Below, piece after piece: positions 1 through 64,000 of a stretch of DNA of 64,000 nt; the stretch's first letter is position 1; every line of letters begins with the position of its first letter. The notes beneath the pieces were generated by a model. That model worked only from the letters and a program-made list of their open reading frames with translations, ran no database searches and was not told the origin of the DNA. Location: positions 2,356,001 to 2,420,000 of the forward strand of contig NZ_HG992749.1 of the NCBI RefSeq assembly GCF_905175385.1, written 5' to 3'. Made by a program: the position numbers and the translations under genes. This DNA comes from Vibrio sp. B1FLJ16. GTDB taxonomy: Bacteria; Pseudomonadota; Gammaproteobacteria; Enterobacterales; Vibrionaceae.

Positions 1-1
1 G

Positions 2-1840
2 TACTACCAGCGTGCATTTAACGGTAACCACGTCGAAGCAGAGATTACCCTGGATGATACCGATCTCGAAACCAGTCTTCACTTTAGCTTATCACCCGTT
101 TATGAAAGTACTGAAGTCAGATTCATCATTTTTCATGCCGTCGATACCTCTGAGAAACAAATTCTAGTCCGTTCACTTGAAGAGTCAGAAAGTAAGTTTG
201 CAAAGCTGACACATCTGTTACCTGATGGTTTTTTGCTTACCGAAGGCGATATTATCATCTCAGCCAATCCGGCATCAGCAAGGTTACTGGGGATAAACTC
301 TCCACACGATCTTCTGGGTGAAAAGCTCAGTCGTTTGTTTATTGATGAAAAAACCAAGACTGCATTTCGCTCTCCGGTAAGCGCCCTGATTGCTGAGCAG
401 CCATTTATCTGTTTAACCAGCGCTCAGTGTGGATTGGAGCGTAAAGTTCAGCTACATGCTGACTCAGCCACAATTTTAGGCAACACTTCACAAATAATCC
501 TGATCCAAGACGCAGTCAATACTCCTAAAAACTTGGCATCTGCATTCAATGAAGACGCTCATATTGATTCTCTGACCAAGCTGTACAATCGTTTCGGTTT
601 CACCAAACATCTGGAACAGCTGATCAAAAGCAAGACACCTCTGCTGCTCTTTTATCTTGATATAGATAACTTCAAGAACATCAATGACTCACTCGGCCAT
701 CATATCGGTGACAAAGTGATTCAGGAAGTATCCACCCGTTTAAAACGCTTATTGCCAAGCCAGGCTATCCTTGGTCACTTAGGTGGAGATGAGTTTGGTG
801 TGCTGTTACCTGAGCCTGAAAACGAGAATACGGCCGCTGTCCTTTCCGAGCGCATCATTTCACTCATCAATCAGCCTTTTGATTTGCAACATTTCAGCAA
901 GCGACTTGCTTGCTCAATCGGTAGTGTCCGTTATCCAGAAGATGGCCAAGACGCGCGAATACTGCTGCAAAATGCAGATACAGCGATGTACGAAGCAAAA
1001 GATCGGGGACGCAACCGCCTGGTCACTTTTAACGATCAGATGAATAAGGAAGCGCGCAAACGCTTGTGGCTGGAAATCGAACTGCAAAAAGCGCTGCAGC
1101 AGAATGGCCTGGAAGTATGGTATCAACCCAAAGTGAACGCTCGCGATTTCAGCATCAACGGCGCTGAAGCTCTGGTCCGCTGGAAACATCCGGTTGAAGG
1201 CTACATCAGTCCGGGGGCTTTCATCCCAGTAGCCGAACGCGCAGGATTGATTGAGCACCTCGGGCGAGTGGTCATGCGTGATGTGTTCAACTCCGTAAAG
1301 CGCTGGAAGCAACAAGGTGTTTTACCGGGGCGTGTCGCAATCAACTTATCCCCAGAGCAGTTTGGTAATCCGCAACTTATCGATTTTATGGAAAAACTGC
1401 TGCGTACTACCGACCTCGATCCTAGTTGTATTACCTTCGAGCTCACAGAAAGCGCCGTGATGAGTGACAGTGAACACACATTACAGATGCTTAACGCCAT
1501 CAAGAAACTTGGCTTTGCCCTATCCATTGATGACTTCGGGACAGGTTATTCATCTTTGTCTTATCTCGCTCGCTTCCCTATTGATGAGCTGAAAATAGAC
1601 CGGGCGTTTATTAGTGATATTGACGTATTACCGAAGCAAATTACCGTAATAGAAAACATCATCAACCTGGGTAAGTCCCTGGATCTAACGGTGGTCGCCG
1701 AAGGTGTAGAAACGCACCAGCAAGCCACATTACTTTCCAACCTGCAATGCAATTCGATTCAAGGGTTCCATTTTCACCGTCCTCAGCCTAAACATGAAAT
1801 CGAAGAACTCTTTATGCAAAACCGCCGCCATAAGACCTAA
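2..1840 (+). CDS. PAS-GGDEF-EAL cyclic-di-GMP protein, 5' end missing (RocS-like)
   Basis: The frame is open from base 2, so the gene begins upstream of the window; 612 codons are visible. An N-terminal PAS-like region (about codons 1-170) precedes a GGDEF domain with an intact GGDEF motif (bases 782-796) and an EAL domain starting at the EAL triplet near 1166. Key EAL residues are all present: EALVRW, the Asn of INLSPEQF, the Glu of FELTES, the Asp pair of DDFGTGYSS, the Lys of ELKID, AEGVE and the IQGF loop. This predicts a competent phosphodiesterase, possibly bifunctional, hydrolysing c-di-GMP. Position next to ubiUV matches V. cholerae RocS (VC0653); orthology is inferred from synteny, not proven. 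A TTG at 233 is not the true start because coding continues upstream of it. Confidence 0.93.
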   Translation, partial: YYQRAFNGNHVEAEITLDDTDLETSLHFSLSPVYESTEVRFIIFHAVDTSEKQILVRSLEESESKFAKLTHLLPDGFLLTEGDIIISANPASARLLGINSPHDLLGEKLSRLFIDEKTKTAFRSPVSALIAEQPFICLTSAQCGLERKVQLHADSATILGNTSQIILIQDAVNTPKNLASAFNEDAHIDSLTKLYNRFGFTKHLEQLIKSKTPLLLFYLDIDNFKNINDSLGHHIGDKVIQEVSTRLKRLLPSQAILGHLGGDEFGVLLPEPENENTAAVLSERIISLINQPFDLQHFSKRLACSIGSVRYPEDGQDARILLQNADTAMYEAKDRGRNRLVTFNDQMNKEARKRLWLEIELQKALQQNGLEVWYQPKVNARDFSINGAEALVRWKHPVEGYISPGAFIPVAERAGLIEHLGRVVMRDVFNSVKRWKQQGVLPGRVAINLSPEQFGNPQLIDFMEKLLRTTDLDPSCITFELTESAVMSDSEHTLQMLNAIKKLGFALSIDDFGTGYSSLSYLARFPIDELKIDRAFISDIDVLPKQITVIENIINLGKSLDLTVVAEGVETHQQATLLSNLQCNSIQGFHFHRPQPKHEIEELFMQNRRHKT

Positions 1841-1858
1841 CCCCTTACTCACAAGGGG
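1841..1858 (+). terminator. Stem-loop directly after the GGDEF-EAL gene
   Basis: CCCCTT (1841-1846), a 6-nt loop and AAGGGG (1853-1858) form a 6-bp hairpin starting immediately after the stop codon. The T-tract is poor (TAAATGAGG follows), so it may be an mRNA 3'-end stabiliser rather than an efficient intrinsic terminator. Confidence 0.45.
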
Positions 1859-1961
1859 TAAATGAGGAGTTTATTGAGCTAAACCTAACTTAGGTCAATT
1901 TCGCTATTCATAATTCTTCATAAAATGCAGACACCTTTTGATTCTCTACGATTATGAGCAT

Positions 1962-2975
1962 ATGGAACTCTTGTGTCCTGCGGGTAACCTGCCTGCACTT
2001 AAAACCGCTATCGATTGCGGAGCAGATGCCGTGTATATCGGCTTCAAAGACGATACAAACGCTCGTCACTTTGCCGGCTTAAACTTTCACGGCAAGAAAC
2101 TCGAAAAAGCGGTGCAGTACGTTCATGACCGCAACAAAAAGATCCACATCGCACTCAATACCTTTGCTCACCCAAATGGCTTTGAACGCTGGACAAATGC
2201 AGTCGATAACGCGGCAGCATTAGGTGTTGATGCTCTGATCGTTGCTGACATCGCAGTGCTTGAATACGCTGCTCGAAAATATCCGGAGTTAGAACTACAT
2301 CTATCGGTACAGGCATCGGCAACTAACGTTGCAGCTATCAATTTTTACAAGCAGAACTTCAACGTTAAACGAGTGGTACTGCCACGTGTGCTTTCCATTC
2401 ATCAAGTAAAACAGTTATCGCGTAACATCACCAGTGACGTAGAGCTGGAAGTTTTTGCTTTCGGTAGTCTGTGTATTATGTCTGAAGGCCGTTGTTACTT
2501 ATCATCTTATATGACAGGTGAGTCACCAAACACGGTAGGCGCTTGCTCACCGGCAAAATACGTCCGCTGGCAGGAAACCGAACAAGGCTTAGAGTCCAGA
2601 CTCAATGACATTTTGATTGATCGATACTGCGCAGGTGAAAACGCGGGCTACCCGACTTTATGTAAAGGCCGATTTGAGGCCGACATTGAAGGCGAGAAAA
2701 AACGCTACCACGCACTGGAAGAGCCGACCAGCCTGAACACCCTTTCCATGCTTCCGGAGCTGTTTGCCGCAAATGTTGCATCTGTAAAAATTGAGGGGCG
2801 TCAGCGTAGCCCTGCTTATGTAGAGCAAGTAACTCGCACGTGGCGAGCGGCGATTGACCGCTACCAGGCGAACCCTGAAGCTTACCAGGTAGAAGCGGCC
2901 TGGGATGCTGCACTGGCAAATGTATCAGAAGGCACACAAACCACACTCGGTGCTTATCACCGTCAGTGGCAATAG
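1962..2975 (+). CDS. ubiU: UbiU, O2-independent ubiquinone hydroxylation protein (U32 family)
   Basis: 337 aa. Together with UbiV it hydroxylates the ubiquinone ring without oxygen, allowing quinone synthesis in anaerobiosis. The start is the ATG at 1962 giving MELLCPAGNLPALK, the family N-terminus; an in-frame TTG at 1938 would add eight unconserved residues. Four cysteines expected to bind a [4Fe-4S] cluster are visible at residues 171, 178, 195 and 234, each exactly two residues later than in the E. coli protein (169, 176, 193, 232). The stop codon at 2973-2975 lies 8 bases before the ubiV start, so the two form an operon. Old annotations call this family collagenase-like peptidase U32; no peptidase role is implied. 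Confidence 0.95.
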   Translation: MELLCPAGNLPALKTAIDCGADAVYIGFKDDTNARHFAGLNFHGKKLEKAVQYVHDRNKKIHIALNTFAHPNGFERWTNAVDNAAALGVDALIVADIAVLEYAARKYPELELHLSVQASATNVAAINFYKQNFNVKRVVLPRVLSIHQVKQLSRNITSDVELEVFAFGSLCIMSEGRCYLSSYMTGESPNTVGACSPAKYVRWQETEQGLESRLNDILIDRYCAGENAGYPTLCKGRFEADIEGEKKRYHALEEPTSLNTLSMLPELFAANVASVKIEGRQRSPAYVEQVTRTWRAAIDRYQANPEAYQVEAAWDAALANVSEGTQTTLGAYHRQWQ

Positions 2976-2983
2976 AGGTTAAA

Positions 2984-3874
2984 ATGGATAAATCAATGAA
3001 ATACGCCCTTGGTCCATTGCTGTACTTCTGGCCAAAACAAGACGTTGAAGCATTCTACCAACAAGCAAAAGAAAGTACGGCAGACATTATCTATTTAGGC
3101 GAAACAGTCTGCTCCAAACGCAGAGAAATGAAACCCGCCCATTGGTTTGATATTGCTAAAGATCTCTCCTCTACCGGCAAACAAGTAGTGCTTTCAACCA
3201 TGGCACTGCTAGAAGCACCAAGTGAAGTCAACATCATGAAGAAGTACATCGACAATGGTGACTTTGCTATCGAGGCAAATGACGTTTCAGCCATCCAGCT
3301 TGCATCAGAGCATAAGGTGCCATTTGTCGTCGGTCCTGCTATCAACACTTACAATGCGCACACTCTAAATCTGTTTCTCAAACAAGGTATGACCCGCTGG
3401 TGTATGCCGGTAGAGCTTTCGCGTGAATGGTTAAGTGACACATTAACCCAATGTGAGAGTCTTGGTATTCGCAACAAGTTTGAAGTCGAAGTGTTCAGCC
3501 ATGGTTACTTGCCTCTGGCTTACTCTGCACGCTGCTTTACGGCTCGCGCGGAGAACCGTGCGAAAGACGATTGTGAAACCTGCTGTATTAAATACCCAAC
3601 CGGCATCCAGGTAAGCAGCCAGGAGGGACAGGAAGTCTTTAATCTAAATGGTATCCAGACGCAGTCTGGCTATTGTTATAACCTAATCAATGACCTGCCA
3701 AGTATGCAAGGGTTGGTTGATGTTGTGCGCCTGAGTCCACTCGGTATCAGTACTTTCTCTGAACTGGAACAGTTTCGCGCTAATGAAAACGGCGAGCAGC
3801 CTCGGGCACTCAAAGGCCGTCAATGTAATGGCTACTGGCACCAGCTTGCAGGGTTAGAAGTAAAAAATATTTAA
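2984..3874 (+). CDS. ubiV: UbiV, partner of UbiU in O2-independent ubiquinone synthesis
   Basis: 296 aa from the ATG at 2984, chosen because GAGG at 2975-2978 is well spaced; the ATG at 2996 (MKYALGP) would match the E. coli N-terminus and is the alternative. Residues typical of the family are visible: LGETVCSKRR, the SARCFTAR segment and the DDCETCCIKYP segment, which provide the four Fe-S cysteines. UbiU and UbiV act as a heterodimer, so the tight spacing fits co-translation. The gene is followed by a terminator shared with the convergent MATE gene. Confidence 0.94.
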   Translation: MDKSMKYALGPLLYFWPKQDVEAFYQQAKESTADIIYLGETVCSKRREMKPAHWFDIAKDLSSTGKQVVLSTMALLEAPSEVNIMKKYIDNGDFAIEANDVSAIQLASEHKVPFVVGPAINTYNAHTLNLFLKQGMTRWCMPVELSREWLSDTLTQCESLGIRNKFEVEVFSHGYLPLAYSARCFTARAENRAKDDCETCCIKYPTGIQVSSQEGQEVFNLNGIQTQSGYCYNLINDLPSMQGLVDVVRLSPLGISTFSELEQFRANENGEQPRALKGRQCNGYWHQLAGLEVKNI

Positions 3875-3881
3875 GTCATTA

Positions 3882-3907
3882 AAAGCGAGGTTAAACCCTC
3901 GCTTTTT
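3882..3907. terminator. Intrinsic terminator between ubiV and the convergent MATE gene
   Basis: GCGAGG and CCTCGC arms around a short TTAAAC loop, followed by TTTTTGC on the plus strand and preceded by an A-rich tract, so it can serve both converging transcripts. Confidence 0.8.
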
Positions 3908-3918
3908 GCTTTATATAA

Positions 3919-5268
3919 TTACGAAGAAGCTCTCACACTGGTCTCAGGTGAACTCTCATTCAGCAGCTTTTTAACATCACGCCATAGCATACTCATCACC
4001 ACGACGCTCAACGCAATATTCGACAATGGGAACGCAATCCAGATACCAGACACACCGAATATTTTAGGCAGAATGAACAAAAATGGCAGTTGAACCACCA
4101 TATTACCGATCGTGATAAACATCGCCTTACTGCCTTTATTCAGTGACTGATAATAAGCGGCAGAAACCATTAAGAACCCATCCAGGAACAGGGCAAACAT
4201 GTGTAGCCGGATGCCTACCACAGCACTCTCAATCAATTGCTGATCTGTACTGTTAAACACTGACACCAGTTCGTAAGAAAAAATATTCATCAAGGCGACA
4301 AAAGCGATGCCCCCAAACACCGAGGTCCCCATCGCGATTTTAAGTAACTTTCGGATGTTCTCCGCATTGCCTGCGCCATGATTATAACTCACCAGAGGCT
4401 GCATGCCGTTGGCAATGCCTTCGGCTATCAAGAAGTAAACCGTTACGATATAACCCAGAATTGCATATGCGCCGATTAAGAGTGCACTTCCGTATTGGGC
4501 AAACAGCGAGTTGTGCAATGCAACCATGCAGGAGCCGTACGCGTACATAAAAAAGCTTGAGCCACCAATCACGACAATCTTAGGTAAGATATCTAGCTGT
4601 ACCTTCAGATCACCAATACGCAAGCGTAGCTTAGCTTTAGCACTGAAGAAGTAACCAATACCGAGTACGGTGACGACCATTTGAGCTAATGCAGTAGCAA
4701 TCGCTGCTCCTGTCAGTTCCCAATCCAGCCAGGCAATGAAAATGTAATCAAGTAGTATGTTTGTGGCAGCGCCAATCACCATAAGCATCGTGGCTATATT
4801 TGGGCTGTCATCGTTGCGCAGCAAGAATGGAGTAGCAATCGAACCGAGCGTGAAAATACATGAAGCAATCAATATATGCAGATACTGAAGAGACAACTCA
4901 TACACGCGGCCCTGCGCACCCTGCCAGCGAATAAAGTCATCCGAAAAGTTGAACAGAACCAAAGCAACCACTGGCATCAATGCAACTAACAGAAGTAACC
5001 CAGTCGTTAATACCCGCTTTGCTCCTTCTTGGTCCTGCTTCCCCCGTTTGATTGAAACAAGCGCGCCAGTCCCGACTCCAACCATCATTCCAATACCAAG
5101 TATCGTACCGATAACAGGCCATGCGACATTGATGCCCGCTAACCCATCTGCACCGACATAGCGACCAACAAAAATACCATCTATCACTTGATATAAACCG
5201 TTCACCAACATGGCAGCAACGGTTGGAATCGTGTATTTCCAGAACTGTTTATAAATAGAGCTTTGCAT
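3919..5268 (-). CDS. MATE-family multidrug exporter
   Basis: 449 aa from the ATG at 5268, preceded by GGTGG; an upstream TTG at 5280 is less likely. The protein is almost entirely hydrophobic with about 12 predicted membrane spans in two MatE halves. Segments such as IDGIFVGRYVG in TM1-2 and GMQPLVSYNHGAGN in the second half resemble MepA/DinF-type MATE proteins, which use Na+ or H+ gradients to extrude cationic drugs. Substrate cannot be read from the sequence. It sits alone between ubiUV and nlpI, transcribed convergently to ubiUV, with a perfect dyad just upstream of its start. Confidence 0.85.
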   Translation of the reverse strand: MQSSIYKQFWKYTIPTVAAMLVNGLYQVIDGIFVGRYVGADGLAGINVAWPVIGTILGIGMMVGVGTGALVSIKRGKQDQEGAKRVLTTGLLLLVALMPVVALVLFNFSDDFIRWQGAQGRVYELSLQYLHILIASCIFTLGSIATPFLLRNDDSPNIATMLMVIGAATNILLDYIFIAWLDWELTGAAIATALAQMVVTVLGIGYFFSAKAKLRLRIGDLKVQLDILPKIVVIGGSSFFMYAYGSCMVALHNSLFAQYGSALLIGAYAILGYIVTVYFLIAEGIANGMQPLVSYNHGAGNAENIRKLLKIAMGTSVFGGIAFVALMNIFSYELVSVFNSTDQQLIESAVVGIRLHMFALFLDGFLMVSAAYYQSLNKGSKAMFITIGNMVVQLPFLFILPKIFGVSGIWIAFPLSNIALSVVVMSMLWRDVKKLLNESSPETSVRASS

Positions 5269-5282
5269 AACTACCACCAAGT

Positions 5283-5297
5283 GTTAGCAAAGCTAAC
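5283..5297. promoter_or_regulatory. Perfect 6-3-6 dyad upstream of the MATE gene
   Basis: GTTAGC-AAA-GCTAAC is a perfect inverted repeat ending 15 bases upstream of the MATE start codon. It could be a repressor operator or a small 5'UTR hairpin. No regulator gene is adjacent. Confidence 0.35.
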
Positions 5298-5367
5298 TAC
5301 TTAACGTTACAGACATGACTGCAGGAACTATCAGAGAAAAGGGGGCGCTGAATAGTCCTTTGCCATC

Positions 5368-5390
5368 AAAAAAACCGCTCAGTGAGCGGC
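5368..5390 (-). terminator. Intrinsic terminator of nlpI
   Basis: CCGCTCA (5375-5381) and TGAGCGG (5383-5389) form a 7-bp stem with a minimal loop; the A-run at 5368-5374 gives a T-tract for minus-strand transcription. Confidence 0.8.
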
Positions 5391-5412
5391 TTTAGGTTAG
5401 GGTCAACAGATC

Positions 5413-6330
5413 CTAATTACCCTGTTGTTGCTCGACTTTCTGCTTTGCCAGCTTATCTTGTTGAAGCTGCTTATAAATCTCAGCTAACTCAAGAAACGAG
5501 TACCGATGTTCCACATAATCATAGACGTTGAATGAAATAGCTAACTTGTACAGCGATATTGCACTTGCCACGTCACCTTCAATCTGATGACGTTTAGCCA
5601 AGTAAAAGTAAGTCTCAGTAAGGCGCTCGGCAAGGCGGTAGTTCTCTCTTGTACCATCCATGATCACTTTCAGAGCTTGCTCGTCTGAAACGTCACGCAG
5701 CATAATCGCGACCAAAACCCAGCCCCACTCCTCACTGCGATCACGTTGATAGTGTTTCTTAAGGTTTTCTTCCGCTTGAGCAGGGTCCTGTGCTGCTTCA
5801 ATAATATACAACCACAATGCGCGGAACGGATCGCTTGGCATCTCCTGATAGTGTTTGGTCATGTCTTCAAGCGCAAGATCAATACGGCCACCATAATACA
5901 GCGCAATAGCGCGGTTTCGCTCGGCGTAAGTATTATCAGGGGCAAGTTCTAATGTAGAATCGAAAGCTTCATAAGCTGCATCAAACTCTCCAACCTGAGT
6001 AAAATAAACACCCATTAGATTAAAGATATCCGGTTGAGCCGGATTCAACTGTAAAGATTGATTGAAGTCCAAACGAGCGAGGTCACGCAGACCTACACTG
6101 TCATAGAAATTGCCGCGCTCATAGTGCATTTTTGCGCGAACTTCATCACTCAGATCAGGACGTTGTAAAAGCTGTGATAAACGCGCAATTTGAACTTCTT
6201 GCTGAACGCTTGGCTGCAAAGGCACGGCCATAGGTGGATATACCCACTGCTGGGCCGATTGCTGAGAAGTATTTACGCAACCGGTCAGCGCGATAGCAAG
6301 ACATAAACTTGCGGTTTGAAACCATTTCAC
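5413..6330 (-). CDS. nlpI: NlpI, outer-membrane lipoprotein with TPR repeats
   Basis: 305 aa from a GTG at 6330, which has AGGAG nine bases upstream and gives a proper lipoprotein signal (VKWFQTASLCLAIALTGC, lipobox LTGC). The open frame continues to 6444 but that extension would bury the signal peptide. TPR-like helical pairs follow, for example LFNLMGVYFTQ-type segments and ALYYGGRIDLALEDM. NlpI is an adaptor that scaffolds peptidoglycan hydrolases and the protease Prc at the outer membrane. Location directly after pnp matches enterobacteria and other vibrios. A pnp terminator separates the two genes, so nlpI probably has its own promoter. Confidence 0.92.
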   Translation of the reverse strand: MKWFQTASLCLAIALTGCVNTSQQSAQQWVYPPMAVPLQPSVQQEVQIARLSQLLQRPDLSDEVRAKMHYERGNFYDSVGLRDLARLDFNQSLQLNPAQPDIFNLMGVYFTQVGEFDAAYEAFDSTLELAPDNTYAERNRAIALYYGGRIDLALEDMTKHYQEMPSDPFRALWLYIIEAAQDPAQAEENLKKHYQRDRSEEWGWVLVAIMLRDVSDEQALKVIMDGTRENYRLAERLTETYFYLAKRHQIEGDVASAISLYKLAISFNVYDYVEHRYSFLELAEIYKQLQQDKLAKQKVEQQQGN

Positions 6331-6442
6331 TAATTGGTACTCCTGTTTGGACCGCTCCGGGTCAGTTTCTCTTATTGCCTTACCTTTAAATGCAATAGTA
6401 GGATAATTTGCCTTCCCTGAGTGCAAACTCCGCGAAACAGAC

Positions 6443-6470
6443 AAAAAAAAGGGAGCAAAAATGCTCCCCT
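6443..6470 (-). terminator. Intrinsic terminator of pnp
   Basis: GGGAGCA / TGCTCCC arms (6451-6468) with an eight-A run at 6443-6450 that becomes the T-tract on the minus strand. It lies downstream of the pnp stop and upstream of the nlpI GTG. Confidence 0.85.
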
Positions 6471-6526
6471 TTATAGCATGCTTTCAGGCTTTTAAGCTAA
6501 TAAAAGACCGAAAGACAAACGTTAGA

Positions 6527-8662
6527 TTACTCGTCTTTAGCTGCAGGTGCTTCAGTTGCTGCATCTTCAGCTGGCTTCTCTACCGCTTCTTTCATGCTTA
6601 GACGTACACGGCCCTGACGATCAATTTCAAGTACTTTAACTTGAACTTCCTGACCTTCAGTTAGGTAGTCAGATACTTTCTCAACGCGTTTTTCAGCGAT
6701 TTGAGAGATGTGTACCAGACCATCTTTACCAGGAAGTATGGTAACGAATGCGCCAAAGTCAGCAAGACGTGCAACTTTACCTGTGTAGATACGACCTACT
6801 TCAACTTCAGCAGTGATCTCTTCGATACGGCGGATAGCTTCTTTCGCAGCAGCACCTTCAGTTGCAGCAATCTTAATAGTACCGTCGTCTTCGATTTCGA
6901 TAGTTGTACCCGTCTCTTCAGTTAGAGCACGGATAACAGCACCACCTTTACCGATAACGTCTTTGATCTTCTCTGCGCTGATCTTCATTGTATGGATACG
7001 CGGAGCGAACTCAGAGATATCATCACGAGCACCAGCAAGCGCTTCATCCATTACAGACAGGATGTGCTTACGTGCGCCTTGTGCTTGGTTAAGCGCAATT
7101 TGCATGATCTCTTTAGTGATACCTTCGATCTTGATGTCCATTTGAAGTGCAGTAACACCAGTGTTAGTACCTGCTACTTTAAAGTCCATGTCACCCAGGT
7201 GGTCTTCGTCACCAAGGATGTCTGAAAGAACAACGAAATCATCGCCTTCTTTCACAAGACCCATTGCGATACCCGCAACAGAAGACTTGATTGGCACACC
7301 AGCGTCCATAAGAGCCAGAGATGTACCACATACAGAAGCCATTGATGATGAACCGTTAGATTCTGTGATTTCTGATACAACACGTACAGTGTACGGGAAC
7401 TCATCTACTGATGGCATTACTGCAGCAATACCACGCTTCGCCAGTTTACCGTGACCAATTTCACGACGCTTAGGAGAACCTACAAAACCAGTTTCGCCTA
7501 CACAGTATGGAGGGAAGTTGTAGTGTAGTAGGAAGTGGTCTTTACGCTCGCCCGTTAGCTCATCAATGATTTGAGCATCACGTTGAGTACCTAGAGTAGC
7601 TGTCACTAGAGCCTGAGTTTCACCACGAGTGAATAGCGCAGAACCGTGAGTACGTGGAAGAACGCCAGTACGTACGTCAAGCGCACGAACCATGTCTTTC
7701 TCACGACCGTCGATACGTGGGTTACCCGCGATGATGCTACGACGTACTACTGTCTTCTCTAGATCGTGGAAGATAGTGTGGATTTCTTTCGTATCAGCTT
7801 CAGGATCTTGAGCAAGTAACGCTTCGTTTACTTCTGCTGCAATCGCATGGATACGGTCGTAACGAGCCATCTTCTCAGTGATTTGGTAAGCCTCAACAAG
7901 CTTAGCTTCTGCTAGATCTGCAATCTTAGTCTTAAGCGCAGTGTTCTCTTCAGGAGCAACCCAATCCCAAGCTGGAGTAGCAACTTCAGCTTTGAACTCG
8001 TTGATTGCATTGATTACAACTTGTTGTTGATCGTGACCGAACACAACTGCTGCCAGCATTTCTTCTTCAGTCAGGTTGTCAGCTTCTGATTCAACCATTA
8101 GTACCGCAGACTCTGTACCCGCAACAACAAGATCTAGACGTGAAGTGTTTAGCTCAGTTTGGCTAGGGTTAAGAACTAGCTGACCGTCAATGTGGCCAAC
8201 ACGTGCTGCACCGATAGGACCATTGAATGGAATACCAGAGATAGCAAGCGCTGCAGAAGTACCAATCATGGTTGGGATATCTGGCTGAACGTCTGGGTTT
8301 ACAGATACAACTGTTGCGATAACTTGCACTTCGTTTTTGAATGCATCTGGGAACAGTGGACGGATTGGGCGGTCGATTAGACGAGCTGTCAGTGTTTCGC
8401 CTTCAGATGGACGTCCTTCACGCTTGAAGAAGCCACCTGGGATCTTACCTGCAGCGTAAGTACGCTCTTGGTAGTTTACCGTTAGTGGGAAGAAATCCTG
8501 ACCCGCTACTGCTTCTTTCTTACCAACAACTGAAACGAATACTGCTGTATCGTCCATTGTTACCATTACTGCTGCTGTAGCTTGACGTGCGATAACGCCA
8601 GTTTCTAGAGTAACCGTGTGGTTACCGTACTGGAACGTTTTAACAACTGGTTTTTCGAACAT
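6527..8662 (-). CDS. pnp: Polynucleotide phosphorylase (PNPase)
   Basis: 711 aa, the usual length. PNPase degrades RNA 3' to 5' phosphorolytically as a homotrimer and joins the degradosome through RNase E. Visible order: two RNase PH-like halves (the second with the [16 protein letters not shown] and [15 protein letters not shown] segments around residues 390-440), a KH domain with the GKGG loop in [10 protein letters not shown], and a C-terminal S1 domain beginning [18 protein letters not shown]. The tail is acidic and Ala-rich. The start ATG has AAGGAA upstream. The leader contains an RNase III-type long hairpin, consistent with autoregulation known from E. coli. Confidence 0.98.
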
Positions 8663-8736
8663 TGTTATTCCTTGTTTCTAAGCGCACTGATATACAGCCG
8701 CTCAGGTGTGTTAATAAACACTCAAGGCATTACGAA

Positions 8737-8797
8737 TCGCGACTAGTGAAAAGAAACTCTCTTAAATTTCTTTTTAATAGCCGCGACCTTTTGGTCG
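8737..8797 (-). promoter_or_regulatory. pnp leader: long RNase III-type stem-loop plus second hairpin
   Basis: Segments 8737-8756 and 8767-8786 are complementary over 20 positions with one G-U and two mismatches around a 10-nt loop. A second hairpin, CGACC-TTTT-GGTCG (8784-8797), overlaps its base. In E. coli the pnp leader is cut by RNase III in such a stem and PNPase then degrades the duplex to repress itself; the same logic is inferred here. Confidence 0.7.
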
Positions 8798-8902
8798 ACG
8801 AGGTTGACTGTAATGCTATGAGTTTAATAAAAATCTAATATACCCAACTGAACAGCGACTAATCACTTATCCAGAACAGTATCAAAAGATTAAGCCGCCA
8901 GT

Positions 8903-8908
8903 ATTATA
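8903..8908 (-). promoter_or_regulatory. Candidate -10 of an internal pnp promoter
   Basis: The minus strand reads TATAAT here, between the rpsO terminator and the RNase III hairpin. No good -35 box is spaced correctly, so activity is uncertain. The rest of the 350-bp rpsO-pnp gap holds only the rpsO terminator and the pnp leader structure. Confidence 0.45.
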
Positions 8909-8963
8909 ACGGCTTAAGGATGATTTGGCTAAGCTATGCAGTCAAAAATAAATAAGGGGCAAC

Positions 8964-8992
8964 AAAAAAGGGGCTAAAAGCCCCTTTTTTGA
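8964..8992 (-). terminator. Intrinsic terminator of rpsO
   Basis: GGGGCT / AGCCCC arms flanked on both sides by A6 and T6 runs, giving a symmetric strong terminator about 25 bases past the rpsO stop. Confidence 0.85.
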
Positions 8993-9014
8993 CAAACTGC
9001 TATGCAGTCGCTGA

Positions 9015-9284
9015 TTAGCGACGTAGGCCTAGACGCTTGATTAGGTCTTGGTAGCGAGCTAGATCTTTACCTTTTAGGTAATCTAGAAGCTTACGACGAC
9101 GAGAAACCATACGTAGAAGACCACGACGGCTGTGGTGATCGCCTTTGTGAGCTTTGAAGTGACCTTGTAGGTGGTTGATAGAAGCTGTAAGTAGAGCTAC
9201 TTGAACTTCTGGTGAACCAGTGTCGCCTTCGCCTTGTGCGTATTCTGCAACGATTGCTGCTTTAGTTTCTGCATTCAGAGACAT
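9015..9284 (-). CDS. rpsO: 30S ribosomal protein S15
   Basis: 89 aa, the standard length. S15 binds the central domain of 16S rRNA early in 30S assembly. The sequence shows the signature region [12 protein letters not shown] and the basic RRRKLLDYL segment. Start has AGGAGAGA upstream. It lies between truB and pnp as in other gammaproteobacteria and has its own promoter at 9358-9386. Confidence 0.99.
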
Positions 9285-9357
9285 AATTCTCTCCTAATAA
9301 GAGTAAGTTTATAGTTGTAGCAGCCAATCTCTGATTCAGCCGCTACGCGAAGCGCGG

Positions 9358-9386
9358 ATTATAAGGAAGTTTCCTCATCCACGCAA
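9358..9386 (-). promoter_or_regulatory. rpsO promoter with GC-rich discriminator
   Basis: On the minus strand TTGCGT (9386-9381), a 17-bp spacer and TATAAT (9363-9358) form a strong sigma70 promoter. The bases after the -10 are CCGCGC, a GC-rich discriminator of the kind seen at stringently controlled ribosomal promoters (inference). Confidence 0.75.
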
Positions 9387-9390
9387 TATA

Positions 9391-9418
9391 AAAATACCGA
9401 CCTAATGGTCGGTATTTT
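9391..9418 (-). terminator. Intrinsic terminator of truB
   Basis: ATACCGACC-TAAT-GGTCGGTAT with flanking A and T runs. It lies just upstream of the rpsO promoter, insulating rpsO from the nusA operon. Confidence 0.8.
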
Positions 9419-9434
9419 CAATATTGATACGAAG

Positions 9435-10379
9435 TTACTCTTCGTCACGGAAAACCACCAAACGCTTTGGTGCAATTTTTCCATCATCGTTCATCTCGCC
9501 AACACCGATAAACAGACGCTCTTCACCCATAGTCAGGCGTAAAGAACCTTCTGTAGCAGCGCCACTTACTTGAACGGGTTGACCATGCTGAACCATATCT
9601 GCTAATTCAGGAATTAGATTTACTTCTGGCAAGTCTTCAACTGCGGTATCCATTGGCATAAGCAGAGGATCGAGCAACTCGCGTGGTGCGATTTCCTGAC
9701 GATGCGCCTGCTCAAGCAACTCGTTCAATTGCTCAAGTGTTACCATTTTCTCGTAGGGATACTTAGCAACACCAGTACGACGAAGCATGGTCACATGCGC
9801 GCCACAGCCTAGCATTTCGCCAAGATCATCAACGATAGTACGAATGTAAGTACCCTTTGAGCAACGCACTTCCATCTCAACTTCGTCGCCTTCAAAGCGG
9901 TGAAGAACGATTTCGTAGACGGTGATTTTACGTGATTCACGAGGAACCTCGATACCTTTACGAGCGTATTCGTATAGGGGCTTACCTTGATACTTCAGCG
10001 CTGAAAACATTGAAGGCACTTGATCAGATTCACCACGGAACTTATCAATGCACGCTTCTAGCTTCTCAAGATCCACATTTACCGAACGCGTTTCTACTAC
10101 TTCGCCATCAGAGTCCGAAGTATTAGTACGCTCACCCAGTTTTGCGATCACTCGGTAGCGCTTGTCTGAGTCCAATAGGAACTGAGAAAACTTGGTTGCC
10201 TCACCTAAACAGATTGGCAACATACCCGTCGCTAGAGGATCCAATGCACCAGTATGACCCGCTTTTTCAGCGAAATAGATTCGCTTTACTTTTTGCAACG
10301 CATCATTGGAAGAGATACCCGTTGGTTTATCCAACAAGATAACGCCATTAACTGGACGGCCTTTACGACGACGAGCCAT
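9435..10379 (-). CDS. truB: tRNA pseudouridine-55 synthase TruB
   Basis: 314 aa. Makes pseudouridine 55 in the T-loop of elongator tRNAs. The catalytic aspartate is D47 in [12 protein letters not shown]; the segments [13 protein letters not shown] and RCSKGTYIR are the other family motifs. The C-terminal PUA-like part follows. Its ATG overlaps the rbfA stop (TAATG), indicating translational coupling. Confidence 0.98.
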
Positions 10380-10774
10380 TATTCTTCATCCTCACGGCCA
10401 GAATTTTTTTGCTTCTGCTTATCAGTGTTTACTACTTCAGTAACCAGGTTAGACATACGCATACCTTCTACTAAAGTGTTGTCGTAGTAGAAGCGGACTT
10501 CCGGAGTCAGGCGCAGACGAATGCGTTTACCTAGCATCATGCGGATATGAACTTCGTGTTCACGAAGCGCTGCTAAACATGATTCTGGAGTCTGCTCACC
10601 CACACACAGAAAAGTCACAAATACTTTTGCGTAAGCAAGGTCACGAGAGACTTCCACATCAGAGATGGTAACCATGCCCAGACGTGAATCACGAACTTCG
10701 CGCTGAAGGATCATTGCCAGTTCTTTTTGCAGCTGCTGTGCAACGCGCTGCGTGCGGCTAAATTCTTTTGACAT
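10379..10774 (-). CDS. rbfA: Ribosome-binding factor A
   Basis: 131 aa from the ATG at 10774 ([15 protein letters not shown]); the frame extends upstream to 10813 but that adds unconserved residues. RbfA is a KH-fold 30S maturation and cold-adaptation factor acting on helix 1 of 16S rRNA. The [10 protein letters not shown] and [18 protein letters not shown] segments are characteristic. The last base of its stop is the first base of truB. A G6/C6 hairpin lies in the infB-rbfA gap. Confidence 0.97.
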
Positions 10775-10799
10775 ATCTTTTCTCTTATATAGAAAGAAT

Positions 10800-10825
10800 G
10801 GGGGGTTGGTCAAAGCCAGCCCCCC
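10800..10825 (-). other. G6/C6 hairpin between infB and rbfA
   Basis: GGGGGGTTGG and CCAGCCCCCC pair across a 6-nt loop; on the transcribed strand the inner pair is a mismatch but the six G-C pairs remain. No T-tract follows, so it is not a classical terminator; it may be a processing or mRNA-stability element 26 bases upstream of rbfA. Confidence 0.5.
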
Positions 10826-10888
10826 ATGGTGTATTCAACAACCAATTACTACTTATCTATCAAAGATAATCTTAGTAATTTTAGTCTA

Positions 10889-13579
10889 TTAGTCTAGAGT
10901 ACGTTGAATTTCAACGATTTCGAATACTTCGATTTGGTCACCAACGCGAACGTCATTGTAGTTCTTAACGCCGATACCACACTCGTAGCCATTCTTAACT
11001 TCTTGAACGTCATCTTTAAAGCGACGTAGTGACTCTAGTTCACCTTCGTAAATAACAACGTTATCACGCAGTACGCGGATTGGGTTGTTACGCTTAATCA
11101 GACCTTCAGTAACCATACAACCAGCGATTGCGCCCAGTTTCGGTGACTTAAATACGTCACGAACTTCAGCAAGACCAATGATCTCTTGCTTGAATTCCGG
11201 AGCAAGCATACCACCCATTGCCTGTTTAACTTCGTCAATCAATTGGTAAATGATTGAGTAGTAACGTAGATCAACGCTTGCTGCTTCAATAGCACGGCGA
11301 GCAGATGCATCCGCACGTACGTTAAAGCCAAGGATGATTGCGTTTGAAGCTTCTGCCAGTACTGCATCAGTTTCTGTGATACCGCCAACACCAGAACCCA
11401 CGATGTTCACTTTTACTTCGTCAGTAGACAGTTTCAGTAGCGAGTCTGCAATTGCTTCCACAGAACCTTGTACGTCAGCTTTAAGAACAACGTTCAGTTC
11501 AGCGACTTCACCAGCAGTCATATTAGAGAACATGTTCTCTAGTTTAGATTTTTGCTGACGAGCCAGTTTCACTTCACGGAACTTGCCTGCACGGTAGTTA
11601 GCAACTTCACGCGCTTTACGCTCGTCACGAACAACTGTTGCTTCATCACCTGAAGCAGGGACGCCAGAAAGACCCAAGATCTCAACTGGGATTGATGGAC
11701 CAGCTTCTGTGATTTCTTGACCTAGTTCGTCACGCATAGCACGAACACGACCGTATTCCTGACCACAAAGTACGATATCGCCTTTGTTTAGCGTACCAGA
11801 CTGAACAAGTACAGTGGCAACCGGACCACGACCTTTATCCAGGCGAGATTCAACAACTACGCCAGACGCCATGCCTTCTGCAACAGCAGTTAGTTCCAGA
11901 ACTTCAGACTGAAGAAGGATTGACTCAAGAAGAGAGTCGATGTTGGTACCTTGTTTCGCAGAAATGTGAACAAAAATGTTTTCACCGCCCCACTCCTCTG
12001 GAATAACGTCGTATTGCGCTAGCTCGTTCTTAACGTTATCAGGGTTAGCACCTTCTTTATCGATCTTGTTCACAGCAACAATCAGAGGCACACCTGCCGC
12101 TTTTGCGTGCTGGATAGCTTCTACAGTCTGTGGCATTACGCCATCGTCTGCTGCAACAACAAGTACTACGATATCTGTCGCTTGAGCACCACGAGCACGC
12201 ATTGCGGTAAACGCAGCGTGTCCCGGAGTGTCAAGGAAAGTGATCATGCCGTTTTCAGTTTCAACGTGGTACGCACCAATGTGCTGCGTAATACCACCCG
12301 CTTCGCCTGAAGCAACGTGGGTACGACGAATGTAGTCAAGAGTTGACGTTTTACCGTGGTCAACGTGGCCCATGATAGTTACAACCGGAGCACGAGGAAC
12401 CGCTTCCGCATTGGTATCACGATCTGAAAGCACTGCTTCTTCTAGCTCGTTCTCTTTACGAAGAACAACCTTATGCCCCATTTCTTCAGCAACAAGCTGC
12501 GCAGTTTCTTGGTCGATTACCTGGTTGATAGTCGCCATCGCGCCCATCTTCATCATCACTTTGATAACTTCAGTCGCTTTCACAGACATCTTGTTAGCAA
12601 GTTCAGACAGAACGATTGTTTCACCAATCACAACATCTTGTTTAGCAACTGTCGCTGACTTATCGAAGCCATGCTGCATTGATGTTGGCTTAGCTAGTTT
12701 ACCTTTACGACCGCCTTTACCACCGCGCTGACCTCGGCCAACATTGCGTGCTTTATCATCTTTTTGAGAAGGTTTTCTCTTCTTACGACGCGCACCGCCT
12801 TCTTCGTTACGGTCAGCAGCGTCTTCTGCTTCACGAGCGTATGAAGAAGTCGTTACATGGTAATCAGAGTTTTCAAGTTCTTTCTTCTTGCTCTCTTCTT
12901 CAGTCCAACGAGCTTCGTTTTCTTCAGCAAGTTTACGCGCTTCTTCTACAAGTTTCGCTGCTTCTTGCTCAGCTTTACGTTGGGCTTCTTCTTCTTGACG
13001 ACGCTTCAGCTCGTCTGCTTCTTTCTTCGCTTGCGTATTAACTACCGCATTTTTTGCATTCATCTGTTTCTTAGCCTTTTCAGCTTGTGCGCGTTTTTCC
13101 TGTTCTTCAGCTTCACGTTTTGCATCCGCTTCTCGTTTCGCTTTCTCATCGGCTTCGCGCTGTGCTTTCTCTGCAGCTTCACGTTTGGCTCGCTCCTCAG
13201 CCTCACGATTCGCAAGCTCTTCAGCTTCACGTTTTGCTGCTTCCTCAGCTTCACGTTTTGCATCGTCTTCGATAGTGCTGCGCTTCACGTATGTACGTTT
13301 TTTACGTACCTCAACCTGAACATTCTTACTCTTACCACCACCCGCATTTACACTAAGTGTGCTTCGGGTCTTACGCTGTAGCGTAAGGCGAGTCGGCTCT
13401 GAATCGCCAGATTTGTCACCGTGTTCTTTCTTCAGATGAGAGAGAAGCTTTTGCTTCTCTTCATCTGAGACATTGTCAGAGCTCGCCTTGTTAATGCCAG
13501 CGTCAGCAAGTTGCTCAATCAAGCGGTCGACTGGCGTACCAATCTCATCACTCAGTGCTTTAACTGTTAATTGTGTCAT
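10889..13579 (-). CDS. infB: Translation initiation factor IF-2
   Basis: 896 aa from the ATG at 13579, which follows a very strong AAGGAGG. IF-2 is the GTPase that brings fMet-tRNA to the 30S P site. Domains: N-terminal IF2N helical domain (about 1-50), a long highly charged coiled-coil region rich in Lys-Arg-Glu-Ala (about 100-260), then the G domain with [16 protein letters not shown] and NKID, and domains II-IV. The linker consists of tandem KREAEE-like units. It is 20 bases downstream of nusA in the same operon. Confidence 0.98.
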
Positions 13580-13599
13580 GCCGCTTCCTCCTTGCTGAA

Positions 13600-15087
13600 T
13601 TATGCTTCTTCGCCGAACCAACAGATGTTACGCGCGGCCATAATTAGCTCACCTGCACGCTCATCGGTCAGGCCTTCGATACCTTCTAAATCATCAATAC
13701 CTTGGTCAGCTAGATCTTCAAGCGTTGCTACGCCTTTTGCTGCCAATTTGAATGCCATTTCGCGCTCCAGGCCCTCAAGACCAAGCAGGTCTTCAGCAGG
13801 CTCAAGACCTTCAAAAGACTCTTCTTGCGCTAAAGCAATTGTTGTCAGTGCATCTTTCGCACGACCACGTAGCTCTTCAATAATTTCTTCATTCAGACCA
13901 TCGATCTCAAGCAGCTCGTTAACCGGTACGTAAGCTACTTCTTCTAGTGTCGAGAAACCTTCTTCAACTAGTAGTTGTGCAAAGTCTTCTTCGATATCGA
14001 GGTACTTCATGAAGTTTTCGATAGAAGCTTGTGATTCTTCAGCGTGTTTCTTCTGAAGATCTGCCACAGTCATTACGTTCAGTTCCCAACCAGTTAGCTG
14101 AGATGCTAAACGAACGTTTTGGCCATTACGACCGATAGCTTGCGCCAGGTTGTCTGCTTCAACTGCGATATCCATTGAGTGCGCATCTTCATCAACGATG
14201 ATAGAAGCTACGTCTGCTGGCGCCATTGCATTGATAACAAACTGAGCTGGGTTATCGTCCCAAAGAACAATATCGATACGCTCACCACCAAGTTCGCCAG
14301 AAACAGCTTGTACACGTGCACCACGCATACCAACACACGCACCCACTGGGTCAATACGTTTGTCGTTCGTTTTCACTGCGATCTTTGCACGAGAACCAGG
14401 ATCACGTGCCGCGCCTTTCAGTTCGATGATTTCTTCTGCAATCTCAGGAACTTCAACACGGAATAGTTCTTCAAGCATCTCAGGCTTAGAGCGTGTGATA
14501 AATAACTGGAAGCCACGCGCTTCTGGAGCAACTTTGTATAGTAAACCACGTACACGGTCACCCGGACGGAAGTTTTCACGAGGAAGTTGATCATCGCGTA
14601 AAATCACAGCTTCAGCGTTGTTGCCAAGATCAAGAATGATAGTGTCACGGTTCACTTTTTTCACAACGCCAGTGATCAAATCACCTTCGTTGTCGATGAA
14701 CTGTTCAACGATCTGCGCGCGCTCAGCTTCACGTACTTTTTGTACGATAACTTGCTTAGCTGTCTGAGTCGTAATACGGTCAAACGTTACAGATTCGATT
14801 TCGTCTTCTACGTAGTCGCCAAGCTCAACTGAGTCATCTTCATATTGTGCTGCTTCTAGTGAAATCTCTTTAGTTGGATTCTCAACGTCTTCAACTACTA
14901 ACCAACGACGGTAAGTAATGAATTCGCCCGTTTTACGGTCAATAGCAACTCGTACGTCGATTTCGATTTCGTATTTTTTCTTTGTAGAAGTTGCTAGAGC
15001 AATCTCAAGAGCTTCAAAGATACGCTCACGAGGTACCGCTTTTTCGTTCGATACCGCTTCTGCTACCGCTAAAATTTCTTTACTCAT
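13600..15087 (-). CDS. nusA: Transcription termination/antitermination factor NusA
   Basis: 495 aa. NusA binds RNA polymerase and modulates pausing, termination and antitermination. Order: N-terminal polymerase-binding domain, S1 domain ([20 protein letters not shown]), two KH domains ([15 protein letters not shown] and [13 protein letters not shown]), and two acidic repeats at the C-terminus. GAGG precedes the ATG. It sits between rimP and infB as usual. In E. coli NusA feeds back on the leader of its own operon; tandem terminators upstream of rimP here would allow this. Confidence 0.98.
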
Positions 15088-15123
15088 TATATTTAGCCTC
15101 TAAGCTTAAACTTTTTTAGGGAA

Positions 15124-15579
15124 CTAAAATTTAGGGATCAGGTTAGCTTTTGAAATGTTACTTAAAGCAAACTCTTCTTGCTGGCCTTCAACAGTTACTG
15201 TCACTGTTTCGCCATCTACGCCTTGGATGGTACCCTTCCATTTGCGACGGTTTGCTACAGCCATTTTCAAAACGATGCTGACCTCGTGACCAATAAATTG
15301 CTCGTAATGTGCTGCTTTGAAAAGCGGTCTTTCTAAACCTGGAGAAGACACTTCTAGGCTGTAGGCAACCGAAATTGGGTCTTCAACGTCTAATACTGCG
15401 CTGACTTGGTGGCTAACTTCTGCACAGTCATCCACATTAATGCCATTCTCATGGTCAATATAGATGCGTAACGTTGAGTGCGCGCCTGCTCGAATGAATT
15501 CTAATCCAACTAACTCGTAGCCTGATGCTTCAACAGGAGCTTCAAGCATTTCAGTAAGTTGTCTTTCTAAACCAGTCAT
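15124..15579 (-). CDS. rimP: Ribosome maturation factor RimP
   Basis: 151 aa. Required for 30S maturation. Visible motifs: [21 protein letters not shown] and the [11 protein letters not shown] segment that defines the family. GGAG precedes the ATG. First protein gene of the rimP-nusA-infB-rbfA-truB run. Confidence 0.96.
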
Positions 15580-15596
15580 TTAAACCACTCCAGAAA

Positions 15597-15617
15597 CAAA
15601 AAAAGGGCTCAGAGCCC
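15597..15617 (-). terminator. Leader terminator immediately upstream of rimP
   Basis: GGGCTCAGAGCCC (15605-15617) is a perfect dyad with an A8 run at 15597-15604, giving a T-tract on the minus strand only 18 bases before the rimP ATG. It must be read through for the operon to be expressed from the tRNA promoter. Confidence 0.75.
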
Positions 15618-15666
15618 AATCAAAAAACCAAGCAGTGATCTGAGATATTTAAAAAACTCAGATAAC

Positions 15667-15691
15667 AAAAAACCCCGATAGTCGGGGTTTT
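15667..15691 (-). terminator. Terminator after the initiator tRNA
   Basis: CCCCGA-TAG-TCGGGG (15673-15687) with A6 on one side and T4 on the other. It is the first of two tandem terminators between the tRNA and rimP. Confidence 0.8.
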
Positions 15692-15805
15692 ATGCTGCTG
15701 GACCCTGATACGTTAAGAATAGTCAAAAATACCGTTCTTAACTCGTAGTGTGGTTAGCACTACGCAAACTTGCCAACCTGCTATTTCTGACTTTCAGAAA
15801 GAGAT

Positions 15806-15882
<77 letters not shown>

Positions 15883-15938
15883 TCCGACTTGCTGAGCATT
15901 ATACTCGTAAACAAGTGATTTACAAGTTTGTAAATACA

Positions 15939-16022
15939 TGGTGCCGAGAGAGGGACTCGAACCCTCACACCAAAGGCACTAGCACCTCATGCTAGCGTGT
16001 CTACCAATTTCACCATCTCGGC
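15939..16022 (-). tRNA. leuU: tRNA-Leu (GAG)
   Basis: 84 nt with encoded CCA and a long class II variable arm. Anticodon stem CTAGC/GCTAG with the anticodon GAG (plus-strand CTC at 15986-15988). It lies just after secG, as E. coli leuU does. Confidence 0.96.
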
Positions 16023-16038
16023 ATCAAAACCTTACAGC

Positions 16039-16377
16039 TTATTGAGGAATTTCATCACCAGTAGGTGCTGGTACTTCACTCGCTGCATCTTTAACTTGTT
16101 CTACAACTGGTTGACCAAGTGTAGGGTCTACCCATTGTGACTCGGTTTTGTGTGTTGACATACGACCAAGTAACAAGCTAACGATAAAAAATACGGTTGC
16201 TAAAATAGCAGTAGTTCGGGTTAAGAAATTACCTGAGCCGCTAGCACCAAACACTGTGTTTGAAGCACCAGCACCGAACGAGGCTCCCATATCTGCGCCT
16301 TTACCTTGTTGAATCAACACAAGGCCAATCACACCAAGCGCTGCCAACAGGTAAATCACAAGTAGAACTTGAAACAT
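16039..16377 (-). CDS. secG: SecG, Sec translocon subunit
   Basis: 112 aa from the ATG at 16377, with AGGTGG five bases upstream; a GTG at 16386 overlaps that ribosome site and is unlikely. Two membrane spans (about 5-22 and 53-71) flank the Gly-rich LIQQGKGADMGASFG loop typical of SecG. The C-terminal tail is cytosolic-type and variable. tRNA-Leu begins 17 bases after the stop, suggesting co-transcription with the tRNAs. Confidence 0.95.
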   Translation of the reverse strand: MFQVLLVIYLLAALGVIGLVLIQQGKGADMGASFGAGASNTVFGASGSGNFLTRTTAILATVFFIVSLLLGRMSTHKTESQWVDPTLGQPVVEQVKDAASEVPAPTGDEIPQ

Positions 16378-16447
16378 TTTTTCCACCTATGTCCTAATTG
16401 TTGAGCCAGCGCCGCTCAAATATAATCTATATGATTAAATGAACAAG

Positions 16448-16485
16448 GCTAGCGACCTCCTAACGGGAGGCGGTGCAATACTAGC
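16448..16485 (-). other. Structured segment in the glmM-secG gap
   Basis: CCTCC-TAACG-GGAGG (16456-16470) lies inside an outer GCTAG/CTAGC pair (16448-16452 and 16481-16485). It is upstream of secG and is probably leader RNA or a cruciform; function unknown. Confidence 0.35.
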
Positions 16486-16548
16486 GAAAGCCAGTAACGC
16501 TGACAAGGGGAAATTAGTAAAAAATCAGCGCTAACACGCCAAACGCTC

Positions 16549-16577
16549 AAAAAAAGGGCAAAAGTTGCCCTTTTTTT
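16549..16577 (-). terminator. Intrinsic terminator of glmM
   Basis: GGGCAA-AAG-TTGCCC (16556-16570) with A and T runs on both sides, 16 bases after the glmM stop. Confidence 0.85.
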
Positions 16578-16592
16578 GATTTCAAAGAGTTA

Positions 16593-17933
16593 TTAAAAAC
16601 TTGCTTTTACTGCTTCAGCAATTTTAAGCGCAGAGCTCTGCACAAGTTCTGCATTCTCACCTTCCACCATAACGCGTATAAGCGGTTCTGTACCCGATTT
16701 ACGCAGTAGTACCCGACCTTTATCATCTAATTCAGCTTCTACTTCAGCGACTGAATCAAGCACAGCTTGTGCTTCCAGAGGGTTTGCATCACCGGAGAAA
16801 CGTACATTTTCCAGCACCTGAGGGTATAGCGTCATACCTTCTGAAAGTTCATTTAGCGACATATCACTACCCACAACGGATGCAAGCACTTGTAGGGCTG
16901 CGACAATTGCATCACCGGTTGTTACTTTATCGAGCAGAATGACATGACCTGAGTTTTCAGCACCAATCTTCCAGCCTTTTTTCAGCAATTGTTCCATCAC
17001 GTATCGGTCGCCAACTGCAGCACGTACAAATGGTATACCTAATTGTTTCAGGCCATTTTCCATGCCTAGGTTAGTCATCAGTGTACCAACCACGCCACCT
17101 TTGAGTTCACCGCGGCGCAGTGCATCTCGAGCGATGATGTAAGCAATTTGGTCACCATCCACTTTATTGCCTAAGTGATCAACCATGATAATACGGTCAC
17201 CATCGCCATCAAACGCAAGTCCCAGATGAGCTTGCTCTTCTATAACACGTTTTTGTAACGCTCTTACGTCGGTCGCACCAACTTCATCATTAATATTGGT
17301 ACCATTTGGCGTAACGCCCATTGCAATAACTTCTGCACCAAGTTCACTAAAGACATTCGGTGCAATGTGATAGGTGGCACCGTGAGCACAATCAACAACG
17401 ATCTTTAGACTTGCAAGGCTTAGCGAAGACGGGAAGGTGCTTTTACAGAACTCGATGTAGCGACCTGCTGCATCGTTCAATCGTGTTGCTTTACCCAAAA
17501 GTGCAGACTCTACACATTCAATCTCTTTATCAAGCTCTGCTTCAATTGCGAGCTCAATGTCATCTGGTAGCTTGGTGCCTTCTGAAGAGAAGAATTTGAT
17601 GCCATTATCATAATAAGGGTTATGAGATGCAGAAATAACAATACCCGCTTCTGCCCTGAACGTTTGTGTCAGATAAGCTACCGCCGGAGTTGGCATCGGG
17701 CCGGTAAACGTTGCTTTAAGACCTGCTGCTGCAAGTCCCGCTTCTAAAGCAGATTCCAACATGTAACCAGAAATACGAGTATCTTTACCGATGATAACTT
17801 TTTTCGTGCCTTGTTTCGCTAATACGCGACCAGCGGCCCAGCCAAGCTTAAGTACAAAATCAGGAGTGATCGGGTATTGTCCTACTTTACCGCGCACGCC
17901 GTCTGTACCAAAATAACGTCTTTTATCAGACAT
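16593..17933 (-). CDS. glmM: Phosphoglucosamine mutase
   Basis: 446 aa. Converts glucosamine-6-P to glucosamine-1-P for peptidoglycan and LPS precursor synthesis. The phosphoserine loop is [12 protein letters not shown] with the catalytic serine at 103, the metal loop is FDGDGDR, the sugar-binding loop GAENSGHV and the phosphate-binding loop [20 protein letters not shown] precedes the ATG. Follows folP by 20 bases, forming folP-glmM. Confidence 0.98.
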
Positions 17934-17953
17934 AAGTATTCCTTTGTTATTTT

Positions 17954-18784
17954 TTAGATATTGTTCAGTGTCATCTCAACGAGCTTCATCGCTTCAAGCG
18001 TTTCTTCAAAGTCATGTACTCGAATAATTTGTGCGCCTTTCATCGCCGCAACGGTAGCGCAAACCACGCTCGCATTTGTACATTCAGCTGCCGGTTTATC
18101 CAGTACTCTGAAAATCATTGACTTACGAGACAGGCCAGCCAAAACGGGTAAGCCATACTTATGAAACTTCTCCAGATTAGCCAGCATATGATAGTTATGT
18201 TCTACCGTTTTGCCAAAGCCAAAACCGGGATCAAGAATGATATTTTCTCGCGCAATACCAGCTAATTCACAGGCAGAGATACGCTCAATGAGGAACTCTT
18301 CGACCTCCTGCAGCAAATCATTATACTGCGGATTTTGCTGCATCGTCTTTGGCTGACCTTTCATATGCATTATGCAGACTGGTACATTAGCTTCTGCAGC
18401 GACTTCCAGCGCGCTCGGCTCAGTCAGCGAACGAATGTCATTGATTAAGTCAGCCCCAGCGGCCACCGATTGTCGCATCACTTCAGCTTTACTGGTGTCT
18501 ACCGAAATCCAGACATCGTATTTTTCACGTATAGCCTGAACAACTGGAATAACACGTTTCAATTCTTCTTCTAAAGAAACTTCAGGTGCACCTGGTCTGG
18601 TGGACTCCCCTCCTACATCGATAATGCTGACCCCTGCTGCAATCATTTTCTCCACCTGCGCCATTGCAAGGTCAATAGAGTGATATTTACCACCATCAGA
18701 AAAAGAGTCAGGTGTAACATTAAGAATCGCCATTACGTGCGGACGAGAAAGGTCTAAGGACTTGTTGTTTGCTTTAATAATCAT
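17954..18784 (-). CDS. folP: Dihydropteroate synthase
   Basis: 276 aa from the ATG at 18784 ([12 protein letters not shown]). Condenses p-aminobenzoate with the pterin pyrophosphate in folate synthesis; target of sulfonamides. Motifs: [24 protein letters not shown] and DPGFGFGK. There is no recognisable Shine-Dalgarno sequence, and the ftsH terminator T-tract ends nine bases before the ATG, an unusual arrangement that may limit expression. An in-frame GTG at 18793 is the alternative start. Confidence 0.96.
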
Positions 18785-18793
18785 AATAAACAC

Positions 18794-18819
18794 AAAAACC
18801 CCGAGCGAACCCGGGGTTT
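18794..18819 (-). terminator. Intrinsic terminator of ftsH, abutting folP
   Basis: CCCCG (18799-18803) and CGGGG (18812-18816) plus flanking AAACCCCG-type extension, with A5 at 18794-18798 serving as T-tract on the minus strand. Confidence 0.75.
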
Positions 18820-18840
18820 ATCAATATCAATAATTGTTAT

Positions 18841-20817
18841 TCAGAATCTTTTTTTTTCTGGAGCTTCGGCTGAAGTCAGTTCTTGAGTCGTTGACTGCTC
18901 TGCATCTGTTACAGTATCGGCCTTTCTTTCTTCTTTAGCTTCTTCTGGTGCAGATTGAGGCTTATCACCACCCTGTGGTTTGTCAGAAGAGTGATCTCCC
19001 CAACCAGCAGGCTCACGAATTTCCTCTTTACGCTCCATCAAGTCATCGATTTGGCGAGCATCAATGGTCTCATACTTCATCAGCGCATCTTTCATCGCGT
19101 GCATGATATCCATGTTATCTTCCAGAATCTGTTTCGCTCGATAGTAGTTGCGGTCAATGATTTGGCGAACTTCATCGTCGATAAGTTTTGCGGTATCATC
19201 AGACACGTGTTTTGTCTGAGTCACGCTGCGACCTAAGAACACCTCACCTTCATCCTCAGCATACAGCAGAGGACCAAGCTTCTCAGAGAAGCCCCATTGC
19301 GTCACCATCTTACGTGCAATGTCTGTCGCTCGCTCGATATCATTAGAAGCACCAGTCGATACTTTATCAACACCGTATATCAGCTCTTCAGCCAGACGGC
19401 CACCGTACAGGCTAGAGATCATCGATTCCAAATGCTGGCGAGACATACTTACACGGTCTTGCTCTGGCAGGTACATGGTCACACCAAGTGCGCGGCCACG
19501 TGGAATGATTGACACCTTGTACACTGGATCGTGCTCAGGAACCAAGCGGCCAACAATAGCGTGACCCGCTTCGTGGTATGCTGTTGATTCTTTCGTCTCT
19601 TCCGACATAACCATTGAGCGGCGCTCTGCACCCATCATGATTTTGTCTTTCGCAAGCTCGAACTCAACCATAGATACGTTGCGTTTGTTGCCTCGAGCCG
19701 CAAACAGCGCTGCTTCATTAACTAGGTTAGCTAAGTCTGCACCAGAGAACCCCGGTGTACCACGTGCAATCAGAGATGGTTCAACATCACCCGCTAGAGG
19801 GACTTTACGCATGTGAACTTTAAGGATTTGCTCACGGCCACGAACATCAGGCAGACCAACAACAACCTGACGGTCGAAACGACCTGGACGCAGTAGCGCT
19901 GGGTCTAGAACGTCTGGACGGTTAGTTGCTGCAATAACAATAATGCCTTCGTTGCCTTCAAAGCCATCCATTTCAACTAGCATTTGGTTCAGTGTCTGCT
20001 CACGTTCATCGTGACCACCACCAACACCAGCGCCACGTTGACGACCTACCGCATCAATCTCATCAATAAAGATGATGCAAGGTGATGCTTTCTTCGCCTG
20101 TTCAAACATGTCACGCACACGAGATGCACCAACACCGACAAACATTTCTACGAAATCAGAACCAGAAATAGTAAAAAATGGTACTTTCGCTTCACCGGCA
20201 ATTGCTTTAGCAAGCAATGTTTTACCAGTACCCGGAGGACCTACCATCAGAACACCAGTCGGGATCTTACCACCCAGCTTCTGGAAACGGCTCGGATCAC
20301 GTAAGTAATCCACTAACTCTTTAACGTCTTCTTTTGCTTCATCACAGCCCGCAACATCTGCGAACGTGGTCTTGATTTGCTCTTCGCTCATCATACGAGC
20401 TTTACTCTTACCGAAGGACATAGCGCCTTTACCGCCGCCGCCCTGCATTTGACGCATGAAGAAAATCCACACACCAATCAGTAAGATCATAGGGAACCAG
20501 GAAATGAAGATTGTACCAAGCAAGCTCTGCTCTTCAGGAGGCGTACCTTGTACTTTCACGTTTTGGTTAATGAGGTCATCCAGAAGCTTTTGATCATACA
20601 CTGGCATGTAAGTGACCATTTTGGCACCGCCGCCACGACGAACAAAGCTAATTTCTTCGCCTTTAAAAGTTGCTTCTTGAATTTGGCCTTGGCCAACTTC
20701 CTGTACAAACGTGGTGTAATCCACCGTTCTGCCATTACTTTCCCCAGGGCCAAAGCTCTGGAATACCGACATCAGTACGACAGCGATAACAAGCCACAGA
20801 ATTAAATTTTTTGCCAT
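18841..20817 (-). CDS. ftsH: FtsH, membrane AAA+ zinc metalloprotease
   Basis: 658 aa from the ATG at 20817 ([19 protein letters not shown]), the conserved family N-terminus; upstream in-frame codons are not conserved. Degrades sigma32, LpxC and misassembled membrane proteins. Two N-terminal membrane spans bracket a periplasmic domain; then the AAA module with GPPGTGKT, the Walker [14 protein letters not shown] region and SRH, and the protease domain with HEAGH. The C-terminal tail is long, charged and rich in Pro, Gln and Glu. Encoded downstream of rlmE, probably from the same heat-shock promoter. Confidence 0.98.
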
Positions 20818-20925
20818 GTCACTCAAGGTGTAAGCCTCTCGATAACTAATTGTAATTAAAAGTAGGGTACTACAGATCATTCACTGTAGCCATAGTGTTA
20901 ACACGCTCTCATAAGAGCAAAATGG

Positions 20926-21555
20926 TTAACCTTTGTAACCAGTGGCTACAATAAAGACTTCTCTAGAGCGAGCTCGCGATGAGTCTGGTTTTCTGACTTT
21001 TACGACTTTAAACATGTCTCGGACTTCTTTCACATATTGATCGAAGCCTTCACCCTGGAAAACTTTTACAACAAAGCTACCATTAGGCGCTAGAACTTGT
21101 CGACACATATCTAAAGCTAATTCAACTAAATACATAGCCCTAGGCTGATCTACAGAGTTATTTCCCGCAATGTTAGGAGCCATATCGGACATGACCACAT
21201 CCACCATTGATGGCTGGATTCTGTCTAACAACGCTTCCAGTACCGCATCGTCACGAAAGTCGCCTTGTAAAAAGCTTACACCAGCGATTGGATCCATCGG
21301 TAACAAATCACAAGCGATAATTTGCCCTGTATCACCTACTATTTTAGCAGCATATTGAGACCAACCACCTGGAGCTGCTCCTAAATCGACTACAGTCATA
21401 CCTGGTTTTAACAACTTATCTTTTGCTTGGATCTCATCGATCTTGAAATAAGCGCGTGAACGGTAGCCTTTTTTACGGGCCTCATTCGCGTATTTATCAT
21501 CAAAGTGTTCTTTCAACCAGCGACCAGAACTAGCCGAATGTTTTTGTTTACTCAT
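20926..21555 (-). CDS. rlmE: 23S rRNA 2'-O-methyltransferase RlmE (FtsJ/RrmJ)
   Basis: 209 aa, the E. coli length, from the ATG at 21555 with AGGA upstream. Methylates U2552 in the A loop of 23S rRNA using SAM. SAM motif [11 protein letters not shown]; the catalytic K-D-K-E set is visible as [28 protein letters not shown] and SREVFIVA. The upstream region has a sigma32-like promoter, consistent with its heat-shock character in E. coli. Confidence 0.97.
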
Positions 21556-21583
21556 TTTAATCCTAACAAAGCACAAATAGGAG

Positions 21584-21611
21584 CTATTGTTTCAATAGGC
21601 ACAACCTATTG
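21584..21611 (-). promoter_or_regulatory. Two mutually exclusive hairpins in the rlmE leader
   Basis: CTATTG (21584-21589) can pair with CAATAG (21593-21598), while CAATAGG (21593-21599) can instead pair with CCTATTG (21605-21611). The shared middle arm makes the two hairpins alternatives in the 5'UTR, 29-56 bases from the start codon. Confidence 0.45.
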
Positions 21612-21619
21612 CTCAATAA

Positions 21620-21665
21620 ATTATAGTCTTCAGCAATAGATGGCGTTAAAATAGCTTTTTTCAAC
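21620..21665 (-). promoter_or_regulatory. Tandem sigma70 and sigma32 promoters of rlmE-ftsH
   Basis: Minus strand GTTGAAA (21665-21659), 14-bp spacer, GCCATCT (21644-21638) matches the sigma32 consensus CTTGAAA-N13-15-CCCATNT at 12 of 14 defined positions. Overlapping it, TTAACG (21649-21644) with an 18-bp spacer and TATAAT (21625-21620) forms a sigma70 promoter. Heat-shock control of ftsJ-ftsH is established in E. coli. Confidence 0.7.
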
Positions 21666-21693
21666 CCTTATATTAAAGAAAATTGGCCGCGTA

Positions 21694-21990
21694 ATGAACC
21701 TAAGCACCAAACAAAAGCAACACCTGAAAGGCCTAGCTCACAGTTTAAAACCTGTTGTGCTAATGGGCGCAAATGGACTTACAGAAGCCGTGCTAGCAGA
21801 AATTGAAATCGCTCTAAACCATCACGAACTGATTAAAGTCAAAGTCGCTTCAGAAGATCGTGAGACAAAACAGCTAATCATCGACGCTATCGTACGAGAG
21901 ACGGGCGCTGAAAAAGTTCAGACTATCGGTAAAGTACTTGTACTGTATCGTCAAACTGAAGAGCGTAAGATCGAAATCCCTCGTAAGTAA
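21694..21990 (+). CDS. yhbY: YhbY, CRS1-YhbY (CRM) RNA-binding protein
   Basis: 98 aa. Small protein associated with pre-50S ribosomal particles. The CRM domain loop is VVLMGANGLTE and the middle HHELIKVKV segment is conserved. Divergent from rlmE with about 140 bases between start codons, the usual arrangement. Terminated by a shared hairpin with greA. Confidence 0.95.
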   Translation: MNLSTKQKQHLKGLAHSLKPVVLMGANGLTEAVLAEIEIALNHHELIKVKVASEDRETKQLIIDAIVRETGAEKVQTIGKVLVLYRQTEERKIEIPRK

Positions 21991-22012
21991 CATTCACTTA
22001 CGTTGTAGGAAG

Positions 22013-22039
22013 AAAAGGTCGCCATTGGCGACCTTTTTT
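22013..22039. terminator. Bidirectional terminator between yhbY and greA
   Basis: AGGTCGCC-ATT-GGCGACCT with A4 before and T6 after; lies between convergent stop codons. Confidence 0.9.
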
Positions 22040-22069
22040 GCGTTTTACGAGCAAATTAGAAAACTCTGA

Positions 22070-22543
22070 TTACAGGTATTCTACTCGATCGATTTCAAAG
22101 TCTTTCGAACCACCCGGGGTTTCGATAATCACTTCATCGCCTTCCATTTTGCCGATCAGACCACGGGCAATAGGAGAACTTACAGAGATACGACCAGACT
22201 TTATGTCCGCTTCATCATCACCAACGATTTGGTAAGTTTTTTCTTCGTCCGTATCTACGTCAATCAACGTAACAGTTGAGCCAAAAATAACCTTACCTGT
22301 GTTGTCCATTTTGGTTACATCGATAACCTGAGCAACAGATAACTTGTATTCGATATCTCGGATTTGAGCTTCACAAATACCCTGCTCTTCACGCGCCGCA
22401 TGATATTCAGCGTTTTCTTTTAAGTCACCTAGCTCTCGAGCTTCAGCAATTGCCTCTGAAATTTGAGGACGCAGCTTAAGCAGACGATCTAGTTCTTCAC
22501 GTAGCATTTTTTCGCCACGCAGTGTCATAGGAACTTTTTCCAT
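22070..22543 (-). CDS. greA: Transcript cleavage factor GreA
   Basis: 157 aa, one residue shorter than E. coli GreA. Rescues backtracked RNA polymerase by stimulating cleavage in the secondary channel. The coiled-coil tip acidic residues are D40 and E43 in [10 protein letters not shown]; the C-terminal FKBP-like domain ends [14 protein letters not shown] precedes the ATG. A leader terminator lies between the likely promoter and the start codon. Confidence 0.97.
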
Positions 22544-22574
22544 TATATAACCTCAAGCCCAATATTCTTTGGAC

Positions 22575-22608
22575 AAAAAAACCCTACCCTGCCAATAGGA
22601 CAGGGTAG
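22575..22608 (-). terminator. Terminator in the greA leader (GraL-like)
   Basis: CTACCCTG (22584-22591) and CAGGGTAG (22601-22608) form an 8-bp stem; A7 at 22575-22581 gives the T-tract on the minus strand. No minus-strand gene lies upstream within 500 bp, so this terminates greA leader RNA itself. E. coli greA is known to yield short leader RNAs (GraL) from such a terminator. Confidence 0.75.
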
Positions 22609-22632
22609 CGTGTTTGAAGATGTGTTTTCTCT

Positions 22633-22638
22633 AGTGTA
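22633..22638 (-). promoter_or_regulatory. Candidate greA -10 box
   Basis: TACACT on the minus strand; transcription from about 22626 would give a terminated leader RNA of roughly 50 nt. The -35 is weak. Confidence 0.4.
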
Positions 22639-23071
22639 AACAAACTCAGAAACGAAATCACCCTAATTTGATACAGAGTAACAGTGCCCCCTGTTAACTC
22701 AATGAGCCAGCTCACTCTTCTGAGAAAACTTTATTGTAATACATTGAAAGTTAAAGACGTTCTTTACAAAGAATTTATCAAAAAAAATAAAAACTAATCA
22801 ATTTCCAAGAAAGCAAAGGAAACACAAAAAACATTATAAATCAAATATATACACATAAAAATCTTGCAATCGAACGCCGTTCACAAACGAAATTTATATC
22901 ATTTTACTAACTCATCATGAAACTTTGCCTGTAAAAAGTGTCCAGCAAGTCGACGTATCAAAAATTAACAAGCACGAGACCATTGTGCGAAACAATCAAT
23001 TTTAGACTTCCGACTTAGAGAGTAGCCCTCTCCCCCAGAAAAATATTGATACCTAACTAGGACAAAATAAA
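22639..23071 (+). promoter_or_regulatory. AT-rich ompU upstream region
   Basis: No gene is visible. The stretch 22770-22870 is strongly A/T-rich with runs of A and TAAA/CAAA pentamers of the type bound by ToxR (TNAAA repeats) in V. cholerae, but I found no pair with the exact 5-bp spacing. A small hairpin GAGAG-TAGCC-CTCTC (about 23018-23032) lies in the presumed leader, and AGGA sits 9 bases before the ompU ATG. Confidence 0.4.
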
Positions 23072-24022
23072 ATGAAAAAGACTCTAATTGCTCTTTCTGT
23101 TTCTGCAGCAGCAATGGCGACTGGCGTAAACGCAGCGGAACTTTACAACCAAGACGGTACTTCTCTAGAAATGGGCGGCCGTGCTGAAGCACGTCTGGCT
23201 ATGGAAGATGGCGACGCTACTGATAACTCTCGCGTTCGTCTTAACTTCCTTGGCAAACAAGCAATCAGCGACGAGCTATACGGCGTTGGTTTCTGGGAAG
23301 GCGAGTTCACTACTAACGAACAAGGCGACGTTGATAGCAATAACGATCTAAACACTCGTTACCTATATGCTGGTCTAGGTGGTGCATGGGGTGAGTTCAC
23401 TTACGGTAAAAACGAAGGTGCGCTAGGCGTTATCACAGATTTCACAGATATCATGGCTTACCACGGTAACTCAGCAGCGGCTAAACTGGCTGTATCTGAC
23501 CGTACTGACAACATGATGTCTTACAAAGGCCAGTTCGAAAACCTAAGCGTTAAAGCAAGCTACCGCTTCGCTGATGCAAACAACAACGGCGGTGACAATG
23601 GTCAGGACGGTTACTCTCTGTCTGCAATCTACGCATTCGGCGATACTGGTCTTAACGTAGGTGCTGGTTTTGCAGACCAAGACGAGTCTGACGAGTTCAT
23701 GCTAGCAACGTCTTACACTATTGGCGACCTGTACTTTGCAGGCGTATACACTGACGGTGAAGATCTAGTTGGCGAGAAGAAAAATGGCTCTTCTGACAAA
23801 GATTACACAGGTTACGAACTAGCAGCGGCTTACACTATGGGCCAAACTGTATTCACTACTACTTACAACAATGCTGAAGAAGGTGACGCAGAAGTTGAGA
23901 ACTTTGCAATCGATGCAACTTACTACTTCAAGCCTAACTTCCGTGGCTACACTTCTTACAACTTCAACCTTGTTGACGGTGAAGAAGACCAGCTAGCTCT
24001 AGGTCTACGTTACGACTTCTAA
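23072..24022 (+). CDS. ompU: Major outer-membrane porin OmpU
   Basis: 316 aa general porin. Signal peptide of about 21 residues ending GVNA, mature start AELYNQDG. Alternating beta-strand pattern throughout and a C-terminal aromatic (LALGLRYDF) recognised by the BAM complex. Strongly acidic loops and highly biased codons indicate an abundant protein. The greA-ompU-dacB order is that of V. cholerae VC0634-VC0632, which supports OmpU over other Vibrio porins; it is shorter than V. cholerae OmpU (341 aa). ToxR control is known there and only presumed here. Confidence 0.88.
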   Translation: MKKTLIALSVSAAAMATGVNAAELYNQDGTSLEMGGRAEARLAMEDGDATDNSRVRLNFLGKQAISDELYGVGFWEGEFTTNEQGDVDSNNDLNTRYLYAGLGGAWGEFTYGKNEGALGVITDFTDIMAYHGNSAAAKLAVSDRTDNMMSYKGQFENLSVKASYRFADANNNGGDNGQDGYSLSAIYAFGDTGLNVGAGFADQDESDEFMLATSYTIGDLYFAGVYTDGEDLVGEKKNGSSDKDYTGYELAAAYTMGQTVFTTTYNNAEEGDAEVENFAIDATYYFKPNFRGYTSYNFNLVDGEEDQLALGLRYDF

Positions 24023-24049
24023 TTCTTGTCTTTTGACTAGAATATACAG

Positions 24050-24075
24050 TGCCCGCTTTTTACGGGCATTTTTTT
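24050..24075 (+). terminator. Intrinsic terminator of ompU
   Basis: TGCCCG-CTTTTTA-CGGGCA followed by T7. Confidence 0.9.
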
Positions 24076-24209
24076 GCCTCAAATATAGCCTTCTTATTTA
24101 CGCTTTGTGTCTTTTTAGTAAATGATGACAGAACCAGTTCTCCTGTGCCTAGCATCTTGAGTTAACTTGGGTATACTCAACTGCATACCTAATCTCAAAA
24201 AGTATCACT

Positions 24210-25631
24210 ATGCGTTTACGTTGGTCTCTATTCTTCCTTTCCTTGCTCAGCCCCTTAGTCGTACAAGCCTATCCACATCAGAAAGTACTACCGGAAGGCG
24301 TTCGTATTAGCTTAGTTGCGGAAAAACTCAGTGACGATACTGAACTCGCAGGTATTCACCCGACAGAACAGCTATTTCCTCCCGCAAGCACGCTAAAAAT
24401 AGTTACCGCGTTAGCAGCAAAACTCGAATTAGGTGATGATTTCAGGTTTCGCACCACGCTAGAAACTTCTGCCTCTGACGCCGTTATCAATTTTGTAGGT
24501 GACCCGACATTACAAACAGAAGACTTAAAGAAGCTTCTCACCCTTGCTAAGAAAAATGGCTTGAGCAAAATTGAAGGAGACTTGTGGCTCGATAACAGCG
24601 TCTTTACCGGTTACAACCGCGCAGTAGGCTGGCCATGGGATATTCTAGGGGTTTGTTATAGTGCGCCAGCCTCAGCCATAACACTAAACAAAAACTGCGT
24701 TCAAGCCTCCATTTACACACAAAAGAATGGGGGAACCCGGGTCTTTGTACCGGAGCACCAACCTATACAAGTAAAAAGCTCTGTAGAAACGGTATCGAAA
24801 TCTATTCAAAAAAGTCGCCACTGTGATTTGGGCTTGCTTTCTAATCCCGACAACCACTATGAGCTCCAAGGTTGTCTGATCGAAAGAGAGAAACCGTTGC
24901 CACTTAACTTTGCGGTACAAGATACAGAACGTTACACGACTAGGATCCTGGCAACTTTACTTAGCGAGCTCAATATTCAGGTAAAAGGAAAAGTAAGAGT
25001 TGGTTCCGCACCACAAAAGCAACGCAAGCTTGTGGCACAGCATCAATCAAAGCCGCTGCCTGACTTGCTCGATAAGATGTTAAAAGAATCAGACAATCTG
25101 ATTGCAGACACGCTGACAAAAACCCTCGGCGCTAAATTTTTCGTTCAGCCGGGTAGTTTTTCTAATGGTACTGAAGCAATCAAGCAAATTATCTTTGCGA
25201 AAACCGGGGTAGATATCCGACAGGCGCGGCTAGAGGATGGTTCAGGACTATCCAGAAACAACCGAATTTCTGCGGCCAAAATGGCGGAGCTACTGCGCTA
25301 TATCTGGAAGAATGACAAAACGCTGAATCTGATCACAAACATGCCTAAATCAGGTGAGTCTGGTACGCTCCAGTACCGTCAAAGTATGCGTAGCGCACCA
25401 ATTAAAGGTCAGCTGATTGCGAAAAGTGGTTCATTGTACGGAACCCACAATATGGCAGGCTATGGTCTGGATAAACAAGGCAAACCTAACACTATCTTTG
25501 TTCAGTTTGTCTCTGATTATTTCCCAGAAGAAAAGGACGATAGCCAACCTGTTATTGCCCCTATTACGCATTTCGAGCAGTTATTTTACCGTGACATCGT
25601 GAATTTTAGTCAGGCGATGCCTAAGAAGTAG
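24210..25631 (+). CDS. dacB: PBP4-type D-Ala-D-Ala carboxypeptidase/endopeptidase
   Basis: 473 aa with a signal peptide ending near VVQA-YPHQ (residue 20). Class C penicillin-binding protein that trims and opens peptidoglycan cross-links in the periplasm. Active-site triad motifs: SxxK as S60-T-L-K63, SxN as SDN in LKESDNLIADT, and KSG in AKSGSLYGTHNMAG. The insert between SxxK and SxN is the large one typical of PBP4. Its 3' end overlaps the convergent MgtE-like gene by 22 bp. Confidence 0.95.
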   Translation: MRLRWSLFFLSLLSPLVVQAYPHQKVLPEGVRISLVAEKLSDDTELAGIHPTEQLFPPASTLKIVTALAAKLELGDDFRFRTTLETSASDAVINFVGDPTLQTEDLKKLLTLAKKNGLSKIEGDLWLDNSVFTGYNRAVGWPWDILGVCYSAPASAITLNKNCVQASIYTQKNGGTRVFVPEHQPIQVKSSVETVSKSIQKSRHCDLGLLSNPDNHYELQGCLIEREKPLPLNFAVQDTERYTTRILATLLSELNIQVKGKVRVGSAPQKQRKLVAQHQSKPLPDLLDKMLKESDNLIADTLTKTLGAKFFVQPGSFSNGTEAIKQIIFAKTGVDIRQARLEDGSGLSRNNRISAAKMAELLRYIWKNDKTLNLITNMPKSGESGTLQYRQSMRSAPIKGQLIAKSGSLYGTHNMAGYGLDKQGKPNTIFVQFVSDYFPEEKDDSQPVIAPITHFEQLFYRDIVNFSQAMPKK

Positions 25632-26455
25632 TTCACCACTGTAAAGTAAATCCACATACCAGATATATCAACGATTGATGCAAGCACAGGGCTCACCAAT
25701 ACGGCCGGGTCCAGCTTGCAAGCTCGAGCAATTATTGGCAACAAGCCGCCAAGCGTCGTGGAAATAGATACTTGAATAAACAAAGCTACTGCGATTGCAA
25801 GTGCGATGTCTGTCAGTACAAAACCACCCGTAGATTGTCCTGCACTAAAAAACATAATGCGTCCAACCATAACTATTGCGATTGCCAGCGCAAGACACAG
25901 TGCAACTCGACTTTCTTTCCAAAGTACAGCTAACCACTGACGCTTTTTAAGTTCGCCAGTGGCCAATGCACGAATGACTAATGTAGCCGCTTGAGTTCCC
26001 GTATTTCCACCAGCTGCCGCAATCACCGGCATGTACACCGCCAGCAAAACCAGTTGGCTCAATGTATCTTCATACTGAGCAATAATGAGCCCAGAAACGA
26101 TCCCCAGCAGAGCTAGCGCAATAATCCAGCCAATTCGCTGCTTTACATGCCCCAATACGCCGGTTGATAAGTAACCATTCGGTGTATCAACTTCCGATAC
26201 ATGTAAACCCAATTGGTGCGCATAGTGACGCGCACGCTTATCATGACCCGCATGCTCAAGTTGAGACATCAAACTGTTCACATACCCCACAGAACAGTGC
26301 CTCAGAATCCCCACAGCTTCATCAACTGGCATTATCGTGAGCAAATGAAGTTGCTGCTCTTGATCGTATTTCAAAAACGCATTGCGAGCTGCACCAATTT
26401 CTACTTCAGAAAAGTTTGGTGTTACTTCAATAAAATTGTTGTTCATTACCGTCAT
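25610..26455 (-). CDS. MgtE-type Mg2+ channel/transporter without CBS domains
   Basis: 281 aa from the ATG at 26455, chosen because GGGAG lies seven bases upstream; ATG 26446 is the alternative. An N-terminal helical MgtE_N-like region (about 20-95) leads directly into a five-span MgtE membrane domain with the diagnostic AAAGGNTGTQAATL and SPVLASIVDISGM motifs. The CBS pair that gates canonical MgtE in response to Mg2+ is missing. It likely conducts divalent cations, probably Mg2+, across the inner membrane. A long structured leader with a small ORF precedes it, so control may be at the RNA level. The 3' end overlaps dacB. Confidence 0.82.
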   Translation of the reverse strand: MTVMNNNFIEVTPNFSEVEIGAARNAFLKYDQEQQLHLLTIMPVDEAVGILRHCSVGYVNSLMSQLEHAGHDKRARHYAHQLGLHVSEVDTPNGYLSTGVLGHVKQRIGWIIALALLGIVSGLIIAQYEDTLSQLVLLAVYMPVIAAAGGNTGTQAATLVIRALATGELKKRQWLAVLWKESRVALCLALAIAIVMVGRIMFFSAGQSTGGFVLTDIALAIAVALFIQVSISTTLGGLLPIIARACKLDPAVLVSPVLASIVDISGMWIYFTVVNYFLGIA

Positions 26456-26742
26456 GGCGAATCTCCCGATTGGCATTGGTAACGACCATCGACAACACAA
26501 GCACAAGCACAAGCTCATCACGTCTTTACGCCAATATATGACAAAAACACGTAAATTCGCCAATGCAAAGGCACTGTCTATTCAGAATGTATGAAGGAAA
26601 TAACGAGAAGAAAAGTTTGAAAAGATGCCTCACCACTCAGGCAAGACGGAGATCGCCAATACCGAAGCGGGTTATTTCGCTCCCTTAATCTTACTCACCC
26701 AACGACTGGGAGGATGGTCGGTATTGTTCATGTAAATCTCCG
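26456..26742 (-). promoter_or_regulatory. Structured leader RNA of the MgtE-like gene
   Basis: Minus-strand order: CGGAGAT (26742-26736), start codon of a 19-codon ORF (26731), CAATACCGA (26726-26718), the ORF body, TCGGTATTG (26665-26657), ATCTCCG (26653-26647). The two pairs of segments are perfectly complementary, giving a 7-bp and a 9-bp helix that enclose the ORF and bury its ribosome site. A weak terminator-like hairpin (TGCCT/AGGCA, 26643-26626, then TCTTTTC) follows. Further down, 26566-26555 can pair with either 26480-26474 or 26462-26456, the latter lying between the Shine-Dalgarno and the ATG. I do not recognise this as a named riboswitch. Confidence 0.6.
26672..26731 (-). CDS. Candidate 19-aa leader peptide upstream of the MgtE-like gene
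   Basis: ATG with CGGAG seven bases upstream encodes MNNTDHPPSRWVSKIKGAK and a TAA stop. It contains a Pro-Pro pair and a basic C-terminus. Most of the ORF is the loop of the long stem described for the leader, so ribosome occupancy would change the fold. Similar logic (Pro-rich leader peptide) is known for mgtA/mgtL in enterobacteria, but the sequence is unrelated. Too short for coding statistics; support comes from the ribosome site and the nested structure. Confidence 0.5.
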   Translation of the reverse strand: MNNTDHPPSRWVSKIKGAK

Positions 26743-26823
26743 ATATAACTGCCCTGATTAGCAGCGCAAATATAGTAGCAAAGTTAATCGATATTTACAG
26801 GTGGCCTTTGTTCTTTTTTGCCA

Positions 26824-26871
26824 TTTTTAGGTACAAAAAATGCCATTGGGCGCTTTTTTTGTACCTAAAAA
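26824..26871. terminator. 17-bp perfect inverted repeat, tyrS terminator
   Basis: TTTTTAGGTACAAAAAA (26824-26840) and TTTTTTGTACCTAAAAA (26855-26871) are perfect inverted copies around a 14-base centre that itself holds a small GCC-ATTG-GGC hairpin followed by T7. On the minus strand it lies 8 bases past the tyrS stop. It probably terminates in both directions. Confidence 0.75.
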
Positions 26872-26878
26872 TCATGAA

Positions 26879-28066
26879 TTACTTGATCGTAATACGAGCG
26901 AACTTACGCTTACCTACCTGGAATACGTAAGTACCTGCTTCAGGAGCAAATTTCGCATCTGCAACCTTCTCGCCTTCAATCTTTGCCGCACCTTGCTTAA
27001 CCATGCGCATAGCTTCAGAAGTTGAAGCACACAGACCGGCTTCTTTCAGAAGGTTTGCTACTGGTGTACCAGCATCAAAGTCAAACTCTGGCATCTCATC
27101 AGGGATTTGGTTCTTAGCAAAACGGTTAACGAACTCTTGCTCTGCCGCATCGGCATCTGCTTCGCTATGGAAACGAGCGATGATCTCTTTCGCAAGCAGT
27201 ACTTTAACATCACGAGGATTTTTACCCGCAGCAACGTCAGCTTTAAACTGCGCAATTTCTTCAAGAGGACGGAAAGAAAGCAGCTCGTAGTAGCTCCACA
27301 TCAGATCATCAGAGATCGACATGATCTTACCAAACATTTCGCCTGGAGCTTCACTGATACCAATGTAGTTGTTTGCAGACTTAGACATTTTCTTCTCACC
27401 GTCCAGACCGACAAGAAGAGGCATCATTAGTACTGTTTGTGGCTTCTGACCGTGAGATTTCTGCAGTTCACGACCCATTAATAGGTTGAACTTTTGGTCT
27501 GTACCGCCAAGCTCGACATCCGTTTTCATTTCAACAGAGTCCCAACCTTGTAGAAGTGGGTACATGAACTCATGAATAGCAATCGGCTGACCACCAGTAT
27601 AACGCTTTTTAAAATCGTCACGCTCTAACATACGAGCAACAGTTTGGTTAGCAGCAAGACGAATCATACCTTCTGCACCAAGTTCAGATAACCACTCAGA
27701 GTTAAACTGAATCTTAGTTTTCGCAGGGTCTAGAATTTTAAACACCTGCTCTTTGTAAGTTTCTGCATTACGCAATACATCTTCACGGCTAAGCGGCGGA
27801 CGCGTGGTGTTTTTACCAGTTGGGTCACCTACCATTGCAGTAAAGTCACCTATAAGGAAAGTAACTTCATGGCCTAACTCTTGGAACAAGCGAAGCTTAT
27901 TGAAAATGACCGTATGACCCAGATGAATATCTGGTGCCGTAGGATCCGCACCCAATTTAATTCGTAGAGGACGGTCTTCTTTTAGTTTTGCGATTAGCTC
28001 TTCTTCTGGAATCAGCTCTTCAACACCGCGCTTAATCTCGGCTAGTGCAGCTTCAATGCTCGCCAT
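26879..28066 (-). CDS. tyrS: Tyrosyl-tRNA synthetase
   Basis: 395 aa, the shorter TyrS class. Class I synthetase with HLGH (HIGH signature) in [13 protein letters not shown] and KMSKS in [13 protein letters not shown]; an S4-like RNA-binding domain ends the protein (about 330-395). The Rossmann-fold part carries [13 protein letters not shown]. Divergent from the M23 gene, as in V. cholerae VC0631-VC0630. Confidence 0.97.
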
Positions 28067-28095
28067 TCTTGTTCACTCCCACAGATTTGGCAAAA

Positions 28096-28101
28096 TATAA
28101 T
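28096..28101 (+). promoter_or_regulatory. Candidate -10 for the M23 endopeptidase gene
   Basis: TATAAT in the tyrS/M23 divergent gap; a TTCACT 18 bases upstream may serve as -35 but overlaps the tyrS leader. Weak evidence. Confidence 0.35.
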
Positions 28102-28195
28102 AGCTGAACATATTACTTGAATAGCGATGCATTTTGAAACACGTTAGACTAAGTAGTTGTCATTTTTTCCGTTTAATTTATCAATCAAGTACCTC

Positions 28196-29497
28196 ATGCA
28201 TTCAATTTTTGTCCGACTCCCACTCTTGCACAAAGTACTGATCGGTTTGTTTAGTGCGCTAATCATCTTTGCACTGTTCTTTTTACCCGATCCGCAAGAA
28301 CTTGACCCACAACACAGCCGTTTAAAAGTTGGGCAATATTATCCTGTTCCGATTTCTATGGAGCTGGCTACGTTAAATAGCGCTTCTTCTGCCCCTCCAG
28401 TTTTGCGCTGGGAGACTCATAAAATTAAAAACGGGGAAAGTGCTGCCATTCTTTTCAGTCGAGTCGGGCTCTCTGCGCGTCTCCTCCATGAACTGATTTC
28501 GTCCGATAAGGAAGTAGAACGACAACTTACTCGTCTTCGTCCCGGTGACAAGTTGCAATTCGGTTTTGATGAGACCAGCAACTTAGTTCAGTTAAGACGG
28601 ACATTAAGTGCTTTCGAAACCTTCCGTATCAAGCTTGTGGATGGTAAATACGTATCCGAAGTTGATAAAAAAGAGGTTGATTACCAGTACAACTTCGCTG
28701 AAGCGACAATAAAATCCAACTTCTGGAACGCTGGTATTTCTTCCGGATTAAACGCCAATCAGATTATGGAATTAGCCGGAATCTTCGGTTGGGATATCGA
28801 CTTTGCCTTAGATATTCGCAAGAACGACACCTTCCGCGTGCTGTATCAGGAAGAAGTTGTAGAAGGTGAAGTGATTGGCCGCGGTAAAATCATCGCAGCC
28901 GTATTTAAGAACCAGGGTGATACTTTCACGGCAATTTTGGATGAAAAAACCGATAAGTATTACGATGAAAATGGCCGGGCAATGAAGAAGGCCTTTTTGC
29001 GTGCACCTCTGGATTTTCGCCGGGTTAGCTCAAACTTTAACCCTCGTCGCCTGCATCCTGTGACAGGTAAAGTGCGACCTCACCGAGGGACGGATTATGC
29101 GGCACCTGTTGGTACGCCAATCTGGGCTGCCGGTGATGGGGTGGTACAAAAATCTTCCTATAACAAGTTCAATGGTAACTATGTGTTCATCAAACACAGT
29201 AATACCTACATTACCAAATACTTACACTTAACTAAGCGCACCGTAAAAACCGGGCAACGCGTTAAACAAGGACAAACAATTGGTACTCTGGGTGGTACAG
29301 GCCGAGTAACCGGTCCACACCTACATTATGAATTCCTAGTCAATGGCGTACATAAAAACCCGCGTACCGTGAACCTGCCTAAATCGCAATCATTGACAGG
29401 AAAAGCGCGAGAAACCTTTATGGCTAACGCAAAAATCAATATGGCTAAACTCGACCGCTACAGTGAGCTACTCACCATGAATGAAATAAGCAAATAA
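28196..29497 (+). CDS. M23 zinc endopeptidase, ShyC/MepM-like
   Basis: 433 aa from the ATG at 28196; a TTG at 28157 would add 13 residues and cannot be excluded since neither has a clear ribosome site. One membrane anchor near the N-terminus (LIGLFSALIIFALFF), an OapA/LysM-like region with KIKNGESAAILFSRVGLS, and a C-terminal M23 domain with the zinc ligands in HRGTDYAAP and HLHYEF. Cleaves peptide cross-links of peptidoglycan to permit wall growth. By synteny next to tyrS it corresponds to V. cholerae VC0630 (ShyC); this assignment is inferred. Confidence 0.9.
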   Translation: MHSIFVRLPLLHKVLIGLFSALIIFALFFLPDPQELDPQHSRLKVGQYYPVPISMELATLNSASSAPPVLRWETHKIKNGESAAILFSRVGLSARLLHELISSDKEVERQLTRLRPGDKLQFGFDETSNLVQLRRTLSAFETFRIKLVDGKYVSEVDKKEVDYQYNFAEATIKSNFWNAGISSGLNANQIMELAGIFGWDIDFALDIRKNDTFRVLYQEEVVEGEVIGRGKIIAAVFKNQGDTFTAILDEKTDKYYDENGRAMKKAFLRAPLDFRRVSSNFNPRRLHPVTGKVRPHRGTDYAAPVGTPIWAAGDGVVQKSSYNKFNGNYVFIKHSNTYITKYLHLTKRTVKTGQRVKQGQTIGTLGGTGRVTGPHLHYEFLVNGVHKNPRTVNLPKSQSLTGKARETFMANAKINMAKLDRYSELLTMNEISK

Positions 29498-29525
29498 GTA
29501 CTTGAGCTCAACTGAAAGAAAACAC

Positions 29526-29550
29526 GAGGCCACTTATGTGGCCTCTATTT
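29526..29550. terminator. Terminator between the M23 gene and the RND operon
   Basis: GAGGCCAC-TTAT-GTGGCCTC followed by TATTTATT on the plus strand; on the minus strand it is followed by GTGTTTTC. It ends just before the RND stop codon and can serve both convergent units. Confidence 0.8.
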
Positions 29551-29551
29551 A

Positions 29552-32500
29552 TTACACTTCTGACCTTTCAGACACATCCGCCTCTTCATCAGCTAAGTGC
29601 TCTTTCCCGAGCATAAGTAAGCAAGGTGTCAGTACCAATGTCAGTAACGTTGCAAAAGCTAACCCGCCTGCAACTGCAGTTGCTAACTGAGACCACCATT
29701 GGGTGCTAGGTGCGCCAAATTCAACTTTCTGATTCACCAGGTCGATATTCATTTCTAACACCATCGGCAATAAACCCAGAATCGTGGTCACTGTTGTTAA
29801 TAAAACGGGTCTCAGGCGCTGTACGCCCGTACGTAAAATAGCCTCACTCTTTTCCAGGCCTCTTTTCCGCATTTGGTTATAAGTATCAATCAGCACGATA
29901 TTGTTGTTCACCACTATACCAGCCAAAGCAATAACACCTATACCAGACATAATGATACCGAATGGCTTTTGGAAAATAAGCAACCCCGCAAAGACCCCAA
30001 TAGTGGAGAACAATACTGCACTCAAAATCAAAAATGCCTGATAAAAACTGTTGAACTGGGTAATCAAAATAAGCGCCATCACTCCTAAAGCGACGATAAA
30101 TGCGCTTTTTAAGAAGTCTGAAGAGTGCTCCTGCTCTTCGTTCTGCCCGCGAATTTTATACTCAATCCCTTCTGGCAGCCCCAGCTTATCAATTTCTTGC
30201 GCAATCTTAGGTAACTCCAGCGCTAAGTTATAACCTTCTGCCATATCCGCTTTAATGTTAATCACTCTGTGACCATCCACCCGGCGAATAGTATCTTGTT
30301 TATGATCAGGTTTTATTTGCGCGAAGTTAGTAATTGGAACAAGACCAGCCGCCGTTTTCACTCTAAGTTGGTCAAAGCGTCCGATGTCTCGTTTGTCTTG
30401 CGGATAGCGCACCAGAATATCGACTTCCTCATCCGCATCGTCTGGTAAGTAATCGCCTATTTTCAAACCATTGGTGACAAACTGAACCGTATTGCCGACC
30501 AAAGTTGCATCGGCAGCAAATCGAGATGCATCGTCGCGGCGAATATCAATTTGCCAATCAATCCCATCTTTGTTGGTAGTATCACTAAGATTCGTTAATG
30601 CTGGATTACCATCAGCCCAAATCCTGACACGATTGGCCGCCTCGTCAAGATCACTAATGCTCAGGCTTTTCGAGGAAACTTCTATCACCAAGTCGTTTTC
30701 TACCGGAGGCCCGGCATCGGGAAACTTGTATTCCAGCTCAACTCCATAAAAATGATCTGTCTTCTGTTTTAACTCTTCAATAATCGCTTTAACACTACGG
30801 CGATATTGCCAGTCAACTGGCGTGATCTGTATCTGTCCGATTTCATCACCATTGTTGCTTGCGCCAGTACGAGTGTAGACACTCTCAAACTCATCGTGCC
30901 CTAACATCACCAGCTCAATCTCTCGCATCACCAAATCTTTTTCGTTAATCGAGAGATCACCATAAGAGCGTACTTTTACGGTAAAAAACGGCGGGTCAAC
31001 CTCGGGAAAAAACTCAGCCCCCAGCCCTGCCTTGCTATAGGTAAAACCAACACCAACGGCAAGTAAAATCGCACTTAGCAACACTTTCCAGGGATGTTGA
31101 ATAGCGATAAAAAGGGTTTTGTAGTAGAGCTTAGTAATCCCCGTTGCTTTCTCAAAATTGCCATTATGGAGTTCAACCATTTCTTGCTGGGCTTTTTGAC
31201 TGGCGATTTGTGGCTTGCCAATAATCCCACCAATAACAGGAACAAACAGCAAGGCCATCATGAGAGATGCAGCCAGCGTAGCTATCAGTGTGAGTGGTAA
31301 GTACTTCATAAACTCACCAGTGATATCTGGCCAGAACAGTAAAGGGGCGAATGCCGCTAAAGTTGTCGCAGTCGATGCCGTGATAGGCCAGGCCATTCGT
31401 TTCGCCGCATCCCGGTACGCCGCTTTACGTGGTGTGCCTTCTTGCATTCTCCGGTCTGCAAACTCTGTAACAACGATCGCGCCGTCCACCAGCATGCCAA
31501 CCGCCATGATAAGCGCAAACAGCACAACAATATTTACCGTGAGGCCAAACACGGAAAGCACCAGCAATCCGGTTAAAAATGAACCAGGAATGGAAATCCC
31601 GACTAATAAAGCGGTTCTTACCCCTAAAATAGCAATAATGACGATCACAACCAGAATAATCGCTGACAAGATATTGTTTTGCAGATCACTGAGCATTAGT
31701 TTGACGTCGTCAGATTGATCCCAAGTGTATTTCACCTGCAAATTACCTGGCCACTCCGAGCGCAATTGTCCTTGCGCAATCACTTCTTTGACTAACGCCA
31801 CGGTCTCAATGATGTTTTCTCCTGCACGTTTCTTTACATCAAGCACGATGGCAGGTTCACCATCTAAACGGGCAAAGCTTTCAGGATCGCGAAAGGCACG
31901 GCGCACGGCCGCCACATCGCCAAAAGTAATGACTTCTTTACCATCGACTTTAATTGGCAGCTCTAGTACGTCTTTTAAGGAATCAAACACCGACGGGACT
32001 TTCACAGAAAATCGGCCATACCCCGTATCGACAAAGCCTGCTGCAACCACCCGGTTATTCAACGCAATTAAATTATAAATATCGGCCTGATCTAACCCGT
32101 AGCTTTCCATCAAAAGCGGATCAACAACAATCTCTACAATGTCTTCCCGATCTCCGGCGATATCAACTTCAAGAATCTGGCGAAAGCTTTCTAACCTGTC
32201 GCGTAACGTACGGGCAACTTGAACGATGGTTCTCTCGGGTAACGAGCCATACAGAACCACGGTTAAAACGGGCTCTTCGGACGCAAACGTAACTTCATTA
32301 ACCGTTGGTTCATCACTGTCAGCGGGCAACTTAGGCTTCGCTAAGTCCACCGCATCACGCACATCTGCCATCGCCTTATCAAGATCAACGCCCACACTGA
32401 ATTCTAAAGTAACTGAGGCGTGACCTTCCGAGGCTACGGACGTCATCTCTTTCACCCCTTCTATTGAACGCAGCTCTTGTTCAATCGGACGAACCAGTAA

Positions 32501-32686
32501 ACGTTCTGCATCAGTGGGAGAAATGCCCTGATGAGTAACAGAGACATAAATGATTGGAATAGTAATATCCGGGCTGGATTCTTTCGGGATCGTAACGTAA
32601 GTAATGACTCCGGCAATCAGGATCATTACCAACAACGTCATCATAGTACGTGAGCGGGATAAGGCAGCATCAATCAACGAATACAT
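29552..32686 (-). CDS. RND-family efflux permease (AcrB-like)
   Basis: 1044 aa inner-membrane pump with the usual 12 spans and two large periplasmic loops. The N-terminus (YSLIDAALSRSRTMMTLL) and the SPTDAERLLVRPIEQEL region fit the AcrB/MexB superfamily. Odd: the TM4 motif is LVDGAIVVTE, so only one of the two AcrB aspartates (D407/D408) is present, and the TM10 lysine (K940 in AcrB) is replaced by Asn in VNNNIVLID. This non-canonical relay is a subfamily trait rather than damage, since the rest is intact. AAGGAGG precedes the ATG, nine bases after the adaptor gene. No TolC gene is nearby. Confidence 0.92.
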   Translation of the reverse strand: MYSLIDAALSRSRTMMTLLVMILIAGVITYVTIPKESSPDITIPIIYVSVTHQGISPTDAERLLVRPIEQELRSIEGVKEMTSVASEGHASVTLEFSVGVDLDKAMADVRDAVDLAKPKLPADSDEPTVNEVTFASEEPVLTVVLYGSLPERTIVQVARTLRDRLESFRQILEVDIAGDREDIVEIVVDPLLMESYGLDQADIYNLIALNNRVVAAGFVDTGYGRFSVKVPSVFDSLKDVLELPIKVDGKEVITFGDVAAVRRAFRDPESFARLDGEPAIVLDVKKRAGENIIETVALVKEVIAQGQLRSEWPGNLQVKYTWDQSDDVKLMLSDLQNNILSAIILVVIVIIAILGVRTALLVGISIPGSFLTGLLVLSVFGLTVNIVVLFALIMAVGMLVDGAIVVTEFADRRMQEGTPRKAAYRDAAKRMAWPITASTATTLAAFAPLLFWPDITGEFMKYLPLTLIATLAASLMMALLFVPVIGGIIGKPQIASQKAQQEMVELHNGNFEKATGITKLYYKTLFIAIQHPWKVLLSAILLAVGVGFTYSKAGLGAEFFPEVDPPFFTVKVRSYGDLSINEKDLVMREIELVMLGHDEFESVYTRTGASNNGDEIGQIQITPVDWQYRRSVKAIIEELKQKTDHFYGVELEYKFPDAGPPVENDLVIEVSSKSLSISDLDEAANRVRIWADGNPALTNLSDTTNKDGIDWQIDIRRDDASRFAADATLVGNTVQFVTNGLKIGDYLPDDADEEVDILVRYPQDKRDIGRFDQLRVKTAAGLVPITNFAQIKPDHKQDTIRRVDGHRVINIKADMAEGYNLALELPKIAQEIDKLGLPEGIEYKIRGQNEEQEHSSDFLKSAFIVALGVMALILITQFNSFYQAFLILSAVLFSTIGVFAGLLIFQKPFGIIMSGIGVIALAGIVVNNNIVLIDTYNQMRKRGLEKSEAILRTGVQRLRPVLLTTVTTILGLLPMVLEMNIDLVNQKVEFGAPSTQWWSQLATAVAGGLAFATLLTLVLTPCLLMLGKEHLADEEADVSERSEV

Positions 32687-32695
32687 ACCGCCTCC

Positions 32696-33814
32696 TTATT
32701 GTTCCGAGCTCGAGTCATTAACCGCATCATCGACACTTGTCGCGATAACCGGGTCGCCATCCCGGACAAACCCCTGCCCCAAAACGATAATGTCACTCTT
32801 CTTGCCTAATCCAGACAGCCACACACCGTCTTCTTCTGCTTTAACTAATTGAATAGGTACAAACTTAACGTGATCATCCTCTAGGGTTTTCACCCCTAGA
32901 TTTCCCTCTTCATCTAACGCTAGCATGGCAGCGGTGATCTTTATTGCCAGCTCTTCAGTCAGTGGCAGAATCACTTCAGCACTAATCCCCGCTGGTGTCT
33001 GCGAGTCTCGGTTATCTATTTCGATTTCAATAGGAAAGGTGTTTGTTGAAGCAGATGATACGCGCCCGATATAACGCAATGTACCCTGATAATCCTGACC
33101 GTTAACAGTTCTGACGTCAGTCTTAAGCCCTTCTTTTATATGCTGAATATGCCGTTCACTTACATCAGCCTCTATCACTAAAGTATCAAGGTCAATAACG
33201 GTGGCTATCGGATCTCCGATACCAACAAAATCCCCCAGCTCAACAAAGTGTCGGTCGACAATGCCATCAAATGGAGCTTTCACTTCAGTATTTTTAAGTG
33301 CGGTTTGAACATTACTTAAGCTGGCCCTGGCATCGACCAAAGCCGCTTGTGCGGTCGCAAACGCAACTTCACCCTGCAGGCCTTTGTTCTTTAATGATTT
33401 TGCTGCATTAAACTCTTTTTGTTTAACCGTCAGCATCGCTTGGGCACGCTGAACTTGAATGTCGAGATCGCGCTTATCAATATTAGCGATAACTTGTCCG
33501 CGCTGAACACTTTGCCCTTGCTCTATATTGAGGCTGACGATCTTTCCGGCAACTTCTGCACCTAAACGCGCCTGACGATTGGGGGCTGTACGACCATACA
33601 ATTCAAGTGTTTTATGGGTGGGCTGGGCAACAAAGGTGTCAAACATAACCTTTGCAACAGGAGGCTGGTTGGATTGCTTAGACTCGGGAGAGGAAAGATC
33701 ATCTTGAGCGCTGAGCTGGCCAATGGCCAACCATGCGACAAGAACTACGATAAGAATCAAAGATATTAGCCATGGACGCTCTGCGAGCTGTCGCCTGAAA
33801 GAAATAGCAGACAT
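32696..33814 (-). CDS. Periplasmic adaptor (membrane fusion protein) of the RND pump
   Basis: 372 aa. One N-terminal membrane anchor (WLISLILIVVLVAWLAI) and no lipobox, then a biotinyl-lipoyl-like half (RLGAEVAGKIVSLNIEQGQ), an alpha-hairpin (about 130-165, shorter than in AcrA), the second lipoyl half and beta-barrel. Links the RND permease to an outer-membrane channel. First gene of the two-gene operon; AAGGA precedes the ATG. Confidence 0.92.
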   Translation of the reverse strand: MSAISFRRQLAERPWLISLILIVVLVAWLAIGQLSAQDDLSSPESKQSNQPPVAKVMFDTFVAQPTHKTLELYGRTAPNRQARLGAEVAGKIVSLNIEQGQSVQRGQVIANIDKRDLDIQVQRAQAMLTVKQKEFNAAKSLKNKGLQGEVAFATAQAALVDARASLSNVQTALKNTEVKAPFDGIVDRHFVELGDFVGIGDPIATVIDLDTLVIEADVSERHIQHIKEGLKTDVRTVNGQDYQGTLRYIGRVSSASTNTFPIEIEIDNRDSQTPAGISAEVILPLTEELAIKITAAMLALDEEGNLGVKTLEDDHVKFVPIQLVKAEEDGVWLSGLGKKSDIIVLGQGFVRDGDPVIATSVDDAVNDSSSEQ

Positions 33815-33884
33815 AAAAAGTCCTTATTATTTTTTCTTTCTTGCAACGTCTTGCAAACGAGCCTCTTTATGCAGTTTTAACTAT

Positions 33885-33911
33885 ATAAAGAGCAGGCAGC
33901 CGATGGCTGCC
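33885..33911 (-). terminator. Intrinsic terminator of erpA
   Basis: GGCAGCC-GAT-GGCTGCC (33895-33911), followed on the minus strand by TGCTCTTTATA. It separates erpA from the RND operon. Confidence 0.7.
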
Positions 33912-33925
33912 CGTTATCGTGTTCA

Positions 33926-34267
33926 TTACACGCTAAATGATGCACCACAACCACATGTGGTCGTTGCATTTGGGTTGTTAACGAAGAAGCGAGCTCCTTC
34001 CAGACCCTCAGTGTAATCTACGATACCGCCGACAAGATATTGCAAACTCATTGGGTCTACAACCAGTGTTACGCCGCTGTTTTCAATGGTTGTGTCGCCG
34101 TCATTCACATTTTCATCAAAAGTGAAGCCATATTGGAAACCGCTACAGCCGCCACCAGTAATGTATACACGTAATTTCAATGCTGGATTTTCTTCTTCTT
34201 CAATCAATGCCTTAACACGTGTTGCTGCTGCATCAGAAAAAGATAATGGTACGTTTACTTCGCTCAC
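33926..34267 (-). CDS. erpA: ErpA, A-type iron-sulfur carrier
   Basis: 113 aa from a GTG at 34267 with GAGAGG upstream; this start aligns with E. coli ErpA (114 aa). Delivers Fe-S clusters to IspG/IspH and respiratory enzymes. The three ligand cysteines are visible in [11 protein letters not shown] and the C-terminal [10 protein letters not shown]. Divergent from hemL, the order seen in V. cholerae. Confidence 0.97.
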
Positions 34268-34573
34268 GAAGACCTCTCTCACTCGTGTAATGCGTCAAGC
34301 CTTAAGCGAGACGTCAAATTTGTACTAATTGGACACGATTATCCAATACCTGACAAACTCGTTCAAGTATTCGCCGCCGATTCTTTATATTAGTGCGGAT
34401 ATCTAGGGTCTGTTGACCTTTATATATGATGTTTGTAGCACTTTATGTTTTTTTTTTATACAAGGTGGAGGCTTTGAAATGTAGTTGCTCTACTTGATAA
34501 GCCGATAACGCAGTAGAAAAGCCATCAGTTCATGCAAATACACGGCTAAACAACACATAAATTTAGCAAAAAG
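34268..34573. other. erpA-hemL intergenic region, structured repeat-like core
   Basis: Apart from the hemL promoter (34574-34602) this 375-bp gap holds no gene. It contains the TAGGGTCTGTTGACC motif that recurs at 42157, a T10 tract (34448-34457), and a cruciform-capable block: GGCTTT (34470-34475) with AAAGCC (34518-34523), enclosing GTAG/CTAC pairs at 34481-34493. The block looks like a remnant of a dispersed or miniature element. Confidence 0.4.
34404..34422 (+). repeat. 19-bp motif, copy 1 (erpA-hemL gap)
   Basis: TAGGGTCTGTTGACCTTTA. It differs at one base from copy 2 at 42157-42175. Possibly the end of a transposable or miniature repeat; no transposase is near. Confidence 0.45.
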
Positions 34574-34602
34574 TTTATAACTTGATTATAGCTAGGTACA
34601 AT
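34574..34602 (+). promoter_or_regulatory. hemL promoter
   Basis: TTTATA (34574-34579), 17-bp spacer, TACAAT (34597-34602); about 35 bases of leader before the ATG, which has AGAGGA upstream. Confidence 0.6.
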
Positions 34603-34642
34603 GCGTTCCACTTGGTCCGAGCAATCATAAGAGGATAACCCC

Positions 34643-35938
34643 ATGACCAAATCATCAGAGCTGTATCAAAAAGCTCAGAAAACCATTCCTGGCGGTGTAA
34701 ATTCACCAGTTCGTGCATTCAACGGCGTTGGTGGTTCTCCACTATTTATCGAACGAGCAGACGGTGCACTGATTTTTGATGCCGATGGTAAAGCGTATAT
34801 TGATTACGTAGGTTCTTGGGGGCCAATGATTCTTGGTCACAACCATTCTGTAATTCGCCAAGCCGTTATTGATGCAGCACAACGTGGTCTGAGCTTCGGC
34901 GCGCCAACTGAACTGGAAATCTCAATGGCAGAATTGGTTTCTGAACTTGTGCCATCAATGGAGCAAATCCGCATGGTAAGCTCTGGTACTGAAGCGACTA
35001 TGAGTGCAATTCGCCTTGCTCGCGGATTTACCGGCCGCGACAAGATCATGAAATTTGAAGGCTGTTACCACGGCCACGCAGACAGCTTACTGGTTAAAGC
35101 TGGATCTGGTGCACTGACACTTGGTCAACCAAGCTCTCCGGGTGTACCGGCAGACTTTGCCAAACACACCCTGACAGCAACATTTAACGATCTGGATTCA
35201 GTACGTGAACTTTTTGCGGCAAATAAGGGAGAGATCGCTTGTATTATTGTTGAGCCAGTAGCTGGCAACATGAACTGTATCCCTCCTGTAGAGGGCTTCC
35301 ACGAAGGTCTGCGTGAAATATGTGACCAGGAAGGTGCACTACTGATCTTTGACGAGGTGATGACAGGTTTCCGCGTTGCACTGGGCGGCGCTCAGGCATA
35401 CTACAACATCAAGCCAGACTTAACTACGTTAGGTAAAGTGATCGGTGGCGGTATGCCAGTTGGTGCTTTTGGTGGCCGTAAAGAAGTAATGCAATACGTT
35501 GCTCCAACTGGTCCTGTATACCAGGCTGGTACGCTTTCTGGTAATCCGGTAGCAATGGCTGCGGGTTTCGCATGTCTGAACTTGCTAAAAGAAGAAGGCA
35601 ATGAAAAGCGTCTGGCTTCAAAAACTAAGCAGCTGGCCGATGGTTTTAAATCACTGGCGGACAAACATGGTATTCCATTAGTAGTAAATCAGGTCGGTGG
35701 CATGTTTGGTTTCTTCTTTACAGACCAGGAATCCGTCACTTGCTACGAAGACGTAACTAAGTGCGACGTTGAGCGCTTTAAACGATTCTTCCACCTAATG
35801 CTAGATCATGGTGTATACCTTGCACCATCAGCATTTGAAGCAAGCTTCACATCTCTGGCTCACGGCTCAAAAGAGATTGAGGCAACGCTAGAAGCAGCAG
35901 ATCGCTGTTTTGCTACCCTGGCTGCTGAAGCCAAGTAA
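34643..35938 (+). CDS. hemL: Glutamate-1-semialdehyde 2,1-aminomutase
   Basis: 431 aa. PLP enzyme making 5-aminolevulinate in the C5 haem pathway. The PLP lysine is K265 in [18 protein letters not shown], the same number as in E. coli; [10 protein letters not shown] carries the cofactor-binding aspartate and [14 protein letters not shown] is the phosphate loop. Monocistronic, with a promoter and a terminator. Confidence 0.98.
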
Positions 35939-35963
35939 TCATGTAGCCCAAAGCTACAAACAC

Positions 35964-35989
35964 AAAAAGGACCAGAGCGGTCCTTTTTT
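35964..35989 (+). terminator. Intrinsic terminator of hemL
   Basis: AAAAAGGACC-AGAGC-GGTCCTTTTTT; the stop codon of the small minus-strand ORF touches its T-tract. Confidence 0.85.
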
Positions 35990-36104
35990 ATTGCCAGTTA
36001 AAAATCACTAACAGAGTAAGCACTCCGATCACAATACCAAACCACGGAATACGTTTGGTTTTGTTCTTACTTTGGCAGTTTTTATCACCGTTGCAACAAC
36101 CCAT
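35988..36104 (-). CDS. Small Cys-rich single-span membrane protein, candidate
   Basis: 38 aa from the ATG at 36104 (AAGAG six bases upstream); ATG 36110 would give 40 aa. The N-terminus MGCCNGDKNCQSKNK holds three cysteines (a CC pair and one more) and is followed by a basic stretch and one hydrophobic span (WFGIVIGVLTLLVIF) ending in NWQ. The basic residues before the span predict an N-in topology. I do not recognise the family; the organised layout of Cys cluster, positive residues and membrane helix is unlikely to be chance. Convergent to hemL. Confidence 0.6.
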   Translation of the reverse strand: MGCCNGDKNCQSKNKTKRIPWFGIVIGVLTLLVIFNWQ

Positions 36105-36266
36105 ACTCATCTCTTGATTGATAACCAGCTGATTTGTAGTCATTATAACAAGGTAAACTATTAAGCCCTAATTCGACGATGTTATAAGGAATACAGGGCA
36201 CAACGCGATATAGCTACGGTTAAAGATTAAAAACCGTAAACGTCATCAGTTAGTTGGACTTATCTT

Positions 36267-37352
36267 ATGTCAAACAATGTAAAAATCACGTCGAGCCATC
36301 GTGTTCTAATGGTCGCTCTGCTCGCCGCTGCTTTTGCTTGCTATTTGCTGGTCGAGCCATACATCAATTCGATCGTCATGGCTTTTATCATCTCGTTACT
36401 TATGTTTCCAATTCATGAATGGTTCGAGAAAAAAATGCCGAAACACAGGAACATGGCTTCTCTGCTTTCCTGTGTTGTACTCACCTTTATTATAGTTATC
36501 CCGCTGTTGTTTGTTTTTGCTGCCATTGTCCAACAAGGCTCAGTATTTTCACAGAATACCTATAAATGGGTAACGACCGGGGGCATTCAAGATCTTTTCC
36601 AGCACCCCTTAGTTGTTAAAGGTTTATCTTTACTAAACAATTACTTACCATTTGATAAAATTGAGCCTAATGCCATCGCTGAGAAAATTGCCCAGTTTGC
36701 TACCTCTTTTGGCACCAACCTTGTCTCAATCAGCGCGAAAATATTGGGTGATGCAACGAACTTTCTGATGAACTTCTTCCTGACGTTGTTTGTTCTTTTC
36801 TTCTTACTGCGTGATCATGAAAAAATCATTTCAGCTATTCGTCATATCCTGCCACTTTCTCGTAGTCAGGAAGACAAAATACTGACTGAAATTGAACAGG
36901 TTTCAAAGTCAGCAGTAATGGGGTCATTTCTTACTGCAATTGCCCAGGGCTTTGCTGGTGGTATTGGTATGTGGCTGGCTGGTTTCCCTGGCTTGTTCTG
37001 GGGGACGATGATGGGTTTTGCTTCGTTCATTCCTGTTGTTGGTACTGCCTTGATCTGGATTCCGGCGGCGGCCTACCTGTTCCTAACCGGTGACACAACC
37101 TGGGCCATCTTCCTTGCGGTCTGGAGTGTGGTCGTTGTCGGTTCAATAGATAATTTACTACGCCCACTTTTAATGCAAGGCAGCGCAGGAATGAATACGT
37201 TGATGATTTTCTTCTCATTATTAGGTGGCCTGCACCTGTTCGGACTCATCGGGTTGATTTATGGTCCACTGATCTTCGCAGTCACTATCGTGTTGTTTAA
37301 TATTTATGAGGAAGAGTTTAAAGACTTCCTCAATGTTCAAGACAACAGTTAA
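36267..37352 (+). CDS. AI-2E family transporter (PerM/YdiK-like permease)
   Basis: 361 aa with about eight membrane spans: two near the N-terminus, a periplasmic-type helical region (100-150), and a C-terminal bundle with the conserved PVVGTALIWIPAAAYLF and GSIDNLLRPLLM segments. Members have been linked to export of small molecules, AI-2 or Na+/H+ exchange; the role here is not determinable. Lies between hemL and rsmC as in V. cholerae. Confidence 0.85.
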   Translation: MSNNVKITSSHRVLMVALLAAAFACYLLVEPYINSIVMAFIISLLMFPIHEWFEKKMPKHRNMASLLSCVVLTFIIVIPLLFVFAAIVQQGSVFSQNTYKWVTTGGIQDLFQHPLVVKGLSLLNNYLPFDKIEPNAIAEKIAQFATSFGTNLVSISAKILGDATNFLMNFFLTLFVLFFLLRDHEKIISAIRHILPLSRSQEDKILTEIEQVSKSAVMGSFLTAIAQGFAGGIGMWLAGFPGLFWGTMMGFASFIPVVGTALIWIPAAAYLFLTGDTTWAIFLAVWSVVVVGSIDNLLRPLLMQGSAGMNTLMIFFSLLGGLHLFGLIGLIYGPLIFAVTIVLFNIYEEEFKDFLNVQDNS

Positions 37353-37383
37353 TCAAACTGCGTTCGACTCAACTGCTTCAAGC

Positions 37384-37421
37384 TTGGGCCAGATTATGCG
37401 AAAATCTGGCCCAAATTATTT
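37384..37421 (+). terminator. Terminator after the AI-2E family gene
   Basis: TTGGGCCAGATT (37384-37395) and AATCTGGCCCAA (37403-37414) form a 12-bp stem followed by ATTATTT. It ends only a few bases before the rsmC start. Confidence 0.75.
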
Positions 37422-37436
37422 CTGATGAACAAATTT

Positions 37437-38462
37437 ATGTCTGCTTATATCGCTCCTAGCCAAATAGCTCAGCGCCAACTGGAATACTTCCATGGCAAAC
37501 ATGTATTAGTCGCGGGTGAAGTCGAAGATCTTTTCCCGTTAGAGCTGGCTGCACACTGTGAGTCTGTCGAAGTTTTCACGTCCAATTACAGCTACTACCG
37601 CCAGATCCGTAACTCTGACAAAGTAAAAAGCCACTTTGGTTCTGAATTTGATATCGATACTCAGGCCGACATGTTGCTGCTTTACTGGCCTAAAGCCAAG
37701 GCTGAGGCTGAGTATCTGCTGGCGATGCTGATGGCTAAACTTGGCCTTAACACCGAAATAGTGGTGGTGGGAGAAAACCGTTCGGGTATAAAGAGCATAG
37801 AAAAAATGTTCAGAGCCTACGGTCCGGTGAACAAATATGACTCGGCACGTCGATGCTCATTTTACTGGGGTCAGTGTATAAATGAACCAGCACCGTTCCA
37901 TCAGAGTGACTGGTTTAAGTCGTACACTATAAACCTAGGTAATGAATCACTGGTGGTAAAAAGCTTACCCGGCGTGTTCAGCCATGGCGAATTCGATTTG
38001 GGTAGCCAACTGTTACTGGAAACGTTACCGCCATTATCAGGAAAAGTGCTTGATTTTGGCTGTGGTGCCGGAGTACTGGGCGCGTTTATGGCAAAAAGCA
38101 ACCCTGGCATAGAGATCGAAATGTGCGATATTAACGCTTACGCTATCACTTCCAGCCAAGCAACACTGGAGGCCAATGGGTTAAAAGGCAAAGTATTTGC
38201 TTCTGACATTTATTCTGATACGGCAAACGACTATCGGTTCATTGTCAGTAATCCGCCATTCCATAGCGGCCTGGATACTAATTACAACGCAGCAGAAACC
38301 CTACTTGGCAATGCGCCGCAGTACCTTCAGAACAACGGAGAAATGCTCATTGTTGCCAATAGCTTCTTAAAATACCCGCCAATTATTGAAAGCGGTTTCA
38401 ATAATTGCGCGACGCTAAATAAGAACAATAAGTTTTCAATTTACTACGCGAAAAAGCCTTAA
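37437..38462 (+). CDS. rsmC: 16S rRNA m2G1207 methyltransferase RsmC
   Basis: 341 aa from the ATG at 37437 (MSAYIAPSQ), which matches the family N-terminus; ATG 37425 is also in frame and neither has a strong ribosome site. An inactive N-terminal methyltransferase-like half is followed by the catalytic half with [11 protein letters not shown] and the base-flipping NPPFH motif (VSNPPFHSG). Methylates G1207 in the 30S subunit using SAM. The leader consists mostly of the upstream terminator hairpin. Confidence 0.94.
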
Positions 38463-38472
38463 TACCTTCCCC

Positions 38473-38497
38473 GCGCAGATCATTGTCTGCGCACTTT
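38473..38497 (+). terminator. Intrinsic terminator of rsmC
   Basis: GCGCAGA-TCATTG-TCTGCGC followed by ACTTTTC. Confidence 0.7.
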
Positions 38498-38561
38498 TCA
38501 ACTAAAACCGCACAAAATGTAAGAAAACTGCGTGACTCTGCACGCTTTGCAATGAACTTTC

Positions 38562-38631
38562 TTGTCAATGAAAAAAAACTCGTTAAATTTGTCATTTTAC
38601 CGAGTTTTCCTTCTTATCCGTTTTTAACGAG
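38562..38631 (+). promoter_or_regulatory. chiS promoter with CTCGTTAAA inverted repeat
   Basis: TTGTCA (38562-38567), 16-bp spacer, TAAATT (38584-38589) is a plausible sigma70 promoter. CTCGTTAAA (38579-38587) overlapping the -10 and TTTAACGAG (38623-38631) form a 9-bp inverted repeat 35 bp apart. The right arm is part of TTTTTAACG, also present in the chitobiose operon promoter. Confidence 0.45.
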
Positions 38632-38680
38632 AACCCTGGCAGCCGCATTCTGCTGCCCTTGACGAGTTGCTATCTTATTC

Positions 38681-41600
38681 ATGTTCAAATTCTACAAAAA
38701 ACAGAAGTTTAAGCGCCTTCAAAGTACGCTGATGACTGCGTTTCTTGTCGTCAGTCTCACGCCTTTAACCATTACCGCAATTTTCTTCCTGCACGCTCAC
38801 AGCCAGGATCTGCAAGAACAGAGCACATCACACCTGCTTTCTGTGCGAGAGACTAAACAACAACAAATTGCTGATTACTTCGAAGCTCGGGAAACTGAAG
38901 TAATGGGCTTTGTACGCTCTGAATTAGCCTACGCCAGTGGCGGACGTTTTTACGGTCTGGTCAATGCATTTAACCGCTTAGGCAACGATATTGAGGAGTC
39001 TCGTGAAAATGCACAGCAACGCTATATTGAAGGCAGCGGCGACCAAATAAAAACATCAATTTTGCCGGAGTCTTCCAACTTTGTCGGTAGTGAACGTTAC
39101 CGGCTATTACACAAACGCTATCACTGGTCTTATACAGAACTGCTCAAACGCTCGGACTTCAGAGATATTTTGCTGGTCGATATCAACGGCAATGTGACCT
39201 ATTCGATCAAGAAAGACGACAATTACGGTACTAACCTCCTATCTGGCCGATATAAAGATTCAGCGCTGGGCAAAGCGTTTCAGCGTTTGTCTGAAGATGT
39301 AACTGAACGCCGTAAAGTGAATGAGGACTACACGCCTGTAATTGTCTCAGATTTTGAGCTGGAAAATGGTAAACAAGTCGCTTGGTTAGGAGCGCCGATC
39401 GTTCAGCAAGGCTACCTGCATAGCTATGCCATGTTCAGCTTGCCGAGTAATGGCATCACTAAACTGATTGCCGATCAGAACCGGGAATCCTCCATCGAAA
39501 CTTTGCTCGTCGGAAGCGATCATAAGCCCAGAACGATTAACACCAAACAAGATAATATCCAAAACAGCCTGGAGGTTATTGAGCAGGCACTTTCAGGAAA
39601 CAAGAGCGTAGGGACATATTCAAATGGATTAGGTGAAAAGATCATTGCCGCCTACTCGCCAATTAAAGCTCGTGGAATGAACTGGGCTCTGGTGGTTCAG
39701 CTACCAGAAAAAGAAGCCTTTTCTCGTATTCATCAGTTAGAAAAACTGTTCGTCATTGCGATGTTGACGGCATTTATTCTGGTGGTCATTGCCTCTCATT
39801 ACTTATCTAACTTCATCACTTCTCCGTTACTGAAATTAACCTGGGCTGCAGAGCGGGTATCTGCCGGTGATCTTGACGAAACAAGATTCAATACCGAACG
39901 TAAAGACGAAATTGGACGATTAGCTATTAGCTTTGAGCGTATGCAACGATCAATTCGTGAAAAAATCCAGACCATCAAGAAGCAAAACGAAGAGCTGGAA
40001 AGTAATATCCGCCTGATTCAGAAACAGAATGAGGAGCTGCAACTTGCCGATAAACTCAAAGATGAGTTTCTGGCAACGACCTCCCATGAGCTAAGAACAC
40101 CTTTACATGGCATGGTCGGTATTGCAGAGACTTTAATCTCCGGTGCGAATGGTGCCGTTCCTGCGAGCCAAAAGTACCAGCTTGATATCATTATTAAAAG
40201 TGGTCAGCGCTTGGCCAATCTTGTTGATGACTTGCTGGATTACCACAAAATGCGCTATGGCAGCATGGACATACAAAAATCCGCTGTCAGTCTGGCAAGC
40301 TCTACGCAACTGGTGCTTGAGCTATCGAGCCATCTGCTCGGCAATAAAACCATCCGCATAATTAACCAGGTGCCTAATGATCTAAAAGCGGTATCCGCAG
40401 ATCCACAACGGCTTGAGCAGGTTCTTTACAACCTGATCGGTAACGCAATCAAATACACTTCAGAGGGAAAAATTGTCATTTCTGCCAGTGTGGTTGACGA
40501 ATATGTCCGGGTTCAGGTCGTCGATACCGGTCAGGGTATCCCCGCAGAACACCTTGAACACATCTTCGAGCCCTTAATTCAGGCCGGACAAGATGAGACT
40601 CGCTACCGCCAGGGTGCTGGATTAGGCCTGTCTATCAGCCGCCAGTTAATTGAGCTGATGGGTGGTTCACTGTATGTCAGCAGTCAACCAATGGTAGGTA
40701 CCACCTTTAGTTTCACGCTTCCGCTGGCCAGTGAAGAAGAGGTCGTGGCCTCGAAGACTCTAGCTGCCCGTGGCCATTTCCAGATACCTGAAATCAACAT
40801 AAACAATACAGATGATCTGTCTTTGCCTGAAAACCCGGACGGCCCGCTTCTGTATGTAGCCGACGATGAGCCGGTAAACCTTCGCGTACTTGAAAGCTTT
40901 TTACGCCTGGAAGGCTACCGGGTCCGCACGGCTTCAGACGGGCCTGAAACACTGGAACTCATTGAACAGGAGAAACCAGAGCTTCTGCTACTTGATATTA
41001 TGATGCCGGGGATGAGTGGCTATCAGGTGTGTAGCGAATTGCGCCAGACCTATGACCATGCTGAACTGCCAATCATCATGCTGACCGCGCTGAGCCAGAC
41101 CGAAGATCGCGTCAGAGGGTTCGAAGCCGGAGCAAATGATTACCTATCCAAGCCGTTTAACAAACAAGAACTCGCGGCGCGAATTCAGGCACATTTAACC
41201 GCAAGCAAAGCGGAAATGCGCCATATCGAAAACAAGTTACTCGAATCTGAACTTCGTCAACGAGCACAAGTAGAAGCAAGCCTGCTCGAAACTCAGGGCC
41301 GCCTGCTCGAACAACTGGAGTCAGCACCTGAAGCCATAATCTGCTTACGCGAAGACCAGCGAATCCGATTTGCCAACGAAGCCGCATGCAAGCTATTCAA
41401 GCGCAGTTTAGAGCAAATAAAACGCTCTTCTGCCGATGAACTGATTGCGCCTAAATATCTGACTGTCAAGCAGCCACATTACTGCGGAAAAATTGATATT
41501 TACATTGAGGATATTCGTCAGAATATTGAAGCGGATATTCTTAAGTTACCTGAAGGATCCGGTCTGGACGTTATGTACATCTTTAATGTCGGCGGTGGCG

Positions 41601-42067
41601 CGAACACCGCTCGTATACATAACCTGGAAACTGCGGTAGAAGTTCTTTCAAGTTACGCATTCGACGGTGACCGAGATCAGCTGCAGAAACTGAAAGAACT
41701 GGGGGGCGAGTTCACTCGTTTAGCAGACAAAGCACTAGGCAACAAAAAAGACAAGCAGGATCTGATGCGCGAGGTGTTGGTAGATGTAATGACGCACGCT
41801 CTTGAATACTGGGAGTCCGCAACCGGAGAAAGTAAGTTTGCCTTTGCTGAACAAAGTGGCCTGTGGCGGGTGTACCTTGACCGGAGCACCCTACAAACAC
41901 GTACTTTAGATAAGTACATGAGAATCGAGACATTGCCTAAAACACCGCGCTGGAGAACGGTTCTGAGTTCAATCGAATACATTCTCGAACATTGCAAAGA
42001 GCAAAGCCCGGAACGCGCTTATATTGAAGCTCAGCGCGACAAGTTACAAAGGTTGCTAACCAGCTAA
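38681..42067 (+). CDS. chiS: ChiS, membrane-bound hybrid kinase and DNA-binding regulator of chitin use
   Basis: 1128 aa. Order: cytosolic N-tip, TM1 (about 20-38), periplasmic sensor (40-350), TM2 (355-375), HAMP (376-430), coiled coil, HisKA with H469 in TTSHELRTPLHG, HATPase (LIGNAIKYTSEG, DTGQGIP, GAGLGLSISR), receiver with D772 in LLLDIMMPG, and a C-terminal region (about 845-1128). H469 and D772 have the numbering used for V. cholerae ChiS. There the C-terminus carries a cryptic DNA-binding domain, and ChiS acts as a one-component activator of the chitobiose operon from the membrane, restrained by the binding protein CBP. The adjacent CBP operon supports the same role. There is no good Shine-Dalgarno; a GGCAGC/GCTGCC hairpin lies just upstream. 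Confidence 0.96.
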   Translation: MFKFYKKQKFKRLQSTLMTAFLVVSLTPLTITAIFFLHAHSQDLQEQSTSHLLSVRETKQQQIADYFEARETEVMGFVRSELAYASGGRFYGLVNAFNRLGNDIEESRENAQQRYIEGSGDQIKTSILPESSNFVGSERYRLLHKRYHWSYTELLKRSDFRDILLVDINGNVTYSIKKDDNYGTNLLSGRYKDSALGKAFQRLSEDVTERRKVNEDYTPVIVSDFELENGKQVAWLGAPIVQQGYLHSYAMFSLPSNGITKLIADQNRESSIETLLVGSDHKPRTINTKQDNIQNSLEVIEQALSGNKSVGTYSNGLGEKIIAAYSPIKARGMNWALVVQLPEKEAFSRIHQLEKLFVIAMLTAFILVVIASHYLSNFITSPLLKLTWAAERVSAGDLDETRFNTERKDEIGRLAISFERMQRSIREKIQTIKKQNEELESNIRLIQKQNEELQLADKLKDEFLATTSHELRTPLHGMVGIAETLISGANGAVPASQKYQLDIIIKSGQRLANLVDDLLDYHKMRYGSMDIQKSAVSLASSTQLVLELSSHLLGNKTIRIINQVPNDLKAVSADPQRLEQVLYNLIGNAIKYTSEGKIVISASVVDEYVRVQVVDTGQGIPAEHLEHIFEPLIQAGQDETRYRQGAGLGLSISRQLIELMGGSLYVSSQPMVGTTFSFTLPLASEEEVVASKTLAARGHFQIPEININNTDDLSLPENPDGPLLYVADDEPVNLRVLESFLRLEGYRVRTASDGPETLELIEQEKPELLLLDIMMPGMSGYQVCSELRQTYDHAELPIIMLTALSQTEDRVRGFEAGANDYLSKPFNKQELAARIQAHLTASKAEMRHIENKLLESELRQRAQVEASLLETQGRLLEQLESAPEAIICLREDQRIRFANEAACKLFKRSLEQIKRSSADELIAPKYLTVKQPHYCGKIDIYIEDIRQNIEADILKLPEGSGLDVMYIFNVGGGANTARIHNLETAVEVLSSYAFDGDRDQLQKLKELGGEFTRLADKALGNKKDKQDLMREVLVDVMTHALEYWESATGESKFAFAEQSGLWRVYLDRSTLQTRTLDKYMRIETLPKTPRWRTVLSSIEYILEHCKEQSPERAYIEAQRDKLQRLLTS

Positions 42068-42100
42068 GAATAAATACAAAAAGTTATTACTAAATAATAT

Positions 42101-42126
42101 GAGCCCCGCCTGAGCGGGGCTCTTTG
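42101..42126 (+). terminator. Intrinsic terminator of chiS
   Basis: AGCCCCGC-CTGA-GCGGGGCT followed by CTTTGC; insulates the chitobiose operon from chiS. Confidence 0.8.
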
Positions 42127-42156
42127 CTATAGCCAGGTAGTTGTTCGCACAAATGT

Positions 42157-42175
42157 TAGGATCTGTTGACCTTTA
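42157..42175 (+). repeat. 19-bp motif, copy 2 (chiS downstream)
   Basis: TAGGATCTGTTGACCTTTA, one mismatch from copy 1 at 34404-34422. The flanks do not match copy 1. Confidence 0.45.
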
Positions 42176-42811
42176 AGCAATACAAAGAAAATAATTTTCC
42201 TTTGCCACTCTAATCGCCTTTGGCTCCATCTTCCTCAGAATCAAGAACCACTAACCCCGTAGCTTTTCTTGTTAATACTTACTCGTCTTGTGTGCCAGAG
42301 TTTCAATGCACTATTCAAAGATAAGTCAGTCGCAAAGAAACAACCTTTGAAACTTCGGTCATCATTTCACTTGCGAAAGCGCAAACCGACACTTCATTCT
42401 CATCATAAAAAAAGGATGTCAAAGAGTAATAAACTAGTGATGAAAACCTGAGCCAATTCACTAAGCAACAGTAAGTTGACAAACAATTGACACAGATTGC
42501 GAACTCAATCACAACAGAACGGCAGATTAAATTTCATCTGAAGAATTAACATACTTTACTCGTGTGAGCCAGATCGCCGAACCACACAACGCCATAAAAC
42601 CCCTCTACGAACGAGGCATAAATGGTTAGCAACTACTAACCCATAAATTTCATAAGGACACACTCTGCGACACATATCAACATTAACTTTTCTAACAAAA
42701 CTGCCTTAAAAGCAGACAAAATGACGTTTATAACGTAGAGAAAGGTCTTTTTAACGTTTTTGACGGGATGCGAGTTTGATTATTTTATGGATAAGGTGTT
42801 TTCTTAGTCCT
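42176..42811 (+). promoter_or_regulatory. Regulatory region of the chitobiose operon
   Basis: No convincing gene. The promoter is TTGACG (42760-42765), 17-bp spacer, TTTTAT (42783-42788). Upstream lie a perfect dyad ACGTT-TAT-AACGT (42724-42736), the shared TTTTTAACG (42748-42756) abutting the -35, and a second dyad GGTTAG-N6-CTAACC (42624-42641). In V. cholerae the orthologous promoter is activated by ChiS binding upstream; these dyads are candidate sites, which I cannot confirm. The 42176-42560 part is AT-rich without structure I can interpret. Confidence 0.6.
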
Positions 42812-42891
42812 GCCAAAGGCCTACAGGCCACTCTTAGCGTGAGGTTATGCGAATAGCATAAGTTGCGAAAAACTAAGAGGTAGGTCTTGGC
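42812..42891 (+). promoter_or_regulatory. Nested stem-loop leader RNA of the chitobiose operon
   Basis: About 17 nt after the predicted transcription start, 42812-42824 pairs with 42880-42891 (12 bp, one G-U, one bulged A); inside it CTCTTAG (42831-42837) pairs with CTAAGAG (42873-42879), abutting the outer helix so the two can stack; inside that TTATGC (42845-42850) pairs with GCATAA (42856-42861) over a GAATA loop. Single-stranded joints CGTGAGG and GTTGCGAAAAA face each other. GGCC-TACA-GGCC (42818-42829) offers a competing hairpin that breaks the outer helix. The layout resembles a riboswitch aptamer, but I do not recognise the family. Confidence 0.55.
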
Positions 42892-42957
42892 GAGTGTTTA
42901 TCAATTGATGACATTCAATTCCATTTAGTGAAATGAAGCAAACAGTAAGGAACAGCT

Positions 42958-44640
42958 ATGCTTGCCAATATTAAAAAAACAGCACTAGCAACAGCAATTA
43001 TTGCTACCGCTACTACAGGTTTTGCATCGGTAGCTACTGCGGCTGAACGCAGTGAACTGACTATCCACCCTAAAGAGTTTACGACTTTTGTTCGTAACTT
43101 TAACCCTTTCTTGGGTGCTACTAACCTGCACACAACAACCGACTTTATCTACGAGCCGCTTGTTGTTTTCAACGAAATGCACGGTAACACACCTGTATTT
43201 CGTCTAGCAGAAAACTTCCAAATGGCTGACGACCTGATGAGCGTAACTTTCGACATTCGTAAAGGCGTGAAATGGTCTGACGGTCAAGCGTTTACTGCTG
43301 ACGATGTTGTTTACTCTTTCAACCTGGTAAAAGAGAAGCCTGAACTAGACCAATCAGGTATCAACTCTTGGGTTACTGGCGTAGAGAAAGTTAACAACTA
43401 CCAAGTTAAGTTCCGCTTAGCCGAAGCAAACTCAAACGTTCCTTACGAAATTGCTAAAGTACCGGTTGTACCTAAGCACGTATGGAGCAAAGTGAAAGAC
43501 CCATCAACATTTACTAACGAAAACCCTGTAGGTTCAGGTCCTTTCACAGTAATCGACACTTTCACTCCTCAACTTTACATCCAATGTCAAAACCCGAATT
43601 ACTGGGATGCTGACAACCTGGACGTTGACTGTCTGCGAGTTCCTCAAATCGCGAACAACGACCAGTTCCTGGGTAAAGTTGTAAACGGCGAGATGGACTG
43701 GACGTCTTCATTCGTACCTGACATTGACCGTACGTACGCAGCTGCGAGCCCTAACCACCACTACTGGTACCCGCCAGCAGGTACTCAGGCGTTCGTAGTG
43801 AACTTCAAAAACCCGGATGCAGCGAAAAACGAAGCTCTAACTAACGTAGACTTCCGTCGCGCGTTCTCTATGGCTCTTGACCGTCAAACTATCATCGACA
43901 TCGCTTTCTACGGTGGCGGCACGGTGAATGACTTCGCATCAGGTCTAGGTTACGCATTTGAAGCTTGGTCTGACGAAGCAACACACAACAAGTACAAAGG
44001 TTTCAACACGTACAACGTTGAAGGTGCTAAAGACCTTCTAGCTAAAGCGGGCTTTAAAGACGTGAACAAAGACGGTTTTGTTGACACTCCATCAGGTAAG
44101 TCTTTTGAGCTTCTGATTCAGTCTCCAAACGGTTGGACAGACTTTAACAACACAGTACAACTTGCAGTTGAGCAGCTAGCTGAAGTTGGTATCAAAGCAC
44201 GTGCTCGTACACCAGATTTCTCGGTATACAACCAAGCAATGCTAGAAGGTACTTACGACGTAGCGTACACCAACTACTTCCACGGTGCAGATCCACACTT
44301 GTACTGGGACAGCGCTTACAACTCGAAGCTACAGTCTGGTGACGGTATGCCTCGTTTCGCAATGCACTTCTACAAAAATGACCAGCTAGACAAACTACTT
44401 AACAGCTTCTACAAGACAGCTGATAAGCAAGAACAGCTAGCAATCGCTCATGGTATTCAGAAGATCATCGCAGCAGACCAAGTAACCATCCCAGTGCTGT
44501 CTGGTGCTTACATGTACCAATACAACACAACTCGATTCACTGGTTGGTGGAACGAAGAAAATCCTAAGGGTCGTCCAAACATTTGGGCTGGCATCCCTGA
44601 GCGTCTACTACACGTACTGGACCTAAAACCAGTTAAATAA
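42958..44640 (+). CDS. cbp: Chitin-oligosaccharide periplasmic binding protein CBP (SBP family 5)
   Basis: 560 aa. Signal peptide of about 29 residues ending ATAA before ERSELTIHP. OppA/DppA-type fold: family 5 region with GVKWSDGQAFTADDVVYSFN and VGSGPFTV. Binds (GlcNAc)n in the periplasm and feeds the ABC importer; in V. cholerae it also holds ChiS inactive until ligand binds. AAGGA precedes the ATG; the leader is about 160 nt. Codon use is strongly biased, fitting high expression. Corresponds to VC0620. Confidence 0.95.
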   Translation: MLANIKKTALATAIIATATTGFASVATAAERSELTIHPKEFTTFVRNFNPFLGATNLHTTTDFIYEPLVVFNEMHGNTPVFRLAENFQMADDLMSVTFDIRKGVKWSDGQAFTADDVVYSFNLVKEKPELDQSGINSWVTGVEKVNNYQVKFRLAEANSNVPYEIAKVPVVPKHVWSKVKDPSTFTNENPVGSGPFTVIDTFTPQLYIQCQNPNYWDADNLDVDCLRVPQIANNDQFLGKVVNGEMDWTSSFVPDIDRTYAAASPNHHYWYPPAGTQAFVVNFKNPDAAKNEALTNVDFRRAFSMALDRQTIIDIAFYGGGTVNDFASGLGYAFEAWSDEATHNKYKGFNTYNVEGAKDLLAKAGFKDVNKDGFVDTPSGKSFELLIQSPNGWTDFNNTVQLAVEQLAEVGIKARARTPDFSVYNQAMLEGTYDVAYTNYFHGADPHLYWDSAYNSKLQSGDGMPRFAMHFYKNDQLDKLLNSFYKTADKQEQLAIAHGIQKIIAADQVTIPVLSGAYMYQYNTTRFTGWWNEENPKGRPNIWAGIPERLLHVLDLKPVK

Positions 44641-44657
44641 GTAGAAGTTCATTTCTA

Positions 44658-44737
44658 GCGGCATGCATTCCGTATGCCGCCTATAAAATCCCCTCATAAC
44701 GGAACCAATATATGGCGCACGTCGTCAGGGGATTTTT
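44658..44737 (+). other. Two intercistronic stem-loops after cbp
   Basis: GCGGCAT (44658-44664) / ATGCCGC (44674-44680), then ATCCCCT (44688-44694) / AGGGGAT (44727-44733) with TTTTCGC after. The first lacks a T-tract and resembles mRNA-protecting hairpins after binding-protein genes; the second is a partial terminator. Together they would lower permease relative to CBP expression. Confidence 0.6.
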
Positions 44738-44810
44738 CGCTCTAAATTTCGCTAGGGGCGACCTGGAACCAGAAACAGAGAAAAATATCTGGGTGAGTAA
44801 GGTGTGAGTT

Positions 44811-45797
44811 ATGGGTTATTTTTTAAGACGTTTGTCGTTCTATCTTGTCGCGCTCTTAGTTGCAGCGACGTTAAACTTTATTATTCCGCGAGCAATGCCT
44901 GGTGACCCGGTTACCATGATGTTTGCCAACGCTTCAGTACAGGTAACACCAGAACGAATTGCAGCAATGAAAGAGCTGCTGGGATTTGTTGATGGTCCTA
45001 TTTACATTCAATACCTGTCTTACATTAAGAACATTCTTAGCTGGGAACTCGGAACTTCAATTCAGTTCTACCCGCTTTCTGTAAACTCGTTGCTTGGTAG
45101 TGCCTTTGGTTGGTCACTATTCCTTGCCGGCACTGCGGTTGTACTTTCTTTCTCTATCGCATCAGTCCTGGGGATTTTTGCAGCCTGGAAACGTGGCAGC
45201 AAATACGATGCTTTTGTTACGCCAGGAACCCTGATCGTTCAAGCTATTCCGCAAATGGTTATTGCAATGCTAGCGCTCTTTACCTTTGCAATCGGCTTGA
45301 AGTGGTTCCCATCTGGTTACGCTTACACGCCGGGTACGATACCAGACTGGACGAACTGGGAGTTCATTAAAGACGTAGGCTACCACGCAGTACTACCGCT
45401 TTTCTGTGCAACTATCGTTCAAATTGGTGGCTTCCTTGTCAACATGCGTAACAACATGATCAACCTGTTGGCTGAGGACTACATCACGATGGCGAAAGGT
45501 AAAGGCCTGAGTGAAAACCGAGTGGTATTCAACTACGCAGCCCGAAATGCACTGCTTCCAAGTGTAACCGCCCTTTCAATGTCACTGGGTATGGCAATTG
45601 GCGGTCAGCTAATCATTGAAATGATTTTCAACTACCCTGGTTTGGGTACAGTGCTATTGAACGCTATCCACGCTCGAGACTATCAGGTACTGCAAGGTCA
45701 GCTAATCATCATGACGATGTTCATGCTTTGCTTCAACCTAATGGCTGACATGCTGTACATGATTCTAGACCCTCGCCTACGTAAGGGAGGCAAATAA
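44811..45797 (+). CDS. Chitobiose ABC importer, permease 1 (DppB-like)
   Basis: 328 aa, six membrane spans. The N-terminal region with FIIPRAMPGDPVTMMFA is typical of OppB/DppB; the EAA-type coupling loop is DYITMAKGKGLSENRVVFNY. Imports chitin disaccharides captured by CBP, by context. Weak AAGGTG ribosome site. Two bases separate its stop from the next gene. Confidence 0.94.
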   Translation: MGYFLRRLSFYLVALLVAATLNFIIPRAMPGDPVTMMFANASVQVTPERIAAMKELLGFVDGPIYIQYLSYIKNILSWELGTSIQFYPLSVNSLLGSAFGWSLFLAGTAVVLSFSIASVLGIFAAWKRGSKYDAFVTPGTLIVQAIPQMVIAMLALFTFAIGLKWFPSGYAYTPGTIPDWTNWEFIKDVGYHAVLPLFCATIVQIGGFLVNMRNNMINLLAEDYITMAKGKGLSENRVVFNYAARNALLPSVTALSMSLGMAIGGQLIIEMIFNYPGLGTVLLNAIHARDYQVLQGQLIIMTMFMLCFNLMADMLYMILDPRLRKGGK

Positions 45798-45799
45798 TC

Positions 45800-46825
45800 A
45801 TGAAAAACTTATTTAAACTAATCTTAGGTAACGCCTTCGCACGTATTGGTTTAGCTATTGTTACGCTATTTATTTTCGTCGCGGTAGCTGCCCCCCTAAT
45901 TACAAAACACGCCCCAGACAAACGGACGGGTAATCCGCATGAATACCCGAGCTTTGTCGTAAAACAAGCACAAAACAACCCTGATGGCTGGGTTGCAAAA
46001 AATCTAGCTGATGACCGTCGTACGTTAATCATGTCTAAAAAAGCTGATCACGTACTAGGTACTAGCCGTATGGGTCGTGATATTTGGTCACAAGTCGCTT
46101 ACGGTGCCCGTGTATCTCTTGGTGTTGGCTTTGGCGCAGGTATCATCGTCTGCTTCTTAGCGACAGTTATCGGTATTTCTGCCGGTTACTTTGGTGGCAA
46201 AGTCGATGACATCTTAAGTGCCGCCATGAACATCATGCTGGTCATTCCTCAATATCCGTTGCTATTCGTACTCGCTGCATTTATCGGCGAAGCCGGACCT
46301 CTCACTATCGCCTTAATCATTGCAGGTACGTCCTGGGCATGGGGGGCTCGAGTTGTACGTTCTCAAACCATGGCACTGCGTGAAAAAGAGTTCGTAAAAG
46401 CAGCTGAAGTGCTGGGTGAATCTTCATTCCGCATCATATTTGTTGAGATTTTACCAAACCTTATCCCTATCGTTGGCGCAAGCTTTATCGGCTCGGTAAT
46501 GCTGGCTATCAACACCGAAGCTGTCATTTCGTTCCTGGGTCTAGGCGACGCTAATACCATCAGTTGGGGCATCATGCTTTACAACGTTCAGACCTCTTCA
46601 GCAATGCTGATTGGCGCATGGTGGGAAGTGTTAGCACCTTGTATCGCACTAACAGTACTCGTGACAGGTCTTGCTCTGCTTAACTTCGCCGTAGACGAAA
46701 TTGCTAACCCGCAACTTCGCTCTCATAAAGGTATGAAGCGCTGGAAAAAGCTAGCAGCGAAAGACAAGAAAGAACGTGAGCCTGAACTGGCAACACAAAA
46801 TGCACTAGTGAGCGGAGATAAATAA
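45800..46825 (+). CDS. Chitobiose ABC importer, permease 2 (DppC-like)
   Basis: 341 aa with an N-terminal OppC-type span, a periplasmic loop (about 40-95) and five further spans. The coupling loop is EFVKAAEVLGESSFRIIF; VLGTSRMGRDIWSQVAYGAR is the DppC signature. GGGAGG lies upstream in the end of the preceding gene, so the two are translationally linked. The C-terminal tail is highly charged. Confidence 0.94.
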   Translation: MKNLFKLILGNAFARIGLAIVTLFIFVAVAAPLITKHAPDKRTGNPHEYPSFVVKQAQNNPDGWVAKNLADDRRTLIMSKKADHVLGTSRMGRDIWSQVAYGARVSLGVGFGAGIIVCFLATVIGISAGYFGGKVDDILSAAMNIMLVIPQYPLLFVLAAFIGEAGPLTIALIIAGTSWAWGARVVRSQTMALREKEFVKAAEVLGESSFRIIFVEILPNLIPIVGASFIGSVMLAINTEAVISFLGLGDANTISWGIMLYNVQTSSAMLIGAWWEVLAPCIALTVLVTGLALLNFAVDEIANPQLRSHKGMKRWKKLAAKDKKEREPELATQNALVSGDK

Positions 46826-46827
46826 TC

Positions 46828-47811
46828 ATGACTGCACCACTAATTTCTATCCGTAACCTATGCGTAGATTACATTACCGATGCGGGCGATGTCCGCGCCT
46901 GTAATAACGTCAGCTTTGATATTGCACCGGGCGAAGTATTTGGCCTGGCTGGAGAGTCTGGCTGTGGTAAATCAACCGTTGCTTTCTCCCTGATGCGTTT
47001 ACATAAGCCGCCAGCATTCATTACCGGTGGCGAAGTTATCTTCAATGGTGAAGACATTCTTAAATACAGTGATGACCGTATGCAGGCTTTCCGCTGGAGT
47101 GAGATGTCTATGGTGTTCCAGAGTGCGATGAACGCACTTAACCCTGTACTCACTATGGAAGAGCAGTTCTGCGACGTTATCATGCGCCATACCAACATGA
47201 CTCGCGAACAGGCAAAACGCCGCGCTGAAGGTCTTCTGGAAATTGTTGATATCCACCCGAGTCGACTTAATGACTATCCGCACCAGTTCTCAGGCGGAAT
47301 GCGTCAGCGTTTAGTTATTGCGATCGCTCTGGCGCTGAATCCAAAGATGATCATTATGGATGAACCAACAACAGCACTCGACGTAGTTGTTCAGCGTGAA
47401 ATCCTGCAAAAGATTTATGCTCTAAAAGAAGAGTTCGGATTTTCAATCTTGTTCATTACCCACGACTTGTCATTGATGGTGGAATTCTCTGACCGCATCG
47501 GAATCATGTACTCAGGGGAACTGATTGAAGTTGCACCTTCGAAAGAAATTCTGCAAAGCCCTTACCACCCATACACAAAAGGTTTGGGTAGCTCTTTCCC
47601 TCCGCTCACTGGTCCAAAAACAAAGCTGACAGGCATCCCGGGCAATCCGCTGAACTTGCTTGAGATTCCGCAAGGCTGTCGTTTCCAGGCTCGCTGTGAT
47701 CGTGTCCATGAAGCTTGTACAAAAGTGCCGACTCAGTTGCGCCAGATTGAACCAGGTCGTTTCTCAAACTGCCATTTGTACGGCGAAACCATTGCTCAAG
47801 CTAAGGTTTAA
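46828..47811 (+). CDS. Chitobiose ABC importer, ATPase 1 (DppD-like)
   Basis: 327 aa. Walker A GESGCGKST, signature FSGGMRQRL, Walker B IIMDEPTTALD, switch His in FITHDLSLM. C-terminal oligopeptide-ABC extension with four cysteines (GCRFQARCDRVHEAC and SNCHLY). Starts two bases after the DppC-like stop with GGAG upstream. Confidence 0.95.
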   Translation: MTAPLISIRNLCVDYITDAGDVRACNNVSFDIAPGEVFGLAGESGCGKSTVAFSLMRLHKPPAFITGGEVIFNGEDILKYSDDRMQAFRWSEMSMVFQSAMNALNPVLTMEEQFCDVIMRHTNMTREQAKRRAEGLLEIVDIHPSRLNDYPHQFSGGMRQRLVIAIALALNPKMIIMDEPTTALDVVVQREILQKIYALKEEFGFSILFITHDLSLMVEFSDRIGIMYSGELIEVAPSKEILQSPYHPYTKGLGSSFPPLTGPKTKLTGIPGNPLNLLEIPQGCRFQARCDRVHEACTKVPTQLRQIEPGRFSNCHLYGETIAQAKV

Positions 47812-47859
47812 CAACCCGAAATCACGCTAGCTACGAACAAAATTACACTGGAGAGAATT

Positions 47860-48855
47860 ATGAGCAAACAACTCGGTGAACTGCTGATTGAGGGTAAAAA
47901 TGTCGTTAAGGACTTCCCGCTAAATAGCAACTCTATCAAGCAGTCTAAGATGCGTGCGATTAATGACGTATCGTTCAAAATGTATAAAAGCCGCGGTTTG
48001 TCTGTCGTTGGTGAATCTGGTTCAGGTAAATCTACGACTGCGAAAATGATCGCAAAAATGTATGCCCCGTCTGATGGCATCATCGAATACAAGGGTCGCG
48101 ATATTCAAGACATCAAATCTAAACACGATCTGATGACTTACCGTGAAGGCGTACAAATGGTCTGGCAGGACCCTTTTGGTTCGCTAAACCCAACACACAA
48201 TATCTTTCACCACATTGCGCGACCACTGCTCATTCATAAGAAAGTATCGCCAGGCAACAAGAAAGAGCTGGAAGAACGCGTGTATGACTTACTGGAACAA
48301 GTAGGTCTTATTCCACCGAAAGAGACCGCACAAAAATTCCCTCACCAGCTTTCTGGTGGTCAGCGGCAGCGTGTCAACCTCGCTCGTAACATCGCGGTTG
48401 GGGCAGAAGTGGTCCTGGCTGACGAACCGACTTCCATGCTGGATGTATCGATTCGTGCAGGTGTTCTCAACCTGATGGAAGAGATGAAGTTCGAAAAACA
48501 AATGTCTCTGCTGTACATCACCCACGATATCGCTACAGCACGTTACATCGCAGAAGACTTAGCAGTGATGTACGTTGGTCACATGGTTGAATGGGGCGAC
48601 ACAGAGGAAATCATTCATGATCCTCAACACCCGTACACCCAGCTGCTCGTGTCTGCGGTTCCGGATCCATCGAAATCGATTCACGAGAAACTAAAAGGTA
48701 ACAAAGGAGAGATACCGCTTTGGACTCCGGACTCAGTTGGTTGTCCATTCGCAGGCCGATGCGTACATGCAACAGACAAATGTCGTCAGCAGTTACCTGG
48801 TATTACCCAGCTCTCAGACAACCACTTTGTTCGTTGTTACCTATTTGAAGACTAA
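47860..48855 (+). CDS. Chitobiose ABC importer, ATPase 2 (DppF-like)
   Basis: 331 aa. Walker A GESGSGKST, signature LSGGQRQRV, Walker B VLADEPTSMLD, switch His in YITHDIATAR. It carries a Cys-containing C-terminal extension (GCPFAGRC...KCRQQLP and VRCYLF). Pairs with the DppD-like subunit as a heterodimeric motor. GGAGAG precedes the ATG. Last importer gene before the catabolic enzymes. Confidence 0.95.
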   Translation: MSKQLGELLIEGKNVVKDFPLNSNSIKQSKMRAINDVSFKMYKSRGLSVVGESGSGKSTTAKMIAKMYAPSDGIIEYKGRDIQDIKSKHDLMTYREGVQMVWQDPFGSLNPTHNIFHHIARPLLIHKKVSPGNKKELEERVYDLLEQVGLIPPKETAQKFPHQLSGGQRQRVNLARNIAVGAEVVLADEPTSMLDVSIRAGVLNLMEEMKFEKQMSLLYITHDIATARYIAEDLAVMYVGHMVEWGDTEEIIHDPQHPYTQLLVSAVPDPSKSIHEKLKGNKGEIPLWTPDSVGCPFAGRCVHATDKCRQQLPGITQLSDNHFVRCYLFED

Positions 48856-48931
48856 CCACAAACGCCATTACACATAAGGGTCAGGTTAAAACTGACCCAT
48901 TTCTATCTTTTTTGTTTCGCGGAGACATTGA

Positions 48932-50671
48932 ATGCTGCTACTCACCAATCACATTGGTTATGAGCGTCTGGGCCAGAAAAAAGCGGTCATCCAGACCGAA
49001 CAACCTCATTTGTCAGATGACAGTGTTTTATTAATATGTGCTGAAAGCGCGCAAACAGTAGCGACATTTAAGTTACAAGAGCAAGGTAAAGTAGCAAACT
49101 GGCATCAGGGCTATTTCTATCTCATTGACTTCTCTTCGGTTGTCACTCCGGGCCACTATTATCTTCAATTTAAAGATGTGTGTTCATCCCAGTTCGAAAT
49201 CGGTGAGCAACTGTTGCTGGACCGAACCCTGTCTGATGTGATCCATTACTTTAAATCTCAGCGTTGTGGTGGCATTTTTGATCAGAGTGATCGCCAAGCC
49301 CCAATCTTAAATTCCGACCAAACTGCCGATGTTCACGGCGGCTGGTACGACGCCTCGGGTGATGTCAGCAAATATTTGAGCCACCTCTCTTACGCCAACT
49401 ACCTGAACCCTCAGCAAACACCGATGGTCGTCTGGAATATGCTTAAGGGACTTTCTTTACTTGAGGACAGCGAAAGTATCGCTGCGTTCACACGTACACG
49501 TCTTGTTGAAGAAGCGCTGTTTGGCGCAGATTTTCTTGTTCGTATGCAAAACGAACAAGGTTTCTTTTACATGACCGTGTTTGATAAATGGAGTAAAGAT
49601 ACCGCTCAGCGAGAAATTTGTGCGTACGAAACGCAACTCGGACATAAGTTCGATGACTATCAAGCAGGCTTCAGGCAAGGCGGCGGTGTCGCAATTGCCT
49701 CACTCGCGGCAGCATCTCGCTTAGACGTTCATGGTGAGTTCGATCAGCAGAAATACCTGAATGCTGCAGAGAACGGCTACTGGCACCTGAAAGAGTACAA
49801 CGAGCAATATCTCAATGACGGAGAAGAAAACATCATTGATGAATACTGTGCTCTGTTAGCGACTACTGAACTGTTTAAAACCACTAAAGAACCCCGTTAT
49901 CTGGAAGAAAGCCGCCAATGGGCAGCTCGCTTAGCCAATCGCCAGATGAGCGATGAAAATATCGAATACTACTGGTCTGCTAACCGGGATGGCAGCCGAC
50001 CTTATTTCCATGCAGCAGAAGCAGGATTACCGGTTATTGCGCTGTGTGAGTATCTGTCCATTGAAGACGACGCAGAATTAGTTGAGTCCATCAGCCAGGT
50101 TGTCAGTCTGGCCTGTGAATTTGAGTTAGCGATCACCAATAACACCACCAACCCATTTGGTTACCCTCGTCAGTACGTCAAGGGAATCGATGAGGCCAAG
50201 CGTGAAGCGTTCTTTGTTGCGCATAACAATGAATCAGGCTACTGGTGGCAAGGTGAGAACGCACGCTTGGGCTCTTTAGCATCAATGGCGTTCCTGGCTA
50301 TGCCCTATATTAAGTCACCTGAGACACAACAACAGCTGCTGCATTTTGCACAAAACGCACTCAACTGGATCGTTGGCCTCAACCCTTACGATATGTGCAT
50401 GCTAGACGGACACGGTCATAATAACCCGGATTATCTGCCGCAGTATGGTTTTTTCAATGCTAAAGGTGGTGTGTGCAATGGCATTACAGGCGGCTTCGAA
50501 GATGAAGAAGACATTGCCTTCAATCCACCAGCACAAAAAGACGACATGCTGCAAAACTGGCGCTGGGGAGAACAATGGATCCCCCATGGTGCCTGGTACT
50601 TACTCGCTATCATGAGCCAGGCGCAACACTGCTCAAGTGTAGCGATAGCTCAAGAAATGAAGGAGCAGTAG
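48932..50671 (+). CDS. GH9 family glycosidase, likely exo-beta-D-glucosaminidase (cytosolic)
   Basis: 579 aa without a signal peptide. N-terminal Ig-like domain (about 1-90, LTNHIGYERLGQKKAV) and a GH9 barrel with GGWYDASGDVSKYLSH (catalytic-base region), HAAEAGLPVIAL and the C-terminal VGLNPYDMCMLDGHG and GGFEDEEDIAF motifs. Although GH9 is known for endoglucanases, a Photobacterium profundum homologue was characterised as an exo-beta-D-glucosaminidase. A cytosolic location and the next gene (glucosamine kinase) favour that activity: it would release GlcN from partly deacetylated chitin disaccharides. Corresponds to VC0615. Confidence 0.88.
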   Translation: MLLLTNHIGYERLGQKKAVIQTEQPHLSDDSVLLICAESAQTVATFKLQEQGKVANWHQGYFYLIDFSSVVTPGHYYLQFKDVCSSQFEIGEQLLLDRTLSDVIHYFKSQRCGGIFDQSDRQAPILNSDQTADVHGGWYDASGDVSKYLSHLSYANYLNPQQTPMVVWNMLKGLSLLEDSESIAAFTRTRLVEEALFGADFLVRMQNEQGFFYMTVFDKWSKDTAQREICAYETQLGHKFDDYQAGFRQGGGVAIASLAAASRLDVHGEFDQQKYLNAAENGYWHLKEYNEQYLNDGEENIIDEYCALLATTELFKTTKEPRYLEESRQWAARLANRQMSDENIEYYWSANRDGSRPYFHAAEAGLPVIALCEYLSIEDDAELVESISQVVSLACEFELAITNNTTNPFGYPRQYVKGIDEAKREAFFVAHNNESGYWWQGENARLGSLASMAFLAMPYIKSPETQQQLLHFAQNALNWIVGLNPYDMCMLDGHGHNNPDYLPQYGFFNAKGGVCNGITGGFEDEEDIAFNPPAQKDDMLQNWRWGEQWIPHGAWYLLAIMSQAQHCSSVAIAQEMKEQ

Positions 50672-50673
50672 TC

Positions 50674-51564
50674 ATGGGTATGTATTTTGTAGGTATCGAT
50701 GGTGGTGGCACCTCCTGCCGCGCCCGCATTAAAGACGCTCAAGGTAATTTTCTGGGTGAAGCCAAAACCGGCAGTGCCAACATCATGTTGGGTGCTGAAA
50801 CTGCAATGGCTTCAATAATCGACGCCATTACTTTAGCGGCAGGGCAAGGTGGCTTGTCTCAGCAAGACTTTTCATCCATGCACGTAGGCCTTGCATTGGC
50901 AGGTGCTGAGCACAAAGCATCCTGGCAAGCATTTATGTCTCTTCTCCACCCGTTTGCCAGCATGACGTTAAATACCGACGCGTACGGTGCTTGTCTTGGC
51001 GCGCATAACGGTAAAGACGGCGCAATCATGATTGCAGGAACCGGCTCCTGCGGTATCTACCTGAAAGGGCTTGAACAGCATGTGGTGGGCGGCCGGGAGT
51101 TTCCTATCTCAGATCAAGGCAGTGGAGCAGTAATGGGCCTACACCTGATACAGCAGGTTCTGTTGGCACAAGATGGCATCCGAGAAAAAACGCCACTTGC
51201 CGAATACGTAATGGCACATTTCGAAAACGACGTAGACAACGTGGTGGCTTGGTCCAAACAAGCCCTGCCCCGAGATTACGGGCAGTTTTCTCCAGCAATC
51301 TTTCAATATGCACAACGAGGCGATGAACTGGCGATTGAAATGCTGAAACAGACCGCCTCCGACATAGAAATGTTTCTTGTGGCATTAAACAAACGTGGCG
51401 CTACGCGCATTTGCCTGATGGGCAGTATTGCCGAACGTATTTTGCACTGGCTTTCTCCACCCGTTCAGCAGTGGATCGTCGAGCCTCAGTTTGACGCGAT
51501 TGACGGCGCGATCATGTTCGCCGGAAAACCGGAGCACAACCTTTACTCGTTAACGGTAAAGTAG
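50674..51564 (+). CDS. gspK: Glucosamine kinase GspK
   Basis: 296 aa from the ATG at 50674 with AAGGAG eight bases upstream; the frame extends back to 50575 inside the GH9 gene but that part is not conserved. BadF/BcrA-type ASKHA kinase with the phosphate loops GIDGGGTSCRARI and IAGTGSCGIYL. In Vibrio this enzyme phosphorylates GlcN specifically, giving GlcN-6-P. Starts two bases after the GH9 stop, strengthening the functional pairing. Confidence 0.93.
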   Translation: MGMYFVGIDGGGTSCRARIKDAQGNFLGEAKTGSANIMLGAETAMASIIDAITLAAGQGGLSQQDFSSMHVGLALAGAEHKASWQAFMSLLHPFASMTLNTDAYGACLGAHNGKDGAIMIAGTGSCGIYLKGLEQHVVGGREFPISDQGSGAVMGLHLIQQVLLAQDGIREKTPLAEYVMAHFENDVDNVVAWSKQALPRDYGQFSPAIFQYAQRGDELAIEMLKQTASDIEMFLVALNKRGATRICLMGSIAERILHWLSPPVQQWIVEPQFDAIDGAIMFAGKPEHNLYSLTVK

Positions 51565-51572
51565 GAGTAGAT

Positions 51573-53492
51573 ATGGAATATCGTCTTGACCTTGTTGTTC
51601 TATCAGAACAAAAACAAAACTGCCGATTTGGCCTGACTTTTCATAATCTAAGTGATCAGGATCTTCACGATTGGCAACTTACTTTTGCTTTTGACCGATA
51701 CACTCTGCCCGACAGTGTATCCCATGGCCTGCTTAAACAAGTGGGCAGCTTTTGTACTTTAAAACCCGAAGGCATGGTATTAGCAGCAAATCACAACTTT
51801 TACTGTGAGTTCAGTATTGGCTCAAACCCATTCCGCTACTACTCCGACGGCTTTAATGAAGCTCTGGTTGAGTTTGTCCTCAACGGAAACGCCCAACGCG
51901 CTGAGGTTGATGTAACACCTATTGTCCTGGCGTCACCTTACCGCGAGCGCAGTGAAATTCCGTCTAGTAATGCTCACCCACAACCATTACTACCAAAACC
52001 TAACTTCATTGAAGTGGATGACAATTACTTCACGCTGACTGAAAAAGCCGGTATTTCCGTTTACTCGGATTTAGCAGGTTCAGCCAAAGAATGGTTGATC
52101 GAGGAACTTCAGCGCATTCACCAGTTTGAGATTTCTACTGCCAATAACAGTCAGATCATCTTCAAAGGCAACCCGACGCTAGATGAAGGTGCATACAAAC
52201 TAAAAGTGACCGAAGCATCGATTAAAATCGAAGCAGGTTCATCATCAGGCTTTATTCACGCCTGTGCCAGCTTGCTGCAACTTATCAAGAGAAGTGCTCA
52301 AGGTGATGCTATGGAAGTCGCTTGCTGCTCGATTAAAGATCGTCCTCGCTTCCGCTATCGCGGAATGATGCTCGATTGTGCTCGCCATTTTCACTCTGTA
52401 GAGCAGGTAAAGCGTCTTATTAACCAGTTAGCCCACTACAAGCTCAATGCATTCCACTGGCATCTCACTGATGATGAAGGATGGCGTATAGAAATAAAGT
52501 CACTGCCCGAGCTGACAGACATCGGCGCATGGCGTGGATTAGATGAAACCATTGAGCCTCAGTACACACACTTTTCTCAGCGCTATGGTGGCTTCTATAC
52601 CCAGGAAGAAATTAAAGAAGTGGTGGCCTACGCATCACAGCGTGGCATCACCGTCATACCAGAAATTGATGTTCCGGGTCACTGTCGTGCCGCCATCAAG
52701 TCACTACCACATTTGTTAGTGGACAAAGATGACACGACCGAATACCGCAGTATTCAGCACTATAGCGATAATGTACTTAACCCAGCCCTTCCGGGCAGCT
52801 ACGAGTTTCTCGATAAAGTACTGGAAGAAGTTGCTGAACTCTTCCCTGCCCCTTATTTACATATCGGAGCAGATGAAGTGCCACACGGCGTATGGTCGAA
52901 AAGTCCCGCCTGCCAGACCCTGATGGAGCAGTTGGGCTACAACGATTACAAAGAGCTGCAAGGCCACTTTTTACGTTACGCGGAAGACAAACTTCGCAAG
53001 CTTGGCAAGCGCATGCTCGGTTGGGAGGAAGCTCAGCATGGCGACAAAGTGAGTAAAGATACGGTTATTTACTCCTGGTTGAGTGAAGACGCAGCTCTAA
53101 ACTGCGCACGTCAGGGCTTTGATGTGGTACTTCAACCAGCGCAAACCACTTACCTAGATATGACCCAGGATTACGCGCCAGAAGAGCCAGGAGTGGACTG
53201 GGCAAACCCAATACCACTGGAAACGGCCTACAACTATGAACCACTCTCACAAGTGGCAGATGATGACCCGATAAGAAAACGTATCTGGGGCATTCAGGCC
53301 GCCCTTTGGTGCGAAATTGTCAACAACCGGTCACGTCTGGAATACATGGTATTCCCGCGCCTGACCGCAATAGCAGAAGCTTGCTGGACCGATAAACCAC
53401 ACCGGGACTGGACCGACTATTTATCACGCCTGAAAGGACACCTTCCTCTGCTCGAGTTGCAAGGCGTGAATTACCGTAAACCATGGAAGTAA
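51573..53492 (+). CDS. GH20 beta-N-acetylglucosaminidase (cytosolic)
   Basis: 639 aa without a signal peptide. An N-terminal carbohydrate-binding-like domain (1-120), a GH20b domain (about 130-255) and a TIM barrel starting FRYRGMMLDCARHFH. The catalytic Asp-Glu pair is D434-E435 in HIGADEVPHG; AFHWHLTDDEGWRIEI is the other hallmark. Cleaves GlcNAc from the non-reducing end of imported oligomers. AGGAG precedes the ATG eight bases after gspK. Corresponds to VC0613. Confidence 0.95.
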   Translation: MEYRLDLVVLSEQKQNCRFGLTFHNLSDQDLHDWQLTFAFDRYTLPDSVSHGLLKQVGSFCTLKPEGMVLAANHNFYCEFSIGSNPFRYYSDGFNEALVEFVLNGNAQRAEVDVTPIVLASPYRERSEIPSSNAHPQPLLPKPNFIEVDDNYFTLTEKAGISVYSDLAGSAKEWLIEELQRIHQFEISTANNSQIIFKGNPTLDEGAYKLKVTEASIKIEAGSSSGFIHACASLLQLIKRSAQGDAMEVACCSIKDRPRFRYRGMMLDCARHFHSVEQVKRLINQLAHYKLNAFHWHLTDDEGWRIEIKSLPELTDIGAWRGLDETIEPQYTHFSQRYGGFYTQEEIKEVVAYASQRGITVIPEIDVPGHCRAAIKSLPHLLVDKDDTTEYRSIQHYSDNVLNPALPGSYEFLDKVLEEVAELFPAPYLHIGADEVPHGVWSKSPACQTLMEQLGYNDYKELQGHFLRYAEDKLRKLGKRMLGWEEAQHGDKVSKDTVIYSWLSEDAALNCARQGFDVVLQPAQTTYLDMTQDYAPEEPGVDWANPIPLETAYNYEPLSQVADDDPIRKRIWGIQAALWCEIVNNRSRLEYMVFPRLTAIAEACWTDKPHRDWTDYLSRLKGHLPLLELQGVNYRKPWK

Positions 53493-53541
53493 CGTAGCGC
53501 CATACACCACACGCTGAGCTTTCAATAATTTTTAAATTTTG

Positions 53542-53555
53542 GCTGCTAGGGCAGC
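53542..53555 (+). other. Small hairpin before chbP
   Basis: GCTGC-TAGG-GCAGC followed by TTTGT and the chbP ribosome site AAAAAGGAA. Possibly a weak attenuator. Confidence 0.35.
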
Positions 53556-53577
53556 TTTGTAAAAAGGAAATACACAA

Positions 53578-55986
53578 ATGAAATACGGCTATTTCGATAA
53601 CGAGAATCGTGAATACGTCATTACTCGCCCAGATGTACCAGCACCTTGGACTAACTACCTAGGTACGGAAAAGTTCTGTACAGTTATTTCAAATAACGCT
53701 GGTGGCTACTCGTTCTACAACTCTCCAGAATACAACCGTGTTACTAAGTTTCGTCCAAATGCAACTTTCGATCGCCCTGGACACTACGTTTATCTTCGTG
53801 ATGATGAAACGGGAGACTACTGGTCAATCTCATGGCAGCCAGTCGCTAAGAGCTTAGATGAAGCTAGCTATGAAGTTCGTCACGGTCTGTCTTACTCTAA
53901 GTTTAAGTGTGAGTACAGCGGCATCTCAGCAACTAAAACGCTATTCGTACCAAAAGGCGAAGACGCGGAAGTTTGGGATGTGGTGATTAAAAACACTTCA
54001 GACAAACCACGAACTATCAGTGCGTTCTCATTTGTTGAGTTCTCATTCAGCCATATTCAGTCAGACAACCAAAACCATCAGATGTCACTCTATTCAGCAG
54101 GAACGGCGTACAAAGATGGCGTGATTGAATACGATCTGTACTACAACACTAATGACTTCGAAGGCTTCTATTACCTGGCATCTACGTTCGATCCAGATTC
54201 ATACGATGGTCAGCGTGACAGCTTCCTGGGTCTGTACCGTGATGAAGCAAACCCACTAGCCGTTGAGCAAGGGAAATGCTTCAACAGTGCGCAAACTTGT
54301 TACAACCACTGTGGTTCTCTACACAAGCAGTTCACTATTCAACCGGGTGAAGAAGTACGTTTCGCTTACATCCTCGGTATCGGTAAAGGTAACGGCGAAC
54401 GTCTGCGTGCTAAATACCAGAACCTGGCAGAAGTGGATAACGCATTCGCGGGTATTAAAGCACACTGGGATGAGCGTTGTGGAAAATTCCAGGTGAAATC
54501 ACCAAATGAAGGTCTGGATACCATGATCAACACTTGGACGCTATACCAAGCAGAAACTTGTGTAGTTTGGTCTCGCTTTGCCTCCTTTATCGAAGTTGGC
54601 GGTCGTACAGGTCTTGGCTACCGCGATACGGCGCAAGACGCAATTTCAGTACCTCACGCTAACCCGAAAATGACGCGCAAACGTATCGTTGATCTTCTAC
54701 GCGGTCAAGTGAAAGCAGGTTATGGTCTACACCTGTTCGATCCAGACTGGTTCGATCCTGAGAAAGCAGATGTTAAACCATCTAAATCACCAACCGTTGT
54801 TCCAACACCTTCAGATGAAGACAAGATCCATGGCATCGAAGATACTTGTTCTGATGACCATCTATGGTTAGTACCAACCATCTGTAAATACGTGATGGAA
54901 ACCGGCGAACACAGTTTCTTTGAAGAAGTGATTCCATACGCAGATGGCGGTGACGCAACTGTATATGACCATATGAAAGCAGCGTTAGACTTCTCTGCAG
55001 AGTACGTAGGTCAGACCGGTATCTGTAAAGGCCTACGTGCCGACTGGAACGACTGCCTGAACTTAGGTGGTGGCGAATCTTCAATGGTGTCATTCCTGCA
55101 TTTTTGGGCACTGCAAGAGTTCATCGATCTGGCGAAATACCTGGGTAGAGATGCCGACGTAGAGAAGTACACGGCTATGGCGGCTAACGTTCGCGAAGCG
55201 TGTGAAACGCACTTGTGGGATGAAGAAGGCGGCTGGTACATCCGTGGTCTAACGAAGAACGGCGACAAGATCGGTACTGCACAACAGAAAGAAGGCCGTG
55301 TGCATCTTGAGTCAAATACTCTGGCAGTCCTTTCTGGCGCGGTATCTCAGGAACGCGGTGAGAAAGCAATGGATGCTGTCGATGAGAACCTGTTCTCTGA
55401 ATACGGCCTGCACCTGAACTCACCTTCTTTTGCAACACCAAACGACGACATTGGTTTCGTAACTCGCGTATACCAGGGCGTTAAAGAAAATGGCGCTATT
55501 TTCTCTCATCCAAACCCATGGGCTTGGGTAGCAGAAGCGAAGCTGGGCCGTGGTGATCGTGCAATGAAGTTCTACGACGCGCTAAACCCGTACAACCAGA
55601 ACGACATCATCGAAAAACGTATCGCTGAACCATACTCCTACGTTCAGTTCATCATGGGGCGTGACCACCAGGATCATGGTCGTGCAAATCACCCATGGCT
55701 GACAGGTACCTCTGGCTGGGCTTACTTCGCAGTAACGAACTTCATTCTTGGTGTACGTACTGGTTTCGATGGCCTGACTATCGACCCGTGTATCCCGACC
55801 GACTGGCCTGGATTTGAAGTAACTCGTCAGTGGCTGGGTGCTACCTACAACATCAAAGTAGTTAACCCGAATTCTGTCAGCAAAGGGGTGAAATCTATCA
55901 CTCTTAACGGTGAAGCGGTTAATGAGGCATCAGTACCTGTGCAAGCTGAAGGTTCAGTTAACGAAGTCATTGTTACTCTAGGGTAA
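53578..55986 (+). CDS. chbP: N,N'-diacetylchitobiose phosphorylase (GH94)
   Basis: 802 aa. Phosphorolyses (GlcNAc)2 to GlcNAc-alpha-1-P plus GlcNAc, conserving the bond energy. The general acid is D492 in ADWNDCLNLGGGESSM, the same number as in the V. proteolyticus enzyme. N-terminal beta-sandwich (1-270), helical linker and an alpha6/alpha6 barrel, then a small C-terminal beta-sheet domain. Highly biased codons. Corresponds to VC0612. Confidence 0.97.
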   Translation: MKYGYFDNENREYVITRPDVPAPWTNYLGTEKFCTVISNNAGGYSFYNSPEYNRVTKFRPNATFDRPGHYVYLRDDETGDYWSISWQPVAKSLDEASYEVRHGLSYSKFKCEYSGISATKTLFVPKGEDAEVWDVVIKNTSDKPRTISAFSFVEFSFSHIQSDNQNHQMSLYSAGTAYKDGVIEYDLYYNTNDFEGFYYLASTFDPDSYDGQRDSFLGLYRDEANPLAVEQGKCFNSAQTCYNHCGSLHKQFTIQPGEEVRFAYILGIGKGNGERLRAKYQNLAEVDNAFAGIKAHWDERCGKFQVKSPNEGLDTMINTWTLYQAETCVVWSRFASFIEVGGRTGLGYRDTAQDAISVPHANPKMTRKRIVDLLRGQVKAGYGLHLFDPDWFDPEKADVKPSKSPTVVPTPSDEDKIHGIEDTCSDDHLWLVPTICKYVMETGEHSFFEEVIPYADGGDATVYDHMKAALDFSAEYVGQTGICKGLRADWNDCLNLGGGESSMVSFLHFWALQEFIDLAKYLGRDADVEKYTAMAANVREACETHLWDEEGGWYIRGLTKNGDKIGTAQQKEGRVHLESNTLAVLSGAVSQERGEKAMDAVDENLFSEYGLHLNSPSFATPNDDIGFVTRVYQGVKENGAIFSHPNPWAWVAEAKLGRGDRAMKFYDALNPYNQNDIIEKRIAEPYSYVQFIMGRDHQDHGRANHPWLTGTSGWAYFAVTNFILGVRTGFDGLTIDPCIPTDWPGFEVTRQWLGATYNIKVVNPNSVSKGVKSITLNGEAVNEASVPVQAEGSVNEVIVTLG

Positions 55987-56126
55987 GGTACTTTGGGTTA
56001 ATCCATTTTACATAAGTCCACTGCATTTGCTCACCTAGAGTCACTGTAGTGGATTCGCTAGCAACAGATTTTCATTATAAATATTTTGAGATGCGGCGTA
56101 TTGCCGCTCTTATTGAGGATCAAATT

Positions 56127-57539
56127 ATGATCAAATTTGGTACAGGCGGCTGGCGTGCATTTATAGGTGAAGAGTTCACCAAAGAGAATGTACGTCTGGT
56201 TGCTCAAGCGGTTGCAAACATCACTAATGCTGAATCTGTAGCAGAGCGTGGCTTTGTTATCGGCTACGACCGCCGCTTCCTTTCTGACAAGGCTGGTCGC
56301 TGGTTTGCTGAAGTTTTGGCTGCCAACGGTGTGGTTGTCAGCTTCATAGATAAGTTCGTTCCGACACCAATCGTCATGTTCCAGGCGAAAGAGATGAACT
56401 GTGCTTACTCTGCTTGTATTACCGCTTCACACAACCCTGCGGACTACAATGGAGTCAAAGTCTTTATCGAAGGCGGTCGTGACGCTGATGAAATCATTAC
56501 TCAGAAGATTGAAACGCAAATCGCGACACTCACGGCAAACGATGTCAAAAGCATCGACTTTGATCAGGCTGTTGAAGATCAGCTTATTCAGGTTATTAAT
56601 CCGATGAACGAATTCGTTGATTCGATTATTAACTTTGTCGATATAGAAGCAATCAAAAAAGCCAACCTTCGCGTACTTATCGACCCTATGTTTGGGGTAG
56701 CAAAAAATGCGCTGCAAACGGTCTTGATTAACGGCCGCTGTGAAGTAGACGTGATTAATGATGGCAAAAACCCGGACTTTGGTGGCTTAATGCCCTCACC
56801 GAGTGCCGCCACACTTTACCGTCTGATGCACCTCGTCGCTCAGGAAGGTTATGACATTGGTATCGGTACCGATGGTGATGCCGACCGCTTAGGTATCATT
56901 GATGAAAAAGGTAACTTTATTCATCCAAATGAAGTACTGATCTTACTGTACTACTACTTACTCAAATACAAAGGCTGGAAAGGCTCTGTAGTACGTAACA
57001 TCGCAACGACACATCTGCTAGATAAGATTGCAGAAGATCATGGTGAAAAATGCTTTGAGGTTCCGGTAGGCTTTAAGCACATCAGCTCACAAATGGAAGC
57101 CGATGATTCTCTTATCGGCGGTGAAAGCTCTGGTGGTTTGACTATTCGCGGCCACATTAAAGGCAAAGATGGTGTTTTCGCTTCCAGCCTGCTGGTAGAG
57201 ATGATTTCTGTTACCGGTAAAAAGCTATCTGAACTGTTAGATGAAATTTACGGTAAGTACGGCTACGCCTATATGGCAGAAGGCGATTGCAAATTCAAAC
57301 CTGCGCAAAAAGAAGCCTTGTTCAACAAGATATATGTTGAGAAGCAGCTTCCTAGGTTCGAATTTGAGATTGAAAAAGTCAGCTACGATGATGGCGCAAA
57401 AGTCTACTTCAGGAATGGGGGCTGGATCATCGCTCGCTTCTCAGGCACTGAGCCTCTACTACGTATTTTTGCAGAGATGCAAGACAAAGACAATGCGGAA
57501 CGTGTTCTTCAGCAGTTCAAAGACTTCCTGTCTTTATAA
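56127..57539 (+). CDS. Phosphohexomutase, likely GlcNAc-1-P to GlcNAc-6-P
   Basis: 470 aa from the ATG at 56127 with GAGGAT upstream; in-frame codons back to 56049 are not conserved. Alpha-D-phosphohexomutase family: phosphoserine loop TASHNPADYNGVKV, metal loop GTDGDADRLG, sugar loop GGESSGGL, phosphate loop RFSGTEPLLRIF. Directly after chbP, so the natural substrate is probably the GlcNAc-1-P that ChbP makes; a GlcNAc-1-P mutase is known in the V. furnissii chitin pathway. Annotated in V. cholerae as phosphomannomutase/phosphoglucomutase (VC0611). Confidence 0.9.
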   Translation: MIKFGTGGWRAFIGEEFTKENVRLVAQAVANITNAESVAERGFVIGYDRRFLSDKAGRWFAEVLAANGVVVSFIDKFVPTPIVMFQAKEMNCAYSACITASHNPADYNGVKVFIEGGRDADEIITQKIETQIATLTANDVKSIDFDQAVEDQLIQVINPMNEFVDSIINFVDIEAIKKANLRVLIDPMFGVAKNALQTVLINGRCEVDVINDGKNPDFGGLMPSPSAATLYRLMHLVAQEGYDIGIGTDGDADRLGIIDEKGNFIHPNEVLILLYYYLLKYKGWKGSVVRNIATTHLLDKIAEDHGEKCFEVPVGFKHISSQMEADDSLIGGESSGGLTIRGHIKGKDGVFASSLLVEMISVTGKKLSELLDEIYGKYGYAYMAEGDCKFKPAQKEALFNKIYVEKQLPRFEFEIEKVSYDDGAKVYFRNGGWIIARFSGTEPLLRIFAEMQDKDNAERVLQQFKDFLSL

Positions 57540-57618
57540 CTGACCTTGTGCCCGCTTCAAGCACGTCGGCGAAAGCTTGGTTATTCTGACTAAGTTAAGC
57601 TAAGGACGAAGGACACTT

Positions 57619-57645
57619 GCCCGGCATCACCGCCGGGCCTTTTTC
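57619..57645 (+). terminator. Terminator of the chitobiose operon
   Basis: GCCCGGC-ATCACC-GCCGGGC followed by CTTTTTCC, about 80 bases past the last stop. Confidence 0.85.
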
Positions 57646-57694
57646 CTTTCTGTACATTTTTTCTTTCGGTACACATGCCTTGGTACAGATCAAT

Positions 57695-58726
57695 TTAAGC
57701 GAAAGCCAGCACGCCCTGCGTATCCACGCTTACTGCAACACTATCACCAATGTTCAAAGCTTGTGAAGAGGTCGCTAACAAACGATCACCATTGACATCA
57801 ATAACATAGCGACAGTGATCTCCCATAAAGTGCTGCTCTAACACTTTCACCGCACTATCCTGATCTGCCTGAATTTGTATATGCTGTGGCCTCAGCAACA
57901 AAGCACAATCAGCTTGTATCTGAATATCCTGCTGCGCACTCGCTTCTACCACACCTAAATGAGTTTCGAACTCAGATTCTGAAACTCGCGTAGCAGCCAG
58001 ATAGCTACCGCCACCTAAGAAATCAGCAACAAACTTACTCGATGGTCGGTAATACAATTCTGAAGCAGTGCCATATTGCTCGATAACACCATGATTCATC
58101 ACTGCCATCTTGTCCGCAAAAGCAAAAGCTTCTTCCCTGCTGTGAGTAACAAAGATTGCCGTTACACCCTGTTGCTTAAAGATCTTTCGAATCTCACGAA
58201 TCAGTTCGTGGCGAACTTGGGTATCAATGTTGGAGAAGGGTTCATCAAGCAATAGCAGATCCGGCTTGTAAGCGAGCGAACGTGCGATCGCTACACGTTG
58301 TTGCTGGCCACCAGAAAGCTGATGCGGGTAACGCTCTCCATAACCTTTCAGGTGCACTAATCCCAGCATCTCTTCGACTTTAAAAAGCTTCTGCTGAGCG
58401 GTTTCATTCTTAAGGCCAAAAGCGATGTTCTCAGCAACCGTTAAGTGAGGAAACAAGGCATAATCCTGGAAAATCATACCGATATTACGTTGCTCAGGTG
58501 GTAACCAGTTTTCACCGTCATCAATCGTCACGCAGTTCAGGCTCATTTGACCGGAAGACAGGGGTAACAGACCCGCAACGGCTTTTAGCAAAGTAGTTTT
58601 GCCACAACCACTGGCGCCTAGCAAACACACTATCTGACCTTGCTCGACCTCTAATGACAAAGATTCTAAAACGGTCTGATCATCATATTGGCAGGTCAAA
58701 TTTCTAATTGATAATGCGCAGCTCAT
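57695..58726 (-). CDS. fbpC: Ferric iron ABC importer ATPase FbpC
   Basis: 343 aa. Walker A GASGCGKTT, signature LSGGQQQRV, Walker B LLLLDEPFSNID, switch His in FVTHSREEAF, plus a C-terminal TOBE-like regulatory part. Energises Fe3+ uptake through FbpB. The ATG overlaps the fbpB stop (TGATG), showing translational coupling. Last gene of fbpABC. Confidence 0.94.
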   Translation of the reverse strand: MSCALSIRNLTCQYDDQTVLESLSLEVEQGQIVCLLGASGCGKTTLLKAVAGLLPLSSGQMSLNCVTIDDGENWLPPEQRNIGMIFQDYALFPHLTVAENIAFGLKNETAQQKLFKVEEMLGLVHLKGYGERYPHQLSGGQQQRVAIARSLAYKPDLLLLDEPFSNIDTQVRHELIREIRKIFKQQGVTAIFVTHSREEAFAFADKMAVMNHGVIEQYGTASELYYRPSSKFVADFLGGGSYLAATRVSESEFETHLGVVEASAQQDIQIQADCALLLRPQHIQIQADQDSAVKVLEQHFMGDHCRYVIDVNGDRLLATSSQALNIGDSVAVSVDTQGVLAFA

Positions 58727-60351
58727 CAGTGATTTTGCTCCAGTGAACGGTTAACGACAACAAGCGGAATTAGTCCGACAAGAACTAACAGTACAGCAGG
58801 CAAAGCTGCCAATTCTAAATGCTCATCCGAGGCGAAGTTATAAACATAAGTAGCAAGGGTTTCAAAGTTGAATGGACGAAGCAACAATGCGGCGTTGAGC
58901 TCTTTCATTGACTCAATGAACACCAGCAGCGCAGCAATAAGCGCACCACGTTTAACCAGGGGGAAATGCACACGCCACAGCATCACATTCGGCGTACAAC
59001 CCATCGTACGAGATGCCATATCCAGCGAAGGAGAGATTTTGTTTAAGTTACTCTCGATACTACCAATTGCTACCGCGGAGAAACGCACCACCATGGCGAA
59101 AATCAACGCAAACATTGAGCCAGAGAAAATCAACCCAGGCCTTCCCCACTCCATCGCTTTCGCAATATCATTCACTCTGTGATCCATGAACAAAACCGCT
59201 ACCATGACACCAATTGCCAGTACCGTCCCCGGAACAGCATAACCCATTGACGATAAGCGCATGAATGCCAGTGTACTAGGTCTACCACTCACCCGGTTGG
59301 TAAAGTTCACGACCAGCGCTACAGCGACACCGATGATGGCAGCAATGACAGATACAACCAAACTGTTCCAGGCATATTCACGGAACTGAGGCGTCCAGCT
59401 TTGAGAGAAGTAAGTAATCGAATAATCAATCAATTGCATCAATGGCAGAATGAATGCGATTAAAACCAATCCCCAGCACCAGATCAATGCGGCCCATTTT
59501 TTCCACCCCGTCAACTCATAACGAAAGTCTTCATGGCTATTAAACTGGCTCTGAAACAACTTCTGCTTTCTGCGACTGTATCGTTCTGTGCTCAGCAGCA
59601 ATACAACGATCACCAGCATGATCGCAGAAATCTTAGCGGCAGCATTAAGGTTGGAATAACCAAGCCAGGTATCATAGACCGCGGTCGTCAGAGTATTAAC
59701 TGCAAAGTAACTGACAGTACCAAAATCACCAATAGTCTCCATCGCGACAAGCGACAGACCAACAGCTATAGACGGACGCACTAACGGCAACGAAATACGC
59801 CAGAAACTTTCCCACGGAGAGCACTTCAGCAGGCGGGCACTTTGTAGCAGCGAAACGTTCTGCTCCATAAATGCAGCGCGGCAAAGGAGATACACGTACG
59901 GATATAAAACGAGAGAAAGTACAAATGTCGCACCAGATAATGTACGGATATCAGGGAACCAGTATTCTCTTGGTCCCCATCCGGTTATCTCACGTAAGAA
60001 AATTTGTATCGGTCCGGCAAAATCAAACCAGTCGGTAAAAATATAGCCGATGATATACCCAGGCATCGCCAGAGGCAGCACCAAAGCCCACTGCAACCAC
60101 TTTTCCGACGGCAGTTTACACATGGCCATTAACCATGCACACGGAATACCAAAGATTAAAGACAACACCATCACACCAACCGTAAGCGCGACAGTATTAA
60201 AGATATAGGTCGGCATAACCGTTGCCATCAGGTGGGCAAACAGCTCATCCGTTTCACCAATTGCGGTGTAGAAGATCGCTAAGATCGGCAAAACCAGTAA
60301 TAAAGTTATCACTCCACTACTGGTTTTCCATGAAGAATGTTTGTCTTTCAT
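58726..60351 (-). CDS. fbpB: Ferric iron ABC importer permease FbpB
   Basis: 541 aa fused permease with two binding-protein-dependent transport halves (about 55-255 and 330-535), each with an EAA-type loop (SARLLKCSPWESFWRI and SRTMGCTPNVMLWRV). Twelve spans, as usual for FbpB. Separated from fbpA by a hairpin that should lower its expression. Confidence 0.94.
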   Translation of the reverse strand: MKDKHSSWKTSSGVITLLLVLPILAIFYTAIGETDELFAHLMATVMPTYIFNTVALTVGVMVLSLIFGIPCAWLMAMCKLPSEKWLQWALVLPLAMPGYIIGYIFTDWFDFAGPIQIFLREITGWGPREYWFPDIRTLSGATFVLSLVLYPYVYLLCRAAFMEQNVSLLQSARLLKCSPWESFWRISLPLVRPSIAVGLSLVAMETIGDFGTVSYFAVNTLTTAVYDTWLGYSNLNAAAKISAIMLVIVVLLLSTERYSRRKQKLFQSQFNSHEDFRYELTGWKKWAALIWCWGLVLIAFILPLMQLIDYSITYFSQSWTPQFREYAWNSLVVSVIAAIIGVAVALVVNFTNRVSGRPSTLAFMRLSSMGYAVPGTVLAIGVMVAVLFMDHRVNDIAKAMEWGRPGLIFSGSMFALIFAMVVRFSAVAIGSIESNLNKISPSLDMASRTMGCTPNVMLWRVHFPLVKRGALIAALLVFIESMKELNAALLLRPFNFETLATYVYNFASDEHLELAALPAVLLVLVGLIPLVVVNRSLEQNH

Positions 60352-60421
60352 TGCCTAATTACTGCAAGGCTGCATGAAATATAGATGCGGCTGCAAATAC
60401 ATCTCATATCCTTTAATCAAA

Positions 60422-60443
60422 TGGGGGTACTGTTATACCCCCA
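60422..60443 (-). other. Intercistronic hairpin between fbpA and fbpB
   Basis: TGGGGGTA (60422-60429) and TACCCCCA (60436-60443) pair across six bases; TTTGATT follows on the minus strand. It likely protects fbpA mRNA or attenuates fbpBC. Confidence 0.65.
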
Positions 60444-60450
60444 CAAGGGA

Positions 60451-61464
60451 TTAAAGGTCAAATTTCACTTCATCAATCAGCTTAATCGCAGCTTCATGGT
60501 GAGATGCGATATCATCCAGTGAAAGTGTATCCGCTTTAAAGTCGCCCCAAGATTCCACCAGTTCAGAACGCTTCACACCTTCTTTAACCGGATATTCGAA
60601 GTTTATCTCAGCGTACATTTTCTGAGCAACATCACCTGTCAGGAATTCCATCAGCTTCAGCGCATTTTCTTTATTTGGCGCGTATTTTGCCATCGCCATA
60701 CCAGAAATGTTCACGTGAGTACCCGTGGTTTCCTGGTTAGGGAAGTTAATATAAACCGCATCAGCCCAGGCTTTCTGCTCTTTATCATTAACCATTTTAC
60801 CCAGGTAGTAGCTGTTACCTAAAGAAACGTCACACAGACCTTCTTTAATCGCTTTCACTTGCCCACGGTCGTTACCTTGTGGTTTACGAGCCAGGTTCGC
60901 TTTGACACCCTCCAGCCACTGCTTGGTTTCCGCTTCACCGTAGTGAGCAATCATTGATGACACTAGAGAAACGTTGTAAGGATGCTTACCGCTACGCGTA
61001 CAAATCTTGCCTTTGTACTCTGGCTTAGCCAGATCTGCATAGTTAAAATCAGCGCCTAGCTTACCAACGCGGTCGCGAGAAGAGTAGACACTGCGCGTAC
61101 GTAGCGTCAGTGCAAACCATTCATTTTCTTTGTCCTGGTATTGAGCAGGTACGTTTTCTTCAATGATTTTGCTGTCTACTTTCTGAACCAGGCCTTTGTT
61201 AGTAAGTTCTGCAAGACGGCTAATATCAGTTGTCAGCAGAACGTCTGCTGGGCTGTATTCACCTTCCTGAGCCAGTTTTTCTGCGATGCCTGTTTTAGCA
61301 AACTTCACGTTTACTTTAATGCCAGTTTCTTTAGTAAACTCGTCAAACATAGGTTCTACTAAGAACGGTTGACGGTAAGAGTAGACGTTTACTTCTTCAG
61401 CAGCCATTGCTGTAGGGGCTAAAGTTGAGCAAGCAAGTGCTGAAAGAGCGAACAGTTTTTTCAT
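60451..61464 (-). CDS. fbpA: Ferric iron periplasmic binding protein FbpA
   Basis: 337 aa with a 21-residue signal peptide ending TAMA before AEEVNVYSY. Bacterial transferrin-like fold; the paired tyrosines that hold Fe3+ appear in SLGNSYYLGKM. Delivers iron to FbpBC. A Fur box overlaps its start region, predicting repression in iron-replete cells. Confidence 0.95.
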   Translation of the reverse strand: MKKLFALSALACSTLAPTAMAAEEVNVYSYRQPFLVEPMFDEFTKETGIKVNVKFAKTGIAEKLAQEGEYSPADVLLTTDISRLAELTNKGLVQKVDSKIIEENVPAQYQDKENEWFALTLRTRSVYSSRDRVGKLGADFNYADLAKPEYKGKICTRSGKHPYNVSLVSSMIAHYGEAETKQWLEGVKANLARKPQGNDRGQVKAIKEGLCDVSLGNSYYLGKMVNDKEQKAWADAVYINFPNQETTGTHVNISGMAMAKYAPNKENALKLMEFLTGDVAQKMYAEINFEYPVKEGVKRSELVESWGDFKADTLSLDDIASHHEAAIKLIDEVKFDL

Positions 61465-61488
61465 TGTTGAATCCTTTACCAGAATTAA

Positions 61489-61539
61489 TGATAACGTTTA
61501 TCAGTTGCATTATTATATGTATCTTCAATGGTAAGACAA
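61489..61539 (-). promoter_or_regulatory. fbpA promoter with Fur box
   Basis: On the minus strand TTGTCT (61539-61534), 16-bp spacer, TATAAT (61517-61512). TGATAACGTTTATCA (61489-61503) just downstream matches the 7-1-7 Fur consensus TGATAAT-N-ATTATCA at 12 of 14 positions and covers the expected start point. Confidence 0.8.
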
Positions 61540-61549
61540 CGACCAATAC

Positions 61550-61579
61550 AAAAAAACCTGCTATCAATAGCAGGTTTTT
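61550..61579 (-). terminator. Intrinsic terminator of glnK-amtB
   Basis: AACCTGCTA-TCAA-TAGCAGGTT with A and T runs on either side; lies between amtB and the fbpA promoter. Confidence 0.85.
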
Positions 61580-61614
61580 GTTAGCGAGAATGTAACAATA
61601 TGCTACATGGGATA

Positions 61615-62844
61615 TTATTTCGCAGTTACGAACTCTGGGTAAGCGCCTACGCCACAATCATGCATATCCATACCTTCCAGCTCTTCTTCTTCGCTTACTC
61701 GGATACCAACTGTTGCTTTCAGAATGCCCCAAACAACCAGGCTTGCACCAAATACCCAAGCAAAGATAACAGCAGCACCAAGAAGCTGAGCACCGAATGT
61801 CGCATCGCTGTTGCTTAGAGGCACAACCATCAGGCCAAAGAAACCACACACACCGTGTACAGAAATCGCACCTACTGGATCATCAATCTTAAGCTTGTCC
61901 AGACCGATGATGCTGAATACAACGATTGCACCAGAAACTGCACCGATTGCAACAGACCATAGTGGTGATGGAGATAGTGGATCCGCAGTGATAGCAACCA
62001 GACCAGCCAAAGCACCGTTCAGGATCATAGTCAGGTCAGCTTTACCCCAAGTAGTCTTACACACTAGTAGCGCTGCGATTGAACCCGCTGCTGCTGCTGC
62101 ATTGGTGTTAAGGAAGATTTGACCTACTGCTGTCGCGTTCTCAAAATCAGAAACCATCAGCTGAGAACCACCGTTGAAACCAAACCAGCCGAACCAAAGG
62201 ATAAACGTACCAAGTGTAGCAAGCGGCATGTTTGAACCTGGGATTGGGTGGATTTCACCATTTTTACCGTATTTACCTTTACGGGCACCAAGAAGCAGAA
62301 CACCTGCTAGTGCTGCAGAAGCACCGGCCATATGTACGATACCTGAACCAGCAAAGTCACTGAAACCTGCTTCTGAAAGGAAGCCGCCGCCCCATGTCCA
62401 GTAGCCTTCCATCGGGTAGATGAATGCTGTCAGAACTGCTGAGAACACTAGGAATGACCAAAGCTTCATACGTTCTGCAACTGCGCCCGAAACTACAGAC
62501 ATTGCTGTTGCAACGAACACAACCTGGAAAAAGAAGTCTGACTCTAGCGAGTGGTCTGCGCCTTCCGCTTGTGAGCCAATCAGACCACCAAATGATGGCA
62601 GCCAACCGCCTTCAGCGTTATCAACGTACATGATGTGGTAACCTACAACCAAGTACATGGTGCAGGCAATCGCGTATAGACAGAAGTTTTTAGTTAAAAT
62701 TTCTGTTGTGTTTTTTGAGCGCACTAGACCTGCTTCGAGCATGGCAAAGCCAGCTGCCATCCACATAACCAATGCACCGGAAATGAGGAAGAAAAAGGTG
62801 TCAAGTGCATAACGCAACTCCGTTACAGTTGTTGCTAGTTCCAT
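61615..62844 (-). CDS. amtB: Ammonium channel AmtB
   Basis: 409 aa, about 11 spans. The twin pore histidines are in IVHMAGASAA and ISVHGVCGFFG; the ammonium-family signature FGWFGFNGGS is visible. No obvious signal peptide; the protein begins in the periplasm by a short tail. Conducts NH3/NH4+ and is blocked by the trimeric PII protein encoded 26 bases upstream. Ends with a short cytosolic tail containing MDMHDCGVGAYPE. Confidence 0.96.
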   Translation of the reverse strand: MELATTVTELRYALDTFFFLISGALVMWMAAGFAMLEAGLVRSKNTTEILTKNFCLYAIACTMYLVVGYHIMYVDNAEGGWLPSFGGLIGSQAEGADHSLESDFFFQVVFVATAMSVVSGAVAERMKLWSFLVFSAVLTAFIYPMEGYWTWGGGFLSEAGFSDFAGSGIVHMAGASAALAGVLLLGARKGKYGKNGEIHPIPGSNMPLATLGTFILWFGWFGFNGGSQLMVSDFENATAVGQIFLNTNAAAAAGSIAALLVCKTTWGKADLTMILNGALAGLVAITADPLSPSPLWSVAIGAVSGAIVVFSIIGLDKLKIDDPVGAISVHGVCGFFGLMVVPLSNSDATFGAQLLGAAVIFAWVFGASLVVWGILKATVGIRVSEEEELEGMDMHDCGVGAYPEFVTAK

Positions 62845-62870
62845 AATAATGTCTCCAATCCTTTGAATAC

Positions 62871-63233
<363 letters not shown>

Positions 63234-63256
63234 TCATCCTGATACGCTTCTAATAA

Positions 63257-63273
63257 TCCAATCTACGTGCCAA
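63257..63273 (-). promoter_or_regulatory. sigma54 promoter of glnK-amtB
   Basis: Minus strand TTGGCAC-GTAGA-TTGGA matches the -24/-12 consensus TTGGCAC-N5-TTGCA except one base in the -12 element. The leader to glnK would be about 38 nt. Confidence 0.8.
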
Positions 63274-63332
63274 GTTTTTAAGTTATTGATTTTTAATAAC
63301 AATACTTAAAATCAAACTCTAAAAACCAAAAA

Positions 63333-63353
63333 GGCGCACCATTACAGTGCGCC
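63333..63353. promoter_or_regulatory. NtrC-type enhancer site that is also the yacL terminator hairpin
   Basis: CGCACCATTACAGTGCG (63335-63351) matches the NtrC core GCACY-N5-RGTGC. The same bases extended to GGCGCAC/GTGCGCC form a 7-bp stem followed on the minus strand by TTTTT, a terminator for yacL. It is about 65-75 bp upstream of the -24 element. Confidence 0.7.
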
Positions 63354-63402
63354 CCTTTCACAAATTTAAAGCAAGTGAAGGTTACTTACCCAAAACTGTG
63401 CA

Positions 63403-63771
63403 TCAAATGTTCAAAAAATCTTTCCATTGCTCTATAAGGGTCACGAAATCCTCGATACCGCAACTTGCAGTACTCTCCGAATCGTAGAAATCAAACTCAC
63501 TCTCCAGCTCTAAGTCATAACTGTGTGCCAGGATGTTTTCCTGCACTAATACTTCATCACCATGAATAGACACACTGATTTCTGTACCAGTTAAGCTATG
63601 CTCTTGAGAAGGCGAAGAAAAAGACTGTTCAATCAAGGCTTCAACCAGATGAATTTTTGCAGGGTCTTTACCAATTTCTTCTTGAAGCCAGCGCCCTACA
63701 ATCTCATGCCCCATACTGCATTTGACGTAATACTCGCCCATCAAAGTATTGCGGATGAATTCAAATTCCAT
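63403..63771 (-). CDS. yacL: YacL/UPF0231 family protein
   Basis: 122 aa, function unknown. Recognisable as E. coli YacL: MEFEFIRN start, SMGHEIVGRWLQEE, a GDEVLVQEN strand and SCGIEDFVTLIEQW near the end. Acidic, soluble, no membrane span. Downstream of acnB in the same orientation, as in E. coli, separated by the acnB terminator. AAGG precedes the ATG. Confidence 0.9.
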   Translation of the reverse strand: MEFEFIRNTLMGEYYVKCSMGHEIVGRWLQEEIGKDPAKIHLVEALIEQSFSSPSQEHSLTGTEISVSIHGDEVLVQENILAHSYDLELESEFDFYDSESTASCGIEDFVTLIEQWKDFLNI

Positions 63772-63883
63772 CGAGATAGCCTTTTCGTATCAATTTGGTG
63801 CGGAGTATAGCGAATGAACCCGTGATCCTCCAAACGACTTGCAGAATAACCTGAGCTCAGGGTAGAGCGCGGTAGATAGCCAT

Positions 63884-63911
63884 AAAAAAAGCACCTCATC
63901 GGAGGTGCTTT
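63884..63911 (-). terminator. Intrinsic terminator of acnB
   Basis: AGCACCTC / GAGGTGCT arms (63890-63909) with A7 on the left giving the T-tract for minus-strand transcription. Confidence 0.85.
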
Positions 63912-63937
63912 CTATTGGTGCATTTATCGAATGCTAC

Positions 63938-64000
63938 TTATGCAGGCTCTTGGAAGATAACCGTATCCGCTTTCTTAGTGTACTGATCCATCTTGTGGAA
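63938..64000 (-). CDS. acnB: Aconitate hydratase B, C-terminal 20 residues
   Basis: Only the last 20 codons and TAA are in the window. The tail FHKMDQYTKKADTVIFQEPA resembles the C-terminus of E. coli AcnB (SQYTEKADGVIFQ), and AcnB next to yacL is the E. coli order. The rest of the gene is beyond the window. Confidence 0.75.
   Translation of the reverse strand, partial: FHKMDQYTKKADTVIFQEPA

Follow-up and report, generated by a model that had tools for sequence, protein, structure and literature searches.

The window, by which we mean the whole 64-kb stretch of Vibrio DNA that was analysed, carries chiS, with hybrid-kinase domains (38681-42067), and cbp. On the 3' side of cbp lie ABC transporter genes and genes for GH9, a GlcNAc kinase, GH20, GH94 and a phosphomutase, and the run from cbp to the phosphomutase gene is entirely on the + strand. 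This run of chitobiose genes extends to 57539 and is followed by a terminator-like hairpin at 57619; from cbp on, the genes probably form one operon of ~14.6 kb, a reading in which we presume the general organization of the V. cholerae chb operon. In the gap between cbp and the permease gene (44637-44810), we observed several hairpins, including GCGGC...GCCGC and a long terminator-like stem AAAAUCCCC...GGGGAUUUUU; hairpins in this gap are present in most of the 12 Vibrio loci inspected, and Rfam returned no match for the gap up to E 1. As a model of how marine vibrios use chitin, the chb operon has been studied intensively, and those papers on its control that we found centre on the promoter. 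The features between the SlmA-like palindrome and cbp are collected in Table 1, where P1 is our name for the outer helix, the bulge and the inner (middle) helix taken together.

Table 1. Features of the cbp upstream region and leader (window coordinates)
Feature	Position	Strand	Remark
SlmA-binding-site-like palindrome GTTAGCAACTACTAAC, GTTAGN6CTAAC	42625-42640	+	-187 to -172 from G42812
Two boxes TGACGTTTATAACG, TTTAACGTTTTTGACGGG, probable ChiS sites	42722-42767	+	conserved by eye
Predicted promoter of induced transcript: TTGATT (42776-42781), 17-nt spacer, TTTTCT (42799-42804)	42776-42804	+	weak -10
Predicted transcription start (range)	42806-42812	+	from promoter spacing plus the 167 bp between SlmA site and start (PMC5519180)
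P1 outer helix, 5' arm GCCAAaGGCCTAC, GCCAA(a)GGCCTAC	42812-42824	+	
P1 bulge AGGCCA, putative conserved recognition core	42825-42830	+	79/81 Vibrio/Aliivibrio leaders
P1 inner (middle) helix, 5' arm CTCTTAG	42831-42837	+	7 bp
P1 apical hairpin TTATGC (42845-42850)/GCATAA (42856-42861)	42845-42861	+	6 bp; species-variable
P1 inner (middle) helix, 3' arm CTAAGAG	42873-42879	+	7 bp
P1 outer helix, 3' arm GTAGGTCTTGGC	42880-42891	+	
P2 hairpin GAGTGTTTATCAATTGATGACATTC	42892-42916	+	predicted in most leader folds printed (by eye)
P3: AAGCA (42936-42940) pairs TGCTT (42959-42963, cbp codons 1-3)	42936-42963	+	
Ribosome-binding site TAAGGA, in P3 loop	42946-42951	+	
cbp	42958-44640	+	SBP_bac_5, chitin-oligosaccharide-binding protein; first gene of probable operon

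The elements upstream of P1 keep nearly fixed distances from its bulge. In 77 of 106 leaders, the start of a palindrome like that of the window (at most 3 substitutions) lies 197-200 nt ahead of the bulge, and none was found in 21; we call it SlmA-like on the basis of the general SlmA consensus and of the SlmA-site distance in PMC5519180. Measured from the bulge, the second box is at -71/-72 in 102 of the 106, the -10 element at -25/-26 in 87, and the -35 element at -48/-49 in 77. Both promoter elements (TTGA..-17-TTTC.T) were found in 74 of the 106 leaders examined, and in 67 of these 74 the spacer is 17 nt. The two boxes are probably ChiS sites; two ChiS sites are located inside a 60-bp Pchb probe (PMC8092284). 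By 5' RACE, V. cholerae chb yields two transcripts, a short one that is induced and a long basal one, and its SlmA site is 167 bp from the induced start (PMC5519180). Taken together with this distance, the near-fixed spacing of the promoter and the SlmA-like palindrome places the predicted +1 at about 42806-42812, 0-6 nt before the P1 stem, so that P1 would form the 5' end of the mRNA. An earlier note on this DNA, made from its letters alone, had the transcript begin about 17 nt upstream of the helices; the promoter spacing instead predicts a start at the hairpin base, and not downstream of 42812, where the note had said that a start would argue against its RNA.

The note had described three nested helices with asymmetric joints between 42812 and 42891 and had read them as a riboswitch-like RNA. 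All three helices are present at these coordinates, which confirms the observation; the interpretation is partly supported. The outer helix consists of 12 pairs, one of which is G-U, plus one bulged A, and the bulge AGGCCA is one-sided: it separates the outer from the middle helix in the 5' strand alone, with no unpaired nucleotide in the opposite strand. The segment 42808-42896 folds at -34.1 kcal/mol compared to -22.4 +/- 3.5 kcal/mol for shuffled sequences (z = -3.35; 2 of 200 shuffles at least this stable), and for the longer segment 42800-42957 the z-score is -3.19 (0 of 200 shuffles at least as stable).

Within the genus, a DNA match to 42740-42960 was identified in 160 of 196 genomes. 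Our Vibrio leader set (n = 81) consists of the window and 80 named loci, of which 79 are from Vibrio or vibrio-like genomes and one is from Aliivibrio fischeri. The two leaders of this set without the AGGCCA bulge are that of A. fischeri, which has AGACCA instead, and L093. The interior between the CTC and GAG arms ranges from 5 nt (L086) to 57 nt (L099, L107). We aligned 65 of the 75 distinct Vibrio/Aliivibrio cores using MAFFT, with no fitting to the structure and with L093 and L097 excluded beforehand. In this alignment, 90.2% of the cells are paired compared to 85.3% in shuffled alignments, 52 cells show a double change compared to 27.0, and on each of the five measures 0 of 500 shuffles came up to the observed value, a significance that can be inflated by kinship among the rows. 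When the structure was slid along the alignment, 33-60% of the cells were paired; at slide -1, the number of pairs with a double change (9) equalled the observed count, with only 40.6% of the cells paired.

Across the family, we detected P1 in 121 of 138 Vibrionaceae cbp leaders, the search criteria being the bulge pattern and both bulge-flanking pairs. The 17 leaders without P1 comprise 6 classed as paralogues, 5 from the genus g10, 3 from one Vibrio subclade, 1 from g12, and L093 and L094. Four of the 6 leaders in the paralogue class have a P1-bearing copy in the same genome (L230/L235, L233/L219, L234/L223 and L265/L252), and the other two, L259 and L260, are presumed paralogues. The remaining 11 leaders, including all five of g10, were taken as orthologues without a detected P1; among them, L094 retains the bulge region CUACAGGCCACUC and fell below the helix threshold. 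The context of the ribosome-binding site is changed in the P1-less Vibrio subclade (L215, L216, L220), and less so in the g10 loci (L213, L214, L218, L236, L237).

The 121 leaders with P1 reduce to 63 distinct cores, 34 from Vibrio/Aliivibrio and 29 from other genera. The bulge reads AGGCCA in 39 of these, AAGGCCA in 13, ACGGCCA in 8, and AGACCA, ACGACCA and ACUGGCCA in 1 each; because the bulge pattern and the two flanking pairs were the criteria by which the cores were found, the constancy outside Vibrio is partly imposed. The bulge is retained in L097, L223, L224 and L245 despite replaced flanking pairs, and in two of these it is unchanged although many helix letters differ: the architecture of L223 is GGGCUUGU-AGGCCA-UUUCUC...GAGAAA-ACAAGCUC, and that of L224 is GUCCAC-AGGCCA-UCUG...CAGA-GUGGAU.

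The covariance model R1, built on Vibrio, is weak on other genera: with a cutoff of E 1 it matches 173 of 296 genomes, which represent 5 of 13 genera, and g3 and g6 match only at E near 0.4. A second MAFFT alignment of 31 rows, again not fitted to the structure, comprised 28 of the 29 distinct other-genus cores (L239, with its 8-nt bulge, was left out), L258, and the Vibrio cores L097 and L098. In these 31 rows, 29 of them from other genera, 94.3% of the cells are paired compared to 80.2% after shuffling, 64 cells show a double change compared to 17.7, and the covariation score is 0.596 compared to 0.309; 0 of 500 shuffles matched any of these measures, and sliding the structure left 33-45% of the cells paired. 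Both this and the 65-row alignment are free of structure fitting, although their rows had been selected because they contain the motif. Mapped onto a quickly built cbp tree, the second outer pair has switched between A-U and G-C at least 6 times, without a visible intermediate, and the first inner pair has gone between C-G and U-A at least twice. At least 9 changes in the state of the bulge were counted on this tree, most of them in length.

As the earlier note had required of its RNA, the helices occur in relatives, with covarying pairs, among both the 65 Vibrio/Aliivibrio rows and the 31 rows from mostly other genera. On this comparative evidence, P1 is a strongly covarying leader RNA common to most of the Vibrionaceae, in which compensatory changes maintain the helices whereas the bulge is maintained in its letters; the order is outer helix, 6-7-nt 5' bulge A(A/C)GRCCA, and inner helix, the last closing a segment of variable length.

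The mismatches indicate which molecule is under selection. In the unfitted Vibrio alignment, G-U occurs 50 times (23 of them at one pair) and A-C 4 times. In the 567 cells of the 63 cores, there are 55 G-U, 5 A-C and 10 other mismatches, an excess of G-U that is partly imposed because G-U was counted as paired in the search. Because G-U is far commoner than A-C, we infer that the selected molecule is the + strand RNA. P1 lies within 80 bp of the promoter at a near-fixed spacing, as would an element acting in DNA, such as an operator or a cruciform downstream of the promoter; with G-U tolerated and A-C hardly so, and with arms that covary across an interior of 5-57 nt, such an element is very improbable.

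Scanned with the models under loose filters, each of 13 genomes checked (the window's own and 12 of the 16 genomes with two or more R1 matches) has one copy of P1, just upstream of cbp; the other hits either were antisense to the P1 site itself or had E above 0.1. A pattern scan of the genome with at most 2 mismatches gave 41 places (21 + 20) compared to 76 (28 + 48) for the reversed control. The comparison with Rfam, likewise suggested by the earlier note, found no counterpart to the leader RNA: in Rfam 15, no match overlapped 42812-42957 at the gathering score or up to E 5. Searches with the model R3 in an order sample of 148 genomes that included some Vibrio and in a class sample of 274 genomes produced no credible P1 outside the Vibrionaceae, and these searches are insensitive, given that R3 failed to recover the window and picked up P1 in just a single Vibrio genome. 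At E up to 0.01, there was one non-Vibrionaceae hit per sample (L282 and L283 between them), and we took both as chance, L282 being located inside a 192-codon open frame and L283 having no cbp-like frame among those printed for one strand. Among the open-licence papers that our searches listed, none describes P1 in its title or opening abstract.

The earlier note had further proposed that the outer helix competes with a GGCC-TACA-GGCC hairpin, yielding two exclusive states. That hairpin can indeed be drawn in the window, but it does not stand as a conserved two-state mechanism. It is possible in 28 of the 63 distinct cores and is nearly confined to Vibrio/Aliivibrio (26 of 34 cores, vs. 2 of 29 in other genera); because so few of the other-genus cores allow it, though they keep the bulge, we rejected a conserved GGCC switch; within Vibrio, such a switch may still operate. 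Two further pairings, with the ribosome-binding site, were set aside as well. Duplex energies lend no support to a P1 interior that hides this site, being no better than those of shuffled interiors (mean z, with negative values stronger, of 0.0 in the window, +0.8 in 73 Vibrio leaders and -0.6 in 22 leaders of the genus g8). A possible pairing of the P1 3' arm (CCUUA) with the ribosome-binding site was noted by eye; in other genera, the arm changes and the site is constant.

As a conserved, structured RNA with covariation, P1 has, so far as alignments can tell, what is expected of the aptamer of a riboswitch. A metabolite riboswitch, in which the bulge would bind GlcNAc-6-P, GlcN-6-P, GlcNAc-1-P or chitobiose, would account for the near-invariant unpaired core and for the single copy ahead of relevant genes, and the rival hairpin is available to most Vibrio/Aliivibrio cores. 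Nonetheless, we consider a riboswitch unlikely: the core is very small, no terminator-like site was found on the + strand of the window's leader, the pairing between the interior and the ribosome-binding site does not exceed the control, and the rival hairpin is nearly missing from the other genera.

Downstream of P1, the sequence of P2 is unlike between genera (by eye), and the interval from P2 to P3 is an A-rich stretch. Both strands of P3 are present in 94 of 105 distinct leaders, and codon 2 of cbp is CTT in 80 of 81 leaders, a near-invariance that the P3 pairing would explain. In a few genomes of g8 (L246, L255, L256), P2 is followed by a U-run, with the look of an intrinsic terminator; in the window, there is no U-run after P1 or P2.

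The HK022 put RNA and the LoaP leader hairpin are hairpins at the 5' end of long transcripts, and P1, from its predicted position, would be like them in this. If P1 and P2 were a nascent antitermination RNA of this type, they would load onto RNA polymerase and permit read-through of the ~14.6-kb probable operon. The two tandem 5' hairpins (a weak criterion), the terminator-like hairpin between cbp and the permease gene, and the single copy per genome are in keeping with such a role, but the sequence of P2 is not conserved between genera, and we regard antitermination by P1 and P2 as improbable.

A precedent for a leader RNA with a different mode of action is Vsr217, which, like P1, is a conserved leader RNA of a Vibrio sugar-uptake gene: it is controlled by the sugar regulator and stabilises the mRNA in cis, and its deletion destabilises the malK mRNA in cis (PMC8265627). 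Vsr217 doubles as an sRNA that ends in a U-rich motif, whereas in the window none follows P1 or P2. The precedent bears on our leading reading, given below, and on two alternatives. P1 could be the target or the source of an sRNA, pairing via AGGCCA or via the CCUCC apical loop of many Vibrio leaders, as Vsr217 arises from the malK leader. Yet a bulge within a strong stem would make a poor seed and would have no need of fixed flanking pairs, the CCUCC loop is missing in the window and in several clades, and no U-rich end follows P1 or P2 in the window, which together make an sRNA role quite improbable. Alternatively, P1 could be a plain stabiliser, a terminal stem that shields the mRNA from 5'-end-dependent decay with the bulge unbound. 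The predicted start 0-6 nt ahead of the stem agrees with this, as does the malK 5' UTR (PMC8265627); however, a stabiliser leaves unexplained why the bulge is nearly constant letter for letter while the letters of the stem change. We regard this alternative as distinctly unlikely.

A paper from 2017 describes a "putative hairpin" in Pchb that had some inhibitory effect, and its authors speculate on control through the 5' UTR (PMC5519180). That hairpin is in the same promoter region as P1 and may or may not be the same element; in the available text of the paper, it is given without a structure, conservation, a bulge or a mechanism. The earlier note had taken an RNA layer of chb control to be new to its knowledge; such a layer had already been hinted at in print. 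P1 may be relevant to the inhibitory hairpin, for which the promoter-truncation data of that study offer no explanation (PMC5519180).

Our leading reading, which we hold with slightly less than even confidence, is that P1 is a cis-acting, 5'-terminal hairpin of the chb leader whose bulge docks a trans-acting factor that affects the lifetime or elongation of the mRNA. Once transcription has initiated, the ~80 nt at the start of the ChiS/SlmA-induced chb mRNA would fold into P1 and thereby seal its 5' end. Flanked by a helix on either side, the bulge would serve as the docking site for the trans factor, most likely an RNA-binding protein, and the sealed end and the bound bulge together would set the lifetime or elongation of the long chb transcript. 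A protein that reads a hairpin with a lateral bulge in amino-sugar control is known in RapZ, which recognizes GlmZ (PMC9841335), although GlmZ is an sRNA and not an mRNA leader. Against this reading, the bulge has changed state at least 9 times on the tree, 11 presumed orthologous leaders are without a detected P1, and some inhibitory activity of a hairpin in Pchb (PMC5519180), which may or may not be P1, does not agree with a pure stabiliser. More broadly, it is possible, and we put it forward tentatively, that P1 is the founder of a Vibrionaceae leader-RNA family in which a protein or a metabolite reads A(A/C)GRCCA, as a checkpoint after initiation on the ChiS/SlmA-controlled operon, possibly enabling RNA polymerase to traverse all of its ~14.6 kb. 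That most of the family conserves a recognition core so firmly points to a second control of chb, after initiation, and P1 offers a short, testable handle for finding its partner.

The apical part of P1 varies between groups. In many Vibrio leaders (L040, L043, L045, L049, L058, L100 and others), the apical loop is UCCUCC or CCCUCC and resembles the anti-Shine-Dalgarno end of 16S rRNA; the CCUCC loop is missing in the window, in the V. splendidus group and in several clades. In g8, the apical loop is often CG(U/C)UUACUC or similar (L221, L224, L238, L240-L244, L247, L249, L255) and is complementary to GAGUAAGG at the ribosome-binding site, UUACUC facing GAGUAA, a weak hint of pairing for which the mean z is only -0.6 compared to shuffles.
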